The notes beneath the pieces were generated by a model. It ran no database searches. It was not told the DNA's origin and saw only the letters and a list, made by a program, of their open reading frames with translations. The translations under genes and the position numbers were made by a program. DNA of 64,000 bases, taken from positions 496,001-560,000 of the forward strand of contig NC_018015.1 in the NCBI RefSeq assembly GCF_000265525.1, in the 5' to 3' direction. This DNA is from Thermococcus cleftensis (lineage in GTDB: Archaea; Methanobacteriota_B; Thermococci; Thermococcales; Thermococcaceae). This document shows positions 1-64,000 of the stretch, piece by piece (positions within the stretch are counted from its first letter, which is position 1; each line of letters starts with the position of its first letter).

Positions 1-1431
1 GAGGTGCCTGCTGAGGTACTCGGGATAGGCGGTGTGAATAGCGGTGGCCTCCCAAATCATTCCGTCGAGGTAAATCGGAACCTCTATTCCACCGACGCGC
101 GCATATTCTTCGAGGACCATCATTATCTCCTGGGCCCTACCGACGGCCATGGCAGGAATGAGAACCTTGCCGCCGCGCCTTATCGTCTGGTGAATAACCT
201 CTATGAGCCTCTTCTCGGCCTCTTCACGCGGCATCTGGTAGTCGTTGCTCCCGCCGTAGGTGGACTCCATGACGAGGGTCTCAAGGCGCGGGAACCTGCT
301 CACGGCCGGCTCGAAGAGCCTCGTGGGGATAAACTTGAAGTCGCCGGTTATGGCTATGTTGTGAAGCCCGTTGCCTATGTGGAGGTGCACTATAGATGAG
401 CCGAGTATGTGGCCGGCGTTGTGGAGGGTGAGCCTCATGTCAGGGGCTATATCCCTAACCTCGCCGTAGTCGAGGGTTATGGTGTGCTTTATGACCTCCT
501 TGATGTCCCTCGGCCGGTAGAGCGGCTCGACGCCGTTCATCTTCTGGATCTCGATGAAGTCCTGCTGGAGGAGCACCATCAGGTCCCTCGTCGGGGGAGT
601 TGTGTAGATAGGCCCGTCGAAGAGCTTGTAGCGGAAGAGGTAGGGAAGCATTCCGCTGTGGTCGAGGTGGGCGTGGGTTATGATTATGGCGTCGAGAAGG
701 CCGGCGTCAAGGACGTAGCGAAACTCCGGGGCGTCGAAGTGCGGGAAGGCCTTCTTCGGATCCTTCATCGCGGCTATGTTCACTCCAAAATCGACCAGAA
801 CGTAGCTCTCGTTGGTCTGAACTAGGAGGGCGCTCCTGCCGACCTCGCGGAATCCTCCCAAACCGGTGATCCTGATCCACTCGCTCTTGACCTCCGGCTT
901 GCGGTAGATGTTCCTGCCCGCCTGGCGGAGGAACTTTCTCCTGTCCTTGGCCTCGGCCTGGAGTATCTGCCTTATCGAGTATATCGTCTGGCTCTGGAGC
1001 GGTGGAGTTCTGACGACCCTCGGCGCCCAGTGGACCTTCTGGGTGATGAGACGGAGCGTCTCGCCGTTCTTGCCGATGACGAGGCCAGGTTTCTTGGCCT
1101 CGATGAGGACCTCTCCCACGGAGGGGTCGAAGCTGATGTTGGTTATCTCCGCCTCCTTCGGGACGATCTCCTTTATCATCTCCTCAGCCCTTTCAGGCGG
1201 GAGAAGAACCTCCGGGTCGGGCCGGACGCTTATGCGCTTCTTGAGAACCTTGGCGAGGTTCCTTATCAGCTCCCCGTCCCTCATTATCGCCTCGGGGTTC
1301 TTGACGTATATGACCAGCTCAGGTCCCTCGAACTCCACCTCGGTTATCCTGGCCTCCCTGGGAACCATCTGACTTATAACTGCTTTTATATCGCGCAGTA
1401 TGTCATCAACGAACGTCTCTCTCCTTATCAC
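1..1431 (-). CDS. fttA: Transcription termination factor FttA (aCPSF1), 3' part missing
   Basis: Beta-CASP metallo-beta-lactamase ribonuclease of the archaeal CPSF family, known to cleave nascent RNA and terminate transcription. The 477 codons present hold N-terminal KH-type domains (GKNGETLRL near residue 116) and then the lactamase core with the zinc motif THAHLDHSG near residue 252. The frame runs off the left edge at a conserved AYPEYLSRHL stretch, so roughly the last quarter of the protein is outside the window. The GTG at 1431 (protein begins MIRRETFVDD) was chosen because GAGGTGG lies just upstream; an in-frame GTG at 1440 is the alternative. It follows psmB by about 10 bp on the same strand and is probably cotranscribed with it. 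Confidence 0.95.
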   Translation of the reverse strand, partial: MIRRETFVDDILRDIKAVISQMVPREARITEVEFEGPELVIYVKNPEAIMRDGELIRNLAKVLKKRISVRPDPEVLLPPERAEEMIKEIVPKEAEITNISFDPSVGEVLIEAKKPGLVIGKNGETLRLITQKVHWAPRVVRTPPLQSQTIYSIRQILQAEAKDRRKFLRQAGRNIYRKPEVKSEWIRITGLGGFREVGRSALLVQTNESYVLVDFGVNIAAMKDPKKAFPHFDAPEFRYVLDAGLLDAIIITHAHLDHSGMLPYLFRYKLFDGPIYTTPPTRDLMVLLQQDFIEIQKMNGVEPLYRPRDIKEVIKHTITLDYGEVRDIAPDMRLTLHNAGHILGSSIVHLHIGNGLHNIAITGDFKFIPTRLFEPAVSRFPRLETLVMESTYGGSNDYQMPREEAEKRLIEVIHQTIRRGGKVLIPAMAVGRAQEIMMVLEEYARVGGIEVPIYLDGMIWEATAIHTAYPEYLSRHL

Positions 1432-1441
1432 TGGTACCACC

Positions 1442-2053
1442 TCATTCCAGAAGGGCCTTTATTTCCTCATCGCTCCACTCCCTGTACCCCTCGCGGGTAA
1501 CGGTAACCAGGGTGACGCCACCTCCCGTGAAGACGTCCCTCCTGGTGGCGGCCTTTATGGCCCTGAGAGCGAGCTTAACGCCCCCCTCCAGGGGCATATC
1601 CTCCCGATAGTTCTCTTCAAGTATTGAGAAGGCGAATTCCATTCCGGAACCGGCGGCTGTGAACTTGTCTTCCGTGACGCCGCCCGCCATGTCTATCGAA
1701 TAAAGACCGGGCTTCTCGTCATGACCCGCTATGAGAAACCACCCGAAGTAGGGCATGAAGCGGTTCCCATGAAGCACGTTAGAAGTCAGGGTCGCGAGAG
1801 CCTTAACGCTCATCTCCTTGCCCACCCTTGCGCGGTAGAGCTTTGCCTCAGCGCGGAGAAGCCGGACGAGGCTTAGAATATCCCCAACGCTTCCGGCACC
1901 GGCAAGGGCCAGGTGGTCATCTATCCAGAAGACCTTGGTGACGTTCTCAGACAGCACCATGTTGCCGAGCGATGCTCTCCTGTCAGCCGCTAGGACGACG
2001 CCGTCCTTACATACAATGCCGACCGTAGTCGTTCCCTTTAGCTTTTCGGTCAA
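1442..2053 (-). CDS. psmB: Proteasome subunit beta
   Basis: Catalytic beta subunit of the 20S proteasome, 203 residues. It has a very short propeptide (MTEKLKG) cut before Thr8, giving the active N-terminal threonine in TTTVGIV. The Ntn-hydrolase features ADRRAS (catalytic Lys region) and GSGMEFA follow. It lies directly upstream of fttA. Its promoter shares a 117-bp intergenic region with the divergent gene at 2171, where the AT-rich box near 2119-2130 reads as a TATA element on both strands. Archaea often carry two beta paralogues; which one this is was not determined. Confidence 0.96.
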
Positions 2054-2170
2054 TTACAACACCCCTGCTGGTATGTTTTTAGAATAGAAGAACCTCTACA
2101 ACGCCAGTTTAGGGGAATAGTATTTAAAGGTTTCGTCCGAAGTGTACGCTTGGATACGGAGGGTGATAGA

Positions 2171-3334
2171 ATGAAGGAAGTTATCCTGCTCACGGGGCCG
2201 CCGCTCAACGGGCGTGACGAGTACATAACCGAGGCTCTCGAGAAGGCCGATGGCGAGAGCTACGCCTACTACCACGTCTTCGACTACATAAAGGAAGTTG
2301 GCAAGGAGAAGGGCGTCAAGATAACGAGAAAGAACGTCCTCGATTTCGCCATAAATCACCAGGACCTGATGAACGAGATACGCGACGAGGCCTTCGAGAG
2401 GATAAGGAGCGAGATAGACGGGAGCGATAAGAGGTACCACCTCGTATCAACGCCCAGCCTCTTCAGGTGGGGAAGCGGTAGTGTCATAGGGTTCACCACC
2501 AGCAATCTGAAGCTCCTGAAGCCGGACAGGGTGATAATAGTCCTCGACGACGTGCTATCGGTCAGGAGGAGGATAATCAACGACCCGGAGTGGTTCGAGC
2601 GCTTTGGAGAGAACCCCGAGAACATCAAGCTCACCACCCTGGTCATGTGGCGCGAAGATGCCATAAACCACGTGAAGACCCTGATACACGAGCTCAAGAA
2701 AGAGGGAATAAACGTCCGCTACGTCCTGCAGTTCGGCATAAGGCACCCGCACGGCGTCTTCCTTGACCTGATATTCAGGGAGAAGGAGAAGCCCCTCGTC
2801 TACCTCAGCTACCCGATGACCGGCCACGAGGAGGAGTACTACCACCGCGTCAGGGGATTCTACACCAAGCTCAGCGAGCACTTCACGGTTCTCGACCCCG
2901 GGGCACTTGACGACTGGTGGGTCGTTGCGGAATACGACAACCAGGTAGCTAGGAACCCGCGCGTGAAGAAAATCAGGATAAAGCACCTCATCGACGGCAA
3001 CGAAGTAGACGAGCTGGACAGGGGGGACATAGAGCAGGCGACGGAGATACTAAGGAGACAGCTCGTCGAGAGGGACTTCAACCTCGTCGATGTGAGCAAA
3101 GCTATAGCTGTCTATCACTACGCAGAGGGCGTTTCGGCTGGGGTTATCAGCGAGATGGCGGAGGCTTACAGGACGCTGGCGGCGATATACCTCTACTACC
3201 CCTTCGAGAGGAGGCCTAGCCCATTCATGGAGTTCTACGGCATGCAGAACCCCTCGCGTAGGACGATGTTCAGGGACGAGGACGAGATGGTAAGGGCGAT
3301 GGTCGATGAAAAGGAGTACTGGGCAAAGGTGTGA
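2171..3334 (+). CDS. P-loop (adenylate-kinase-like) protein fused to a nucleoside deoxyribosyltransferase-like domain
   Basis: Conserved protein of 387 residues without an assigned role that I know of. Residues 5-17 (LLTGPPLNGRDEY) look like a divergent Walker A loop lacking the usual GKS/T. The N-terminal half resembles a nucleotide-kinase fold. From about residue 210 the sequence VYLSYPMTG starts a segment that resembles nucleoside 2-deoxyribosyltransferases, ending in AVYHYAEGVSAGVISEM near residue 310, a typical nucleotide-binding turn plus acidic residue. ATG 2171 is preceded by GGAGGGTGA and by a TATA box near 2120-2130. The stop lies 3 bases before the K+ channel gene, so the two are translationally linked. 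Reading the domains as a fusion is inference from motifs. Confidence 0.8.
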   Translation: MKEVILLTGPPLNGRDEYITEALEKADGESYAYYHVFDYIKEVGKEKGVKITRKNVLDFAINHQDLMNEIRDEAFERIRSEIDGSDKRYHLVSTPSLFRWGSGSVIGFTTSNLKLLKPDRVIIVLDDVLSVRRRIINDPEWFERFGENPENIKLTTLVMWREDAINHVKTLIHELKKEGINVRYVLQFGIRHPHGVFLDLIFREKEKPLVYLSYPMTGHEEEYYHRVRGFYTKLSEHFTVLDPGALDDWWVVAEYDNQVARNPRVKKIRIKHLIDGNEVDELDRGDIEQATEILRRQLVERDFNLVDVSKAIAVYHYAEGVSAGVISEMAEAYRTLAAIYLYYPFERRPSPFMEFYGMQNPSRRTMFRDEDEMVRAMVDEKEYWAKV

Positions 3335-3337
3335 TTA

Positions 3338-3676
3338 ATGAGCGGGGAGCTCGTTGGCTTCAGTACTTTTTTCAAGGAATTCCTCAGGGTCCTGTACTAC
3401 GTTAGGAGCATACTCGCCGGACTCTTCGGCCTGATAGCCCTGATTGGGGTTGTCATATCACTTGTCGATAGAATGACAATCTGGCAAGGTGTTTATCTTG
3501 CGTTCGTTTCGGCCTTCACGGTGGGCTACGGGGACATAACACCCAAAACTCCCATTTCCAAGTTTCTGGCTGTGATAATACTCCCCATTCTCGGCATGAT
3601 GCTGACGGGCATAATGGTCGCGGCGGCGATGAAAGCCATAGAAAGACTCTACCAGGAGAAATGGGGGGAAACTTGA
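3338..3676 (+). CDS. Two-helix potassium channel (no RCK domain)
   Basis: Integral membrane protein of 112 residues. It has an outer helix (about 18-42), a re-entrant pore loop with the K+ selectivity filter TVGYGD near residue 67, and an inner helix (about 82-104). This is the minimal KcsA/MthK pore layout. There is no cytoplasmic RCK ligand domain and only about ten residues after the second helix, so gating control must come from elsewhere. It starts 3 bp after the P-loop/deoxyribosyltransferase-like gene, which may act in the same process. The gene converges on gdhA with a 28-bp gap. Confidence 0.9.
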   Translation: MSGELVGFSTFFKEFLRVLYYVRSILAGLFGLIALIGVVISLVDRMTIWQGVYLAFVSAFTVGYGDITPKTPISKFLAVIILPILGMMLTGIMVAAAMKAIERLYQEKWGET

Positions 3677-3704
3677 GTCAACAACAGAAAAAGAGGGGAA
3701 GAGA

Positions 3705-4964
3705 TCACTTCTTCACCCAGCCGCGCCACTTCATGGCGTCGTAGACCCTCTGGACGGCGACGACGTAGGCGGCGTCACGCATGTTGATGCCCTTCTCCTT
3801 GTGGGTGTTGTAGACGTCCCAGAAGGCCTTGGTCATCTTCTTGTCGAGCTTGGCCCTGGTGGTCTCGAGGTCCCAGTAGTCGCCGGTTATGTTCTGGACC
3901 CACTCGAAGTAGCTGACGGTGACACCACCGGCGTTACAGAGGAAGTCCGGTATGATAAGGACGCCCTTCTCGTAGAGTATCTCGTCGGCCTCCGGGGTGG
4001 TCGGACCGTTGGCGAGCTCGGCGACGATCTTGGCCTTGATGTTGTCGGCGTTCTCCTTGGTGATGACGCCCTCGATGGCGCTCGGGGCGAGGACGTCAAC
4101 TTCAAGCTCGAGGAGCTCCTCGTTGGTGATGTTGGTGGCTCCTGGGAAGTCCTTAACGCTGCCGTTCTTCTTCTTCCACTCGAGGACCTCGTCGGCGTTC
4201 AATCCATCGGGGTTGTAGATGCCGCCCTTGCTGTCGCTGACGGCGACGACCTTCATGCCGTACTCCTCGCTCATGATCTTGGCCATGTAGTAGCCGGCGT
4301 TACCGTAACCCTGGATGGCGATGGTCTTGCCCTTGAGGTCCATGTCGAGGGCCTTCGCGGCCTCGCGAACGGTGTAGCTGGCACCCCTGGCGGTGGCGTC
4401 CATTCTGGCGACGATACCACCGACTCCGGGCGGCTTACCGGTGATGATGCCGAAGCTCGGGACCTTCCTCCTGCTGATGGCCTCGTACTCGTCCATCATC
4501 CAGGCCATGATCTGCGGGTTGGTGTAAACGTCCGGGGCCGGAATGTCGGTGTACGGGCTGATGACGTCGTAGATGGCCCTTATGTAGTTCCTAGCGAGCC
4601 TCTCCTTCTCCCTCTCGCTGAGCTCCTTCGGGTTGACGATGATACCACCCTTACCTCCACCGTAGGGGAGGTCAACAACGGCGACCTTCCAGGTCATCCA
4701 GGTGGCGAGGGCCTTAACGGTGCTGAGGGTCTCGGCCGGGTGCCACCTTATACCACCCTTGGTCGGACCGCGGGCCCAGTTGTGCTGAACGCGGAAACCG
4801 GTGAAAACCTTAACAGAACCGTCGTCCATCTCGAGCGGGACGCTGACCTCAACAATCCTCATGGGCTTCTTGAGCCACTCAAGGGCCTCCTCGCTTATCT
4901 CCATGAACTGGGCAGCCCTCTCGAGCTGCTGAACGGCCATCTCAAAGGGGTCAATCTCGACCAT
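3705..4964 (-). CDS. gdhA: Glutamate dehydrogenase
   Basis: Hexameric glutamate dehydrogenase, 419 residues, interconverting glutamate and 2-oxoglutarate plus ammonia with NAD(P)H; a very abundant enzyme in Thermococcales. Visible: catalytic Lys105 in PYGGGKGGI, the substrate-loop Asp in PAPDVYTN, the Rossmann turn QGYGNAGYY, and the C-terminal [16 protein letters not shown] block. An in-frame GTG at 4973 would add three residues, but ATG 4964 follows GAGGTGGTAGAG at good spacing and gives the usual start [10 protein letters not shown]. The upstream region has a strong TATA box (separate entry). Confidence 0.98.
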
Positions 4965-5014
4965 CTCTACCACCTCGGGTTTCGGTAATTTGCGAGGTAC
5001 TCTTAGGCATTTGC

Positions 5015-5030
5015 ATATATAAACCTTTCG
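5015..5030 (-). promoter_or_regulatory. gdhA promoter (BRE/TATA)
   Basis: Read on the minus strand, 5030-5024 is purine-rich (CGAAAGG, a BRE) followed by TTTATATAT (5023-5015). Transcription is expected to start about 25 bases downstream, near 4992, leaving a leader of about 28 nt that contains the gdhA Shine-Dalgarno site. Confidence 0.75.
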
Positions 5031-5040
5031 ATAAAGGAGG

Positions 5041-5204
5041 CAGGAGAACGGTTAATTTCAAACAAAAAGTTAGATACGGAAATTTTCGGCGAAAAGAAAA
5101 ATTCTCCCGAAATCTTAAGACGAAAAAAGCGATGTACATCTAAGATTTTCTATGCATTGAAGAACATAAAATTGCACCAATGAACTTTCATAGAACAGGC
5201 TGGC
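5041..5204. other. AT-rich intergenic stretch upstream of gdhA
   Basis: No credible ORF. It is A/T-rich with runs such as GAAAAGAAAAATT and separates the gdhA promoter from the guide-RNA candidate at 5205. Its base composition is clearly lower in GC than the flanking genes. Nothing further recognised. Confidence 0.5.
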
Positions 5205-5269
5205 GGCGCCCTCAGCGAGAAGTCGGTCATCACCCCATCAGCTCACTCTCGTTGCAATCATCGGGCGCC
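5205..5269 (-). ncRNA. Candidate C/D box guide sRNA
   Basis: Reading the minus strand from 5269 to 5205: GGCGCCC (5' stem), C box CGATGA (5263-5258, one mismatch to TGATGA), a 16-nt guide, D' box CTGA (5241-5238), short spacer, perfect C' box GTGATGA (5233-5227), an 11-nt guide, D box CTGA (5215-5212), and closing stem GGGCGCC (5211-5205). Order, spacing and about 65-nt length match archaeal box C/D methylation guides, and the 7-bp terminal stem is perfect. The rRNA or tRNA targets of the two guides could not be identified by eye. Promoter not resolved. Confidence 0.75.
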
Positions 5270-5477
5270 AACGGACGTTGAACCAACGCAAATTAAACTT
5301 TGCGGAAACCCAGCGGTGCTTCATTGTCATAATGAGTCGTTATCCAAGCAACAGTCGTCATTATGCCAATAAATGGGTTACGTTACCCGGGCGTATTAAA
5401 GAAACGACGAAACGCCAATGTGAAAAGTTTTGCGGTCGAGTAAATCGTCTTTCGTCGAAAAAAGGCAGGAGAAAGTT

Positions 5478-5545
5478 TTTTATAGAATGCCTTGCCTTAT
5501 ACATAATGCCCCACACCCATACATGGGGTTTTGTAACCCATACAT
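5478..5545 (+). promoter_or_regulatory. Promoter and repeated operator-like sites of the sodium-dependent transporter gene
   Basis: BRE/TATA: GAGAAAG followed by TTTTATAG (5478-5485), predicting a start near 5508. Just downstream the 10-mer ACCCATACAT occurs perfectly twice, at 5515-5524 and 5536-5545, 21 bp apart (two helical turns). The first copy is also part of the small palindrome CCCATACATGGG. Repeats just downstream of the start site suit a repressor operator. The binding protein is unknown. Confidence 0.55.
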
Positions 5546-5566
5546 TTAAGAACGGGGGTGAATGTT

Positions 5567-7153
5567 GTGGAACAGCAGAGGGATCAATGGGCTACTAAGA
5601 TCGGTTTGATTCTTGCCATGGCCGGAAATGCCATCGGTCTCGGTAACTTCTGGAGGTTCCCGTACCAGCTCGCCAGTAACGGCGGCGGGGCCTTCATGAT
5701 ACCGTACTTCTTGGCTCTCGTACTGCTGGGTATTCCGGTGATGTGGGTCGAATGGACCACCGGTCGCTACGGTGGCAAGTATGGCCACGGTACCATCGGG
5801 CCAATGTTCTACCTCATGGCCAGGGAAAGCGTCAAGCCAAAGACCGCGTTGATATTCGGAGTCATCGGTGGAATGCTTGCCTTCTCCGTGGCGGCACTGC
5901 TCAGCTCCTATTACTACCAGATCATAGGCTGGTCAGCAGCTTACACTTACTACAGCCTCACGGGAGCGTACTTTGGAAAAGACACCGTCCAGTTCTTCCT
6001 CAACTACGTCGCCGACACCAAGTCGGTGCTGCTCTTCTGGGGACTGACGATGCTGTTCCTCGGAATAGCAGTCGGACAGGGCGTCAGCAAGGGCATCGAG
6101 CGCTGGGTCAAGGTCATGATGCCGGTGCTCTACGTCTTCGCGATACTCCTCGTCATCAGGGCGCTGACCCTTGGCTCACCGGTCAAGCCCGAGTGGAGCG
6201 CTGTGAAGGGTCTCGAGTACATATGGAAGCCGGACTTCCAGACCCTCAGCGAGAACTTCTTCAAGATAAGCTTGGCAGCTGCGGGACAGATATTCTTCAC
6301 GCTGTCCCTCGGTATGGGTATCATCCACAACTACGCCAGCTACCTCGGTCCGGAAGATGACGTCGCCCTCAGCGGTCTCGCCACGGTCTCGCTCAACGAG
6401 TTCGCGGAGGTCATACTCGGTGGTTCACTCGCCATACCGATAGCCTTCGCGTACATGGGTCCAGAGGCCGCCACCAAGGCCGGTGTCGGTCTGGCATACA
6501 TGGCCCTGCCGAACGTCTTCATGAACATGCCGGGAGGCCAGATATTCGGTGCGATGTGGTTCCTGCTCCTCTGGTTCGCGGGCTTCACCTCGGCGATAGC
6601 GACCTACAACTACCTCGTCGCCATGCTCGAGGAAGACATACACCTCGACAGGAAGATAGGCACCTGGGCGGTCTTCGGGTTCCTGTTCCTGCTTGGACTG
6701 CCGGTCGCCCTCGACAGCACCCTCGCCTACCTCAGCGAGCTCGACATGTGGGTCGGCAGCTACTTCCTCGTCCTGCTTGGCCTCTTCGACGTCATAGTTG
6801 CAGTGTGGCTCTTCAAGCCCGACAACTTCTGGGAGGAGCTGCACAAGGGAGCCTATATGAAGGTGCCCGGCTGGTACAAGCCGATACTCGTCTACATAGC
6901 GCCACTCTTCATGCTGTTCCTCCTCGGAGGAAACACCTGGGACTACCTCAAGAACGGAGCGTTCACTGTCTCGGAGTACTACGTCACGAACGTGCTCGGC
7001 TACGACTACACCCCGGAGATAGTCAGCCTCATCACCAGGGCCAGGATAGTGATACTGATAATCCTCGTGCTCGGTGCACTGGAGGCGTACATGGCCATCA
7101 AGAAGAAGTACGGCGAGGAGCTGGCAAAGAACGAGGTCATCATAAAGGTCTGA
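5567..7153 (+). CDS. Sodium-dependent amino-acid transporter, NSS/SNF family
   Basis: Neurotransmitter:sodium symporter family, about 528 residues and 11-12 membrane helices. The family signature is at the N-terminus: GLILAMAGNAIGLGNFWRFP, the unwound TM1 sodium/substrate site of LeuT-like proteins, followed by NGGGAFMIPY. GTG 5567 was preferred because GGGGGTGA sits five bases upstream; an in-frame GTG at 5558 overlaps that site. The substrate is probably an amino acid but cannot be named from sequence. A 36-residue partner gene follows 10 bp later. Promoter with direct repeats upstream. Confidence 0.93.
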   Translation: MEQQRDQWATKIGLILAMAGNAIGLGNFWRFPYQLASNGGGAFMIPYFLALVLLGIPVMWVEWTTGRYGGKYGHGTIGPMFYLMARESVKPKTALIFGVIGGMLAFSVAALLSSYYYQIIGWSAAYTYYSLTGAYFGKDTVQFFLNYVADTKSVLLFWGLTMLFLGIAVGQGVSKGIERWVKVMMPVLYVFAILLVIRALTLGSPVKPEWSAVKGLEYIWKPDFQTLSENFFKISLAAAGQIFFTLSLGMGIIHNYASYLGPEDDVALSGLATVSLNEFAEVILGGSLAIPIAFAYMGPEAATKAGVGLAYMALPNVFMNMPGGQIFGAMWFLLLWFAGFTSAIATYNYLVAMLEEDIHLDRKIGTWAVFGFLFLLGLPVALDSTLAYLSELDMWVGSYFLVLLGLFDVIVAVWLFKPDNFWEELHKGAYMKVPGWYKPILVYIAPLFMLFLLGGNTWDYLKNGAFTVSEYYVTNVLGYDYTPEIVSLITRARIVILIILVLGALEAYMAIKKKYGEELAKNEVIIKV

Positions 7154-7163
7154 GGTGGTGGAG

Positions 7164-7274
7164 ATGGACGCAGGTGCGCTTGCATTCATGGCCTTTGCCT
7201 GGGGCTCCATTTTTATATTGATGTACTGGAGCATTTCGAAGCTCCTGCAGGCCGAGAAGGAGCAAAAGGCTTAA
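7164..7274 (+). CDS. Small NSS transporter subunit (MetS-like), 36 residues
   Basis: Tiny single-pass membrane protein: MDAGALAFMAF, a hydrophobic helix of about 20 residues with Trp14 and Trp23, then a charged tail LQAEKEQKA. GAGGTGGTGGAG immediately precedes the ATG. Its position right after the NSS transporter and its size match the MetS-type small subunits described as partners of NSS transporters in some bacteria. Role in archaea inferred from position. Confidence 0.8.
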   Translation: MDAGALAFMAFAWGSIFILMYWSISKLLQAEKEQKA

Positions 7275-7309
7275 AGCCTTCTTTTCTTTTAACTTTGGGA
7301 GGTGTGCAG

Positions 7310-8373
<1,064 letters not shown>

Positions 8374-8420
8374 TCAAAACTCCAGAAAAGACTTTCGAAA
8401 CGGAATAAAAGGTGTAAAAT

Positions 8421-10412
8421 TCAGGAAATCTGGGCCAGGAACTTCCTCAACCTCTTCGGTGAGATGCGGGTTTTCCTGGCCAGTTCCTCCACGTCGGCCC
8501 CCTTCAGATCCTCGATCGTGTGTATCCCAGCGCGCTGAAGCTTTGCCAGCGTCTTCGGCCCGATGCCCTTTATCCTGAGAAGGTCGCTCCCGGTTTTGTC
8601 GGGGCCTTTCTTTCTCACCAACCTGCGCTTCTCAATCCCGCCGGACTTCACCCGCTTTACGGCCTTTTTTGAGGGCCTGACTGCCACCTCCTTCACCACC
8701 TCCGTGGCGTAGGCCCTCTTAGCAACTTCCCTCGACCGTTCGACCGGCTCTTCAGTTCTCTCCGGAGGAACCTCTGGGGGCTCCACGAACTCCTCAAGCT
8801 CTGGGGGATTATCGCTCACGTAGTGAGCCATCACCACCGGCCTGAAGGCGTTGTCCCTCTCCTCCAGCTCCTCAAGGAGCTTAACGTCGATATCCCCAGT
8901 CCTCACGTACCTCACCAGCTCGTTGGCCAGCCTGTGGAAGTCCCTGCTGTGGAGCAGTATTCTGCGCTCGGCGTATCCCCTCGCCTGTCCAGTGGTTATG
9001 AGGAACTCCCAGTCGCTGGCTTCGAGGATCAAGAGCTCCCTCGCCAGCTGTTCAAGGATTCTATCGGTGGTTCTGTCCCTTCCGTAGTACCTGCTCGCCA
9101 GCGCTACCATTCTGTCCTCGGCCCGGTAGACGTGCTCCCACGCCCACTCCGTCTCAGCGTTCCACCAGGTGGAGTGGTCGGAGTTAGCTCCCCACGAGCC
9201 CTCGGGCAGTTCAATCCCGTACCTCTCGCCGGTGTAGTTGTCGAGGTAGGCGGAGAGCGTCGTGGTGACTATTCCCCTCTCCGCCATCAGCTCAAGAACC
9301 CTGCCGAGCCACTTGACCCCCTCGAACCACCAGTGGCCGAAGAGCTCGGTGTCGTAGGGCGAGACCACTATGCCCTTCTCGCCCGTCTCCTCCTCGAACT
9401 CGGCCAGGAGCCTCTCTACCAGGCTTACAAAGTGCCTCGCGTGCTCCTCTACGCGTTCCATCGCCCTCTCGGGGTCGTAGAAGTCTTTATCGCCCAGCTC
9501 AACGTCCTTGCCCGTCACGCGCCAGTACTGGCCACCGCTCTTCGGCGCCTTTCTGTGGAACTCCCTGTACCAGAAGTCGCCTGGGTAACCGTAGTGGGCG
9601 CTCCAGACCTGATGGCCGGTTTCCCTGTTGCGGGCGAAGACTGCCACGCGGGAGCCTTTAATCCAGTAGGGCCTGAGGGTGCTCTTATCACCCTCGTGGA
9701 GGGGAATCTCACCGTAGCCCCTCGTTACGGGACCCTCGTCTATGAGGTTGCTCTCCACGAAGAAATACTCGATGCCGAACTCCTCCAGGAACTTCTCTAT
9801 GCCGGCCCTCTTAACCCTCCTTCCACCGGGCAGCTCCCACTCTCCGGCCGGCCGGTAGGCGCACTCAGGCAACCATATCCCCCTCGGCCTCCTGCCGAAG
9901 TGCTTCTCGTAGGTCGCCACCCCGTTGGCCAGCTGGGCCCTTATCGCCTCGTCCCTGCCGAGGAGCGGGAGGTAGCCGTGCGTCGCGGCTGATGTTATTA
10001 TCTCAATGTAGCCGGTATCCTGAAACTCGCGGAGCTTGCCCACTATGTCCCCGTTGATGGCATTCCAGTAGTCGTAGACCTTCCTGAAGTGGTCGAGGGA
10101 AGCCTTGACGGCCCTCTCGTCGTACCTGCCCGATTTCAGGTCCTCCTCGGTGGCTTCAATCTTCCTGAGGAGGTACCTCTCGAACTCGGCCTTGATGTAC
10201 TCATCGGCCAGCTGCTCTGCCAGGACGGGCGTCACGTTAATCACGAGCTGGAACCTGACTCCGGAGGAGCGGAGGCGTTCGAACTCCATGAGCAGGGGAA
10301 GGTATGTCTCGCTCATCGCCTCGTAGAGCCACTCCTCACCGAAGGGCCACTTTCCATGCTTTCGCACGTAGGGTATGTGGGTGTGCAGGACGAATGTGAA
10401 ATGGCCTCTCAT
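8421..10412 (-). CDS. GH57 1,4-alpha-glucan branching enzyme with C-terminal helix-hairpin-helix
   Basis: 663 residues, close in sequence and length to the characterised Thermococcus branching enzyme. It forms alpha-1,6 branches in glycogen. The GH57 barrel starts at residue 1 (FTFVLHTHIPYVRKHG). The likely nucleophile is Glu183 in WLPECAYRP and the acid/base Asp354 in SPYDTELFGHWW. After a low-complexity, Pro/Glu/Arg-rich linker (about 560-610) the last ~50 residues form a helix-hairpin-helix domain (IKGIGPKTLAKLQRAGI). Single gene with its own promoter (TTAAATA near 10446-10455), convergent with the PII/hypothetical side. Confidence 0.95.
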   Translation of the reverse strand: MRGHFTFVLHTHIPYVRKHGKWPFGEEWLYEAMSETYLPLLMEFERLRSSGVRFQLVINVTPVLAEQLADEYIKAEFERYLLRKIEATEEDLKSGRYDERAVKASLDHFRKVYDYWNAINGDIVGKLREFQDTGYIEIITSAATHGYLPLLGRDEAIRAQLANGVATYEKHFGRRPRGIWLPECAYRPAGEWELPGGRRVKRAGIEKFLEEFGIEYFFVESNLIDEGPVTRGYGEIPLHEGDKSTLRPYWIKGSRVAVFARNRETGHQVWSAHYGYPGDFWYREFHRKAPKSGGQYWRVTGKDVELGDKDFYDPERAMERVEEHARHFVSLVERLLAEFEEETGEKGIVVSPYDTELFGHWWFEGVKWLGRVLELMAERGIVTTTLSAYLDNYTGERYGIELPEGSWGANSDHSTWWNAETEWAWEHVYRAEDRMVALASRYYGRDRTTDRILEQLARELLILEASDWEFLITTGQARGYAERRILLHSRDFHRLANELVRYVRTGDIDVKLLEELEERDNAFRPVVMAHYVSDNPPELEEFVEPPEVPPERTEEPVERSREVAKRAYATEVVKEVAVRPSKKAVKRVKSGGIEKRRLVRKKGPDKTGSDLLRIKGIGPKTLAKLQRAGIHTIEDLKGADVEELARKTRISPKRLRKFLAQIS

Positions 10413-10416
10413 CGTG

Positions 10417-10433
10417 TATCACCGGGAGTGTTA
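10417..10433 (-). promoter_or_regulatory. Near-match to the Thermococcales glycolytic motif upstream of the branching enzyme
   Basis: TATCAC-CGGGA-GTGTTA on the plus strand matches TATCAC-N5-GTGATA at 11 of 12 positions. That motif is the known site of the sugar-responsive TrmBL1/Tgr regulator. It lies between the TATA box and the branching-enzyme ATG, a repressor position. Caution: one half-site doubles as the gene's Shine-Dalgarno (GGTGATA), so the match may be partly accidental. Confidence 0.35.
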
Positions 10434-10541
10434 TCGAGCTTGGAGTATTTAACCTTATCCAGAACAGAGTTGGCCCCGTGAACACTTGCGGACACCGGTT
10501 AGGTTTAAAGGGTGGAGCGCCAACCCCGGAGGGGTGGGAGA

Positions 10542-12491
10542 ATGAAGGAGGAGATGAGTTCAGTTGATATCCGCTACGTCGTGAGGGAGCTTCAGTGGCT
10601 GGTCGGCTCTCGCGTTGATAAGGTCTACCACGACGGAGACGAGATCAGGATAAAGCTCCGCACGAAGGAGGGGAGGGCGGACTTAATCCTCCAGGCCGGC
10701 AAGAGGTTCCACCTCACTAGCTACATCAAAGAGGCTCCAAAGCAGCCGTCGAGCTTCACCATGCTCCTCAGGAAGCATCTCAGCGGCGGATTCATAGACG
10801 CCATAGAACAGCACGGCTTTGACAGGATTGTAAAGATTCGCGTTGGGGACTACACCCTCATCGGCGAGCTCTTCCGGAGGGGGAACGTAATCCTCGTGGA
10901 TTCGGAGAACCGGATCGTCGCAGCTTTGCGCTACGAGGAGTACAAGGACAGGGCGATAAAGCCAAAGGCGGAGTACAGGTATCCCCCCGCGAGAGAGAAC
11001 CCCCTCGAGGTGAGCTTTGAGCGGTTTTTGGAGCTGATGCGCGAGGAGGAGCTTGAACTCGTGCGCGCCTTAGCCAGGAAGCTCAACATGGGCGGCATGT
11101 ACGCGGAGGAAATCTCGATAAGGGCAGGCTTTGCCAAAACGACGCCTGTCAAGGAACTCAGCGACGAAGACCTGAGGAAGGTCTACGAGGCTATGGTGAA
11201 AACCTTCAACGACGAGCTGAGGCCCAACATAGTCTTCAAGGAGGGCAACATGCACGACGTCGTTCCAATCGAGCTAAAAATCTACGAGGGGCTTGAGAAG
11301 AAGTATTTTAACACCTTCAGCGAGGCCCTCGACGAGTACTTCGGGAGAATAACCATCGAGAAGGCCAAAATCGAGAGGACGAGAAAGTTAGAAAACAAGA
11401 AGAGACAGCTTCTCATGACGCTCAGGAAGCAGGAGGAGATGCTGAAGGGCTTTGAGGGGGCAATGCGGGAGAACCAGGAGATAGGCGACCTCATCTACGC
11501 GAACTACGCTTTAATTGAGAGGCTTCTCGACGAGTTCAGGAAGGCCACCGAGAAGCTCGGCTGGGAGGAGTTCAGAAAGCGAATCGAGGAGGGTAAGAAG
11601 GCCGGCAACAGGGTCGCAATGATGGTCAAGGGCATCAACCCTAAGGAAAAAGCGGTAACGATAGAACTTGATGGGAAGAAGGTGAAGCTCTACCTCAACA
11701 GGAGCATAGGCGAGAACGCCGAGCTCTACTACGAGAAGGCCAAGAAGTTCAGGCACAAGCACGAGGGAGCTTTGAAGGCCTACGAGGACACGAAGAGGAA
11801 GCTGAACGAGGTGGAGAAGCTCATCGAGGAGGAGATGAAGAAGGAGCTCAACGTCAAGCGCATAGAGAGGAGAAAGAAGAAGTGGTTCGAGAAGTTCCGC
11901 TGGTTCATTTCGAGCGAGGGCTTTCTGGTGTTAGCAGGCAAAGACGCAAGCACCAACGAGATTCTCATAAAGAGGCACATGGGTGAGAACGACCTCTACT
12001 GCCACGCCGACGTTTACGGAGCACCCCACGTCGTCATCAAGGACGGCCAGAAGGCTGGCGAAAGGACAATCTTCGAGGCCTGCCAGTTCGCGGTTTCGAT
12101 GAGCAAGGCCTGGAGCAGGGGGGTTTACAGCGAAGACGCCTACTGGGCCTACCCCAACCAGGTCACCAAGCAGACGCCGAGCGGCGAGTACCTCGGCAAG
12201 GGGGCCTTCATGGTCTACGGCAAGAGGAACTGGCTCCACGGACTCCCTCTTAAGCTCGCGGTGGGTGTGATAAACTACGAGGGGGAGGATTTCGTCGTCT
12301 GCGCGCCGGTAGAAGCGATTAAGGCCCACACGAAGAGGTACATCGTAATCCGTCCCGGCTCACTGAAGAAGAGCGAGCTGGTGAAGAGGATAAAGCGTAT
12401 TCTCGAAAAGTGGGGCTACAGGGTGAAGGAAGAGGATCTCATGGCCGTCCTTCCGCCAGGAAACGGCGACGTGGTGGAGGTGGTGGGCTAA
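10542..12491 (+). CDS. NFACT/Rqc2-family ribosome quality-control protein
   Basis: 649 residues in the NFACT family (archaeal homologue of eukaryotic Rqc2/NEMF and bacterial RqcH), which binds stalled 60S/50S-peptidyl-tRNA complexes. The N-terminal NFACT-N domain begins SSVDIRYVVRELQWLVGSRV. A long coiled coil spans about 280-460, and the NFACT-R domain near 480-560 carries RWFISSEGFLVLAGKDASTN and the GENDLYCHADVYGAPHVV block. ATG 10542 follows GGGGTGGGAG. A TATA-like GTTTAAAGG lies at 10502-10510. Its stop overlaps the convergent membrane protein's stop by four bases. Confidence 0.93.
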   Translation: MKEEMSSVDIRYVVRELQWLVGSRVDKVYHDGDEIRIKLRTKEGRADLILQAGKRFHLTSYIKEAPKQPSSFTMLLRKHLSGGFIDAIEQHGFDRIVKIRVGDYTLIGELFRRGNVILVDSENRIVAALRYEEYKDRAIKPKAEYRYPPARENPLEVSFERFLELMREEELELVRALARKLNMGGMYAEEISIRAGFAKTTPVKELSDEDLRKVYEAMVKTFNDELRPNIVFKEGNMHDVVPIELKIYEGLEKKYFNTFSEALDEYFGRITIEKAKIERTRKLENKKRQLLMTLRKQEEMLKGFEGAMRENQEIGDLIYANYALIERLLDEFRKATEKLGWEEFRKRIEEGKKAGNRVAMMVKGINPKEKAVTIELDGKKVKLYLNRSIGENAELYYEKAKKFRHKHEGALKAYEDTKRKLNEVEKLIEEEMKKELNVKRIERRKKKWFEKFRWFISSEGFLVLAGKDASTNEILIKRHMGENDLYCHADVYGAPHVVIKDGQKAGERTIFEACQFAVSMSKAWSRGVYSEDAYWAYPNQVTKQTPSGEYLGKGAFMVYGKRNWLHGLPLKLAVGVINYEGEDFVVCAPVEAIKAHTKRYIVIRPGSLKKSELVKRIKRILEKWGYRVKEEDLMAVLPPGNGDVVEVVG

Positions 12492-12898
12492 AGGTACCTT
12501 CCGCCACCGAACATAACGCCAGCCAAGAAGCCGCCCAGGGCCAGCAGGTAGCCCTCTCCGATGATATTGGGCAGGTCGTTTCCGTAGAAGTGCCAGACGA
12601 CGAGGGTAAAGATCAGCATTCCAAAGATGCCGAGGCCAGGTCCCAGTCGGCCGCCAAGTATCCCGAAGAGTACCCCAAGGAGTATCATAAAGATGCCGGC
12701 AAAGAAGACGACAAAGGTGAATATCGAACCTGTACTCGATGGGTTGAGCCACCAGAAGGCACCCTCAAATCCCTCCTGAGGTAGAAGGACTCTGCCGAGG
12801 ATCCCGAGGAAGGTCACGTCTCCGGAGGGCGGCCTGAGCCAGACCAGGGGAAAAGAAACGAGAACGACAAGAGAAGCCAGAAAGCTCACCAGCCTCAT
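12488..12898 (-). CDS. Hypothetical four-helix membrane protein
   Basis: Not recognised. 136 residues with four hydrophobic segments (about 4-20, 56-74, 78-104 in two parts, 112-130) and a Gly-rich C-terminus. It starts 11 bp after the nikR stop, with GGGGGCG as a plausible Shine-Dalgarno, so it is probably cotranscribed with nikR. That neighbourhood hints at a link to metal handling, but no ligand motif is visible. Confidence 0.75.
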   Translation of the reverse strand: MRLVSFLASLVVLVSFPLVWLRPPSGDVTFLGILGRVLLPQEGFEGAFWWLNPSSTGSIFTFVVFFAGIFMILLGVLFGILGGRLGPGLGIFGMLIFTLVVWHFYGNDLPNIIGEGYLLALGGFLAGVMFGGGRYL

Positions 12899-12909
12899 TG
12901 AAACGCCCC

Positions 12910-13326
12910 CTAAACCAACTCCTTTCCGGTTCCCGTCATCACGAGCTTTCCGTGCTTAACACCCTTGAGGCTCAGCAGCCTGTCGGCTATCTCCTTTATC
13001 CTGCTCGCCTTCCCCTTCACGATGATGACCTCCAGGCAGTTGTGCTCGTCCATGTGGACGTGGATACTGGAGATTATCTCATGTAAGTAGTCGTGCTGTA
13101 AATCGAGCAGTTCCTTGACGACGTCGGCCTCATCGTGGTTGTAGAGCATCGTTATCGTTCCCGCAACCTCAGCATCACCAGTTTCCCATTCGTGCCGGAT
13201 TATGAAGTCCCTCATCATATCCCTAATGGCCTCGCTCCTGTTCACGTAACCCTTCTCCTCTATTATGCGGTCGAACTTCCGGAGGAGTTCATCGGGAACT
13301 GAAACGCCAAAGCGGGTAATCTTCAT
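12910..13326 (-). CDS. nikR: Nickel-responsive regulator NikR
   Basis: 138 residues: ribbon-helix-helix DNA-binding domain ([19 protein letters not shown], residues 1-50) followed by the ACT-like metal domain. The four Ni(II) ligands of E. coli NikR are conserved with a shift of two: His78, His89, His91 and Cys97. ATG 13326 follows GGTGGTGGC, and a TATA-like TTTTTAATG lies upstream. No nickel transporter or hydrogenase gene lies in the window, so its targets are elsewhere, apart from the downstream membrane protein. Confidence 0.96.
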
Positions 13327-13418
13327 GCCACCACCGTACCATGTTTGGGACCAATCATTAAAAATGTGACCTTCCCCTCCAACGAAAGCCTTTTATCCCT
13401 CGGCGGAAAGTGGCTTCT

Positions 13419-13865
13419 ATGCCAATAGGGAAGCTGTACGCGATAGCGAGGAGTGAACTAGCCAAAGACCTCGTTTTTGAGATAGACGACGAGCCCGTGA
13501 CCCTCTCGATAAAGGGCCTCCTCATAGCCCAGGTAGACTCGAAGAGCTACAACTTCTCCTTCTTCGAGCTTAGCGAGAGCGAGTTTGTGCTGGCGGTCCA
13601 GATGAAGGGCTTCATCGTTTACCTCGCCATGGAGGCCGACGAGGAGATTGACGAGGAAGCCTATCCCGAACTCGTCAGAATCCTCCTCGAACAACTGACG
13701 CCAGCCATAGCCTTCCTCGTAACCAGGGCGGAGAAGGATTACACGGGAAAGGCCGACCTGCTCCTCGACGACGATATGAGCCCCAGTCTCAAGGAGTTCT
13801 TCTACGGCCTGCTGATGAAGTACAGGAAGGGAAGGCCTGTTTACGAGCAGACCGAAGTGGCCTAG
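13419..13865 (+). CDS. Conserved hypothetical acidic protein
   Basis: Not recognised. 148 residues, acidic and soluble, with alternating beta-like segments (FEIDDEPVTLSIKGLL, YNFSFFELSESEFVLAVQMKGF) and a helical C-terminus. CTTTTATCC at 13389-13397 lies about 25 bp before ATG 13419, implying a leaderless mRNA, so this start was preferred to the in-frame GTG at 13410. The stop overlaps the convergent DUF389 gene by four bases. Confidence 0.8.
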   Translation: MPIGKLYAIARSELAKDLVFEIDDEPVTLSIKGLLIAQVDSKSYNFSFFELSESEFVLAVQMKGFIVYLAMEADEEIDEEAYPELVRILLEQLTPAIAFLVTRAEKDYTGKADLLLDDDMSPSLKEFFYGLLMKYRKGRPVYEQTEVA

Positions 13866-14866
13866 CCGGAGAGGAGTTCAAGGAGGGCCAGAAGGATAAC
13901 CATTGTCGCCAGTACCGCACCGGTTCTCCTGGCGTATATCTTAGCCGCCCTCTTCTCGTAGTAGCTCCTGGGAGAGACGTTCAGGAGATAAAGCGCGAGG
14001 AGGGAGCCGAGAAGCAGACCGAGGACATTCTCCAGTGTGAGGACGAGGGAGCCTTCAAAGACCTCCCACCAGCCCATAGCGAGGGATATCCCAACCACCG
14101 TCGTTGGAGGAACGAGAGCGGCCGCTATCGAAACCCCCGCGAGAATCTCGGGAACCCTGCTAACTATGGCGACTATTCCTGCATAACCAAGGATTACCGC
14201 GAGGAGTATATAAACCAGCCCCGACTCGCCGCGGACGAGTATCTCGTGGGTTGGCTCGGCAGGTATCGCACCGAGGAGCTTGAGCACCGCGGCGGCCAGA
14301 AGGGCAGAGAGAAAGATGATGCCCAAGAGCTTGAGCATGGAATAGACCGCGTTGAGCGCGTCCCGTCCCTTGCCCATGACGATGTTCAGCGAGAAGCCAT
14401 AGAGGGGGCCGAGGATTGGTGACAGGAGCATTGCCGAGATTATCATCACTATGCTGTCGTTTATCAGCCCAAAGAGGGCTATTATCGATGCAACCGCGCC
14501 GAGAGTCAGCTGAATGGGGTCTATGTTGGCCCCGCTGTTGGCGCCCTCGATGAGCCCCTCAATGTCCGCCAGGGTCCAGCGCCGGCGGTACTTCTCAAGG
14601 GCCCTGACCGAGCTGGAGTACCTGACCGACTTCCCTCTCACCGGCGCCCAGGTTATCGATGAATGAGCCTTCCTGAGGTCGATTGCCCTCATAAGGTCGT
14701 CGGCCACATCGTTTATCACGAAATCCGGGACGAGGGCCGTGAACTTCAGAACCCGGCGGTCGTTGCCCTTGACTTCCTCGGTGTAAAACTGAACTCCCCA
14801 CTTGGCCAGAACCTCGGACACCTTGGATCCTTCACCCTCGTCGCAGTAGATCTCGAGGCGCAACAT
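13862..14866 (-). CDS. DUF389 (TIGR00341-type) membrane protein
   Basis: 334 residues. An N-terminal cytosolic domain (about 1-90) is followed by the DUF389 core beginning WTLADIEGLIEGANSGANID and several membrane helices (ASIIALFGLINDSIVMIISAM segment, then about six more to the C-terminus). Function unknown in this widespread family; transport has been suggested. A TATA-like GTTATTAGG on the minus strand near 14897-14905 suggests a very short leader. Confidence 0.9.
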   Translation of the reverse strand: MLRLEIYCDEGEGSKVSEVLAKWGVQFYTEEVKGNDRRVLKFTALVPDFVINDVADDLMRAIDLRKAHSSITWAPVRGKSVRYSSSVRALEKYRRRWTLADIEGLIEGANSGANIDPIQLTLGAVASIIALFGLINDSIVMIISAMLLSPILGPLYGFSLNIVMGKGRDALNAVYSMLKLLGIIFLSALLAAAVLKLLGAIPAEPTHEILVRGESGLVYILLAVILGYAGIVAIVSRVPEILAGVSIAAALVPPTTVVGISLAMGWWEVFEGSLVLTLENVLGLLLGSLLALYLLNVSPRSYYEKRAAKIYARRTGAVLATMVILLALLELLSG

Positions 14867-15010
14867 AAGGCATCAGAATAACTGGACGCTCCGGCCTAAT
14901 AACACTTCCGGGACAGATTATACACCCAACGCCTTCGCAATAGATGGTAAGGAAACAGAGAGTCAGAAAGTTTTTATAACCCTCAAGCCGAGTTATTGAA
15001 AGGTGATCCC

Positions 15011-15124
15011 ATGGAGATCCAAAACAGAAAAAAGCTGCTCGCGGTTCTACTGGTGCTGATGGTTCTCGGGGTCGGGATAGCGTTCCTCGTCCTCAGGTAC
15101 GGCTGGTGGCAGTGGGGACCGTAA
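15011..15124 (+). CDS. 37-residue single-pass membrane protein
   Basis: [10 protein letters not shown] then a 20-residue hydrophobic helix and a Trp-rich end (RYGWWQWGP). Support for a real gene: promoter TTTTTATAACC at 14970-14980, GGTGATCC before the ATG, and a positive-inside pattern. The last 32 bases overlap the convergent rpp30 gene. Function unknown. Confidence 0.7.
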
Positions 15125-15800
15125 ACCCCTCCAGCATCGCTATCGGGTAGAAGTGTAGACTCGCCCTCGCCTCCGGCAGTTCCATTCCGATGTTTATCCC
15201 AAGGCTCATCAAGTCCCTCGGCGAGCGAACCTCCCATTTACTTTCAGCGGAGCTCGTGAGAAAGCGCGGAACTCGGTACTTCCTGACCAGCTCCCAGGTC
15301 TTCGCCATGAAGCGGAGGAGCTGAACCCTCTCGTAGGGGTTCGCGCGGAGAAGCGGAGCGAGCGAAAAGCCCACCGCGACCCCTCTCTTTGCCGCTATCC
15401 TCGCCAGGACGTGGTCGAAGCCGGGATCCTTCCTCCCGAGCCAGGGGCTTATCAGGGCATCGACGCCGCTCTCCAGCGCAAAGCGGTTCACCCTCATATC
15501 CCCGCCCTGGACGTAGATGAGGGCCTTTAAGTTGCGGTTCTTCACCTCGCGGATTAGGCTGGGCTTTTTCGTGACTATGAGAAGGGCAACCCTCCCATAC
15601 CTCTCGCGGAGAAGCCTGAGCTCCTCTTTGAGCTCACCCCAGTTCGGAGAGCTTTCGAGAACCAGCTTTTTCGTGAAAACCACTTCATCGAACCACTCCT
15701 TGGCCAGCTCGTACGCCTCTTCGCTCCTCACGTCCATCTCGATGAAGTGCTCGCGCGAGAAGGAGACCTCTTCCACTTCTCCCCTCATTCCTCCAGCCAC
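15093..15800 (-). CDS. rnp3: Ribonuclease P protein component 3 (Rpp30)
   Basis: RNase P subunit with a TIM-barrel (PHP-like) fold that supports the RNA catalyst in tRNA 5' maturation. 235 residues; conserved blocks [83 protein letters not shown] are all present. Start at GTG 15800 overlaps the end of the COG1325 gene; ATG 15788 is an alternative. The COG1325-Rpp30 pair is normally in the same cluster as L15e. Confidence 0.95.
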
Positions 15801-16240
15801 TCCCTCACGGCTTTCACAACTGCCTCCTTCCTCATCGGGAAGGCCTTGACCTTTATCCTGACCTGTATGGTGTCGCCGCCCTCGTCTATCTCCGGCTCAC
15901 CGAGATAGGCCTTCTGCTTGTTGAAGCGGACGTAGAGGGTGCCCTCCTCATCTACCTTCTCATCGAGATTTTCGAGGAGGTAGCGCCTGTCGTCCTCGCT
16001 CAACAGTTCCCTGAAGTGGTCGATGAACTTCCTAACCGCCCTGCTCCGCTTTATCTCGACGTTCACCACTTTAATTGGGTTCCCGAAGAAGCCCGTGGTC
16101 TCGTCCACGTCGAAGAGAACGTCATCATCGTCTATTTCATCGGGAATGAAGGTCGCTATCGCCTCCAGAACCTTGTCCTCGTCCTCGGTTGCCTGAATGA
16201 AGGTGGTTATCCTGACGTGGTGTGCCCTAATCTTTCCCAT
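15785..16240 (-). CDS. RNA-binding protein, COG1325 (L5-like fold)
   Basis: 151 residues, matching the small archaeal RNA-binding protein encoded beside L15e and Rpp30. Visible: [25 protein letters not shown], the acidic [23 protein letters not shown] segment, and FIDHFRELL. Proposed by others to work with RNA processing machinery; no catalytic residues are evident. ATG 16240 follows GGTGAGGGCG; GTG 16249 is in frame. Overlaps rpp30 by 16 bases. Confidence 0.88.
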
Positions 16241-16296
16241 CGCCCTCACCGGGGTTGATTCGATGCCGCGCTTTAAAAGGTAACCGCCGCGCGCGT

Positions 16297-16347
16297 TGGT
16301 GGGAAAAACTTAAATAAAATCCCACTAATCAGCTAATGGTGGGAAAA
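16297..16347 (+). promoter_or_regulatory. vapBC promoter with repeated operator candidates
   Basis: The 11-mer TGGTGGGAAAA occurs twice, at 16297-16307 and 16337-16347, exactly 40 bp apart. An inverted half-copy, TCCCACTA (16320-16327), lies between them. They bracket an AT-rich TATA-like box (CTTAAATAAAAT, 16309-16320). Such repeats at the promoter fit autoregulation by the AbrB-type antitoxin encoded immediately downstream. The second copy overlaps the vapB Shine-Dalgarno. Confidence 0.6.
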
Positions 16348-16577
16348 TGCTGGCAAGGGTGGATTCAAGGGGAAGGCTGTACCTCCCCAAGGAGCTCAGG
16401 GAAAACCTACCGAGGGAGGTTTACCTGGTCAGGGTCGATGATGGCATACTCATAGTCCCAAAGCCCGATGATCCGGTAAAGGAACTCGAAGAGCTCGGGA
16501 AGGGCCTCCCCGACGTTCCGATCGAAGAGCTGAGGAGGGAAATCCTGAAGGAAGCGGAGAGGCTCGCGGGTGGGTGA
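16347..16577 (+). CDS. vapB: VapB antitoxin, AbrB/SpoVT family
   Basis: 76 residues. The N-terminal swapped-hairpin AbrB DNA-binding domain is seen in MLARVDSRGRLYLPKELREN (1-20) and VYLVRVDDGILIVP; a charged C-terminal helix (about 45-76) is the usual toxin-binding tail. Starts with GGTGGGA before ATG 16347 and is followed directly by the PIN toxin gene. Probably represses its own promoter through the repeats listed separately. Confidence 0.9.
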   Translation: MLARVDSRGRLYLPKELRENLPREVYLVRVDDGILIVPKPDDPVKELEELGKGLPDVPIEELRREILKEAERLAGG

Positions 16578-16578
16578 G

Positions 16579-16950
16579 ATGGTCTACGCAGATACAGATC
16601 TTTTCCTTGCCCTTCTGAAACCCAGCGACTGGCTCAAGGAAAACTCTAGGAAAATCTACGAGAGGTACCGGGGTCAGATAACGACCTCCGAGGCGACATT
16701 AATGGAACTCCTGATACTCTCGAAGAAGTTCAGCCTCGACCCGGTAAGGATCATGGCGGCAGTCATGGCGATGACGAACATCGAAGATGAGGCCTACCTC
16801 AGGGCGGCCTACTACATGAAGGAGCACGGGCTAAATCCCTTCGATGCCCTCCACGCGGCAAAGTGCGGCGGGACGATAATCAGCTCTGACAAGGCCTTTG
16901 ACAAGTTGGGAATCAAAAGGATAAAGCTTGAGAAACCGGAAGAAGATTAG
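16579..16950 (+). CDS. vapC: VapC toxin, PIN-domain ribonuclease
   Basis: PIN-domain endoribonuclease of about 123 residues. The four acidic metal-binding positions are present: Asp in MVYADTDLFLAL, Glu in SEATLMELL, Asp in NPFDALHAAKC and Asp in SSDKAFDKL. ATG 16579 follows GGGTGAG and starts one base after the vapB stop; in-frame GTG 16570 would overlap vapB. The pair lies between COG1325 and L15e on the opposite strand to both. Confidence 0.92.
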   Translation: MVYADTDLFLALLKPSDWLKENSRKIYERYRGQITTSEATLMELLILSKKFSLDPVRIMAAVMAMTNIEDEAYLRAAYYMKEHGLNPFDALHAAKCGGTIISSDKAFDKLGIKRIKLEKPEED

Positions 16951-16956
16951 AGGAAA

Positions 16957-17541
16957 TCACTTGCCCTTGCCCTTGTTGGCCCTTATGCTGGGCCTGACCT
17001 TCTCGGCACCCTTGCCCTTGTTCCTCAGGCCGCGGCTCTTCCTGCCGGCGCTGGTGAGACCGCGGAAGACGCGACCCTTGTGGGCCTTGCCGGTGATCCA
17101 GTTGATCTTGGGGTCAGCCTTGATGACCGGGTGGTGCGGGTCCACCATTATGACTTCAAACCACCTGTACATTCCGTCCTCGCCAACCCAGTAGGAGTTG
17201 AGAACCTCAAGGTTCGGGAACTTTCTGGCGGCCTTCTCCTCGGCTATCCACTGGAGGCTCTTCTTCGGGCTGTACTTGACCATACCCATCTTGCTCGGCT
17301 TCCTTCCGCCCTTCCACCTGGGCCTCTTCCTTCCGCCCTTCCTCACGCGAACGCGAACCATGACGTAGCCCTGCTTGGCCTGGTAGCCGAGGCTCCTGGC
17401 GCGGTCGAGCCTGGTCGGCCTCTCGATCCTGACAACGACAGGCTCGCGGCGCCACTTTATCATCCTGACCTTGAGAAGCTCCCCGACGTAGCTCTTCTTG
17501 GGGCTCTTCCAGGCTTCCCTAATGTACTTGTACATTCCCAT
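16957..17541 (-). CDS. rpl15e: Ribosomal protein L15e
   Basis: Large-subunit ribosomal protein, 194 residues, highly basic. Diagnostic sequences: [54 protein letters not shown] and the basic tail [21 protein letters not shown] 17541 follows GGAGGGTGC; an upstream in-frame start at 17559 would put the Shine-Dalgarno inside the gene. The leader contains two perfect hairpins (GCGGGC/GCCCGC near 17590-17605 and CCGCA/TGCGG near 17578-17588). Shares a divergent promoter region with the peptidase gene. Confidence 0.97.
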
Positions 17542-17663
17542 CTTGCACCCTCCTTCCACGTTTGTGGTTCTCCGCAGTGCGGAACATCCCGCGGGCTGAG
17601 CCCGCCCAGTCGGTCGAGGTTCGAGGTTGAGTTTTTAAGGATTGCGGAGTACTCAGTGCGGTG

Positions 17664-18740
17664 ATGGAAATGCGCCTTCAGAAACTCGCCTCCCTCATGA
17701 AGGAGAAGAACTTTGATGGAGCTGTAATCAGCCCCGGAACGAACCTCTACTACCTCACCGGGCTGAAGATTCACGAGGCCGGGGAGAGATTGACCGTCCT
17801 CGTCGTGAGCGCCGACGGGAACTACCACCTCCTCGCCCCGGGCCTCTACGAGAACGTCGTGAGGAACTTCCCGGTCACGTTCTGGCGCGACGGTGAAAAT
17901 CCCTACCACAAGCTCGCTTGGATTCTGGCGGAGCTGGAGCTGTCATCGGGAAGGTTGCTGATCGAGGACACGATGCGCGCCGACTGGCTGATAAACATCA
18001 TAAAGCTGGGCCGCTTCGAGCTCCACCCTCTGAGTTCGGTCGTCAGGGAGCTGAGAACAAGGAAGGATAGGCACGAGATAGAGATGATGAAGCACGCGGC
18101 CAAGGCGGCAGATAGAATCTTCGACGAGATACTGAGCTGGGACCTGCTCGGCATGCGCGAGCGTGAGCTGGCGTTGAAGATAGAACTTGCCGTTAGGGAA
18201 CTTAGCGACGGGATTTCCTTCGAGCCGATAGTTGCGAGCGGAGAGAACGCGGCAAACCCCCACCACGAGCCCGGTGAGAGAAGGCTGAGAAAGGGGGACA
18301 TGGTGATACTCGATTACGGGGCCAGGTGGAGGGGCTACTGCTCCGACATAACGAGGACAATAGCCATTGGAAGGCCCAGCGAGAAGCTCGTTGAGATCTA
18401 CGAGGTCGTCAAGGAGGCGCAGGAAAACGCCTACCGGGCGGTCAGGGAGGGAACAAAGGCAAAGGAGGTCGATAGGGCCGCGAGGGAAGCCATAGCCAGA
18501 GCGGGCTACGGTGAGTACTTCACCCACAGAACCGGGCACGGGCTCGGCTTGGACGTCCATGAAGAGCCGTACATCGGCCCAGATGGGGAAACTATCCTTG
18601 AAAACGGCATGACCTTCACGATAGAGCCTGGAATTTATATCCCGAGCCTCGGAGGGGTTCGCATAGAGGACGACGTGGTAGTGCTCGATGGAAAGGGAAA
18701 GAGACTCACCAGGGCAGATAGGGAGCTAGTTTTCCTTTGA
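17664..18740 (+). CDS. M24 metallopeptidase (Xaa-Pro dipeptidase/aminopeptidase P type)
   Basis: 358 residues, pita-bread fold. N-terminal creatinase-like domain (1-125), then the catalytic domain with the five dinuclear-metal ligands: two Asp in VILDYGARWRGYCSDITRT, His in HRTGHGLGLDVHEEP, Glu in FTIEPGIYIP, Glu in GGVRIEDDVV. It likely cleaves Xaa-Pro bonds; prolidase versus aminopeptidase P cannot be decided by eye. GTTTTTAAGG at 17629-17638 is about 25 bp upstream, suggesting a leaderless mRNA starting at ATG 17664. Confidence 0.92.
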   Translation: MEMRLQKLASLMKEKNFDGAVISPGTNLYYLTGLKIHEAGERLTVLVVSADGNYHLLAPGLYENVVRNFPVTFWRDGENPYHKLAWILAELELSSGRLLIEDTMRADWLINIIKLGRFELHPLSSVVRELRTRKDRHEIEMMKHAAKAADRIFDEILSWDLLGMRERELALKIELAVRELSDGISFEPIVASGENAANPHHEPGERRLRKGDMVILDYGARWRGYCSDITRTIAIGRPSEKLVEIYEVVKEAQENAYRAVREGTKAKEVDRAAREAIARAGYGEYFTHRTGHGLGLDVHEEPYIGPDGETILENGMTFTIEPGIYIPSLGGVRIEDDVVVLDGKGKRLTRADRELVFL

Positions 18741-18796
18741 TATTCTTCTTTCACACTCGCCCTCGGAGCGGAAGAGGTTGTTCCATCTCCAAAAAC

Positions 18797-18909
18797 CTTA
18801 AATACCCAAAGCCGTTACTCGCTCCGATGCCGATGAGGGGGGAGTGTCTTCTCCACCGCTGGAACTACAGTGCCTGATTTCACCGATAACCCCCCTATTC
18901 TTGACTCCC
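18797..18909 (+). promoter_or_regulatory. leuS promoter and structured leader with possible leader peptide
   Basis: TATA box CCTTAAATACC at 18796-18806 predicts a start near 18827, exactly at an ATG. That ATG opens a 16-codon ORF (18827-18877, MPMRGECLLHRWNYSA) with two Leu codons. The G-run 18837-18842 can pair with C-run 18890-18895 (7 bp with flanks), or GGGAGT can pair with ACTCCC at 18904-18909. The two hairpins are mutually exclusive. Leader length to leuS is about 113 nt, long for this genome. Function as attenuator is inference. Confidence 0.5.
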
Positions 18910-18939
18910 GCTCTTTTGAAAAATCAAGGAGGTATAGCC

Positions 18940-21840
18940 ATGGCTGGACTAGACTTTAAGGCCATCGAGGAGAAATGGCAAAAACGCTGGCTGGAGGAGA
19001 GGGTTTTCGAGCCCGACAGGGAGGCCAGACCAAAGGAAAAGAAGTTCTACATAACGGTCGCCTTCCCCTACCTCTCCGGCCACCTCCACGTCGGCCACGC
19101 GAGAACCTACACGATTCCGGACGTCATAGCGCGCTTTAAGAGAATGCGGGGCTACAACGTTCTCTTCCCCATGGCCTGGCACATAACGGGAGCGCCCATA
19201 GTCGGAATCGCCGAGCGCATCAAGAACCGCGACCCCAAGACGATACACATCTACCGCGACGTCTACAAGGTTCCCGAGGAAATCCTCTGGAAGTTCGAGG
19301 ACCCGAGGGAGATAGTCAAGTACTTCATGAAGGCCGCGAAGGAGACCTTCATACGCGCCGGTTTCTCCGTTGACTGGACGCGCGAGTTCCATACCACAAG
19401 CCTCTTCCCGCCCTTCAGCAAGTTCATAGAGTGGCAGTTCTGGACGCTCAGGGACATGGGGCTGGTCGTCAAGGGCGCCCACAGGGTCCGCTGGGACCCG
19501 GTTGTTGGCACTCCCCTCGGCGACCACGACATAATGGAGGGCGAGGACGTCCAGATTCTCGAGTACGTCATCATCAAGTTTATCCTCAACGAAAACGGCG
19601 AGGAGATCTACCTGCCGGCGGCGACGCTGAGGCCCGAGACGGTCTACGGGGTAACCAACATGTGGCTGAACCCAGAGGCGATTTACGTCAAGGCGAAAGT
19701 CAGGCGCAACGGAAGGGAAGAGACCTGGATAATCAGCAAAAAAGCCGCTTACAAGCTCTCATTCCAGGACAGGGAAATTGAGGTCGTCGAGGAGTTCAGG
19801 GGAGAGAAGCTTATCGGCAAGTACGTGAAGAACCCGGTAACGGGCGATGAAGTCATAATCCTGCCTGCCGAGTTCGTTGACCCGGATAACGCGACCGGAG
19901 TTGTTATGAGCGTTCCTGCTCATGCCCCCTTCGACCACGTGGCTTTAGAAGACTTAAAGAAGGAAACCGAGCTCCTGCTCAAGTACGACATAGACCCGCG
20001 CGTTCTGGAGGAGATAAGCTACATCTCGTTGATAAGCCTTGAGGGTTATGGCGACTTTCCCGCCGTTGAGGAAGCGGAAAGGCTCGGGGTGAAGAGTCAG
20101 AAGGACGTTGAGAAGCTCGAAGAGGCAACCAAGAACATCTACAAGGCAGAGTACCACAAGGGAGTCTTCAAGATAGAGCCCTACGCTGGAAAGCCCGTTC
20201 AGGAGGTTAAGGACCTGATAGCGAAGGAACTCCAGGAGAAGGGCATCGCCGAGATAATGTACGAGTTCGCCGAGAAGCCCGTCATTTCGCGCTTCGGCAA
20301 TCAGGCCGTCATCAAGATAATCCACGACCAGTGGTTCATCGACTACGGCAACCCCGAGTGGAAGGAGAAGGCGAGGGAAGCTTTGGCAAACATGACGATT
20401 TACCCAGAGAGCAGGCGCGCACAGTTCGAGGCGGTAATAGAGTGGCTCGACAAGAAGGCCTGCGCGAGGAAGGTCGGCCTGGGAACGCCGCTCCCGTGGG
20501 ATCCGGAGTGGGTAATCGAGAGCCTGAGTGACTCAACGATATACATGGCCTACTACACGATAAGCAGGCACATCAACAGGCTGAGAGAAGAGGGCAGGCT
20601 CGATCCGGAGAAGCTCGACAGGGAGTTCTTCGACTACCTGTTCCTGGAGGAGTTCAGCGAGGAGCGCGAGAAGGAGCTGGCCGAGAAGACCGGGATTCCA
20701 GCGGAGATTATCCATGAAATGAAGGAGGAGTTCGAGTACTGGTACCCGCTCGACTGGCGCTGCTCGGCGAAGGACCTGATACCGAACCACCTGACGTTCT
20801 TCATCTTCAACCACGTGGCGATATTCAAGCGCGAGCACTGGCCGAGGGGCATAGCGGTGAACGGCTTCGGAACACTGGAAGGCACCAAGATGAGCAAGAG
20901 CAAGGGCAACGTTCTGAACTTCATCGATGCAATCGAGGAAAACGGTGCCGATGTGGTGAGGCTCTACATAATGGGCCTTGCCGAGCACGACAGCGACTTC
21001 GACTGGCGCAGGAAGGAGGTCGGAAAGCTCCGCAGGCAGGTCGAGCGCTTCTACGAGCTGGTGAGCGAGTTCGCAAGCTACGAGGCCGAGGAGACCGAGC
21101 TTAAGAGCATCGACCGCTGGATGCTCCACAGGCTCAACAAGGCAATCGAGGGGACGACCAAAGCCCTTGAGGAGTTCAGGACGAGGACCGCCGTCCAGTG
21201 GGCCTTTTACTCAGTCCTCAACGACCTGCGCTGGTACATGAGGAGAACCGAGGGAAGGGACGACGAGGCAAAGCGCTACGTGCTCAGAAAGCTCGCGGAA
21301 ATCTGGGTAAGGCTCATGGCCCCGTTCACCCCGCACATCAGCGAGGAGCTCTGGGAGAAGCTCGGCGGGGAGGGCTTCGTGAGTCTCGCTCCCTGGCCCG
21401 AGCCGATCCCCGAGTGGTGGGACGAGACGGTCGAGGCTGAGGAGGAGTTCATAAAGGCCCTCATCGACGACATCAGGGAGATAATCGAGGTCGCGAAGAT
21501 AGAAAAGGCAGAGAAGGCCTACATCTACACGGCTCCAGAGTGGAAGTGGCGCGTTGTGGAAGTCGTCGCCGAGAAGAGGGACTTCAAGTCAGCCATGGCC
21601 GAGCTGATGAAGGACCCGGAGATGAGGAAGCACGGCAAGGAGATAAGCAAGCTGATACAGAGGCTCATAAAGGAGAGGGCCTTTGAAGTGAGACGCATAG
21701 ACGAGGAAAAGGCCCTGAGGGAAGCCAAGGGCTTTATGGAGAAGGAGCTCGGCATCGAGATAATCATCAACCCTGAGGAGGACAAGGGAGGAAAGAAGAG
21801 GGCCGCGATGCCGCTGAAGCCGGCGGTGTTTGTTGAGTAA
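18940..21840 (+). CDS. leuS: Leucyl-tRNA synthetase
   Basis: 966-residue class I aminoacyl-tRNA synthetase of the archaeal/eukaryotic LeuRS type. It charges tRNA-Leu and edits misacylated products. HIGH-type motif HLHVGHART near residue 48; CP1 editing domain in the middle (TLRPETVYGVTNMWL, SVPAHAPFDHVAL); KMSKS motif KMSKSKGN near residue 650; anticodon-binding domain and C-terminal extension to 966. AAGGAGGT precedes ATG 18940; the upstream in-frame start at 18844 only adds leader translation. Confidence 0.97.
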   Translation: MAGLDFKAIEEKWQKRWLEERVFEPDREARPKEKKFYITVAFPYLSGHLHVGHARTYTIPDVIARFKRMRGYNVLFPMAWHITGAPIVGIAERIKNRDPKTIHIYRDVYKVPEEILWKFEDPREIVKYFMKAAKETFIRAGFSVDWTREFHTTSLFPPFSKFIEWQFWTLRDMGLVVKGAHRVRWDPVVGTPLGDHDIMEGEDVQILEYVIIKFILNENGEEIYLPAATLRPETVYGVTNMWLNPEAIYVKAKVRRNGREETWIISKKAAYKLSFQDREIEVVEEFRGEKLIGKYVKNPVTGDEVIILPAEFVDPDNATGVVMSVPAHAPFDHVALEDLKKETELLLKYDIDPRVLEEISYISLISLEGYGDFPAVEEAERLGVKSQKDVEKLEEATKNIYKAEYHKGVFKIEPYAGKPVQEVKDLIAKELQEKGIAEIMYEFAEKPVISRFGNQAVIKIIHDQWFIDYGNPEWKEKAREALANMTIYPESRRAQFEAVIEWLDKKACARKVGLGTPLPWDPEWVIESLSDSTIYMAYYTISRHINRLREEGRLDPEKLDREFFDYLFLEEFSEEREKELAEKTGIPAEIIHEMKEEFEYWYPLDWRCSAKDLIPNHLTFFIFNHVAIFKREHWPRGIAVNGFGTLEGTKMSKSKGNVLNFIDAIEENGADVVRLYIMGLAEHDSDFDWRRKEVGKLRRQVERFYELVSEFASYEAEETELKSIDRWMLHRLNKAIEGTTKALEEFRTRTAVQWAFYSVLNDLRWYMRRTEGRDDEAKRYVLRKLAEIWVRLMAPFTPHISEELWEKLGGEGFVSLAPWPEPIPEWWDETVEAEEEFIKALIDDIREIIEVAKIEKAEKAYIYTAPEWKWRVVEVVAEKRDFKSAMAELMKDPEMRKHGKEISKLIQRLIKERAFEVRRIDEEKALREAKGFMEKELGIEIIINPEEDKGGKKRAAMPLKPAVFVE

Positions 21841-21845
21841 AGGCC

Positions 21846-21870
21846 GTTATTTCTTTCCCCTCTATTTTCA
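21846..21870 (+). terminator. Pyrimidine-rich terminator after leuS
   Basis: GTTATTTCTTTCCCC followed by TCTATTTTC just after the leuS stop. Archaeal termination usually uses such T-rich tracts without a hairpin. No other signal is present before the convergent secreted-protein gene. Confidence 0.4.
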
Positions 21871-21922
21871 ATCGAATAAGTGACGGTCATCAAAAAGTAA
21901 AGAAAAGGACGCCTCCTGTGTT

Positions 21923-23128
21923 CTAATCTCGAAGTTGAATCATTCCTTCCCAGGGGAACATCTCCACGGTGAACTCCACGGGCGGAGCGTCCACGTCTTT
22001 TTTCACCACGTAAGTTCCGCTAAACGGCGAATCGACGGGCGCCTCATAAACAAACGTAGCGTCCGCCCTCACCCGTATTTTGCCCTCGTAAAACGGTGTT
22101 CCCTGCTTGACGTGCACCAAAACGACCGGACGGGAAACAAAAATCTGACCCCACGCAGGGGAGCTCGTTAACAGCCCCTTCTTCTTGAGGTCGTAGAACT
22201 CGAACTGAACGTCATAATTCGGGTCGATGATGCGGGTGTACCATTTGAAACCCAGTCCCGTCGTGTGGCTTTCACTAAACCCCACCTGAGCCGTGGGAAG
22301 TGGCCTCCCGGTTGCATCAATACCGAAATCAAGATTCAGCCCCCAGTTCACCGCGGATTGAGATGTTGAACCACTATCATCGGGTCTGAAGCTACCGTAC
22401 CCGATAAACGCATCGTCGGAATTCAACACCGTAACCCTGTCTTTAACCTCCTTGACTGCAATCTTGAAGTCCGAGGGAAGATCCCTATCAGACGGAACCT
22501 CCGCCGAATGGGTTATGGCTACGTAGTAGACGTACTGACCCCACTCCCCGTAGGTGCCCCAAAACTCGGCTCCAACGCCGTTGTAAACCGTTGCCTTTCG
22601 GACGATCCAGGGGGCAGTGGCGACCTCTATCTCCCGGGAGGTCCTCAACGAGAGTATCGCCCCCAAGTATTTCCAAGCCCGGGGAGGCTCGTCTGAAAGG
22701 GCGCCTTTCACTTCAAGGGGCGTGTTTTCAAACTTACTGACCTCTGAATAGAAGTCCTTCGTAAGGGTCTTGACATCTAAGTCATCACTATCATACCCAA
22801 AGTAATACAGCGGTACATACGCGCCCGAAGGAAGGGGCCTCAGAGCGATTCCAACGAAGGTGGCGTCACCGAATTCCTCGAACTTTATTCTGAGTGTCAG
22901 CCTATCCCAATACTTCTGAAGGAACTGCTCGGCCAGATGTAGGCTTAGCTTGCCCGTGAACGTTTTCATGATGATACCTTTCTCATGGCCGGGAAGAGGA
23001 GATATCGAGATTCCATCAGAGGGTATTGAGGAAGTTTTGGTAGGCTTCACAGTGTCTGACGCACTTACAAGAACCATTCCAACCATCAGCAGTCCGAGAA
23101 GGACTGCAATCAGGGGCTTCCACTTCAC
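21923..23128 (-). CDS. Hypothetical secreted or membrane-anchored protein
   Basis: Not recognised. 401 residues with a clear N-terminal signal (MKWKPLIAVLLGLLMVGMVL, then VSAS). The rest is hydrophilic and beta-rich, with many aromatic residues, suggesting an extracellular beta-structured domain. GTG 23128 was chosen because GGAGGT lies seven bases upstream and gives a standard signal peptide; TTG 23146 is in frame. Promoter TATA ATTTATAAGG (23188-23178), with a palindrome just upstream. Single gene between convergent leuS and the divergent methyltransferase remnant. Confidence 0.75.
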   Translation of the reverse strand: MKWKPLIAVLLGLLMVGMVLVSASDTVKPTKTSSIPSDGISISPLPGHEKGIIMKTFTGKLSLHLAEQFLQKYWDRLTLRIKFEEFGDATFVGIALRPLPSGAYVPLYYFGYDSDDLDVKTLTKDFYSEVSKFENTPLEVKGALSDEPPRAWKYLGAILSLRTSREIEVATAPWIVRKATVYNGVGAEFWGTYGEWGQYVYYVAITHSAEVPSDRDLPSDFKIAVKEVKDRVTVLNSDDAFIGYGSFRPDDSGSTSQSAVNWGLNLDFGIDATGRPLPTAQVGFSESHTTGLGFKWYTRIIDPNYDVQFEFYDLKKKGLLTSSPAWGQIFVSRPVVLVHVKQGTPFYEGKIRVRADATFVYEAPVDSPFSGTYVVKKDVDAPPVEFTVEMFPWEGMIQLRD

Positions 23129-23177
23129 CGAGTTTACCTCCGCCAAGTTGTTTGCAGTATCCTCTAAAGCAACTTAT

Positions 23178-23210
23178 CCTTATAAATTTTTCCTTTTACT
23201 TTTAGTAAAA
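23178..23210 (-). promoter_or_regulatory. Promoter of the secreted-protein gene with adjacent 17-bp palindrome
   Basis: TATA element ATTTATAAGG occupies 23188-23178 on the minus strand. Directly upstream, 23194-23210 is the perfect inverted repeat TTTTAC-TTTTA-GTAAAA, centred where an activator or a BRE-blocking repressor would bind. The regulator is unknown. Confidence 0.5.
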
Positions 23211-23462
23211 ATTCTTCCTTTTTTTCAGAGTATAGATTTATTCAGAGTGAGATATTGCTTTTAGAATTGGTCAAAAGAAGCCCGAGTAAAAGAGTTGCAT
23301 GGCAGTGCAATTGACAACAAAGTCGCGTAGAGTGTCTTATCCTTTACTCCCTTTAAGAACCACGGAAATTCCCAACCCGCCATTAATTCAACCCCACCCT
23401 GTAAAACCTTTTCTCAGAAAACTCCTTAAAGGGAAGGCTTTTAGCCATTTTCGGTGTTTTCT
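23211..23462. other. AT-rich intergenic region without genes
   Basis: No credible ORF or RNA gene. It contains T-rich tracts at 23211-23230 and, near its right end, a TATA-like GGCTTTTAGCC (about 23437-23447) that would give a leaderless start at ATG 23463 of the methyltransferase remnant. Confidence 0.45.
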
Positions 23463-24260
23463 ATGCTCACTGACGAGGAAACGTTTAAGAAAGATGTTCT
23501 CTCCAGAATTCCACTCCGAAGCGAGCCTCCACTTCACCCAAATTGGCTTCATCTAGAAATGATCGAGCGCTTCAGGGTTCTCAGGTTCGCCCCGATAAAG
23601 CCCGGCATGAACGTCCTTGAAATCGGCTGTGGTGCGCACGCATTAACGACTGTCCCGCTCGCCTACCTCGTCGGCGAAACCGGCCGCGTTGTTGCCGTGG
23701 ACCTGAGCAGATGGCGCTTCTTCGAGGAGATAACCTCTGCGGCTGGCTTAAAGCGCAGGATAATCCCGCTCAAGGCCGACGCGAGGGAGCTGCCGTTTCC
23801 ATTTAAGGCCTTCGATTTAGCCGTTCTCGTTCATGGAGTTAGAAGCCTGAAAAATGAGAAAACGATGGTTAGGGTCTTCTCAGAGATGCTCCGGGTCGCG
23901 GAGAAGGTCTCCATAGCGGAGAGTCCCCCTCATAGCCAACAACGAGCGTCAGGCACACCTTGAGCTCTACAACCCCCGTGAGGGTATCTTTGAGGCGCTC
24001 TTTGGCGAGAAGGACGACCTGCACTATCCAACGCTTGAGAAACTCCGGGAGCTCGTTGAGGGAGCTGGCGGAATGGTAATCGAGAGCGGAACCTTCGAGC
24101 CGGCTTTGCCGCACTACCTAGCTTATATCCCAAGGGAGTACGTGGCAAAGATTGAAACAAGAAGAAGCGCGTCGAGCTTTTGGAGAGGTGGGAAAAAGCC
24201 TACAAGGAATGGAAGAAATGGGCGGAGCACCCGCCAGTCGGCTGGCTGTTTGCGAAGTAG
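23463..24260 (+). pseudogene. Class I SAM methyltransferase broken by two compensating frameshifts
   Basis: Reading across frames gives a protein of about 265 residues. The first frame holds the SAM-binding motif LEIGCGAHALTTVPLA (near residue 52) and acidic motif VVAVDLSRW, then leaves frame in a run of five C (AGTCCCCCTCAT, near 23930). Continuation in the next frame (IANNERQAHLELYNPREG to YIPREYVAKIE) is lost again near 24154-24160 (GAAACAAGAAGAAGC). The original frame resumes with RVELLERWEKAYKEWKKW and ends at TAG 24258-24260. One inserted base and one missing base restore the frame. Either a real pseudogene or two sequencing errors. Confidence 0.8.
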
Positions 24261-25820
24261 TCATCTTCCTTCTTCACCTTCAGTATTCTCGGGCGTTGCC
24301 GTCACCTCCGCCTTCTCCCCCTTCGGCAGGAGGAAGGAGAGCAGGGCGCTGATGACGAGGATCCCCATCATGAAGATTACCGCCACCTTCATCGTGTCTA
24401 TGAAAGATGTGTTCACCATCTTCACCACGATGTCGTGGTACTCGGGCGGAATGTTTAACTCACCCTGCTGCATCTTGAGTATCCACTGTATGACGGCGTC
24501 CTTTATCTGCTCCTTGCTCCCCTCGATGATGCCGGACTCGTAGATCTGCCTCGCGATGCTGTGGATTATACCGAGGACGAGGACGGCACCGATGAAGGCC
24601 GTTCCGAGGGACAGGCCGAACTGCTTCTGGGCGTTGAAGACGCCGGAGGCGTCCGCCTGCTGCTCCGGCTTCGCCCCCATCATTGCCAAGTTGGTTATCT
24701 GGGAGAATATCAGCCCGAAGCCCGTTCCGTAGAGGGCCAGGCCGAGGGCGAAGTCGCTCCCTTCAACCCCTGGCTTGAGAACGCGGAGGAGGAGGTAGAG
24801 GCCGACGAAGGTGAGGGCTATGCCGAGCTGGATTATCTGCTTGGGGGTGAGGTACCTCGCGAACCTCTGGCCGCTCATCGAGAAGATGAACATCATTATC
24901 GAGAGCGGAACTATGACGAAACCCGTCTCAATGGCGTTGTAGTGGAGGTACTGCTGGACAAAGACGGGCACGGTGAACATTATGCCCGCCAGGGTCATCT
25001 GGAAGAAAATGCTGACGAGGTTCGCCACCGTGAAGACCTTGGACTTGAAGATGTCCACGTCTATGAGAACGTCCAGCCCCCGCTCCTTCCTGCGCTTCTC
25101 GTACTTCCAGAATGCCGCCAGCACCACCAGGCCGGCGACCATGAGGAGCAGAACCGGCGGGTTGGAGAGCGGGTCCATTATGAGGACCGAAAGTGTGAGC
25201 AGGAAGAGGCCGATTCCGACGAGGGCCGCTCCGACCACGTCGAGATTCATCTCCTTCTCCGGCCTGTAGTCGGAGAGTATCTTCATGTAGGCGAATATCG
25301 CCGCGGCGATGAAGGCCTCCATGAAGAAGCCGAGACGCCAGGTGATGTAGGTCGTGAAGAAACCACCAATAATCGGACCGAATGCCGCGGCGGCCCCGCC
25401 GACGCCGCCCCAGACGCCGAAGGCGAAGGCCCTGTCCTTGCCGGTGTACTCCTTGGTTATATAGGTGACCGTCGCCGGCATCATCATTGAGGCGCCGATG
25501 CCCTCCAGGATTGACCACCCCAGGAGAAGAACGGCGAGGTTTGGAGCGAGGGCCGCCATGAGTGTTCCGACCGTGTAGATGACCAGTCCGCGGAAGAAGA
25601 CCTTCTTCGTGCCCCAGATGTCGGCCAGCTTCGCGCCTGTTATCATGAACGCCGCCATTACAAGGGCGTAGAGGGTTATCGCGCTCTGGACACCCGTCAC
25701 GGTCGTGTTGAGGTCGGCGACGAGGGCGCTTATTGAGACGTTCATCATCGTCGTATCGATGAACATGATGAAGAGCGCCGCACTCATGATCATGAGGACT
25801 CCCCATTTGGACTGTCCCAT
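24261..25820 (-). CDS. MFS multidrug exporter, DHA2 (14-helix) family
   Basis: 519 residues with about 14 membrane helices. Visible: MNVSISALVADLNTTVTGVQ in TM1-loop, the motif A region GAKLADIWGTKKVF between TM2 and TM3, and the antiporter motif C-like GPIIGGFFTTYITWRLGFF segment. A proton-driven exporter of unknown substrate. ATG 25820 follows GGTGA at five bases; GTG 25829 is in frame. Its stop directly abuts the stop of the methyltransferase remnant. Confidence 0.93.
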   Translation of the reverse strand: MGQSKWGVLMIMSAALFIMFIDTTMMNVSISALVADLNTTVTGVQSAITLYALVMAAFMITGAKLADIWGTKKVFFRGLVIYTVGTLMAALAPNLAVLLLGWSILEGIGASMMMPATVTYITKEYTGKDRAFAFGVWGGVGGAAAAFGPIIGGFFTTYITWRLGFFMEAFIAAAIFAYMKILSDYRPEKEMNLDVVGAALVGIGLFLLTLSVLIMDPLSNPPVLLLMVAGLVVLAAFWKYEKRRKERGLDVLIDVDIFKSKVFTVANLVSIFFQMTLAGIMFTVPVFVQQYLHYNAIETGFVIVPLSIMMFIFSMSGQRFARYLTPKQIIQLGIALTFVGLYLLLRVLKPGVEGSDFALGLALYGTGFGLIFSQITNLAMMGAKPEQQADASGVFNAQKQFGLSLGTAFIGAVLVLGIIHSIARQIYESGIIEGSKEQIKDAVIQWILKMQQGELNIPPEYHDIVVKMVNTSFIDTMKVAVIFMMGILVISALLSFLLPKGEKAEVTATPENTEGEEGR

Positions 25821-25867
25821 GCTGTTCACCGGAGGATAATTAGGGGGAGTGATGTTATAAAACTTGC

Positions 25868-26477
25868 CTAACCATTCTCAACGACGACTTCAACGCGGCC
25901 CATGATTATTACCATGAGAAAAAGCAAAAGAATCGCGACCTTCAGGGCAGTTGAAAGCCACCTTGGATACGAGAGGGGACATCTGCATCGGAGCGGAGGG
26001 TCGTCCCATCGTCGAAGACTTTCGCATCGGGGTACATTCTGAGGAGCGAAAGGACCATGAGGAAATCACCCGCTATGCCAGCCGTGTTGAAGACATAGGC
26101 GAGAGCCCAGAAGTTGGAACGGAGGAGCCAGGCCAGGGACAGGAAGGTGGCCGATAGGAGGAGCGGGGCAAGCGAGACAACGGCGTATTCCCTCGCGCGA
26201 AGGGGAGTTTCAATGGTTATGAAAGGAGCAACGATGAGCTTTCCAAAGGTGGTAATTCCGAACCGAACCTTGGCACCAAAAACTTTGGCAACAAGGCATG
26301 CAGCCCTTCGTGGAGCGGAACGAGAACCACCCAAGGTAGAACAAGGAGGTAAAGGAAATCACCGAGGGAACCTATCGAGACCTCCAGCCACGGCACCGCC
26401 AGGGCCGAAACGACGAGTAGCAGAAAAGAGAGAATAACGACGTCGGAGGAATAATCCGAGAGCCTCAGCTCCCCCAT
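25868..26477 (-). pseudogene. DUF3267-type membrane metalloprotease-like protein, two frameshifts
   Basis: Joining three frames gives about 203 residues. Frame 1 has two helices and the zinc-protease-like VPLHEGLHAL (HExxH variant HEGLH), lost near 26294 (GCCTTGTTGCC; one C missing relative to the expected ALVAKVFGAKV). Frame 2 runs FGITTFGKLIVAPF to DGTTLRSDADVP and leaves frame at a C-run near 25978-25985. Frame 3 supplies YPRWLSTALKVAILLLFLM and a short tail, ending at 25868. Both lesions are single-base losses at C runs. The ATG overlaps the GGPP synthase stop (TGATG), so it was translationally coupled. Confidence 0.78.
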
Positions 26478-27508
26478 CAGAACTCCCTCTCGACGAGGAA
26501 CTCGGCGAGCAGCTCCAAATCCTTCCTGGCTTCGCTCTCGGGGAGTATCTTTAAAGCCTCATTCGCTTCCTTCACGAGGTTCTTGGCGTATTCCGCAGCG
26601 TAGTCTATGCTGCCGTACTTCCTGAGGAGTTCAATGGCCTTAGCGACTTCCTCCTTTACTTTCTCATCGTGTATGAGGGCGTCGCCCTTGGCGTCGCCGG
26701 CGTACTTTCCGAAGACCTTCAGGAACTCGGCCTTGTCCTCCTCGCTGGCTTTGCTGAAGAAGTGGCTGACTATCAGCGTCTTCTTGCCCTTCCTAATGTC
26801 GCTGCCGACGGGCTTTCCGAGCTTCTCCTCATCTGCTACCAAGTCGAGAACGTCGTCCCATATCTGGAAGGCTACCCCGACGTTCATTCCCCACCTGGCT
26901 AGGGCCTTTATGTACTCCTCGTTATCGGTCCCGACTATCGCGCCTATCTCCGCGGAGCCCTCAAAGAGAGCCCCTGTCTTGCCGCTTATCATCTTGAGGT
27001 ACTCATCGACCGTAACCTCCTCCCTGGTCTCGAACTCGATGTCGAGGGCCTGTCCCTCGCAGAGCATGTTGGAGGTCCTGACGAGAACGTCAAGAATCCT
27101 TGCCTTCTTCTCGGGGCTCACCCCGGCCCTAGCGATGGCCTCGAAGGCCTTGCTGAAGAGGAGGTCTCCAGCCAGAATCGCCATGTTCACGCCCCAGAGC
27201 TTGTGAACGGTGGGCCTTCCGCGCCTCAGCTCGTCCATGTCCATTATGTCATCGTGGACTAGGGAGTAGTTGTGTATGAACTCGACCGCCGCCGCGGGAT
27301 AGAGCGCCTTCTCTGGGTCTCCGCCCACAGCTTCCGCCGCACGGAGAACCACGAAGGGCCTAACGCGCTTTCCGCCGGCGAGCGGATAGTGTCTGGACGC
27401 CTCATAGAGGGCCCTCGGCTCCTTCTCGGGGATAAGCTCAAAGATGACCTCATCAACGTCTCTGGCCAGCTCCTTAACCCTTGCGAACAGCTCATCGTAC
27501 CTGCCCAT
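26477..27508 (-). CDS. Geranylgeranyl/farnesyl diphosphate synthase
   Basis: Polyprenyl diphosphate synthase, 343 residues, making the C15/C20 isoprenoid precursors of archaeal lipids from IPP and DMAPP. The first Asp-rich motif DDIMDMD starts at residue 86 and the second, DDVLD, near residue 219. GGKRVRP binds IPP. The residues before the first motif (FIHNYSLVH) set chain length and suggest a short-chain enzyme. GGGGTGATAGA precedes ATG 27508. It lies in the isoprenoid neighbourhood and drives translation of the DUF3267 remnant. Confidence 0.95.
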   Translation of the reverse strand: MGRYDELFARVKELARDVDEVIFELIPEKEPRALYEASRHYPLAGGKRVRPFVVLRAAEAVGGDPEKALYPAAAVEFIHNYSLVHDDIMDMDELRRGRPTVHKLWGVNMAILAGDLLFSKAFEAIARAGVSPEKKARILDVLVRTSNMLCEGQALDIEFETREEVTVDEYLKMISGKTGALFEGSAEIGAIVGTDNEEYIKALARWGMNVGVAFQIWDDVLDLVADEEKLGKPVGSDIRKGKKTLIVSHFFSKASEEDKAEFLKVFGKYAGDAKGDALIHDEKVKEEVAKAIELLRKYGSIDYAAEYAKNLVKEANEALKILPESEARKDLELLAEFLVEREF

Positions 27509-27629
27509 TCTATCACCCCGTGAGAGATGAAAGTAACCAAATGAGGAAAAGGTTCAACCTTTATGAGCTTTGCTATAATCACACCAAATAAAAAGGAAGA
27601 AAAGTTTTCAACGGGCCCAATTGCGAAGC

Positions 27630-28604
27630 TCAACCGTTTTCTTTTTTGATGTATCTGAAAGTACCCCTGCAGTAAAATCCGGTTCCTTCAAGAAGCCCAA
27701 AGTACACACAGCCACCGGGGTATATCCTCGCCCACCCGTGAATCACGTCGCACAGGCACTCGGGGTCCCGGTCAAACCTCCTCCTGAAGATGACCTCGGA
27801 ACCATTGAAGAGCAACACCTCGCCATAGTTCGGACTACCGTCTTCGTAGGGCATCTGAAAGCCGAAAACTGTGTAGTTACCCGCGGAGAGGAGAAACTCG
27901 TTGTTCACCCGGTATCTCCCGGAGGAAGAAAAATTAAACCTCTCGACTAAGCCGTTACCCCCGTAGACGTACAGGTAATTGCAAACGTCTCCAGCAGACA
28001 CCGGAAGGGATACCATGTTTCCAAAACTCCTCGGGAGTTCCGCTATGAAAAGGTATTCACTGCTATTCGAGATCAGTATCCTCGGGTAGGACACGCCTTT
28101 TTCGTAGCCCTCTCCACCGTCATCGGTTCGCGTTATCTCCCAGATGTAAGGAGGCTGGGGTTCGTGCACCCAGAGAAGATGACCCGTATAATCGTACGCT
28201 TCTATTCTCGTCACCCCAACCATGGCGGTGATGTTCCGGGAATCCTCCTCGTAAGTCCTGCCAATCCTGACATTTACAATGGGAATACCCCTGACCTCAG
28301 GAACCGTTTCAACCACCACGAACCCCCACGGGAAGAAATACGCCTCTGAAACGTTCAGGAAAACTTTAGTGTCGTCCCTAAAAATCACGTAGCCGTAGGT
28401 GGCCCGCACCACGGTAACGTTTCCGTACTCGGCCAGGGTATCGAGTTCGATAACTCCGTACGGCACCTCAGTTAGTGGATAGGTTGGGTTTGCCGAGCCA
28501 CTAGGGGCCGAAGTACCCGAGGCGTCGGTGTTCTCAACGTCTTCAATACACGCAGATGAAAAAACAACAAGAATTAGCAGTATGGACACCATGGTTTTCC
28601 TCAT
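27630..28604 (-). CDS. Hypothetical lipoprotein
   Basis: Not recognised. About 324 residues. Signal MRKTMVSILLILVVFSSAC ends in a lipobox (SSAC, Cys at about 19), followed by a Thr/Ser/Gly-rich linker (about 25-40) typical of archaeal surface lipoproteins, then a beta-rich domain with four Cys in the last third (ECLCDV, GGCVYF, GFYCRG). ATG 28604; an in-frame GTG at 28610 is possible. The leader is about 100 nt, with TATA ATATTTATAAGT near 28731-28742. It interrupts the isoprenoid/RNase J gene run. Confidence 0.75.
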   Translation of the reverse strand: MRKTMVSILLILVVFSSACIEDVENTDASGTSAPSGSANPTYPLTEVPYGVIELDTLAEYGNVTVVRATYGYVIFRDDTKVFLNVSEAYFFPWGFVVVETVPEVRGIPIVNVRIGRTYEEDSRNITAMVGVTRIEAYDYTGHLLWVHEPQPPYIWEITRTDDGGEGYEKGVSYPRILISNSSEYLFIAELPRSFGNMVSLPVSAGDVCNYLYVYGGNGLVERFNFSSSGRYRVNNEFLLSAGNYTVFGFQMPYEDGSPNYGEVLLFNGSEVIFRRRFDRDPECLCDVIHGWARIYPGGCVYFGLLEGTGFYCRGTFRYIKKENG

Positions 28605-28824
28605 ATCCACCAGTCCCCCGCTGCCTCAATCCGCTCTTGGTGCCAAATGTTAGAGGATATTTTCAGTACCCCATAGGTTCCACTTGTGGTGAAGGGTGCA
28701 ATAGATTTTTGACTAGCATGACTTATAAATATTCCCTTATTCTGGGGTAACAAAAACCCACGCACTTCAGCCACTACCACCAGCTACCAAAAAGTAGAAT
28801 TATGAAAAGAGGTTCAGTATAACT

Positions 28825-30159
28825 CTACGGAATCTCCACCTTGTAGCCGTTCCTCGAAACGAAGACGTCCCTGCCTATGAGGTATCCCTCCTCCTCGGCC
28901 AGTTCGGCGTAGTGGGTGAGCATTCTGAACTCACCGTGGGCGGGAACGATGTTCTCGGGATTGAGCATTCTTATGAGGTAGCGGTGGTCCTCCCTGCTGG
29001 CGTGGCCGGAGACGTGGAGATCCTTGATCATTCTGACTCCCTTCATCTTGAGCTTCGTCTCGAGGACGTAGCGCTGTGCCCTGTTGAGGGGGTTCGGTAT
29101 CGTTCCGGCTGAGAAAACAACCGTGTCCCTCTTCCCGATGTCGTAGAGCTCGCCGTTGGCCATTCTGGTAAGTATCGCTCCCGGCTCGCCCTGGTGGCCA
29201 GTAACGATGAGAAGGTAGTTCTCCCTTGCCCCTGAGACCTCGGCGAGAACCTTCCTTATGGCGTTCGGGCTCCTCACCGCGCGGGCACCCTTCATTCTTA
29301 TCAGCCCAAGCTGCTTGGCTATGCCGGTGTACTTCGCCAGCGAGCGGCCGACAAAAACTGCCTGCCTGCCCATCTTGTTGGCTATCCATATGAGCTCCTG
29401 GAGCCTGGAGATGTGGCTGGCGAAGGTGGTCGCTATCAACCCGTCGGCCTCCATTCCCTCGTAGAGGAAGAAGTCCTCGAGGAGCATCTGGGCAACCGCT
29501 TCACTTGGCGTTTTGGTGGGCTCGGAAACGCGCGTTGATTCCGGAATGAGAACCTTGACGCCCTCCTTGCCGAGCTCCTTAAGGCGCTTGTAGTCAGGCC
29601 TCTCGCCGAGCGGGTTGTTGTTGTCGAACTTGAAGTCGCCCGTGTGAACCACCGCCCCCTCGGGCGTGTGAACAACCACCATGGCCGCCTGGGGAATGGA
29701 GTGAGTTATTTGGACGAACTCTATCGCCAGGTTCTCACTCACCTGGACTATCTCACCAAACTGGGTCTCGTACATCGGGTTCTTGACCTCGAAGTACTGC
29801 TCGCTCTTGACCTCGCTCTTGGCGAGCTTTATCGTGTAGGGAGTGCCGTAGATCGGAACGTCCGGGTAGTGGGGGGCGAGCTTGCCGATGGCCCCGATGT
29901 GGTCGAGGTGACCGTGGGTGAAGGTTATGGCGACGACCTTCTTGTTCCTCAAGATCGAGTCATCTGGAATGGCGCCGAGCTTCTGGAGCTCCTTGGTGGG
30001 GAACTGCTGAATGTTCACGTCCTCATGAATGAGAACGCGGTCGAGCCTTATGCCCATGTCGATTATGACGACCTCTTCCCTACCGCCATTGGAGTAACCG
30101 ACGGCGGTCATGTTCTTGCCGACTTCCTCGTAACCGCTAATGGTGTAGATTTTTATCAT
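28825..30159 (-). CDS. rnj: Ribonuclease J (beta-CASP exoribonuclease)
   Basis: 444-residue archaeal RNase J: metallo-beta-lactamase domain with the zinc motif THGHLDHIG near residue 80, HTGDFKFD, the beta-CASP insert (FASHISRLQELIWIANKMGR; GHQGEPGA), and the C-terminal ligand His in VPAHGEF. It degrades RNA 5'-3' and may process rRNA. A strong hairpin lies in the leader. It follows the IPP isomerase and a small ORF on the same strand but has its own TATA (TTTTTAAAC near 30232-30240). Confidence 0.95.
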   Translation of the reverse strand: MIKIYTISGYEEVGKNMTAVGYSNGGREEVVIIDMGIRLDRVLIHEDVNIQQFPTKELQKLGAIPDDSILRNKKVVAITFTHGHLDHIGAIGKLAPHYPDVPIYGTPYTIKLAKSEVKSEQYFEVKNPMYETQFGEIVQVSENLAIEFVQITHSIPQAAMVVVHTPEGAVVHTGDFKFDNNNPLGERPDYKRLKELGKEGVKVLIPESTRVSEPTKTPSEAVAQMLLEDFFLYEGMEADGLIATTFASHISRLQELIWIANKMGRQAVFVGRSLAKYTGIAKQLGLIRMKGARAVRSPNAIRKVLAEVSGARENYLLIVTGHQGEPGAILTRMANGELYDIGKRDTVVFSAGTIPNPLNRAQRYVLETKLKMKGVRMIKDLHVSGHASREDHRYLIRMLNPENIVPAHGEFRMLTHYAELAEEEGYLIGRDVFVSRNGYKVEIP

Positions 30160-30176
30160 GTCTATTCCTCCTGCTT

Positions 30177-30202
30177 CCCCAGGCCTCTCCCGAGGCGTGG
30201 GG
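30177..30202 (-). promoter_or_regulatory. Hairpin with GNRA loop in the RNase J mRNA leader
   Basis: On the minus-strand RNA: CCCCA, a C/C mismatch, GCCTC, loop GGGA, GAGGC, TGGGG. That is two 5-bp stems capped by a GNRA-type tetraloop, about 18 nt before the start codon. Its place in the leader of a ribonuclease gene suggests feedback control by the nuclease, as known for bacterial RNase E leaders; that is analogy only. Confidence 0.55.
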
Positions 30203-30231
30203 CTGCGTTGGTCTTAGTTGTGGACAGGGGT

Positions 30232-30366
30232 TTAAAAAGGTGTGCGTTCCCGGGTAGAGAAGAGAAAGCCCAGCGCCGAAGCGGAGACTATGGCGGTGGG
30301 GACAACGATGAAGGAACCACAGATGGACTCGACAAAGCGGAAAAGGAGAGGCCTCCTCAAAGCCAT
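30232..30366 (-). CDS. 44-residue hydrophobic protein after the IPP isomerase
   Basis: Its ATG overlaps the fni stop codon (TGATG), so it can be translated by coupling. [18 protein letters not shown], then a hydrophobic helix (FIVVPTAIVSASALGFLF) and a short polar end. Basic N-terminus and single helix suggest a membrane peptide. No family recognised. The last codons overlap the RNase J TATA region. Confidence 0.5.
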   Translation of the reverse strand: MALRRPLLFRFVESICGSFIVVPTAIVSASALGFLFSTRERTPF

Positions 30367-31484
30367 CACCTGTTCCTGAGGTACGCCGGCAGGTCAATCC
30401 TCTGCTCGAGCCACTCCCTCGTGAAGCCCGTAACCACGAGCGGAACCTTTCTGAGCTCCTCAACGTTTTTAGCCCCAACGAGGAACATTGCATTGCGAAT
30501 CTCCTCGATGTAGCGCTGAAGGACTTTGATTACCCCCTCAACGTCGCCCTTGACGGCCGGCCTGAGGAGCGGCAGTGCAACGCCGGCAAAGGTGGCACCC
30601 ATCGCCAGAGCCTTCGCCATCGTTATTCCGTCGCGCATTCCGCCGGTGGCGATAATTGGCAGATCCGTTGAGTAGCGGACCTCTGCGACGCTTATTGCCG
30701 TCTTAATCCCCCAGTCCCAGAAGCGAAGGGCAAGGTTCCTACCCATCTCGTCCTTTGCGCGGTAGTACTCGACGGCGCTCCAGCTCGTCCCTCCGAGGCC
30801 GCCGACGTCGATGGCATCTATGCCTATGCTCTCGAGCCTTATAGCCACCTCCATTGAAACGCCGGCACCGGTTTCCTTCGCTATTATCGGGTACGGAAGC
30901 TCGGCCTTTAGTTCCGCCAGAGCTTTCAAAACACCCCTGTACTGCGTGTCCCCCTCCGGCTGGACGCTCTCCTGGAGCGGGTTCATGTGGATTGCAAGAG
31001 CGTCCGCCTGAATAGTCTCGACGGCCTTCAAAGCCTCCTCGATGCCGTAGCGCTCCTGGATCGTCTCGGAGAACTGGGGAGCGCCAAGGTTGCCGACGAG
31101 GAAGACGTCCGGAGCGACGTCGCGAACGTAGTAGCTCTCCCAGGTTTCCGGCTTCCTTATCATCGCCCTCTGGCTTCCGACGCCCATCGGTATGTTCAGC
31201 TCCTGGGCTGCCTTGGCGAGGGTCTTGTTTATCCTTCCCGCGAGCTGGGAACCCCTGGTTCCTCCCGTCATTCCTGCTATGAAAATCGGGTAGTCGAACT
31301 TCCTTCCAAGGAACTCAACGCTCAAATCGACCTCGTCCTTGTCTATCTCGGGCAGGCTCATATGGACGAAGTGGACATCCTCAAAACCGTTGCTCACGTG
31401 GGCCTGGACGTTCCTCTTAAGGCAGTGCTCTATGTGCTCGAACTTCCTGATGATAGTTAGCTCCTCCCTATCAAAAGCCTCCAT
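30366..31484 (-). CDS. fni: Isopentenyl-diphosphate delta-isomerase, type 2
   Basis: FMN-dependent type 2 IPP isomerase, 372 residues, converting IPP to DMAPP for chain initiation. FMN/NADPH barrel features: [21 protein letters not shown], the catalytic region [37 protein letters not shown] and [11 protein letters not shown] 31484 was chosen because GGTGGTTGAA precedes it and the protein then begins [10 protein letters not shown]; upstream in-frame codons to 31559 overlap the neighbouring gene. Lies with GGPP synthase, IPK and MVK. Confidence 0.96.
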
Positions 31485-31537
31485 TTCAACCACCGGAGAA
31501 AGTTGAGGCGGGAGGTTAAGAGGTTTTTGGGCCTTCA

Positions 31538-32278
31538 TTAACCGCCAGCGGAGGAACACGGCAACGTTGCGTTGAAGACCCTCACCTCCACCCAGCCGCC
31601 GCGCTCACCGAGGTACATCTCGACCCAGTGGGAGGTGTTGAAGTCAAAGAGCACCTCCAGGGTGCCGTTGCCGAAGACGGGATAGTCTGGGCCGAGGTGA
31701 AGCTCCGGCCGGAGGTCGATGTAATCCGGATTAACCCCCTCTCCACCGGTGTCGTGGAAGTACGCGAGGATTACGGGGATAACCGAACAGCGGGACCAGT
31801 TTGTGGCCCTAATGGGAACCTCTATCCTGCCGCCGCTCACGTTTGGGGGAACGAGGTAGACCGCCCTCACCATCTCAACCTTCGGAACGGCCCAGCCGGG
31901 GGTGTCGTAGTACCAGACGGTGTAAATAATCTCGCTCCCGTTCACCTGCCTTCCCGATGGGTAAACGGTGAGGTTCACCCCTGGAAAGCCACCTATGATA
32001 GGGTAAACGCCTCCGGATATATGGACCCCTGAGGGATAGAACAGAAAAATCGAGTCGCGGCCGCTCACGAGCCGCTCCAGGGGCTTCCTCTGGAGGTACC
32101 ATTCGACTACAAAGGCCGATCCGTTCGGCGTCTCCACACGGGAACCATTAATCTCAAGGTCATCGGGACTGGCCATGAAGTTCTTCAGCAGGCCCAGTTC
32201 CGCGGCCCTTTCAATGCCGAGGAACGTCCACCCGAAGACGACGAGCACGAGTATGAGTGCCAGAGTCTTTTTCACCAT
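31538..32278 (-). CDS. Hypothetical secreted protein in the mevalonate block
   Basis: Not recognised. 246 residues: basic start MVKKT, hydrophobic helix to about residue 20, then an exported beta-rich domain with several N-glycosylation sequons (NGS, NLT, NVS, NWS, NTS). Promoter CCTTTTATTC near 32310-32319, about 25-30 bp before the ATG, so it is probably transcribed separately from ipk. It separates ipk from fni, genes that are usually adjacent in relatives. Confidence 0.7.
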
Positions 32279-32335
32279 CGCGGATCCCGATGGGGATAAT
32301 CCAGAAGAGAATAAAAGGTTTACGCTTGAAAGGCG

Positions 32336-33127
32336 TTACAAGGCTATTCTCGTCCCGAAGCCGTCGCCCCTTATTGCCCCGCTCAGTCTTCCATAAACCT
32401 TCCCGTTCACGAACCAGACCTCCGAGTGCTCGGCTATCTTCTTGGCCTCCTGGAGCTTGTTGCAGATGCCACCGGTGACGTCCGTCCCCGCGGCGGTGCA
32501 GTGGAGCCTCTCTAGGAGGAAGTCTATCTCCTCCTTCTGGAGCTCCTGAATCATCTCTCCCTCACCGGGCTTTCCGTCGTAGATTCCATCGACGTCCATG
32601 AGGAATATAACCTTGTCTGGCTCGAGCATCTTGGCGAGGTATGTGATGATCTGGTCGCCGGAAAGTATGTCGATGCCCTTCGCCAGGTCGATCGAAACGT
32701 CGCCGAAGAGAACAGGAATGAACTTCAGCTCGAGGAGCCGCTCGATGACCTCCAGGTCACCGTAGGCAACCTCTCCATTCTCGGTGATGAAGACTGAGGA
32801 GGTCGAGACCGAGAAGGCGGGAAGGTTTTCCCTGAGGAAGGCCTCTATGAAGCTGGCGTTAGCTCTAAGCATCGCCTGGTGGGTTCTTGTAAACCCTATC
32901 CTCCTGAGGTGAGCCTTCTTCCAGTTCCCGGGAAGGCCCTCCCTTATTCCGTACCTCTTCGCCTCAGGGTGACCAAAGCTCCCTCCCCCGTGAACGACTA
33001 TGAAGCTCTCGTCGGGATAAAAGGAAGCGATCTCCATCGCTATGTTCCTGACGGTCTCACCCTCAAAGTTCTCCGGCTCACCCTTCTTGTCGCTGAAGAC
33101 GCTTCCCCCAACCTTGACGATTATCAT
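32336..33127 (-). CDS. ipk: Isopentenyl phosphate kinase
   Basis: Amino-acid-kinase-fold enzyme, 263 residues, phosphorylating isopentenyl phosphate to IPP in the archaeal mevalonate route. [10 protein letters not shown] (residues 5-14), GGGSFGH with the catalytic His53, and [10 protein letters not shown] plus [11 protein letters not shown] in the ATP site. Start overlaps the mvk stop by four bases (ATGA). Confidence 0.96.
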
Positions 33128-34128
33128 GGCAGAACCTCCTCTATGCGAAGCCCCTCTCCGCTTATGCGCGTTATCATCGGCGTTCCACCGGCTATGGTTA
33201 TGGCCGTTGCCACTTCGCTCTGGTTCTCCGGGGCAAGGGCGTACATGCAGCCACCGCCGCCGGCGCCGGTTATCTTGGCACCCAGCGCTCCGGCGGTCCT
33301 GGCGGCATAGACCAGCTCGCTGAGCTTTTTAGTCGAGACTCCGAGGGCATCTAGGAGACCGTGGTTTATGTTCATCAGCCTTCCGAGCTGGGCAAAGCGG
33401 ACGTCTTCGTCAAGCTCCGAGAGGAGCACGTCCCGGGCCTTCTCGACTATCTTACCCATAGCCACGAGTACCGGCTCGATGACCTCAGGCATCTCCTCGT
33501 AGGTTCTCCTCACCATCGCGACGAGTTCCTTCGTTGAGCCGCTCGAGCCGGTGTAGCCGACAACGATGGGCAGTTCCATGAAGGGTAAACGCTCGAACTT
33601 CCCTTTCTCGTAGTGAATGAAGCCACCAATGGCAGAGACGGTTGGGTCTATTCCGCTCGACGCCCCCTGAACGAGGAGCTCAACCTGGTGGCCGAGCTTT
33701 CCTACCTCCTCGTTGCTCAGCTCGAGGCCGAGGAGCCTTGAGACCGCCCCGATGGTCGCCACAGCCACCGCCGCCGATGAACCGAGGCCGGCACCGACTG
33801 GAATTTGGGACGTTATCGAGACGGTTATGCCCCTTCCGTTAGCATCGGCCTCTTCTCTCACCAGTTCTATCGCCTGGCGGACGTAGCTGAGAACCTCAGC
33901 GGCTTTGCCGTAGTCGCTCTCGAAGTAAATCTCGTCCTCGGAGAATGAAACGGTTAAACCTGGGACGCGTATGTCCTTCGCCTCTATCCGTATTGCCCCC
34001 TTATCGTTGAACTCTGCCCACACGTAGGTTCTCAGGTCGATGGCGGCCGCTATCGCTGGCTTTCCATAGACAACGCTGTGCTCGCCGAACAGGATAATCT
34101 TCGCCGGAGCGGAAGCCAAAACCCTCAT
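33124..34128 (-). CDS. mvk: Mevalonate kinase
   Basis: GHMP kinase, 334 residues, converting mevalonate to 5-phosphomevalonate. Motif 1 [16 protein letters not shown] (residues 8-23), motif 2 [15 protein letters not shown] and motif 3 [14 protein letters not shown] are intact. First gene of the mvk-ipk pair. Promoter CATAAACTTTC near 34155-34165. Confidence 0.97.
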
Positions 34129-34178
34129 TTTGAACCCTCCCGGAGTGAAAGGAGTGAAAGTTTATGTGGCTTTTGGTT

Positions 34179-35060
34179 CTACCTTCTCATCACGATGCTC
34201 GCGTAGCCCACAACCGCATCGGTTGAACGGCTCACCTCGTAGCTCGTCGTGTAGTGGAGGAGCTCGGCCTCAAGCGCTCCAGCGGAGCGCGAGTAAACGA
34301 TTGCGGTTCCAACAGCCCCCGGCCCGCACATCGTATGGTTCATCTCACGGAGCTCTCTAAACAAGCCGTCCACGTCGAAGTCGAGGATTCTCCTGACGAG
34401 CCGGAAGTCCCACTCCTTTATCCTGTGGGGGAGCTCGTCGGCCCTAACGCGGAAGGGCACGTAGCCGTACATAGCTCCATAGTGCATAAAGTCCGTGCTC
34501 GCTATAACAACAACGTCCCTGCCGAGCTCCTGCGAGGCTTCAAAGATTGCCCTCCCAAGGGCCCTCGAAACCTCCTCGTCCTGGATTCCGAGGGTTATTG
34601 GGACTATCCTGACCTTCTTTCCGGCGAGTTCGGCCAGATACTGAATGAAGGGAACTTGAACCTCGATGGAGTGCTCGTACCTGTGGGCCAGCTCGTCTAA
34701 ATCGGCTATGCCCGAGAGCCTGGCTATGGCCTTCGCCATCTCCGCATCAACTTCGATTTCTCCGAGCGGGGTCAACCACTCGCCGGAGGGATAGACAGCT
34801 ATCGGCGAGCCAAGGCCGGTGTGGTTTGGACCGAGGATTACGAAGGTCTCCGGGAGACCGTCCTCAAAGATTGCCTTGTAGGTTCTCGATGCAGTGTAGC
34901 CGGAGAATATATAACCCGCGTGAGGTGCAACGCCAGCGGTGATTCTTCTCTCGCTTCCCTCCTCTCCCAGGTCATTGAAGAACTCCTCCAGCATCTCGAT
35001 GAGGCTTTCATCAGCGGGATAAAAGCTTCCAGCCACAGCTGGATACCGAACCTCCGTCAT
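34179..35060 (-). CDS. MEMO1-family protein (AmmeMemoRadiSam B)
   Basis: 293 residues, fold related to class III dioxygenases. Putative metal ligands lie in [15 protein letters not shown] and [25 protein letters not shown] and STDFMHYG are also conserved. The archaeal function is not settled; genes of this family sit beside mevalonate genes in Thermococcales and near AMMECR1 and radical SAM genes elsewhere. TATA GGTATTTAAAG at about 35090-35101, in the region shared with the divergent phosphorylase gene. Confidence 0.93.
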
Positions 35061-35208
35061 TCTCTCACCTCCGACAGGTACTGGGCTTCAAACTTTAAAT
35101 ACCTTCAACCCGTCCCGGACGCTGAGAGGATTCCGAAGAATACTACCACCCAAGGCTTTTTTAGGTCAGAGGTCTATACCGGTATCACAACGGCGATGGG
35201 TGGTCACA

Positions 35209-36045
35209 ATGGGAGAGAAGTTCGTTTCAGCTGAGAGGCCGCAGACGGAGGAGGGCTATCAGTACCACATAGCCTGCAAGCCCGGCGACGTGGCAAGGTA
35301 CGTCCTCCTCCCCGGCGACCCCGAGAGGGTGCCGAAGATAAGCTCGCTCTGGGACGAGGCCAAAGAGATGGCCTTCCACCGTGAGTACAGAACGCACACG
35401 GGTAAGTACAAAGGCGTGCCGATAAGCGTGACCTCGACAGGGATAGGCGGACCCTCAACGGCGATAGCGATTGAGGAGTTAGCGGCTATAGGGGCCGACA
35501 CCTTCATTAGAGTCGGCTCGACCGGTGCAATCCAGCCCGGAATGGAAATCGGGGACCTGATTATAGCTAAAGCGGCCGTCAGGCTTGAGGGGACGTCAAA
35601 GCAGTACGTAAGGGTCGAGTACCCTGCGGTGGCCGACTTGGAGGTCACTTTAGCGCTCATCGAGGCCGCTGAAACGCTGGGCGTTCGCTACCACATCGGC
35701 ATAACAGCCTCAACCGACAGCTTCTACCTCGGCCAGGGGAGGCCGGGCTTAAACGGCTACTTCCCGAGCTTCGCTAGGAACATTCTCGACGACCTGAGGC
35801 AAGCGAGGGTTACCAACTTCGAGATGGAAGCTGCAACGCTCTATACCCTTGCAAGCATCTACGGGCTAAGAGCAGGCTGCGTCTGCGCGGTCTTCGCCAA
35901 CCGCGTTACCAACGAGTTCGGAAAGGCCGGCGAGAAGGAAGCGGCGCTGGTTGCAAGCGAGGCAGTAAAGATACTCGCCGAGTGGGACGAGGAGAAGGAG
36001 AAGAAAGGCAAGAAGGTCTGGTTCCCCGGGCTGAGAAGAATTTGA
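35209..36045 (+). CDS. udp: Uridine phosphorylase
   Basis: Nucleoside phosphorylase-I family, 278 residues. Phosphate-binding VLLPGDPERV, HREYRTHTGKYKG, the FIRVGSTGAIQPG block, and TNFEMEAATLYTL with the ribose-binding Glu-Met-Glu. The sequence is closer to uridine phosphorylases than to purine enzymes, but a broader substrate range is possible. GGTGGTCACA precedes ATG 35209. A T-rich terminator follows. Confidence 0.9.
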   Translation: MGEKFVSAERPQTEEGYQYHIACKPGDVARYVLLPGDPERVPKISSLWDEAKEMAFHREYRTHTGKYKGVPISVTSTGIGGPSTAIAIEELAAIGADTFIRVGSTGAIQPGMEIGDLIIAKAAVRLEGTSKQYVRVEYPAVADLEVTLALIEAAETLGVRYHIGITASTDSFYLGQGRPGLNGYFPSFARNILDDLRQARVTNFEMEAATLYTLASIYGLRAGCVCAVFANRVTNEFGKAGEKEAALVASEAVKILAEWDEEKEKKGKKVWFPGLRRI

Positions 36046-36049
36046 CACC

Positions 36050-36075
36050 CGGTTTTGGTTTTGTTATATTCTTCC
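36050..36075 (+). terminator. T-rich terminator after uridine phosphorylase
   Basis: GGTTTTGGTTTTG followed by TTATATTCTT, a few bases after the stop. It fits an archaeal oligo-T terminator. The noncoding tract with the repeat elements starts here. Confidence 0.5.
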
Positions 36076-36109
36076 GGAGACGTCTTGCGAAGATTTCTTT
36101 TCTCTTATT

Positions 36110-36126
36110 GGTGCCCTTCGGGCGCC
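36110..36126 (+). repeat. Isolated GGTGCCC-TTC-GGGCGCC hairpin
   Basis: Seven-base inverted repeat (one G-T pair) with TTC loop, preceded by a GATTTCTTTTCTCTT tract. Loop, stem and upstream tract resemble the central hairpin of the tripartite elements in this window (for example 54947-54963), but no end modules flank it. Confidence 0.55.
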
Positions 36127-36229
36127 CTGTGGAATGAAACACTCACAAAAGAACAAGTTCATGAGAAACCCACCCAAAAACGAGCAACTATCAGAATACA
36201 CCTAATCTTCCGCCAGCATTGCAGAAGAC

Positions 36230-36523
36230 GCTTAGGAAAGAGCTTCACCGAAAGTTAGTAGCTCTCCGTCAAAAGGCCCAGGAGGGAGGATTTTACTCAT
36301 TGAATGCCCATCTTTCAGGAGAGAACATTTCAGGTAAGCCCCGATAAAGGGTTTACTCTCCCCCATGACGCCCGAAGGCGTCGATTTAAAGGTCAAACCG
36401 TGCTCAAAGGACAATTGAAATGTTCTAAAGTTCAATTGGTCATTCAAAGAGAAAATCTCACAGAATTTAACTTTTGAGAAGGAGCTACCAGCTTTGATGA
36501 AACTTTTGTTTGGCAAAAGTTTC
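36230..36523. repeat. Tripartite hairpin element E1
   Basis: Noncoding unit of about 294 bp. Left end module 36230-36268 (degenerate stem, then AAAGTTAGTAGCTCTCC). Central hairpin GACGCC-CGAA-GGCGTC at 36367-36382. Right end module is inverted: GGAGCTAC (36481-36488) then a perfect 10-bp stem GAAACTTTTG/CAAAAGTTTC (36499-36508 / 36514-36523). The right end stops two bases before the encoded CCA of tRNA-Arg. No ORF of note. Confidence 0.6.
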
Positions 36524-36525
36524 TA

Positions 36526-36603
36526 TGGCGCCCCGGCGGGGATTTGAACCCCGGACCTCGAGGTCCGCAGCCTCGCGCCCTATCCAGACTAGGCCACCGG
36601 GGC
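36526..36603 (-). tRNA. tRNA-Arg (anticodon GCG)
   Basis: Full cloverleaf: acceptor GCCCCGG/CCGGGGC, anticodon stem CGAGG/CCTCG with loop CTGCGGA (anticodon GCG, reads CGC), T-arm CGGGG-TTCAAAT-CCCCG, discriminator G and encoded CCA. No intron. Promoter ATTTATAAAG (36640-36631). Element E1 abuts its 3' end. Confidence 0.97.
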
Positions 36604-36664
36604 ACTGCCCGCTAACCCTTCTCGGAAACGCTTTATAAATTTAACCGTTCGGGAGAACCGAAAG

Positions 36665-36674
36665 ATTTATAAAT
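36665..36674 (+). promoter_or_regulatory. TATA box of tRNA-Gly
   Basis: ATTTATAAAT preceded by the purine-rich BRE ACCGAAAG; the predicted start is near 36699, ten bases before the mature tRNA. It lies back-to-back with the tRNA-Arg promoter in a 105-bp divergent region. Confidence 0.75.
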
Positions 36675-36708
36675 CACCCGCAGGTGAGTATGTAACGGGC
36701 CGCGGAGT

Positions 36709-36786
36709 GCGGTGGTAGTCTAGCCTGGTCTAGGACAGCGGCCTGCCACGCCGCTGGCCCGGGTTCAAATCCCGGCCACCGCACCA
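36709..36786 (+). tRNA. tRNA-Gly (anticodon GCC)
   Basis: Acceptor GCGGTGG/CCACCGC, anticodon stem GCGGC/GCCGC with loop CTGCCAC (anticodon GCC), T-arm CCGGG-TTCAAAT-CCCGG, discriminator A, encoded CCA. No intron. Element E2 starts seven bases after the 3' end. Confidence 0.97.
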
Positions 36787-36792
36787 TTCTAA

Positions 36793-37096
36793 CAAACTTC
36801 GCCTGCGCGAAGTTTGATCAAGGTTCGTAGCTCCTTACTTGAAGTGCAATTCTTGACGAGGTTTTCTCACTTCAAAACCAACATTTTGATGGAGAAACTC
36901 TCTCGCGGATTCCTTGTGAAGGGATTTACCTAAAAGACGCCCAAAGGGCGTCAAAGAGAAACAAATCCACAGATAAACCGGTACTTGGACGGCTGTTCTT
37001 TCCAACCTCATAAAACCCTCAGAAGAGAAAAACCAAACTTCCCAAACACGGCAACGCGAAGAGCTACAAACTTTTGGTGAAGCTTTTTTAAAAGCC
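36793..37096. repeat. Tripartite hairpin element E2
   Basis: Noncoding unit of about 304 bp. Left end: perfect stem CAAACTTCGC/GCGAAGTTTG (36793-36802 / 36807-36816) then GATCAAGG and GTAGCTCCTTA. Centre: GACGCCC-AAA-GGGCGTC (36938-36954). Right end, inverted: GAGCTACAAACTTTTGG then stem GCTTTT/AAAAGC (37082-37095). Left end begins right after tRNA-Gly. Confidence 0.6.
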
Positions 37097-37146
37097 TCCT
37101 ATACTCTCAAACCCCCGGAGTGGGGCTACGCCCCCACACCCTCAAT
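37097..37146. other. Spacer between elements E2 and E3
   Basis: About 50 bp without coding potential. It holds the palindromic-looking CCCCCGGAGTGGGG and GGCTACGCCCCCAC, a possible further hairpin (GTGGGG/CCCCAC). Confidence 0.4.
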
Positions 37147-37409
37147 TTAAGCCTGCGCAAGCGTTGACGGAAAAACTCGCGTGAAATTCTAAGAGTGCTT
37201 GGTCTCTGAGTGGTTTACTCTCCAATTGGCAGTTTTACAGTGTTTCACTCTCCTCAAGGCGTCCAAAGGACGCCAGAATAAAAAGTGAAACAGTCCAAGA
37301 GGCAGGTTTTGAGGTTGAACCCTATTCGCGGGCAGATTTTGGAATGCACGCTTTGATTCCTGCCAGTTTGACAAAGGAGAATTCTTTGATCAAACTTTTC
37401 CAAAAGGCC
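37147..37409. repeat. Tripartite hairpin element E3 (degenerate)
   Basis: Noncoding unit of about 263 bp. Left end 37147-37180 is divergent (TAAGCCTGCGCAAGCGTTGAC followed by GGAAAAACTC, alignable with E4's left end). Centre: GGCGTCC-AAA-GGACGCC (37258-37274). Right end, inverted: AAAGGAGAATTCTTTGATC then AAACTTTTCCAAAAGG. It stops about 35 bp before the 3' end of the disulfide reductase gene. Confidence 0.45.
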
Positions 37410-37443
37410 AAAACAAAAAGAAGAGATGAACTCGCACAATCCT

Positions 37444-38781
37444 TCAGGTTCTCAGCTTCGCCAGAGCATCTTCCGCGGCCTGGAGGATCTGGTAGCCAAC
37501 GGGTGAAGCCGTGAGGAGCGGGTGCGTCGCTATCTGGAGCGTGTAGAGCTCGCTGGCGGTGAGCCTCTTCTGTATCGCCAAGGCCAGGATATTTATCATC
37601 TCTCCAACGCTCTTTCCGCCCGCTATCTGGGCACCGAGGATCGCTCCCCGGTCGCGGGAGAAGATCAGCTTAACAGTCACCATCGAAGTGTCGGGGAACT
37701 TCGCCGGGTGCCTGTCAGGGCCCTTTCCGTAGCCGACTATGACCTCGAAGCCTTCCTTTTTGGCGGCTTCCTCGGTCAAGCCAGCGGCCGCGAGGGTGAG
37801 GCCGGCTATGTGGGTTGAGTAGACCCCTATCGTCCTCCTGTTCTCCCTCACGATTTGGAGCTTGAAGAGGTTCGCGCCGGCGATCCTGGCTTCAAAGGTG
37901 GCCGTCGAGGCGAGCATGAGGGGGTATGGCTTACCCGTGAAGAAGTCCCTGTGCTCGACGCAGTCACCGACCGCGAAGATGTCGGGGTGAGACGTTCTCA
38001 TGTACTCGTCGGTCCATATGCCGTAGCGAGTAACCTTAAGCCCAGCCTTGACGGCCAGCTCGACGTTGGGGCGGTAGCCGACGGAGAGTATCACGAGGTC
38101 GGCAGGAAGTTCGGTTCCGTCAACGAGCCTGACCTTCTCGACCTTCCCATCGCCTAAAAGCCTCTCGACCTGGCCGTAGACAACCTTGATGCCCCTCTCC
38201 TTAAGCCTCTCCTCTACCATCTCGCTGAACTCGGGGTCAAAGGAGCTCCTTAGCAATCTGCTCCTGACGATAAGCGTGACGTCCTTGCCGAGCTTCCTTA
38301 TCTCGTCGCCGACCTCGAGGGCTATGAAGCCTCCACCAACTATGACGACCCTCTGGGCTTCCTCAACCCTCTCACGGAGCTCCTTGAGGTAGTGGTAGTC
38401 CTTCGGAACGGTGTAGACTCCCTCCAGCTCGCCTCCCGGGAAGTCCGGCTTTGCCGGCTTCGAACCAGTTGCTATGACGAGCTTCTCCCAGCGGATTTCC
38501 TTCCCCGACTTGGTTCTCACGAGCTTCCCCCGCGGGTCTATCTCCGTGACCTCATCGGTGAGGATTTCGACGCCGAGGGGCTTAAGGAACTTCTCGACGG
38601 GAAGTATGTCATCATCAACGCCCCCGAGAGTTCCGAAGATGTAGGGAATTCCGCACGGAATCATGCCCACTTCCTCTCTCTTTATGACAAGAACGCTCTT
38701 GTCCGGGTAGAACTTCCTGGCAGAGATGGCTGTCGTGATTCCCCCGGCGCTCGCCCCTATAACCACAACGTCGTACTTCAT
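37444..38781 (-). CDS. FAD/NAD(P)-dependent disulfide oxidoreductase (CoA-disulfide reductase/NADH oxidase type)
   Basis: 445 residues. FAD-binding VVVIGASAGGITTAISARK (residues 5-23), active-site Cys43 in MIPCGIPY, second dinucleotide fold VVIVGGGFIALEVG, and VFAVGDCVEH-type FAD motif (IFAVGDCVEHRDFF). The single redox Cys places it with CoA-disulfide reductase, NADH oxidase and NAD(P)H:sulfur reductase enzymes of Thermococcales; which acceptor it uses cannot be told. ATG 38781 follows GGTGATGGAA; ATG 38787 is an alternative. Confidence 0.9.
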   Translation of the reverse strand: MKYDVVVIGASAGGITTAISARKFYPDKSVLVIKREEVGMIPCGIPYIFGTLGGVDDDILPVEKFLKPLGVEILTDEVTEIDPRGKLVRTKSGKEIRWEKLVIATGSKPAKPDFPGGELEGVYTVPKDYHYLKELRERVEEAQRVVIVGGGFIALEVGDEIRKLGKDVTLIVRSRLLRSSFDPEFSEMVEERLKERGIKVVYGQVERLLGDGKVEKVRLVDGTELPADLVILSVGYRPNVELAVKAGLKVTRYGIWTDEYMRTSHPDIFAVGDCVEHRDFFTGKPYPLMLASTATFEARIAGANLFKLQIVRENRRTIGVYSTHIAGLTLAAAGLTEEAAKKEGFEVIVGYGKGPDRHPAKFPDTSMVTVKLIFSRDRGAILGAQIAGGKSVGEMINILALAIQKRLTASELYTLQIATHPLLTASPVGYQILQAAEDALAKLRT

Positions 38782-38885
38782 TTCCATCACCGAAAGAATT
38801 AGGGCAGCCTACTATTAAACACTTTCTTTAACCTCGAGTTCAAAACGTAAGCACTTCTGAGGGGAGAAAAGAACAGGGAAGGACA

Positions 38886-39689
38886 TCAGTCTCCGGTAGC
38901 GCCCTTCAGGGCGTCCTTGCAGGCGCAGTGCCTCTCCTTCGGAATGTACTTGATGGACTTCATGAGGAGGTACTTAATCTCCTCGCTCTTCCTGGCCATC
39001 AGCTCGACGACCTCGGTGTGGGTGAGCTTCTCCCTGCTTATACCCGCTGCGAAGTTCGTAACTATTGCCACACTGGCGTAGCACATCTCGAGCTCGCGGG
39101 CGAGAACTGCTTCGGGACACTGGGTCATGCCAACGACGTCGGCACCGAGTATCTTGAGCGCCCTGATTTCGGCCTTCGTCTCGAACCTTGGACCCTCCAT
39201 GCAGGCGTAGGTTCCAGTGGGGTGATACGTAAAGCCGAGCTCCTTGGCAGCGGTGATGAGGGCCTTCCTCAGCTCGGGACAGTAGGGATCGGTGAAGTCC
39301 ACGTGGGCGACGAACTTCCTGTCGTGGGGGCTATCTTCACCGTCGTAGAAGGTGTAGTGTCTAGTTTTAGTGAAGTCCATGAGCTGATCTAGGATTACGA
39401 AATCGCCGGGCTTCATCAGCTCGTTGAGCGAGCCAACTGCCGAGGTCGAGAGGATCCTCTCGACGCCGAGCTCATAGAGCGCCCAGATGTTCGCGCGGTA
39501 GTTTATCTTGTGTGGAGGAACACTATGCCCCTCGCCGTGCCTTGCCAGGAATGCTATTTCCTCACCATCGTACTCACCTAGCTTCACCCGGACCCTTCCG
39601 TAGGGCGTGCTCACGAACTCCTCCCTGACGTTCTCAAGCAGCTTGGGGTCGTAGACTCCGGAGCCTCCAATAATTGCTATCCTTGGCAT
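38886..39689 (-). CDS. S-methyl-5'-thioadenosine phosphorylase
   Basis: 267-residue PNP-family trimer type; splits methylthioadenosine (and probably other purine nucleosides) with phosphate. MPRIAIIGGSGVYDP start, LARHGEGHSVPPHKINYRAN, LSTSAVGSLN, CMEGPRFETKAE and GMTQCPEAVLARE. The C-terminal CxC (ERHCACKDALKG) resembles the stabilising CXC of the Pyrococcus enzyme. ATG 39689 follows GGTGATACC; codons upstream to 39794 are not used. Probably cotranscribed with the helical-repeat gene 40 bp upstream. Confidence 0.95.
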   Translation of the reverse strand: MPRIAIIGGSGVYDPKLLENVREEFVSTPYGRVRVKLGEYDGEEIAFLARHGEGHSVPPHKINYRANIWALYELGVERILSTSAVGSLNELMKPGDFVILDQLMDFTKTRHYTFYDGEDSPHDRKFVAHVDFTDPYCPELRKALITAAKELGFTYHPTGTYACMEGPRFETKAEIRALKILGADVVGMTQCPEAVLARELEMCYASVAIVTNFAAGISREKLTHTEVVELMARKSEEIKYLLMKSIKYIPKERHCACKDALKGATGD

Positions 39690-39729
39690 GGTATCACCTG
39701 GAAGAAGAAATGGTGGGGGCCTTAAAACG

Positions 39730-41031
39730 TTAGCCCCCCTCCCAGAGACTCTTCTGGTACTCCGCCCTCTCGTGTATGTCCTCCAGAACCTCACCCTTAG
39801 CCTGAAGCTCCAGTATCTTGGTCAGTATCTCGCTGAGAAGCCAGGAGCCCCACTTGGGATCCCGTACCTCAAGGGCCGCATCTATCGCCCCATCGATGTC
39901 ACCGGCCTTGAGCTTGGCCACGGCGATGCTTCCAAAAGCGAGGGAGCGCAGGTAGTGGCCGCGGACGCGGGAGGCAAACTTCCAGGCCTTCTCAAAGTCC
40001 CCCAGCTTGGAGAGATACGTCGCCACCTTCACCAGAACGGCGTCCTCCTTAGTCCGCTCGCCTATCGACTTAACGAGTTCGGCGTACCCCCCATCGACGG
40101 GCCTGGAAAGGAGCTGGTCCATCACGAAGACAGCCATGCGCTCGTACTCCTCACCCTTAAGAAGCCCCAAGAGCCTCTTCAGGATATCAACCTTGTCGGC
40201 AGAAGCCCTCACGATGCCCTCAAGAACCTTCCACCTCTGCTCCTCCGGCAGCTTCTTCAATATTCCCATTACAAATTCCAGTTCTCCCTGGCTGCCCAGA
40301 CCTATCAGGAGGGAGTTGAGGACGTCCGAGCCCGCTTCCCCGGAAAGGGACAGGGCTATGTCCACGAACTTCTCATAGGTAGCTTTTGGGACGTCTGAGG
40401 TCTTTAGGTAGATCGCGACCTCCTTCATCGCTTCACCCAGCCAATACTCACTCCTCAGCTCCGACAGAACTCTTATCGCGCTTCCAAATTCCTCGCGCTT
40501 CAGGTGCTCTTTGATGGCTTCAATGGCCGCTATCGAGTGCCACGGCTCTTCGTCGATCTGCCCTATTATCATGGCCGCCTTTCTCATGTTCCCCCTCTTT
40601 AGGTATACCCTGAGGATCCTCAGTAGGAGGTCGTTCCTCTTGACGGTGTCCTTAATGTCGGAGACGTAGAACAGGGCATCGTCCACCAGGCCCAGCTCGA
40701 GAAGCCTCATCACCAGCTCGTTCAGAAGGTCGTCCCTGACGGCGTCAGGAAATTCAACTATAGCGTCGTGAGCCTGCCCAAAGACTTTCCTGGCCGTCTT
40801 GGAGCCGGTCAGCCAGAGGTAGGTTCCGATCTCCAAGAGTGCCCTGACCATAAGAACAGGGTTCTCTATCGAGGAGGCGGCGTTGAAGGCGTACTTGAAG
40901 GCCGTCCCATACTCTGGTTTCCGGGCCTTGTACATGTAGTAGCCAATTTTAGCGTAGGTAACCGCCCTGAGGTACTTGTCCCTTATGTCAGCGGCCAGAC
41001 GAAGGGCCTCACGGTAAACGTCAGTGGCCAT
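39730..41031 (-). CDS. Alpha-helical (TPR-like) repeat protein
   Basis: 433 residues, nearly all helical. Repeated units of roughly 34-40 residues with the pattern small-hydrophobic/aromatic (AVTYAKIGYYMYKARK, KRNDLLLRILRVYLKRGNMRKA, LRSLAFGSIAVAKLKAGDIDGA) suggest an alpha-solenoid scaffold. No catalytic motif, signal peptide or membrane helix. ATG 41031 follows GGTGGGAATA; an upstream ATG at 41079 lacks one. Partner unknown; possibly in one transcript with the thioadenosine phosphorylase. Confidence 0.8.
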   Translation of the reverse strand: MATDVYREALRLAADIRDKYLRAVTYAKIGYYMYKARKPEYGTAFKYAFNAASSIENPVLMVRALLEIGTYLWLTGSKTARKVFGQAHDAIVEFPDAVRDDLLNELVMRLLELGLVDDALFYVSDIKDTVKRNDLLLRILRVYLKRGNMRKAAMIIGQIDEEPWHSIAAIEAIKEHLKREEFGSAIRVLSELRSEYWLGEAMKEVAIYLKTSDVPKATYEKFVDIALSLSGEAGSDVLNSLLIGLGSQGELEFVMGILKKLPEEQRWKVLEGIVRASADKVDILKRLLGLLKGEEYERMAVFVMDQLLSRPVDGGYAELVKSIGERTKEDAVLVKVATYLSKLGDFEKAWKFASRVRGHYLRSLAFGSIAVAKLKAGDIDGAIDAALEVRDPKWGSWLLSEILTKILELQAKGEVLEDIHERAEYQKSLWEGG

Positions 41032-41121
41032 TATTCCCACCGGAAAATTTACGATGTGGAAGTATTTAATGATTTCCAACGGACAAAACAGAACGGACTG
41101 AATCAGTCAAAAAGCGAAAGT

Positions 41122-41331
41122 TCAGCCGAGGTCGTCGTAGACGACGCCAACCACACCCCCATCGTCGAGGGAGACGAAGCTCACCTTGGTTTTCCTGCCG
41201 CTTCTGGGGTCAATAACGACGAAATCTGGCTTTGCCAGATAGTTACTGTGTGGAATCCTCCAAACATCGCCGTAATGAGTTTTTAACTCCCTCAAAAACC
41301 TTTTGGTATCTTTCTTAATCACCGTCGTCAT
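41122..41331 (-). CDS. Small hypothetical protein (69 residues)
   Basis: MTTVIKKDTKRFLRELKTHY, then a beta-rich part (DFVVIDPRSGRKTKVSFVSL) and an acidic end. Start supported by GGTGA five bases before ATG 41331 and a TATA (TTTTTATATTTTAA, near 41371-41358). Basic N-terminus and small beta domain would suit a nucleic-acid-binding role, but no family was recognised. Confidence 0.7.
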   Translation of the reverse strand: MTTVIKKDTKRFLRELKTHYGDVWRIPHSNYLAKPDFVVIDPRSGRKTKVSFVSLDDGGVVGVVYDDLG

Positions 41332-41421
41332 AGGTGTCACCACTGAACTATACCACTTTAAAATATAAAAAGCTTTCCCATAGACATTCGTTAAAGATAA
41401 TATCGTCAATTGTCTAATCAC

Positions 41422-41641
41422 TGGTAATCACGGGATCTTGTGCACACCGGGGAGCCCCTTGGAACCCAAGCTCCCGGCGCTTGGGCACACTCCGCCTTGA
41501 GGGCAGACTCAGCTATAGAATCCGTCAGGGCCCTTCCAATAGCATCGTTGATTATTGGTCATTACCTGTAGTGAATCCTCATAACACCACCGACGGAGAA
41601 TAGAAAAGTGGCTTATTAAATCAATCAACAAACCGATTTTA
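41422..41641. other. Intergenic region with a bulged hairpin
   Basis: No ORF. 41448-41475 folds as GGGAG/CTCCC and CTTGG/CCAAG with a three-base CCC bulge and AAC loop, followed by GGCGCTTGGGCACAC. An ACA-containing tail after a hairpin is reminiscent of H/ACA guides, but the pseudouridylation pocket and K-turn could not be built convincingly. Confidence 0.35.
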
Positions 41642-41752
41642 TCACTCCATCAGCCCCTCAACGTACTCGAGCTCCTCGGGAATGGCCTTCCTCCTTCTCC
41701 TCTCCATCTCCCTCTCAACCATGTAGCTGTAGAGGTGGGCCAGAGGTATCAT
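41642..41752 (-). CDS. 36-residue highly charged protein
   Basis: MIPLAHLYSYMVEREMERRR, then RKAIPEELEYVEGLME. GGGGGTGAGAG precedes the ATG and a strong TATA (TATATATAATC, near 41784-41774) lies at proper distance, so this is very likely a real small gene. One amphipathic helix with an Arg cluster. No family recognised. Compare the 28-residue ORF at 46155, which has a similar Tyr/Leu-then-Arg/Lys layout. Confidence 0.65.
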   Translation of the reverse strand: MIPLAHLYSYMVEREMERRRRKAIPEELEYVEGLME

Positions 41753-41784
41753 CTCTCTCACCCCCTTTCAGCTGTTCCCGATTA

Positions 41785-42033
41785 TATATAGCCCCATATG
41801 TGTTTAAAAGGATTGTCAGCCCCCAAATTTTCATAGATGCCCCCGAAAGTCCGTTATTCTGCTAAAAAAGCAGTACCGTCCCATTTTGTATCTGAATGAA
41901 CACTGTTGTTCCATAAAAACGGCTCTCTCATTCCAGATATTGAAAAAAGAGCACATTAGAACATTCGACGGGGAACTCCCGATAACCCAACCGTTTATAA
42001 ACTTTGGAGACGCCATCACTACGGTGGGAGAAA
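41785..42033. other. AT-rich intergenic region upstream of srp54
   Basis: Contains back-to-back promoters: the TATA of the 36-residue gene on the left and, at 41991-42001, CCGTTTATAAA for srp54 (start expected near 42025). The middle (41810-41980) shows no credible ORF or RNA gene. Confidence 0.5.
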
Positions 42034-43380
42034 ATGGCCCTAGAAAAGCTTGGAAAAGCCCTCAACAGCGCACTTAAAAAGCTCGCCCGCTCGCGCACCG
42101 TGGACGAGGCGACGATAAAGGAGGTAGTGCGAGACATACAGAGGGCTCTCATTCAGGCGGACGTCAATGTGCGGCTTGTTCTCCAGCTAACGAAAACGAT
42201 AGAGAAGAGGGCCCTTGAGGAGGAGCCACCGGCTGGAGTCTCAAAGAAGGAGCACATAATCCAGATAGTCTACGAAGAGCTCACAAAGTTCCTCGGAAAG
42301 GAGGCAAAGCCCCTCGAGATAAAGGAGAAGCCAACGGTACTGCTCACCGTCGGCATACAGGGCTCCGGAAAGACCACGAGTGTGGCCAAGCTGGCGCGGC
42401 ACCTTCAGAAGAGGGGATACAAGGTCGGCGTAGTCTGCTCCGACACCTGGAGGCCCGGAGCGTACTACCAGCTCAAACAGCTCCTTGAACCGTACGGCAT
42501 AGAGGTCGCCGGTGATCCAGAGGAGAAGGACGCCGTTAAGCTCGCGAGGGAAGGGGTGAAGTACTTCAGGGAAAAGGGCGTCGATGTAATAATCGTGGAC
42601 TCCGCGGGAAGGCACAAGGAGGAGAAGGGGCTAATCGAGGAGATGAGGCAGATAAGCGAGGCCATAAAGCCCCACGAGGTCATACTCGTCATAGACGGAA
42701 CCATCGGCCAGCAGGCCTACAACCAGGCTTTGGCGTTCAAGGAGGCCACGCCGATAGGCTCCATAATAGTCACCAAGCTCGACGGAAGCGCGAAAGGCGG
42801 TGGAGCCCTCTCGGCCGTCGCCGCAACTGGCGCTCCGATAAAGTTCATCGGTGTTGGCGAGAGGATAGACGACCTCGAAGCCTTCGACCCCAAGCGCTTC
42901 GTCTCACGGCTACTCGGAATGGGCGATATAGAGGGACTTCTGGAGAAACTTGAGGAGCTGCAGAAGCAGCAGGAGTTCAAGGAAGAGGACCTGGAGAAGT
43001 TCCTCAAGGGTAAGTTCAACCTCAAAGATATGTACGCCCAGCTTGAGGCAATGCAGAAGATGGGGCCTCTCAAGCAGATACTCCAAATGATCCCGGGCCT
43101 CGGCTACTCCCTCCCGGACGACGCGGTCAAGGTCGGTGAGGAGAAGCTCAAGAGGTACAGGGTGATAATGGACTCGATGACGGAGGAAGAGCTCGAACAC
43201 CCCGAGATAATCAACTACTCAAGGATAAAGCGCATCGCCAGGGGCTCTGGAACCAGCACAGCTGAAGTCAGGGAACTGCTCAATCAGTACAATCAAATGA
43301 AGAAGATGTTCAAGAGTATGGACAAGAGAAAGCTGGCTAAGATGGCCAAGAAGTTCAACTTTGGAGGGTTTGGGATATGA
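42034..43380 (+). CDS. srp54: Signal recognition particle GTPase SRP54
   Basis: 448 residues: helical N domain (1-90), Ras-like G domain with [27 protein letters not shown] and [11 protein letters not shown], and the Met-rich M domain (from about 300: [20 protein letters not shown]) that binds 7S RNA and signal sequences. ATG 42034 follows GGTGGGAGAAA. The stop overlaps the next gene (ATGA). Confidence 0.98.
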
Positions 43381-43616
43381 TTGAGGCCTTTGTCCTCGTT
43401 GTCGTCAAGCCCGGAACCGAAGAGAAGGTCTACGAGGCCCTCAAGAACAACGAAAGGATAAAGGAGATATACAGGGTTTACGGGGAATACGACCTAATCC
43501 TCCGCGTCGAAGTCGGAAGCATAGAAGAACTGGACAAGTTTCACGATGAGGTTCTCAGAAGGATAAAGAACATCGAAATGACCGAGACATTGATAGCCAG
43601 CTCCTACAGGGGGTGA
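43377..43616 (+). CDS. Stand-alone Lrp/AsnC ligand-binding (RAM) domain protein
   Basis: 79 residues consisting only of the alpha-beta effector domain of Lrp/AsnC regulators ([39 protein letters not shown]). There is no helix-turn-helix. Such proteins form octamers or mix with full-length regulators and bind small molecules. Translationally coupled to srp54 by a four-base overlap. Confidence 0.9.
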
Positions 43617-43620
43617 GGGG

Positions 43621-44121
43621 TTGAAGAAACGGTGGGTCGCGACCATCGACCTCGAGACCTTCGAGGTCGAGCACGACCCGGCCTTTAAATTTAAGTGCCT
43701 CGAAAACTGCGGAAGGTGCTGCTACGAGCTGGAGATCCCTGTGAGGGACGAAGACATTGAAAGGATAGAGGAGCTCGGCTACAGCGCCTGGGAATTCGTG
43801 GACTACGATAAAATGTTCTATCGCGGCGACAAGTTCCTCAGCTACGCCCTTAAAAAGCGTCCCTTCGATGAAGCCTGCGTCTTTCTCGACCCCGAGACCA
43901 AGAGGTGCAGAATTTACTCCCATCGGCCCCTCGCGTGCAGGCTTTACCCCTTCGTCTTCGTCAAGCACGGAAAGAAGATGAAAATCTACGTGAAGCTCGA
44001 CTCGTTCTGTCCCGGCCTCAACCACCCGGAGGGCGAGCCGGTAACCAAGGAGTTCATTCTGCGTGAATACGGCGACGTTGTGGAAGAGTACCGCAGGAAA
44101 GTTGTAAATGACCTCGAGTGA
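43621..44121 (+). CDS. YkgJ-family cysteine-cluster protein
   Basis: 166 residues with the CxxxCxxCC-type cluster (CLENCGRCCYEL, residues 27-38), CVFLDPETKRCRIYSHRPLACRLYPF, and a last Cys in DSFCPGLNH. The family is thought to bind a metal or Fe-S centre; function unknown. Start is TTG 43621 behind GGGGGTGAGGGG; no better start exists. Follows the RAM-domain gene by four bases. Confidence 0.88.
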   Translation: MKKRWVATIDLETFEVEHDPAFKFKCLENCGRCCYELEIPVRDEDIERIEELGYSAWEFVDYDKMFYRGDKFLSYALKKRPFDEACVFLDPETKRCRIYSHRPLACRLYPFVFVKHGKKMKIYVKLDSFCPGLNHPEGEPVTKEFILREYGDVVEEYRRKVVNDLE

Positions 44122-44175
44122 CCGAAACCTATTTATACATTTTCTTGTTAATTCTGGGGCACCGGAGGTGAGAGC

Positions 44176-44892
44176 ATGAGTCAGCTGAAGTCCGTGCAGG
44201 AGAAGCTGAGACTTGTCAGGGTGCTCAGGCTGCTCAAGAAGACCTACACCTACGAGGAGCTCTCCAAGATAACCGGCCTCCCCATCACCGTGCTGAACAG
44301 GTACGTGAGGGGAAAGGTCCTTCCAAGTGCCGAGAGGACGAAAGAGCTCCTCGAGCTACTCCTCCCGTACATCAACATAGAGGAGGAGGTCAGGAAGAGG
44401 ATAAAGTTCGACGAGTACGGGTTCTTCGACAACATGCCCGTCCTCAGCGACACTGCTTTGATGAGCCTCATAGCGGAAGACGTGGCTAGCAGGTACATGG
44501 ACAAGAACGTGGACAAGGTTCTAACGGCCGCCACGGACGGAATAGCCCTCGGAGTCCACGTGGCGAGGGAGCTGAACGTTGATGTCGTTTACGCCAAGAA
44601 GAAGAAGGAGGTAGGAGTCGAGAAGTTCTACGAGGTCAGCTACGTGCCGAGCGCCTCGGGAAGCGTCACGACGCTGTACCTCCCCCAGTGGGCGCTCAAG
44701 AAGGGCGAGAACGTCCTCATCGTGGACGATGTCATCAGGAGCGGAGAGACCCAGCGGGCCCTCCTAGAGATGTGCAGGCAGGCTGGAGCGAAGCCAGTCG
44801 GAATGTTCTTCCTCATCAGCGTCGGGGACATCGTGGAGAAGCTGAGGGAAGAGTACAGCATTCCAGTGGAGAGCCTGATAAAGCTGGAGTGA
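44176..44892 (+). CDS. Phosphoribosyltransferase-fold transcription regulator (GfcR-like)
   Basis: 238 residues: N-terminal helix-turn-helix (YTYEELSKITGLPITVLNRY, residues 25-44) plus a PRPP-binding phosphoribosyltransferase domain with VLIVDDVIRSGETQRAL near residue 180. Haloarchaeal relatives (GfcR) regulate sugar catabolism and are not metabolic enzymes. The ATG follows GGAGGTGAGAGC, with TATA CTATTTATACATT near 44129-44141. The gene at 44898 follows directly. Confidence 0.9.
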   Translation: MSQLKSVQEKLRLVRVLRLLKKTYTYEELSKITGLPITVLNRYVRGKVLPSAERTKELLELLLPYINIEEEVRKRIKFDEYGFFDNMPVLSDTALMSLIAEDVASRYMDKNVDKVLTAATDGIALGVHVARELNVDVVYAKKKKEVGVEKFYEVSYVPSASGSVTTLYLPQWALKKGENVLIVDDVIRSGETQRALLEMCRQAGAKPVGMFFLISVGDIVEKLREEYSIPVESLIKLE

Positions 44893-44897
44893 TCCAG

Positions 44898-45224
44898 ATG
44901 AGGGTGTTCATATACAACGCCGCTGGGCTGACCGTCCCGGTGGAGGTCGAGCCCGGCCTCCCCTTCAAATTCACCTGCACAGAGGAGGAGTGCGGGAGAA
45001 AGATAGTCATAGAGGGCGTGGTCAGGCCAGCCAGTGAGGAGGAATTCACCAGGGTTCTGGAGAAAACTGTTAAGGAGAACTCGGACTTCGAGAAGATACG
45101 CGAGATAACGGCCAGAAAGCTGGTTTTCGAGGGAAAGGTGAACGGGAAAGAGGTCCTCCTCCCAGTGGAGAGCTTTGAGGACTTCGCAAGGCGCTTCCTC
45201 GAAGAGGTTTTAGTCCTCCGTTAG
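44898..45224 (+). CDS. Hypothetical protein (108 residues)
   Basis: Not recognised. MRVFIYNAAGLTVPVEVEPG, one Cys pair in FTCTEEECGRK (CxxxxxC), then an alpha/beta C-terminal part. ATG 44898 lies five bases after the regulator's stop with GGAGTGATCC as Shine-Dalgarno, so it is probably cotranscribed. Overlaps the convergent Lrp gene by 15 bases. Confidence 0.75.
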   Translation: MRVFIYNAAGLTVPVEVEPGLPFKFTCTEEECGRKIVIEGVVRPASEEEFTRVLEKTVKENSDFEKIREITARKLVFEGKVNGKEVLLPVESFEDFARRFLEEVLVLR

Positions 45225-45659
45225 CTTGAGCCGGGTATCTTCCTTCACAACCTGCATCGCCACGCTGGTGTTCGTTTTTTCCACGCCCTCCAGGGAAAGA
45301 AGCCACTTCACGAAGCGGTTCATATCGGCCCTGTCCCTGAACTTGGCGACCACGACGATGTCAAACTCGCCGGTTATGTCGTAGACAAGCATCACCCTAT
45401 CGTGGGCAGCCAGTTCGCGCTCTATGTCAAGTATCCTCCTTCCCTGGGCTTTGACGCCGATGACCGCCGTGAGTCCAAAGCCTATCTTCTCGTAGTCGAG
45501 AATCGGTGCAAAGCCTTTGATTACACCCTCCTCTTCCATCTTCTTTATGCGGTTGTAGACCGTGCCCACCGCGATCTTGAGTTCCCTTGCTATCTCGCGG
45601 TACGAGAGCCGGGCGTTTTCCTGGAGGAGCGACAGTATCCTAAGGTCCAACTCGTCCAT
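45210..45659 (-). CDS. Lrp/AsnC-family transcription regulator
   Basis: 149 residues: winged helix-turn-helix (DELDLRILSLLQENARLSYR, EIARELKIAVGTVYNRIKKM) and C-terminal RAM effector domain (LVYDITGEFDIVVVAKFRD). ATG 45659 follows GGGTGAGTGGT; GTG 45668 is in frame. The AT-rich box at 45689-45701 can serve as TATA both for this gene and for tRNA-Arg on the other strand. Confidence 0.92.
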   Translation of the reverse strand: MDELDLRILSLLQENARLSYREIARELKIAVGTVYNRIKKMEEEGVIKGFAPILDYEKIGFGLTAVIGVKAQGRRILDIERELAAHDRVMLVYDITGEFDIVVVAKFRDRADMNRFVKWLLSLEGVEKTNTSVAMQVVKEDTRLKLTED

Positions 45660-45729
45660 ACCACTCACCCCCTTAGCGGGTAGACCGTAAACTTTAAATA
45701 CCCTTTCCTTGGAGGGAATAGCGGGCAGT

Positions 45730-45807
45730 GGACCGGTAGCCTAGCTAGGATAGGGCGGCGGCCTCCTAAGCCGCAGGTCCGGGGTTCAAATCCCCGCCGG
45801 TCCGCCA
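45730..45807 (+). tRNA. tRNA-Arg (anticodon CCT)
   Basis: Acceptor GGACCGG/CCGGTCC, anticodon stem GCGGC/GCCGC with loop CTCCTAA (anticodon CCT, reads AGG), T-arm CGGGG-TTCAAAT-CCCCG, discriminator G and encoded CCA. Promoter ACTTTAAATACC at 45690-45701. A hairpin module of the element family follows at once. Confidence 0.97.
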
Positions 45808-45810
45808 TAG

Positions 45811-45852
45811 AACTTTTGATTGGCAAAAGTTTCATCAAAGCTTGTGATTCTC
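45811..45852 (+). repeat. End module of the tripartite hairpin family (E5, lone)
   Basis: Directly after tRNA-Arg: stem AACTTTTG/CAAAAGTT (45811-45818 / 45824-45831), then CATCAAAGCTTGTG, matching the gene-proximal half of the other end modules (same CATCAAAG after the stem). The central GACGCC hairpin and the opposite end could not be found in the following 300 bp. Confidence 0.5.
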
Positions 45853-46154
45853 CCAAAGTCTAGCCACGAAAGTGGGGACTCTTGAATGTGCTCTATCCAT
45901 GTGGTAGAAGTCCAAGGCCAAAGACCATTAAAAGCACAAACACTCACAAAAAGCCCCCAAAAGAAATCGACTTTAATTGGACTTCGGACTTCTCAAGGTT
46001 TGTCCCATAGAATGGCCCAGTGCCCAATTGCAATAGTGCCTAAAAGTCCCGCCGGTACCTTCGGAGGCCAATGCCCTTCAAATTACCCTCGGAACTTCCC
46101 GACGGCATAGAAGAGGCAGAAACCACCAATAAAAAGCAAAGGGAGGTGATGGGC
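45853..46154. other. Noncoding region after tRNA-Arg
   Basis: No convincing gene. Composition resembles the interior of the tripartite elements (AAAGTCTAGCC, CCAATTGCAATAG, TTCGGACTTCTCAAGG), so it may be a decayed element. An AT-rich AATAAAAAGC at 46127-46136 precedes the small ORF at 46155. Confidence 0.4.
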
Positions 46155-46241
46155 ATGATAGAGGACGCGCTTCTGCTCTACCTGGAAAGCATGAGCAGGG
46201 AAAAGAGGGTTAGACGGAAGAAGGGACGCCTTCCCTTTTGA
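46155..46241 (+). CDS. 28-residue basic peptide (tentative)
   Basis: MIEDALLLYLESMSREKRVR, then RKKGRLPF. A strong GGGAGGTGAT lies at proper distance before the ATG (46149 also possible). The leucine/tyrosine helix followed by an Arg/Lys block resembles the 36-residue protein at 41642. Promoter not clear, so it may be chance. Confidence 0.4.
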   Translation: MIEDALLLYLESMSREKRVRRKKGRLPF

Positions 46242-46339
46242 CGCCATCTTTCCCAAGCCTTTCCTCCACCAGCCCCGAAACGTTTAAATACCTCGAAGCT
46301 TTTAGTATACCAAGGTAAGAAAAAGAGGGGGTGAAAGGC

Positions 46340-47101
46340 ATGGTGTACGTCGCTGTTCTGGCCAACATAAACGGTAACCTCCCGGCCCTAGCAAAGGCCC
46401 TCGAGAGGATAGAAGTCCTCAAGGAGGAGGGGTATGAGATCAAGAAGTACTACATCATTGGCAACGTCGTAGGCATGTTCCCGTATCCCAAGGAAGTTCT
46501 CGACACGCTCGACGACCTCATCAAGGCCAACACCGTCAAGGTAATCCGCGGTGAGTTTGACCAGGCGATAGCTGCGAGCGACCCCCACGCAGAGGGGCCG
46601 GACTACATAGACAAGCTGGACTATCCCGACCACATCAAGAAGGCCCTCAAATACACCTGGGAGAAGCTGGGACATGAAGGCAGGGAGTTCCTTAGGGACC
46701 TTCCGATATACCTCGTGGACAAGATCGGTAAGAACGACATCTTTGGCGTCTACGGAAGCCCGCTCAATCCCTTTGAAGGGATAGTACTACCAGACCAGCC
46801 AACGAGCTATTACGAGACCATAATGCGACCCGTTAAGGACTATGAAGTACTCTTCGTTGCGTCACCAAAGTACCCAGTCAATGCCATGACAAGGTATGGA
46901 AGGGTCATCTGCCCCGGAAGCATTGGCTACCCACCGGACAAGAACCACAAAGCCACTTTCGCTCTGGTTGATGTAGACACGCTCCACACCAAGTTCATAG
47001 AAGTGGACTACGAAAAGGAAAAGAGGCTCATAGAGGAAAAAATCAAGAGGGAGGGCCTTCCCGAGGAGCTCGTGAAAATTCTTTACAGGGGAAGGGTCTG
47101 A
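46340..47101 (+). CDS. Metallophosphoesterase-fold protein lacking the metal ligands
   Basis: 253 residues aligning with YfcE/calcineurin-like phosphodiesterases, but the motifs are altered: DxHGN reads NINGN (residues 9-13), GDxVGYGPYP reads GNVVGMFPYP, GNHD reads GEFDQ, and the late GHTH region reads YGSP. The lid and fold-defining parts (GREFLRDLP, CPGSIGYPP) are kept. Likely a non-catalytic, perhaps ligand-binding, relative. ATG 46340 follows GGGGGTGAAAGGC; GTG 46331 is in frame. Convergent with the FUN14 gene, two-base gap. Confidence 0.88.
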   Translation: MVYVAVLANINGNLPALAKALERIEVLKEEGYEIKKYYIIGNVVGMFPYPKEVLDTLDDLIKANTVKVIRGEFDQAIAASDPHAEGPDYIDKLDYPDHIKKALKYTWEKLGHEGREFLRDLPIYLVDKIGKNDIFGVYGSPLNPFEGIVLPDQPTSYYETIMRPVKDYEVLFVASPKYPVNAMTRYGRVICPGSIGYPPDKNHKATFALVDVDTLHTKFIEVDYEKEKRLIEEKIKREGLPEELVKILYRGRV

Positions 47102-47103
47102 CC

Positions 47104-47403
47104 TCACCCTTTTTTGAACCCGAGGTAGAAGCCACCCATGAACGCGGCGGTTCCCGGCAGAATACCCATGACCTTTTCACCGAGGGTCAGGATTTCGTGG
47201 CTCCAGTCCCCCGCGAGGTTGAACAGTCTGTCTTTGTCTATTATTATAACTCCCTTTTGCTCGAGCCAGAAGAGGCTCAGCAGATACGCCCCAATTATCG
47301 CCATCGCCAGCTTCATCAGCTTCTTCAAGGCAAAGCCCGTTATGAAACCGACAAGTGCCCCAACCCCAACGTCGCCCATCATGGCGTTCAGGTCGAACTC
47401 CAT
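47104..47403 (-). CDS. FUN14-family membrane protein
   Basis: 99 residues: FUN14 core with glycine-rich helices (VGVGALVGFITGFALKKLMK, residues 12-31; a second helix 34-47; a last one about 80-96, GTAAFMGGFYLGFKKG). Archaeal role unknown; eukaryotic FUNDC1 is a mitochondrial mitophagy receptor. Start ATG 47403 lies after an AGGGTGG-like site. Confidence 0.85.
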   Translation of the reverse strand: MEFDLNAMMGDVGVGALVGFITGFALKKLMKLAMAIIGAYLLSLFWLEQKGVIIIDKDRLFNLAGDWSHEILTLGEKVMGILPGTAAFMGGFYLGFKKG

Positions 47404-47512
47404 TCTACCACCCTAGAGGTTCTTGTACGTCACCGAATAAAAACTTGTTGCCAAAACGTTTAAATTAAATGGGGCCAAAATATTTGCAAACCATAAAAGT
47501 TAGGGTGGGATC

Positions 47513-47845
47513 ATGACAACGCCCATGGAGAGGCTCAGAAACAAGATCACGAAGGAGGTGCTCTGGCTGTACATACTCCGGCTCCTCCGGGAGAGACCAA
47601 TGTACGCCTACGAGCTGAAGGAGAGGATAAGAGAAGCCTTTGATTTCGAACCAGCAACGGTCAGCTCGTACGTTGTCCTCTACAAGCTCGAGAAGGAAGG
47701 ATACGTAACGGCGGAGTGGCAGGAGAGCCAGACTGGGAAGCCCTCGAGGAAGTACTACAAACTCACCCCAGCGGGTGAAAAGCTCCTGGAGGACGGCATA
47801 GCTTTTCTCGAGGACATGCTGACAAAGCTTAAGGGATCCAGGTGA
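47513..47845 (+). CDS. PadR-family transcription regulator
   Basis: 110 residues, winged helix: VLWLYILRLLRERPMYAYEL, TVSSYVVLYKLEKEGYVTAEWQ and GKPSRKYYKLTPAGEKLLE are the family signature, with a short C-terminal dimerisation helix. GGGTGGGATC precedes the ATG, with AT-rich promoter sequence near 47455-47500. No transporter or resistance gene is adjacent, so the target is not evident. Confidence 0.93.
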   Translation: MTTPMERLRNKITKEVLWLYILRLLRERPMYAYELKERIREAFDFEPATVSSYVVLYKLEKEGYVTAEWQESQTGKPSRKYYKLTPAGEKLLEDGIAFLEDMLTKLKGSR

Positions 47846-47925
47846 ACCCGTGCCTGAATCCTTTCAATTCTTGATGACAGGAACACGAGAAAAATGACGA
47901 GAATGAAAAACCAAGAGGGCAGACA

Positions 47926-48084
47926 TCAGCGTCCCATTCCACCGCGCGGCTCTCTAGCCTTCGGGCGGAGACCCTTGTAGCCGCACTTCCTGCACTTCTT
48001 GGCCTTCCACGGGTTGGTAGCGCCGCAGCGCATGCAAATGTACTTCCTAAAGATTCTGGCCTCAGCCTCTGGGAATCTCGCCAT
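47926..48084 (-). CDS. rpl40e: Ribosomal protein L40e
   Basis: 52-residue zinc-ribbon ribosomal protein. [20 protein letters not shown], with two CxxC pairs (CMRC and CRKC) binding zinc, and the basic [15 protein letters not shown] tail. GAGGTGATCACG precedes ATG 48084. It stands downstream of tRNA-Leu and the S2 operon on the same strand. Confidence 0.95.
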
Positions 48085-48141
48085 CGTGATCACCTCATGA
48101 TCTTAATCCAACACACCTACCGCAACGGACTTTTAAAGCTT

Positions 48142-48229
48142 TGGTGCGGGGGACGGGATTCGAACCCGCGAAGCCCTGCGGCACCGGATCTTAAGTCCGG
48201 CCCCTTTGGCCAGGCTCGGGCACCCCCGC
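48142..48229 (-). tRNA. tRNA-Leu (anticodon TAA)
   Basis: Class II tRNA with long variable arm: acceptor GCGGGGG/CCCCCGC, anticodon stem CCGGA/TCCGG with loop CTTAAGA (anticodon TAA), variable arm TGCCGCAGGGCTTCG region, T-arm GCGGG-TTCGAAT-CCCGT, discriminator A, encoded CCA. No intron. Confidence 0.96.
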
Positions 48230-48272
48230 GCGAGGGAGTGTAAAGAGGGGAACGTTAAAAACCTTTAGCCCC

Positions 48273-48878
48273 TCAGGTCCTGATGATCCTCATCTCAAAG
48301 TCCTCAACGGGAACCTTGAAGTCCTCCCTGCTCTCGATTTCCTTCCTGTTGTAGAGTATCTCCCTCGCGAGGATCCAGTAGATGAGAGCGAGGGCCTTCC
48401 TACCCTTGTTGTTGGTCGGGATAGCAACGTCAACGTAGCTGAGGAAGTTCTCGGTATCGACGAGGGCCACTATCGGTATGCCGATCTCGATGGCCTCCTT
48501 CATGGCCTGGTGGTCTGCCCTCGGGTCGGTGACGATGAGCACGTCGGGCTCAAAGAAGTTCTTGACCTGCGGGTTGGTCATTGTTCCCGGGAGGAAACGT
48601 CCCGGTATGGAGCGGGCGCCGGTGACGTCGCCGAACTTCTTGACCGGCTTCTGGCCGTAGAGCCTGACGCTAACGGCGAGTATGTTCTCCGGGTCGAACT
48701 TGGCGAGGAACTTACCGGCAACGCGGAGCCTCTCATCGGTCTTCCTGACGTCGAGGACGTAGAGACCGTCCTGCCTAACGCGGTATATGAACTTCTTCAT
48801 GTCCTGGGTCTTCTGCTGGGTGCCGATGTGGACACCGGCGGCAAGGTACTGGTCGAGCGGAACAAGGTATTCCTCCAT
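48273..48878 (-). CDS. rps2: Ribosomal protein S2
   Basis: Small-subunit protein S2 (eukaryotic uS2), 201 residues. [60 protein letters not shown] and [20 protein letters not shown] are diagnostic. GAGGTGTGAAG precedes the start. Last protein gene of the L13-S9-RpoN-RpoK-enolase-like-S2 series. Confidence 0.98.
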
Positions 48879-48892
48879 TCTTCACACCTCCT

Positions 48893-49918
48893 CTATCCTT
48901 CAAAGGTTATTATCCTTCCCCTTTCACCCAAATCTTCCGCTATGCGAATCAGCTCGTTCAGCTTGGCGATGGAATCCTTGCGGAGCACCATCGCCGGACA
49001 GCGAAGGCCCACAGCAACGTGGGCCAGGGCCTCGTCGGAGGACTCGTAGCGAGCCTCCGCGAGGATTGGGACGATCCTCTCCGACTTGGCGTCGTTCACG
49101 AGGTTGTATAAGTCGGTGAGAGTGCCAAGGTTTATGGGTTTTATGGAGAGCGCGTTGTAGTAGCGCCTGTCGAGTATATCCTTCTCGCGGAAGAGGTACT
49201 CACCATCGACGAACACTTCGTGGGTCCCGGCTATCAGTTCGAGGAACAGCTCTTCCTCCCCGATCGGCTTTATGTAGGCAACGTTGTTGTCCTCGACGAT
49301 CGACAGCACTTTCTCGGTCTCCATTGGAACCTTCTGCACGAGGCCAAGGGCAACCTCAAGGCCTAGCTCGTCGGTCGCCTTCTCGGTCGCCTTCGAAAAT
49401 GCCTCCACTGTTCCGTCCCCTGCGTGCTCGAGGACCTTGTTGGCGGCATCGACGACGTCGGTAATCTCCATCAAATCCCTGACCATCACGTAGTAGTCAA
49501 AGCTCTCGCCGCCCCCCACCTCAAGTATCGGAACCGGAAGTTCGGTCGTGAACGTGCCTCCAATGTAGCCGTAGAGGGGCATCTTCTTGACACTCGCTGC
49601 CGCTTTGGCGACCGCTATTGAAACGGCCAGGGCGGTGTTCGCCCCTATGTGGCTGAAGTTCTCGGTGCCGTCTATTTCCCACAGGTAGCTGTCTATGAGC
49701 TCCTGCTCGCTCGCATCAAAGCCTATCAGCTCGGGCCCGATTATCTCATCAACCTCGCTCACGGCGCGGTGAGCCTCGGCTATGTAGAGGCTCGGGTTCT
49801 CGTCTATGGGCGCGGCAAACCTTCCAAAGCCCGAGCTGGTTATGACGTCCACCTCGACGGAATACCTGCCCCCCCTGAGCACCGCGACCCTGCCGATTAC
49901 GTTCTCTATCACGGTCAT
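48893..49918 (-). CDS. Enolase-like protein, probably not a working enolase
   Basis: 341 residues; true enolases are about 430. The enolase fold is recognisable (GANTALAVSIAVAKAAA, the SIKPINLGTLTDLYNLV barrel strand, AEARYESSDEALAHVAVGLR), but key residues differ. The usual SHRSGET reads EARYESSDE, the KTG lysine region reads RCPAMVLRKDS, and the GGSHAGN loop reads GGGESFD. It sits between rpoK and rps2, the position where many archaea keep enolase. Possibly a structural or regulatory relic; the true enolase is expected elsewhere. Confidence 0.85.
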   Translation of the reverse strand: MTVIENVIGRVAVLRGGRYSVEVDVITSSGFGRFAAPIDENPSLYIAEAHRAVSEVDEIIGPELIGFDASEQELIDSYLWEIDGTENFSHIGANTALAVSIAVAKAAASVKKMPLYGYIGGTFTTELPVPILEVGGGESFDYYVMVRDLMEITDVVDAANKVLEHAGDGTVEAFSKATEKATDELGLEVALGLVQKVPMETEKVLSIVEDNNVAYIKPIGEEELFLELIAGTHEVFVDGEYLFREKDILDRRYYNALSIKPINLGTLTDLYNLVNDAKSERIVPILAEARYESSDEALAHVAVGLRCPAMVLRKDSIAKLNELIRIAEDLGERGRIITFEG

Positions 49919-49924
49919 CTCTCA

Positions 49925-50098
49925 TCAGCTCGGCCTTATTACGGTGAGCGGAATTATGCCCTTTTCAAACTCGAGCATCGCGGCATCGAGCGGGGTCACT
50001 CCCTCTGGAACGTCGATGAGTATCGGAGCACCCATCGCTATCTGAAGGGCCCTGGCTCCAATGATACGGGCCTTCTCAAAGCGGGTATACTTAAACAT
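49925..50098 (-). CDS. rpoK: RNA polymerase subunit K
   Basis: 57-residue omega/Rpb6 homologue. MFKYTRFEKARIIGARALQI, then the MGAPILID and LEFEKGIIPLTVIRP segments that clamp the large subunits. ATG 50098 follows GGGGTGGTAGTC; codons upstream to 50185 run into tRNA-Pro and are not used. Confidence 0.97.
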   Translation of the reverse strand: MFKYTRFEKARIIGARALQIAMGAPILIDVPEGVTPLDAAMLEFEKGIIPLTVIRPS

Positions 50099-50146
50099 GA
50101 CTACCACCCCTGCTTCCACATTCCAACCCAATCCAGTGCAAATGTT

Positions 50147-50224
50147 TGGTGGGGCCGCCGGGATTTGAACCCGGGTCTCCGGCACCCCAAGCCGGGAGGA
50201 TAGACCAAGCTACCCCACGGCCCC
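50147..50224 (-). tRNA. tRNA-Pro (anticodon GGG)
   Basis: Acceptor GGGGCCG with 3' strand CGGCCCC, anticodon stem CCGGC/GCCGG with loop TTGGGGT (anticodon GGG), T-arm CCGGG-TTCAAAT-CCCGG, discriminator A, encoded CCA. Embedded in the operon between rpoN and rpoK; it must be cut from the transcript. Confidence 0.97.
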
Positions 50225-50240
50225 CCGAGAAGTGCGGTTT

Positions 50241-50438
50241 TTAATACACTCTGTACTGCATCGCGTGATCGATGAGTTCGACGTGGCTGAGGAGGGTCCT
50301 CCTGCAGCAGTACCTCTCAATCCCGAGGTCGTCAAGGACCTTCTCGGGGTCCTCGCCCTTCTCAACTCGGGCCTTGAACTCGTAGTACTTGTCACCTATG
50401 ACCTTCCCACACGTGAAGCACCTGACGGGAACTATCAC
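50241..50438 (-). CDS. rpoN: RNA polymerase subunit N
   Basis: 65-residue Rpb10 homologue with the atypical zinc site CFTCG near the N-terminus and RYCCRR. GTG 50438 (protein [15 protein letters not shown]) follows GGTGATACGG. Upstream in-frame codons would extend into rps9 and are rejected. Confidence 0.97.
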
Positions 50439-50472
50439 CCGTATCACCTTCTCGAATATTAAAGGAAAGCGG

Positions 50473-50880
50473 TCAGCGGTAGGACTTCTGCCTCTTGGCC
50501 CTCGGACCCTTGGTGGAGCGGTTGGGCTTGTGCGGCTCGGTTCTCCTGCTGTCCCCAACGAGCATGGTTCTGTCGTACTTCATAAACTTTTCCTTGAGGT
50601 TCATGTCGTTGGTCCACTCGACGAGGGCCCTGGCTATGGCAACCCTAGCGGCCTCGGCCTGACCCATGAAGCCACCGCCCTCGACCTTGACGTCTATGTC
50701 CACTTTGCTGACTATCTCCTCGCCAGCGAGGACGAGCGGCTCCATTATGGTGAAGCGCGCTATCTCCGGCTCAATGATCTCGACCGGCCTGTGGTTGATC
50801 CTGACTCTGCCCTTTCCTTCCCTTATGGTGGCCCTCGCGATGGCCGTCTTCCTCTTACCAGCAGTCTGAATGACCCTCAT
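50473..50880 (-). CDS. rps9: Ribosomal protein S9
   Basis: 135 residues. [40 protein letters not shown] and the C-terminal [12 protein letters not shown] that contacts P-site tRNA. GAGGTGAGAAAG precedes ATG 50880. Follows rpl13 by ten bases, a conserved pair. Confidence 0.98.
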
Positions 50881-50890
50881 CTTTCTCACC

Positions 50891-51319
50891 TCAGAACTTT
50901 CCACCGAGGAACTTGGCAACCTCGCCAACGGTGACGTACTTCGGGGTTGCAAGCCTTGACATGTGGGCCTCGCTTATGGTCTCAAGCTCCCTGCCCTCGA
51001 ACTCCTTTGGGATTCCAACGTAGACCCTGAGCCTCTTGAAGGCCTTCCTTCCGCGGTCGGTCTTCCAGGGAAGCATTCCCCTGACGGTTCTCCTGACTAT
51101 CTCGTCGCTCCTCTTCGGGTAGAACGGACCCTTCCTCGGGTTGGTCCTGGTTCTCAGCTCGGTCCTCTGCTTGTACTTGGCGAAGATGTCCTCGCGGTTT
51201 CCGGTGATGATGGCCTTCTCGGCATTGACTATGACGACCTCCTCGCCCTCAAGGAGCATCTTGGCCACCTTAGAGGCGAGCCTTCCGAGTATGAGTCCCT
51301 CAGCGTTAATTATCCTCAT
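50891..51319 (-). CDS. rpl13: Ribosomal protein L13
   Basis: 142 residues. [55 protein letters not shown] and [11 protein letters not shown] are diagnostic of the archaeal L13/uL13 form. Lies between rpl18e and rps9. Confidence 0.98.
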
Positions 51320-51325
51320 GGCCCA

Positions 51326-51691
51326 TCACTCCATTATGATTACTCCACTACCCTTCGGGTTTCTCTCCATAAGCTCCTCGATGGTGATGGCCTCTCCACC
51401 GGCCTCGACTATCTTCTTCTTTGCACTCTCGCTGAACTTCCAGGCGGCAACGGTGACCTTGTGCTCAAGCTTTCCGGCGCCGAGGACGCTTCCCGGAACG
51501 ATGACGGTGTCACCCTCCTTGGTGTAGCGGTTTATCTTGCTGACGTTCACCTCAGCCCTCTGCCTCCTGGGCCTCTCGAGGCGCCAGGCGATGTCCTTCC
51601 AGATCTTAACCCCTTCTTCATTCGACTTCTTTCTGAGGTAGCGAATGAGCCTCCTCAGGTTAATGTCAGTGGGTCCGGTTCTCTTGACCAT
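51326..51691 (-). CDS. rpl18e: Ribosomal protein L18e
   Basis: 121 residues. [62 protein letters not shown] 51691 was preferred over ATG 51697, which directly abuts the Shine-Dalgarno GGGAGG. First gene after tRNA-Leu in this series. Confidence 0.97.
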
Positions 51692-51759
51692 GAACATACC
51701 TCCCTAACGCTCTCTCGCAGGTGGGAAACCGACAGGTCCAACGGGGTGAGCGTAAATAC

Positions 51760-51847
51760 TGGTGCGGGGGCGGGGATTTGAACCCCGGAACCCCTACGGG
51801 ACGGGACCCTGAATCCCGCGCCTTTGGCCAGGCTCGGCTACCCCCGC
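51760..51847 (-). tRNA. tRNA-Leu (anticodon CAG)
   Basis: Class II tRNA: acceptor GCGGGGG/CCCCCGC, anticodon stem CGGGA/TCCCG with loop TTCAGGG (anticodon CAG), long variable arm, T-arm CGGGG-TTCAAAT-CCCCG, discriminator A, encoded CCA. It begins one base after the rpoD stop, so it is probably cut from the rpoD transcript. Confidence 0.96.
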
Positions 51848-51848
51848 G

Positions 51849-52631
51849 TCAGTCGGCTAATTTATGGAGTTCGTTTATAAATCTATCGCTCTTCCTCATG
51901 AGTATCTTGAGCGCTGTGGCCACTATTTCCTCCACAGGAAGCTCTCCGTTGGTCTCGACGGTGAAGACGAAGGCACCGGGCACTACCTCTTCCCGGATCT
52001 TGTCCCCCTCATAACCTTCGAACTTCCTCGGAAGGTAGAAGGCCTTGATGGTCGTGATGATAAGCTCCTCCCCGGTCTCCTCCACTGGAAGACCGCGCCT
52101 CTCGGCGAGCTCCTTGAGCTCCTCCCAGTCGGGAACCTCCTTGCTCACATGAATCCTGGTGAGGTACTTGTAGTAGACGAAGCCCGGCTGCCACTTGGCG
52201 TGATCCTTACCCCTGCCAAGCCTCGCGTAGGCGTTGAAGGTCAGCCTCTGTCCCTCTGCCAGTTTGACTATTGGTATGTCGGGGTTTGCCGGCTTTATCG
52301 CCTCGTCACTGCTCCTGAGGTCACCGGAGTAAACCATTCCGGGACCCTCGGCCTCAAGGGACAGAGTGACGGTGTAGTCGTCGAGCTCGAGCGCATCGAG
52401 AGAGAACCTCTCGGCAGGGGTGGTGAGCGGAATCATCGCCAGCCTGTGGGCGATTATCTCGTCGAAGAGGGCGGAATCGTTCTCAAAGAACTCGACCTCA
52501 TCAACGGCGAAGGTGGGAACCTCGGCAAGAATGGTCCTCCTGAGGGCGTTGGCGAAGGGAACGTCTATCCCCTCGACGATGAACTTAATCGAGTCCTCCC
52601 TTTTCTCAAGAATCTGAAACTTTGGCTCCAT
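51849..52631 (-). CDS. rpoD: RNA polymerase subunit D
   Basis: 260-residue Rpb3/alpha-like assembly subunit. [20 protein letters not shown] (alpha motif), [15 protein letters not shown] and the C-terminal dimerisation helix [16 protein letters not shown]. No ferredoxin-type Cys cluster is present, unlike some other archaeal D subunits. ATG 52631 follows GGTGATGCCG; the frame upstream to 52730 lies inside rps11. Confidence 0.97.
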
Positions 52632-52659
52632 CGGCATCACCAAAAAAGAAGTTATGGGG

Positions 52660-53076
52660 TCAGACGCGCCTGCCCCTTCTTCCGCCCTTCGGCCTGGTGC
52701 CGTCGTGCGGAATCGGGGTGACGTCCTCAACCCTTCCTATCCTGAGACCAGCCCTGGAGAGGGCCCTGATGGCGGCCTGGGCACCCGGTCCCGGGCTCTT
52801 GCTCTTGCTTCCTCCCGGGGCGCGGACCTTGATGTGAACACCGACGAAGCCCTTCTCCATGGCCTCCTCAGCGGCCCTCCTGGCGGCGATCATAGCCGCA
52901 TACGGGGAGGGCTCGTCCCTGTCAGCCTTGACGACCATACCACCGCTCCACCTGCTGACCGTCTCGGCCCCGGTGAGGTCGGTGATGTGGATTATCGTGT
53001 TGTTGTAGCTCGAGTAGATGTGAGCCACTCCCCACTTCTCCTTCTTCTTTATGTTAATCTGCTGCTCCTCGCTCAT
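52660..53076 (-). CDS. rps11: Ribosomal protein S11
   Basis: 138 residues. [59 protein letters not shown] and the basic [16 protein letters not shown] tail. Overlaps rps4 by four bases (ATGA). Confidence 0.98.
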
Positions 53077-53615
53077 GCCTCACCACCCTGCTTGGCCTGT
53101 TCGATAACCATTCTCTCGGGGTGGCTCTCCTTGGCGAAAGGAGAGGTCTTCGAGTAGGTGATGGTGTCCTCCTCCTCGCGAAGGACGAGGTAGCCCGGCG
53201 AGCGGATTATCTGGCCGTTCACCTCTATGTGGCCGTGGACTATGAGCTGCCTGGCCTGGCTGATGGTCCTGGCGAGGCCCTTCTTGTAGACGATGGTCTG
53301 GAGGCGCCTGTCAAGGACGTCCTCAACGGTAAGGGAGAGAACGTCATCGAGGACCGCGTCGGCCGGAAGGAGTCCGAGCCTGTTGAGCCTCTGAAGGAGC
53401 TGCTGCCTCTCAATCTCAGCCTGCTTGCCGCGAGCGGCGAGGAGACGCCTCGCCCTACGCCTGAACTCCTTGAGCTGGGTCTCATGCCTCCAAAGCTCCT
53501 TCTTGTTCTTGAGGGCGTACTTCTTCATGAGGACTCTCTCGCGGTCGAGCCTCTCCTTAATCCAGGGGTGAGAGGGAGTCTCGTACTTCTTCCTCTGCCT
53601 CTTCGGGTCTCCCAT
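53073..53615 (-). CDS. rps4: Ribosomal protein S4
   Basis: 180 residues, archaeal S4 (eukaryotic S9). [20 protein letters not shown] start and the S4 RNA-binding domain ([40 protein letters not shown]). Coupled to rps11. Confidence 0.98.
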
Positions 53616-53625
53616 TTACACCACC

Positions 53626-54075
53626 TCACTTCTTCCTCCTGCTCACACCGAGGGTGCTACCGTGCCTGAAGTTCGACCTGGTCCTCTGTCCGCGGAGCGG
53701 CAGGCCGAGCTCGTGCCTTATGCCGCGGTAAGCGCGTATTCTCCTGAGCCTGTTGACGTCCTCGCGCCAGGCCATGACGAGCTTGGCGGTGATGAGGTGC
53801 ATGTCCTTGCCAGTCTCGTAGTCCTTCGGCCTGTTCACTGCCCAGGCAGGAATGCCGTGGGCGATCGGGTCCTCGAGTATCTTCTCAATCTTCTTGACCT
53901 GCTCGTCGGTCAGATAGCCAGTCTTCATGTACGGGTCGATCCCTGCAACCCTGAGCACCATGGTCGCGAAGTTTATGCCTATACCCTTGATGCCCGTAAG
54001 GGCCCATCTAAGCTGCTTATTTCCGTCCAGATCAACTCCCGCTACACGGACGATGTGTCTGAAGTTGTCCGTCAT
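53626..54075 (-). CDS. rps13: Ribosomal protein S13
   Basis: 149 residues. [40 protein letters not shown] and the C-terminal [20 protein letters not shown] tail that reaches between subunits. First protein of the S13-S4-S11-RpoD series; tRNA-Ser lies just upstream. Confidence 0.98.
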
Positions 54076-54114
54076 TACGAATACACCTCCGTCTCAATCC
54101 TTCAGAGAGGATTT

Positions 54115-54201
54115 TGGCGCCGGGACGGGGATTTGAACCCCGGTGTCCATACGGACACGGGCTCTCAAGGCCCGCGCCATCCCAGGCTAGGCGATCCCGG
54201 C
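54115..54201 (-). tRNA. tRNA-Ser (anticodon TGA)
   Basis: Class II tRNA: acceptor GCCGGGA/TCCCGGC, anticodon stem CGGGC/GCCCG with loop CTTGAGA (anticodon TGA), variable arm around TGTCCGTATGGACA, T-arm CGGGG-TTCAAAT-CCCCG, discriminator G, encoded CCA. Its first 15 bases are also the last codons and stop of the upstream methyltransferase gene. Confidence 0.96.
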
Positions 54202-54774
54202 ATACACGCGGTAGCCGCTCCCCTTAGCCAGCTCTCTCACTTCGGTGAAGTGGTCATTCATCAGAGCCTTAATATACTTTGCCCCCTGCTTGGTCTTGAT
54301 TACCAGTTGCAGGAGGCCTCCATCGTTGAGATGCCGGGGAGCGTTTATAACTATTTCCCTCAGCACTTCCTTTCCCGCGTGCACCGGGGGATTAGTGATG
54401 ATTGCGTCGAACTTCTCGCCTTCAACAGGCTCGTAGAGGTTTCCCCACCTAACCTCGGCGTTTCTAACGCCGTTGATTTTTAAGTTTTTCCTCGCCATTT
54501 TTACGGCCCTTCTGTTCACGTCGGTCATCACCACGTAGTCCACGAAGCGAGAAGCCACTATCCCAATCGCCCCGTAGCCGCAACCCAAATCCAAGACGCG
54601 CCAGCCATCATCAAGTACCATACTCTCTATGAGCAACTCCGTTCCCCTGTCGAGCTTGCCGAAGGAGAAGACACCGCTCGCTGTGATGAACCGGAAGCAG
54701 TGCCCTCTAAGACAGACCTCTATGGTCTTCGTCTTCAGCGGGACGTTCGGTTCTTCTGAGTAGTAGTGGCTCAT
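54187..54774 (-). CDS. RsmC/MTS-type SAM methyltransferase
   Basis: 195 residues. SAM motif VLDLGCGYGAIGIVASRF (near residue 60), acidic VVMTDVNRRAVKMARKN, and catalytic NPPVH (residue 129 region), the N/D-PP-Y/H motif of enzymes that methylate exocyclic amino groups in RNA. The family is near MJ0882 and RsmC; the rRNA or tRNA target is unknown. Its final codons GCC GGG ATC GCC TAG coincide with the 5' end of tRNA-Ser. Confidence 0.9.
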   Translation of the reverse strand: MSHYYSEEPNVPLKTKTIEVCLRGHCFRFITASGVFSFGKLDRGTELLIESMVLDDGWRVLDLGCGYGAIGIVASRFVDYVVMTDVNRRAVKMARKNLKINGVRNAEVRWGNLYEPVEGEKFDAIITNPPVHAGKEVLREIVINAPRHLNDGGLLQLVIKTKQGAKYIKALMNDHFTEVRELAKGSGYRVYAGIA

Positions 54775-54800
54775 GTGCGGTGGTTCGTTGAGGGGTTTAT

Positions 54801-55102
54801 CAACCTTTGCTTGCGCAAAAGCTTGACCAAAAATTGTAGCTCCTCCATTGCGTTACCCCTGAAGGGCTGGTTTCCAACTTAAAGCCCGACGTTTTAAGTG
54901 AGAATCCTTTTGCAGGGGCCCTTTTGTATAGGTTTGCTTTTCTTTTGACGCCCTTCGGGCGTCTTTTTAGAGCTAAACCTCAGCAAAAGAGTACCTAACT
55001 TAGTTCTCCCTTTCAAACAACCCATTAATCAAGGAATCATTCAAAAAAGGAACTTTGGGAAGGAGCTACCAACTTTGATGAAACTTTGCTCCGCAAAGTT
55101 TC
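54801..55102. repeat. Tripartite hairpin element E4
   Basis: Noncoding unit of about 302 bp filling the gap between the methyltransferase and cbf5. Left end 54801-54846: TTTGC/GCAAA stem, TTGACCAAAAATTG, TAGCTCC. An inner hairpin ACTTAAA/TTTAAGT lies near 54868-54891. Centre: GACGCCC-TTC-GGGCGTC (54947-54963) followed by TTTTTAG. Right end, inverted: AAGGAGCTACCAACTTTGAT, then the perfect 10-bp stem GAAACTTTGC/GCAAAGTTTC (55080-55089 / 55093-55102), whose last base is in the cbf5 stop codon. Confidence 0.65.
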
Positions 55103-56106
55103 TACCACATCTTCGGATACCAGTCCCTCGGCATGAAGACCTTGTCTACATCGACGGCTATGCCCTTGCTCCTCTGGAGCATCTCGCCGCTCGTCATGGT
55201 GGCCTTGCCCAAAGCCACGAGTTCGTCTTTAAGGGTCATGACCGCGACGAGGTCTCCCTTCTTGATGCCCTTGTGAACCTTGACTATCCCCGGAACGGCT
55301 AAATCAGCACCGTGGGTTACCGCCGCAACGGCAGAATCTCTAATCCAGACCTTTGGGAGGTGCTCCACCGCTTTTTCCATAGGCTGTATCGCCTTCCTGA
55401 AGTACTCCTCGATGCCGTCCTCCTTCCAGAAGTGGTAGTAGTCCACGAGGTCGTGAAGCGTCACCAGCGTCTCGTCCTCCTTGAAGGGACCGCTCCTCGT
55501 CCTCCTCAGCTCGGCCATGTGGGCACCGACTCCAAGGGCCAGGCCGATGTGGTGGATAAGCGACCTTATGTAGGTTCCCGCCTCAACTCCAACCCGGAAG
55601 AGCACGTCCTTGCCGTCTATCTCGAGTATCTCAATGTAGTACACCTTCCTCGTCCTGAGCCTTCTCTTGACTGCGCTCCTCAGGGGCGGCCTCTGGATTA
55701 TCTCTCCCTCGAACTCCTTCATGACGGCGTATATTTTGTCCTCCGGGACCTCACCGTGGAGGTGCATTAGAGCCACGTACTCTTTCCCGGCCGGCAAAAG
55801 TGCCTGAACCACCCTCGTGGCCCTCTCCAGAGCGACTGGAAGAACACCGCTGACCTTGGGGTCAAGGGTTCCGCCGTGGCCGGCCTTGTTCAGGTTGAAC
55901 AGCCTCTTGATCCACGCGACCACCTCGTGGCTCGTCGGTCCAGGGGGCTTGTCGAGGTTGATTATGCCAAACTGCATGTGCATCTCCATGGGCCTCTTCT
56001 CCGGCGGAAAGCCCCACTTTGGATTTGTCTCGGCCTTATCGTCCTTGACAAGGACTTCTCGCTTTATGTCAGCAGGGAGTATTCTCCTCACTTCGTCCCT
56101 CGCCAT
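55102..56106 (-). CDS. truB: tRNA/rRNA pseudouridine synthase Cbf5
   Basis: 334 residues, catalytic subunit of H/ACA RNPs (dyskerin/TruB family). Catalytic Asp in HGGTLDPKVSG near residue 85, GTYIRSLIHHIGLALGVGAH, and a C-terminal PUA domain (KVWIRDSAVAAVTHGADLA to the end). ATG 56106 follows GGGTGATGCTC; ATGs at 56112/56115 are alternatives. The gene-proximal hairpin of element E4 forms right after the stop. Confidence 0.97.
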   Translation of the reverse strand: MARDEVRRILPADIKREVLVKDDKAETNPKWGFPPEKRPMEMHMQFGIINLDKPPGPTSHEVVAWIKRLFNLNKAGHGGTLDPKVSGVLPVALERATRVVQALLPAGKEYVALMHLHGEVPEDKIYAVMKEFEGEIIQRPPLRSAVKRRLRTRKVYYIEILEIDGKDVLFRVGVEAGTYIRSLIHHIGLALGVGAHMAELRRTRSGPFKEDETLVTLHDLVDYYHFWKEDGIEEYFRKAIQPMEKAVEHLPKVWIRDSAVAAVTHGADLAVPGIVKVHKGIKKGDLVAVMTLKDELVALGKATMTSGEMLQRSKGIAVDVDKVFMPRDWYPKMW

Positions 56107-56166
56107 GAGCATCACCCGATGAGCGTTATCGCCCTAAGTTCGGAATAGCGCCTTATAAACCTGAGC

Positions 56167-56874
56167 TTAGTATTTAAACCGGTAAGTAAAGACCGGCCAG
56201 TTCGGGAGGTATTTGACGAGTTTCAAGTAGCCCGGCACGAAAACCTCCCGCTTGCCCTTTTCAAGCCCCTTCAATACCGCTCTTGCAACCCCTTCCGGCT
56301 CTATCGAGCCCTTCGGAACCTTTCCGTTCCAGAATCCGGTCCTGACCTGCTTGGGATACACCCTCATAACATGGATTCCCCTATCCAGAAGCTCCTTTTC
56401 GAGGTTCACCACCAGGTAGTGGAGTGCACCCTTAGCGGCACAGTAAGAGGGCAGCTCGGGGACGTTGACGAAGGCGACGCCGCTGATTATGAACACCACC
56501 GTGGAGCCTTCGCTGAGGAAGGGGAGAAGCTCTCGGGTAAGCTCCACCGGGGCCACGGCATTGACCCTAAAAACGCCTTCCAGCTCATCTCCCGAGTGAT
56601 CAAGGAGGGGCTTTCTCAGGGCGAATCCGGCGTTGTTGATGAGCAGATCGAGTTTGCCAATGCCCAGCTCACGCAGGGCCCCGGCTATCCTCTCCGGAGA
56701 GTTCCGGTCGCGGAGATCCGCAACAATGTACTCAAAGTTCCCCAGGCCTTTGAGACTCTCTAGCCGCTCCCTGTTCCTGCCGACTCCTACGACCAGATAG
56801 CCTTTTTCAACAAGCCCTTCCACCAGAAGCCTGCCTATGCCCCCGGTTGCACCCGTCACAAGAGCGGTTTTCAT
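56167..56874 (-). CDS. Short-chain dehydrogenase/reductase
   Basis: 235-residue classical SDR. Cofactor turn TGATGGIGRLL (TGxxxGxG, residues 7-17), LINNAGFA (NNAG), catalytic Ser-Tyr-Lys as ISGVAF with YCAAKGAL (YxxxK). Substrate unknown; the hydrophobic C-terminus (KYLPNWPVFTYRFKY) might contact membrane or lipid. It stands between cbf5 and rpl14e, genes that are adjacent in many relatives. Confidence 0.92.
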   Translation of the reverse strand: MKTALVTGATGGIGRLLVEGLVEKGYLVVGVGRNRERLESLKGLGNFEYIVADLRDRNSPERIAGALRELGIGKLDLLINNAGFALRKPLLDHSGDELEGVFRVNAVAPVELTRELLPFLSEGSTVVFIISGVAFVNVPELPSYCAAKGALHYLVVNLEKELLDRGIHVMRVYPKQVRTGFWNGKVPKGSIEPEGVARAVLKGLEKGKREVFVPGYLKLVKYLPNWPVFTYRFKY

Positions 56875-56943
56875 GGAACCACCGAAGGGTGTTGGAGAAG
56901 AGACTTAAAAGCGTTGAGAAGTTGGGGAGGCAAGCTCCCCCGT

Positions 56944-57195
56944 TCACTCGAGGCTGATTCCAGCCTGCTCGAGGGCGGCCTTGACGGCCTCGTCGTCGGC
57001 GCCGCGCTCGATGCTGATCTTCTCCGGAAGGGGCTCGAGGTGCTTGACGTTCATCCTCCTGCGCTTGACCTTGTTGAGGCCGGCGCCTGTAACGAGGACG
57101 AAGTTCTTGTCGATGATGTCCACGACGACGACCTTCTGACCTGCCCTCCTTCCGGCTATAACAACCGCGAGCCTTCCAACCTCAATAGCTGGCAT
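56944..57195 (-). CDS. rpl14e: Ribosomal protein L14e
   Basis: 83 residues, KOW-type beta barrel. [54 protein letters not shown]. Starts at the base after the cmk stop, in the rpl34e-cmk-rpl14e run. Confidence 0.97.
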
Positions 57196-57789
57196 TCATC
57201 CCACCTCCTTCTTTTTGTTGCCCGGGTTTGCACCCGACCCCGCGTCACCGTCGGGGTATAGGTGGTCGATGGCGGCCTTCACTATAGCGAAGACCCCATC
57301 GGGATCCCAGTGGGCGGTGTTGATTATCAAGTCGTAAATCGACTTGTCGTCGATGTCAATCCCGTAGAGGTTTAAATACCTTTTCCTGTTGCCCTTCTCG
57401 CGCTCGGCAATCTGGACAAAGGCCTCCTCAACGGAGATACCTTCCCTCCTCGCGACGCGTCTGGCGCGCTCCATTATCGGAGCGTCGAGCCATATCTTGA
57501 GGTCCGCTTCCTTCACCATCCAGCCCGCGAGGCGGCCCTCAATAACGACGTTGCACTCCTTGGCTGCCTCGACCTGCCTTCTGTCCACCTCTCGGTCGAT
57601 CTCGGGGTGAAGCTCGGCGTACTGCTGGAACTCCTCCAGGGACATACCCATCTCCTTGGCCATTTGGCGGAAGATTAGGCCCGCGTAGATGTGCTTGAAT
57701 CCATAGTGCCTGGCCAGGTTCCTGCAGAGAGTGGTCGTCCCGGAACCGGCCAAGCCGCTGACAGTTATGACGAGGCAGCCCTTCGGCAT
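57196..57789 (-). CDS. cmk: Cytidylate kinase
   Basis: 197 residues; phosphorylates CMP/dCMP. P-loop VSGLAGSGTTTLCRNLA (residues 10-26), NMP-binding GRLAGWMV, lid ARRVARREG. The start region overlaps no neighbour. The C-terminal GDAGSGANPGNKKKEVG is a flexible tail. Typical archaeal placement within ribosomal protein genes. Confidence 0.95.
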   Translation of the reverse strand: MPKGCLVITVSGLAGSGTTTLCRNLARHYGFKHIYAGLIFRQMAKEMGMSLEEFQQYAELHPEIDREVDRRQVEAAKECNVVIEGRLAGWMVKEADLKIWLDAPIMERARRVARREGISVEEAFVQIAEREKGNRKRYLNLYGIDIDDKSIYDLIINTAHWDPDGVFAIVKAAIDHLYPDGDAGSGANPGNKKKEVG

Positions 57790-57806
57790 GTTAGCACCTC
57801 AGCGTA

Positions 57807-58079
57807 TCAAAGGGCTATGCCAGCCCTGACCTGAGCCTTCATGACCTTCCTCATGCAGCTCGGGCAGAGGTTCGGGTAGGGCCTCTCGGGCCTCTTCGCA
57901 GTCTTCGGGAGCTTCCTGAGCTCACTCGGCCTTCCGCGCGGAACGCCGTTGAGGGGCCTTCCGCACATAGCGCAGTGGGCAACCTTGGGCTTCCTGCGCT
58001 CGAAGTGGATAACCGTCCTTCCGCCCGGAGTCCTGACGTACTTCCTCCTCCATGACCTTGACCTGTACATCGGCTTCAT
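57807..58079 (-). CDS. rpl34e: Ribosomal protein L34e
   Basis: 90 residues. [20 protein letters not shown], zinc-binding CAMCG and CPSCM pairs, and [32 protein letters not shown] precedes ATG 58079, so the upstream in-frame GTG at 58088 is rejected. Confidence 0.97.
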
Positions 58080-58121
58080 TCCTCTCACCTCGCAACCCCT
58101 ATTTTCGGAGTGTTTTTAAAT

Positions 58122-58649
58122 TTAACCCATGTCAAGGAGCTTCCTAAGGACATAGCCGGTTATCATCGACGTCAGAACGTACCAGCCGACGTAGCCTAGC
58201 TCGCTCGCTGGTAGTGCGGAGTGGTAGAGGCCGTGGAACCAGTCGAAGAGGAAGAAGTCGAAGGGGGACTTAACTATGCCCACCTCGACGTACCATCTCC
58301 TGAGCCAGCCGAAGAATATCCAGAATATCGGCAGCGTCAGGAGGGTGACCTTGAACATCGTGTCCTTCATGACCTCACTCTGGAGCTTCATGAGCTCCAT
58401 CTGCTCCTGCTGGAGCTTCTTGAGCCTCTTCTCGTCCTTGGCAGCCTGGGCCTCCTTGTACTTCTTCTGGAACTCCTTGCTCTTCTTTTGAAGCATCTTC
58501 ACCTTGTTCTGGTCGACCAGAACGTAGTTCAGTATCGTGAAGAAGCCACCGAGTATTATTCCCGATACCGTAACTACCCATATCGGGTGGTAGGACTGTA
58601 TCATGGGTCCGAATACACTATCAAGGAAAGCGTATATCCCCTCAATCAT
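58122..58649 (-). CDS. Oxa1/YidC-superfamily membrane insertase-like protein (DUF106)
   Basis: 175 residues: one N-terminal helix (about 21-43), a long charged coiled coil ([27 protein letters not shown]-type, about 50-90), and two further helices. This matches archaeal DUF106 proteins, relatives of YidC, Get1, EMC3 and TMCO1 that insert membrane proteins. Its location between secY/adk and rpl34e supports a role at the translocon. ATG 58649 follows GGTGGGAGAG. Confidence 0.92.
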
Positions 58650-59232
58650 ACTCTCCCACCGCCAGATCAAGTACTTCAACAAGCTCGTGGACGGCCTCCT
58701 CAAGGCCCTTATCCTCATGGTTTTCAATTATCTTAATAAGCGCGTTCGAGTGCATGGCGTAACTCACGGCAGCGGCACGGTTCAGATCCTGGTGCCTCTG
58801 TATCTGCTCTTCGGTCTCTACATCGCGGTCGCGCTTCAGGTCGCGGAGGCGCCTTCCGAGGATCTCGCTCGGGGTGGCCTCGATGATCACGATGAAGTTT
58901 GGGTTTATAACCTCGATAACCTCCCTGGGGAAGCCGAGAAGGTAGCCAACGGGTGTCCTTATGGTCGCGTGGGTGTCTATCAGAATGGGCTCACTCTGGG
59001 CCATCTCCACTATCCTCCTCGCGGCCTTCATCTGAAGGTCCTTCTGAACGTTGGGGTTGAGCTTCCGCATCTCGTCCCGGTGCTTGACCAAACCTGCCTT
59101 AACGGCCTCCTCGAACATTATGTCGCCGAAGTTCACGAGCCGGAACTTGGCCCGGGCCTTCTTGAGTGCCAGCCGGGTTATGGTGCTCTTTCCCACCCCT
59201 GGAATTCCTGTTATCATGACCACAAACGGCAT
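58642..59232 (-). CDS. adkA: Adenylate kinase (archaeal type)
   Basis: 196 residues; AMP + ATP to 2 ADP. P-loop [17 protein letters not shown] (residues 6-22), [29 protein letters not shown]. The archaeal trimeric AdkA form rather than bacterial Adk. ATG 59232 is five bases after GGGTGA; ATG 59235 is possible. Overlaps the DUF106 gene by eight bases. Confidence 0.95.
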
Positions 59233-59305
59233 CATGCTCACCCAGGAAGGTTTCTGGAGAAAGTAACAGACCCGAGTTTAAAAGGTTTTGTGAAAGAAAA
59301 GAAAG

Positions 59306-60751
59306 TCACTTGGCAAAGAACTTCCTCAGTGCCGGGAACATCTCGGTGGCCTGCTCCCTGGCTATCTCCTCGTAGAACCTGTAGAGTATGCCCACCGTAA
59401 GGAGGATTCCCGTTCCGGTACCGAGCGCCCCGAGGAAGTCCGCGAGCACCGCTACCAATGCTAGTGTGAAGGATCCCCAGAAGGTAACGTAGGGGATGTA
59501 CCTGTTGAGCACCCTCTCCAGTATCCTCGGGTCCCTTCTGAATCCCGGTATCTGAAGGCCCGCGCTCTGGAGCTGTCTGGCAATGCTCTTGGCGTCCAAG
59601 CCGGTGAGCTCGACCCACAGGAAACCGAAGATTATTGACCAGAATATTGTCATCAGCGCGTAGACCAGTGCCCTTCCCGGGTCGGCTATGACGTGGTAGA
59701 TGTCCCTGGGCGGGTAGAGATAGGTGACGAATCCGGTCAGGGGGTAGCCGTTCTGGTCGAAGGTTCCCAAGAAGGTGTAGCCGTAGTTGTTGAGCAGTCT
59801 GGCCCAGAGCTGTATGTTGGCGTAGAGGGCAAAGGTCAGGATAATCGGAATGTTGCTGACGTACATGAACCTTATCGGGTACCTTCCACGAACGGTAACG
59901 CGGCCGTAGCTAAGCGGGATCTCAACGCGCATGCTCTCCAGGTAAACGACCACGAGGAACACCAATACAGTGGCTGCAACGTCCAGCATGTCCGGGAGGG
60001 TTCCCCTGTAGAGCGCACCAGTGAGGTCCCCGTGGATAAGGTGCTGTATGAAGGCCGGAATGGCACCTATTATCGCCGGTCCACCGGTGACCGGGTCTAT
60101 GTACTCGTTGGTGGTGAAGGGATTGAATGCCTTGGTGATGACGGTCTGGGAGACACCAGCTGCGATGAAGAGGCTTATACCGCTCCCTATTCCCCACTTG
60201 CTCACCAGCTCATCAAGGAGGATAAGTATTGTCGAGGCAAATCCAAGCTGGAGTATGATGAGTATTCCCAGGCCCAGGCCAATGTAAACCTGTCCGGCGG
60301 GTGTCGTGACGGTTTGGAAGGCACCAAGCCCCATGTCCACTTTACCAAAGGCTCCAGCGAACACGTAGATGGCCGCCTCAAAGAAGCTCATGAATACTGC
60401 AAACAGCTTCTGAGCGGCCTGGTAAAACCTCCTATCCTCGTGATTCGAGAGATCGAGGTGAACGATTTCAGAACCAACGAGAAGCTGCATAATGATGCTG
60501 GCGGTGACGATTGGACCGATACCAAGGGTCAGGAGCGAACCACTTCTCCCAGCGAGCACGAACCTCAGAGTGGCGAAGTAGTCCTGAATCTGAGCGGGGA
60601 TTCCGTAGAGGGGAATCTCCGCGAGAATGAAGTATAACAGTAGAACAATGCCCGTCCACATGAACTTCTCCTTGAGCGGCACGTGCCTCTTGGGCCGCTC
60701 GACTTCGGGGAAGTACCTCTCAATCGCGAACACTACGTTTCTGAACCCCAT
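59306..60751 (-). CDS. secY: Preprotein translocase subunit SecY
   Basis: 481 residues, ten membrane helices forming the Sec61alpha-type channel. Plug region [39 protein letters not shown], and cytosolic loops [18 protein letters not shown] and [23 protein letters not shown] 60751 follows GGGTGTTAATC. Normal archaeal position after rpl15. Confidence 0.98.
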
Positions 60752-60788
60752 GATTAACACCCGCCAAAAGTGTTAAATTAAAGGGGAA

Positions 60789-61235
60789 TCAGGCGAGGAG
60801 AACCTCGCCGCCAGCGGCCTTGATCTTCTCCTCAGCCTTTGGGGTGACGTAGTAGGCCTTGATGGTAATGGGCCTCGTGAGCTTCCCGGTTCCGAGAACC
60901 TTGTCGATGCCGAGCTGGGTAACATCGACGACTATCTTCCCCTCCTCCTCGTAGGCGACGCCCATGTCGAGGAAGAGCTGGAGGTTCTCATCGATGTCGC
61001 TGAGGTTTATGGTCTTCGGGGTGTACTGAACTGCTTTTGGCCTGTGGAAGCCCCTCTTGCCAAGGTGGTCCGGGGCGTACTTGATGGTCCAGGTCCACTT
61101 GGTGTTCTTCCTCTTACCGGTTCCGGCCATTCCCTTACCGCCCTTGCTACCGCCGCCGCGGTGCTTCTTCTTGCAGCCCCACCCGTGAGTGTGACTTCCG
61201 CGGAGCTTCCTAACCTTCTTCCTTCTCCTTATCAT
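60789..61235 (-). CDS. rpl15: Ribosomal protein L15
   Basis: 148 residues (uL15). [20 protein letters not shown], the Gly-rich [20 protein letters not shown] segment and the C-terminal [19 protein letters not shown] fold. Follows rpl30 and precedes secY. Confidence 0.98.
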
Positions 61236-61246
61236 CTCTCGCCACC

Positions 61247-61714
61247 TCAGAGCATTCTCTCAATGAGCTCGTTTATCTTCTCGCCGCGGTAGCCGAGTGC
61301 TCCGCCTTCCCTAAAGCTGCGCTTCTTGCTGCCCTTCAGCCCTCCCCTCGGCGGGTGGAGCCTGAAGACCGGCTTGATGTTCGGCAGGTCTGTGAGCTTC
61401 ATCTCACCGCTGACGACCTTCTCGGCGAACTCCTCGATGGTCATTCCAAGCTTCTCCTTGACGTACTCGTCGGTAACCGGTTTGTTACCGATGAGCCTGC
61501 CCCTCTTTCTGATGAGCTTGGCGAGGGTTTCCTTGTCAATCTCGCCCCAGGTGATGTAGTCCTTGACCTTCTGAACCATACCCCTGTAGCTAGGGGTGTC
61601 GTCGACGAGGACGAGGTGGTTGATCCTGTGAAGGCGGAGCATGGCGAGGGTGTCCCTAACTTCACCCCTCGCCCTTATCCCGCTCCTAAGCCTGATGAGT
61701 GCGAGCTTTGCCAT
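61247..61714 (-). CDS. rpl30: Ribosomal protein L30
   Basis: 155 residues (uL30, long archaeal form). [40 protein letters not shown] and [19 protein letters not shown]. Confidence 0.98.
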
Positions 61715-61725
61715 CTTCTCTCACC

Positions 61726-62433
61726 TCACTCAACCTGGAAGCTTGTTGGCATCTCCCTTCCAACTATGATACCGTAGCGCTCGATGTCCTCGGGCTTAAT
61801 GGCAACGCGGTTGGTGTTGTAGAGGGCGTTGAAGACTGCCTTGGCGAAGTTAACGGTGGTTCTCGTCTCACCGAGGGTCTGGGACCAGACGTCCTGGACG
61901 CCGGCGAGGCTAAGTATCTTCTTGCCGACGTCACCTATAACGAGACCAAGTCCACGCGGTCCCGGCATGAGCTTGACGCGGACGCTGCCTTCCTTGCCCT
62001 CGACGGCGAACGGAATCGAGTGTGGTCTCCTGCACCTGCACTCCCAGGAACCGCAGCCACGCTTTATCTCGATGATGTTCATCTTGGCGTAGTTGATGGC
62101 CTTCCTGATGGCTATTCCAACCTCCTTCCCGTGGCCGATGCCAAGGCCGACGTAGCCGTCCCTGTTGCCAACTGCCGCGAGAACGCGGAAGCGGATCCTC
62201 CTGCCGCTGTCGGTCATTCTGACGGTTAGGGCTATGTCAAGAACCTCCTGGTTCTCCCTGAGGTTCACCTCGGGAAGGAGCACATCAACTATCTCCGGCT
62301 CCTTGATCTGGTATCCCTTGCGGAATATCTCGTGAATGTCAGTTATCTGGCCCTCCTTGACGAGCATACCGAGCTTGGTCCTCGGCTCCCACTCCTCAAG
62401 GACGCGCTGGGCTATCTCTCTCGGGTCGCTCAT
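61726..62433 (-). CDS. rps5: Ribosomal protein S5
   Basis: 235 residues (uS5). The double-stranded-RNA-binding-like domain ([19 protein letters not shown]-type [20 protein letters not shown]) and the C-terminal [20 protein letters not shown]. Overlaps rpl18 by a few bases. Confidence 0.98.
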
Positions 62434-63035
62434 TCTCTCGCCCCCTCAAACTTCTCGATTATCTTAGCCTTAACCTCCTCAAAGTGCTCGGGGAGCTTCT
62501 CGGGCTCAAGGCCCTTGACGAGGTAACCGGAGAACTGCTTCCTATAGCGCGCCTCGTCCTCCTCCTTGAGGGCCTTGGCGTAGCTGGCTATGTGCTCACC
62601 GTTTATCCTGTAGTCCTCCGGGTAGATCTCCTCGCTGTGCGGGACGTTGAGGCCAGCATCAACGGCACCCTTGAGGACGGCGAATATGCTGGAACCCCTG
62701 GTCGGCGGGTGGAGGCCTATGTCCAGTATGGCCTCCTCAACGCCGGCCTTCTTGGCCTTGTAGCCGATGAGGAGACCGAGCAGGTAAGCAGATGGAGTGT
62801 TTCCTCCGTGGCCTTTCCAGCCGAAGTCCCTCATGAGCTCTCTGGTGTGAGCCGAAACTATCGTCTTGTCACCCTTTGGGTCGTAAACCACTATCTGGGC
62901 AATGTGGTGGTTGAGGGTCTTCCTCACCACAAGCCTAGGCTTTCCAGACTTGAGGAGGGCTAGCCTCTTGTGATAGTTAGTCTTACCCTCTCTCCTCCTC
63001 CTGAACGGAACCCTATACCTCGGTCCGTGTGCCAT
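62430..63035 (-). CDS. rpl18: Ribosomal protein L18
   Basis: 201 residues (uL18/L5 of eukaryotes). [60 protein letters not shown] and the 5S RNA-binding tail. ATG 63035 follows GAGGTGAGAGAG; GTG at 63044 rejected. Confidence 0.98.
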
Positions 63036-63045
63036 CTCTCTCACC

Positions 63046-63492
63046 TCACTCCTTCAAGATACCGTGCTCCTGCATGAACAGGTAGAGCTGCCTCTTGTTC
63101 TTGAACTGGCCGCCCTTGGCCCTGATGTAGAGCCTCCTGTAGGTGTGCTCGTCGATCTTGCCCTCGGCCTTGAGCTTCCTGAGCTCCTTCCTGAGGGCGC
63201 GAATGGTCATTATCCAGCGCTCCTTCTTGCCCATTCTGGCGGTCTTCTTACCCTTCTTGCTTCCAGGCCCCCTGTGACGGCCCTTCTTCCTGGCCTCCTG
63301 GAAAGCCCTCGCCCTTGCCCTGCTCTGGCCCTTGACGGGCTTCTTCCTGATGACACCGTCGTTAATAAGCCTTCTCACGTCCTCCCTGGTGATGGCAGCC
63401 GCAACGTCGTCAATCCTCTCGGGGTCGATCCAGACCCTGTTCTCACCGCACTTCAACAAATCAGCGGCAATCCTTCTCTGCATCTTGAGCAT
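63046..63492 (-). CDS. rpl19e: Ribosomal protein L19e
   Basis: About 148 residues. [40 protein letters not shown], the very basic [20 protein letters not shown] loop. ATG 63492 follows GAGGTGAGGCTC; ATG 63501-frame upstream codons lie on that site. Confidence 0.97.
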
Positions 63493-63502
63493 GAGCCTCA
63501 CC

Positions 63503-63883
63503 TCACGGGTTGAGTACCTTCACTCCAAGCTCCCTCGCCCTGGCGAGTATTGCCTCCCTCTTCCTGGCGCCAACGGTTCTCGCGATCCTTGCGGCCTGCC
63601 TGGTCGGGTCGATGGCCTCAAGCTCCTTGACGTTGTGGACGAGAACTTCCTCGTAGCCGCTCGGGTGGAGCCCGCGAACGGCCTTCGGTGAACTCCAGCC
63701 TATGCTGGGTGAGCGGGGCTTGCCCTTCTTCTTGAGCCTCATCTTGCTGTCGATTCCCTTCGGCCTGCGCCACTTCGGGTCGTTCTTGAACTTCGGATAG
63801 CGCCACCACTCCTGGCGGAGGAAGCGGGGCTTCTTCCTCTTGATCCTGGCCCTTATCTTAAGGAGTCTCGCCTTCTCGTTCAT
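63503..63883 (-). CDS. rpl32e: Ribosomal protein L32e
   Basis: 126 residues. [40 protein letters not shown] and [20 protein letters not shown]. Between rpl6 and rpl19e in the standard archaeal spc order. Confidence 0.98.
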
Positions 63884-63893
63884 TTCTCACACC

Positions 63894-64000
63894 TCAGAAC
63901 TTTATCGGCTTACCAGCCTTCTCAACGATGTAAATTCCGTCCTGGAAGACGCGCCTGTCCCACTTGGTTATCCTCGTTGCCTGTTCGATGTTGGCAGCGG
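63894..64000 (-). CDS. rpl6: Ribosomal protein L6, C-terminal end only
   Basis: The last 35 or so codons are inside the window: [20 protein letters not shown] and [14 protein letters not shown], then TGA. The rest of the gene lies beyond the right edge. Matches uL6 and its normal place before rpl32e. Confidence 0.95.

Follow-up and report, generated by a model that had tools for sequence, protein, structure and literature searches.

Gene A, the first gene of a closely spaced pair in the window (the whole stretch of 64,000 nucleotides of Thermococcus cleftensis that was analysed), belongs to an uncharacterised archaeal family in which two known domains are newly combined, namely a half related to archaeal adenylate kinase (AdkA) at the N-terminus and an N-glycosidase-like half at the C-terminus, and its product is most likely an enzyme of the nucleotide pool. 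In our favoured reading, to which a slightly better than even chance is given, it would act as an N-glycosidase on (deoxy)nucleoside monophosphates ((d)NMPs), with the AdkA-derived half binding a nucleotide. No Pfam family or NCBIfam equivalog spans the full length of the protein, and no description of an AdkA/N-glycosidase-type fusion was found in the literature. The counterpart in T. kodakarensis, which from its matching position we take to be TK1430, returned a single passing mention as the source of a terminator and no account of a function. The gene is core-like in an archaeal family that is genetically tractable, and if it encodes a nucleotide N-glycosidase, hot-living archaea would possess a DNPH1-like cleaner of the nucleotide pool on an adenylate-kinase scaffold.

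The start codon of gene A is preceded by GGAGGGTGAT, and its stop codon lies 3 bp from the start of an open reading frame for a K+ channel; this spacing and the lack of a regulatory domain in the channel, both pointed out in the first-pass annotation, were confirmed from the open reading frames and a Pfam scan. In the host genome, which consists of one contig of 1.95 Mb, the two genes are flanked by genes for a proteasome beta subunit (1442-2053, minus strand) and glutamate dehydrogenase (3705-4973, minus strand), and the neighbourhood is one of housekeeping genes and no defence island. Positions of all features are compiled in Table 1.

Table 1: Features of gene A, its neighbour and the canonical AdkA gene, with their positions in the window.
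Feature	Position	Strand	Basis
Gene A, two-domain AdkA-like / putative N-glycosidase (NDT/DNPH1-like) protein	2171..3334	+	ORF of 387 aa, start ATG at 2171
N-terminal AdkA-like P-loop domain, residues 1-180	2171..2710	+	PDB profile matches to archaeal adenylate kinases; Foldseek 6pjw
Deviant P-loop GPPLNGRD, residues 9-16	2195..2218	+	sequence
C-terminal NDT/DNPH1-like putative N-glycosidase domain, residues 207-387	2789..3334	+	hhalign to stand-alone relatives; Foldseek 8pqr
Tyr211, equivalent of DNPH1 Tyr24	2801..2803	+	invariant in 26/26; aligned via A4 to MilB YLSxP/FLAAP motif
Asp302, equivalent of DNPH1 Asp80 (general acid)	3074..3076	+	invariant in 26/26; HMM alignment to DNPH1
SAGVISEM: Ser322 (DNPH1 Ser98, phosphate), Gly324 (Gly100), Glu328 (Glu104, nucleophile)	3134..3157	+	HMM alignments to DNPH1 and MilB
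Minimal K+ channel, 112 aa; lineage-specific neighbour	3338..3676	+	Ion_trans_2, E 6e-12, 45.7 bits (cut-off 22.5)
Selectivity filter TVGYGD	3518..3535	+	conserved in 20/20 orthologues
Canonical AdkA of the same genome, P-loop with GKST	58666..59226	-	NF003122, 269 bits (cut-off 155)

Gene A is a genuine gene, kept in 83 of 94 Thermococcaceae genomes under a median dN/dS of 0.05. Within this family it is single-copy and about 80-93% identical, and it is absent only from two incomplete assemblies and from all nine genomes of the genus g12 (G088-G096), presumably Pyrococcus. A second archaeal phylum, that of G060 and probably Thermoproteota, was reached with an outside relative of 25-29% identity (L051, from genome G044) as bridge query: two-domain homologues of about 320-410 aa turned up there in 48 of 349 genomes, a count which includes one homologue truncated by a contig end. 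Only single-domain AdkA-type matches and no two-domain homologues were obtained from 150 genomes of a methanogen-like phylum; from the small phylum of G058 came a single weak match, confined to the N-terminal half, and none with a second query, which is weak negative evidence. No homologues of gene A were found on phage, plasmid and viral contigs. The contig scan for relatives of gene A matched Thermococcus and its near relatives only, because its patterns are genus-specific.

That gene A joins an AdkA-type fold in its N-terminal half to a fold of the nucleoside 2'-deoxyribosyltransferase (NDT) type in its C-terminal half is regarded as nearly certain, and the fusion of a nucleotide kinase-like with a deoxyribosyltransferase-like protein proposed in the first-pass annotation was borne out by AlphaFold2, Foldseek and a chain of sequence comparisons. 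AlphaFold2 models reached a pLDDT of 86.5 and a pTM of 0.87 with 16 natural homologues, and 91.4 and 0.91 with 26 homologues. When the first model was compared with the PDB by Foldseek, the N-terminal half matched an archaeal adenylate kinase (6pjw, E 6.4e-8, TM 0.77 by target), and the sole match listed for the C-terminal half was an NDT (8pqr, E 5.5e-4, TM 0.63 by target). The C-terminal fold is assigned from this first search and from sequence, because the top matches listed for the second, better model were all of AdkA type with none to the C-terminal half among them. Independently of the structure models, the family profile found AdkA structures in the PDB (6ln3, E 1.6e-14), and the profile of the C-terminal half aligned with stand-alone archaeal NDT-like proteins (hhalign probability 98.6, E 6e-16), which themselves exceed the cut-off of the Pfam family Nuc_deoxyrib_tr (PF05014).

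The residues expected in an active site are strongly conserved in the C-terminal half. Over 26 divergent members Y211, S213, P215, P243, D302, G324, E328 and P351 are invariant, and the position of Ser322 holds Ser in 24 members and His in two. In DNPH1 (also Rcl, 5-hydroxymethyl-dUMP N-hydrolase), the catalytic set is Y24, D80 and E104, the covalent intermediate is formed on E104, and the phosphate is bound by S98 and the amide of Gly100 (PMC10603095, PMC10483697). HMM alignments placed D302, S322, G324 and E328 of gene A on the DNPH1 positions given in Table 1 and on the corresponding motif of MilB, and Y211 was brought onto the Tyr of DNPH1, or the Phe of MilB, through the stand-alone relatives. 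The C-terminal half hence shares with DNPH1 the Tyr/Asp/Glu set together with the phosphate-binding Ser and Gly, but DNPH1 is a stand-alone homodimer of about 150-175 aa known from mammals, whereas gene A carries the domain fused to an AdkA-like half and has an insert separating the two motif blocks; for the second Ser and the shielding elements of DNPH1 no counterparts were located in gene A. MilB, a CMP N-glycosidase (4jen) and the top PDB sequence match (E 0.007), has the Ser...Glu motif in common with gene A, but it is bacterial, lacks a kinase half, carries Phe17 at the place of Tyr211 and prefers ribonucleotides (PMC10603095). DNPH1 followed (E 0.13), both ahead of NDT, and both are weak matches, that to DNPH1 not being significant alone.

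That the C-terminal half could instead be a true NDT, swapping bases between deoxynucleosides for salvage, is doubtful. It would agree with the Foldseek match to 8pqr, with the shared fold and catalytic Tyr/Asp/Glu, and with the fact that Nuc_deoxyrib_tr is the closest Pfam family, to which 17 of the 26 members match at E <= 0.01; at the gathering score of that family, however, gene A had no match, and the relatives scanned singly stayed below 28.8 bits. In NDTs of the L. helveticus/leichmannii type the residue six places ahead of the catalytic Glu is Asp; all 26 members of the gene A family carry Ser or His there instead, Ser being also the residue of DNPH1 and MilB, which bind phosphate. Because the conserved set is accompanied by a phosphate-binding Ser in place of this Asp, the C-terminal half looks like a nucleotide rather than a nucleoside N-glycosidase, and fits DNPH1 and MilB better than NDT.

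For the predicted activity on nucleoside monophosphates, the balance of these comparisons tips just towards its presence. Gene A would then encode a soluble protein with a retaining N-glycosidase of the NDT superfamily and the DNPH1/MilB type, in which a nucleoside 5'-monophosphate, presumably with a preference for deoxyribose, would be held by Ser322 and backbone amides, Glu328 would attack C1', tuned by Tyr211, and Asp302 would protonate the leaving base, so that free base and (deoxy)ribose 5-phosphate would be released. Its likely role would be the recycling or the removal of unwanted or damaged (d)NMPs in hot-living archaea. An alternative without catalysis, in which both halves are nucleotide-binding modules and the protein senses nucleotide levels as a regulator of some other partner, appears improbable. 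Related Rossmann-like folds do act as ligand sensors in other systems, and the P-loop is degenerate and variable within the family, but the Tyr, Asp and Glu retained over very divergent members would be needless for a pure sensor, and no partner gene was conserved among 19 neighbourhoods of second-phylum homologues.

Stand-alone NDT-like proteins of about 140 aa also occur in the second phylum (L160-L168), with Phe at the place of Tyr211 and a conserved SAG(A/T)CMExFYA motif; they are further uncharacterised candidates for nucleotide N-glycosidases.

The N-terminal half shares fold and homology with archaeal AdkA (PRK04040 / NF003122) and differs from it in being fused to a second domain and in a P-loop with GR(D/E) instead of GK(S/T). 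The absence of the usual GK(S/T), noted at first reading of the sequence, was confirmed (the context reads TGPPLNGRDEY), but it is less remarkable than it looks, because the P-loop Lys is likewise missing from euryarchaeal AdkA enzymes of solved structure (TGVPGVGGTT). Against the NF003122 equivalog gene A scored 21.1 bits, far below the cut-off of 155. As a canonical AdkA is encoded elsewhere in the window (Table 1), gene A was rejected as the adenylate kinase of the cell. Only L57 and W160 are invariant in this half over the 26 divergent members, and the P-loop is variable: residue 15 is Arg in 17, Lys in five and Met in three members, the stretch being missing from one. A bifunctional enzyme, whose AdkA-like half still transfers phosphate and thereby makes or consumes the nucleotide cleaved by the other half, could draw on the Lys-free P-loop of the solved enzymes, on the basic residue that 22 members have at this place, out of 25 with a letter there, and on Asp126, which is D or E in all members. 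It is nonetheless quite improbable, since the Ser/Thr of the next position is lost (one Ser in 26 members), the P-loop Gly is substituted in some, and the genome already encodes a canonical AdkA with GKST. For the N-glycosidase reading we assume that this AdkA-descended half with its GR(D/E)-type P-loop most likely serves to bind a nucleotide, to regulate or to present the substrate.

If deoxyribose 5-phosphate is a product of gene A, cells with the gene are expected to carry deoxyribose-phosphate aldolase (DERA), and the absence of DERA from g12 was predicted in advance from the lack of gene A in that genus. DERA was detected in 83 of 94 Thermococcaceae genomes and is missing from exactly g12 (9/9), the remaining misses being incomplete assemblies; the lack of both genes in g12 counts as one evolutionary event, a loss. 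In the second phylum 41 of 48 genomes with a gene A homologue possess DERA vs 109 of 301 others (Fisher p 1e-10, with genomes that are not independent and a comparison confounded by descent). Of the four outside relatives closest to gene A, three come from genomes in which no DERA match was obtained (G634, G575 and G638), and this weakened DERA as an obligatory partner. The link between gene A and DERA is suggestive, not obligatory; if gene A encodes a nucleotide N-glycosidase, nucleotide hygiene at high temperature would be linked to deoxyribose-phosphate recycling. The genus g12 keeps AdkA in the five genomes checked, though gene A and DERA are lacking in all nine.

The adjacent channel resembles minimal K+ channels of the KcsA/MthK type in its Ion_trans_2 match, the only domain matched, and its TVGYGD filter, but it lacks an RCK or other regulatory domain and is a neighbour restricted to Thermococcus. 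With an intact filter and a dN/dS of 0.12 it is a genuine gene under purifying selection. Within the genus, 20 genomes, that of the window among them, have an orthologue with 59-86% identity beside gene A. The channel is found in about one third of Thermococcus genomes and no outgroup genus has it, while gene A stands without it in roughly two thirds of the Thermococcus genomes and in all other Thermococcaceae genera that have gene A; no similar channel was seen in the 19 second-phylum neighbourhoods. The reading frame of the channel is broken in G012 and only a remnant persists in G028, gene A being retained in both. In G017, G077 and G081 (loci L025, L032 and L059) gene A and an intact channel are separated by an oppositely oriented gene of about 115 aa, read in G017 and G077 and judged in G081 only from a gap of the same size. 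The G017 copy, the one scanned, matched DUF4389 (E 4e-15), and the channel there has a TATA-like box of its own. On the tree of gene A the presence of the channel needs about eight changes; one gain inside Thermococcus followed by repeated loss fits this history, for which change counts alone cannot separate gain from loss. The dN/dS of gene A is the same with (0.0494) and without the channel (0.0501).

We are confident that gene A is independent of the channel: the many genomes with gene A alone, the decay of the channel, the intervening gene and the equal dN/dS make the pair a lineage-specific arrangement. The first-pass annotation had proposed a soluble nucleotide sensor gating a bare pore and had stated that a pair not conserved in other genomes would refute it; the pair proved not to be conserved. 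That gene A is such a sensor, binding and gating the channel, possibly as a defence-type effector pair, is in keeping with the gap of 0-4 bp from the stop of gene A to the start of the channel in most genomes that have both, with the finding of no channel orthologue away from gene A within the genus, and with the purifying selection on a channel with an intact filter, but set against the four observations just named it is unsupported and highly improbable. A defence reading of the locus was rejected on an empty PADLOC-DB search at E <= 10 and the proteasome and glutamate dehydrogenase flanks. Only a very slight chance is given to a recruitment of the enzyme as a regulator in one lineage, by which the AdkA/N-glycosidase, through its product or when a nucleotide is bound to it, would gate the co-translated pore wherever Thermococcus lineages have retained the channel. 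For gene A as a nucleotide N-glycosidase, the channel would have joined the locus inside Thermococcus and be dispensable, and it is probably no part of the function of gene A. The case illustrates that two genes arranged start to stop may be only transient neighbours.

Two further genes of the window deserve mention. A membrane protein of 247 aa without a Pfam family is encoded at 7295-8038 (plus strand), its neighbours being an SNF transporter on one side and a P-II-like protein on the other. At 8421-10412 (minus strand) a GH57 branching enzyme carries a helix-hairpin-helix domain (HHH_5) at its C-terminus, an unusual combination of a DNA-binding-type motif with a sugar enzyme.
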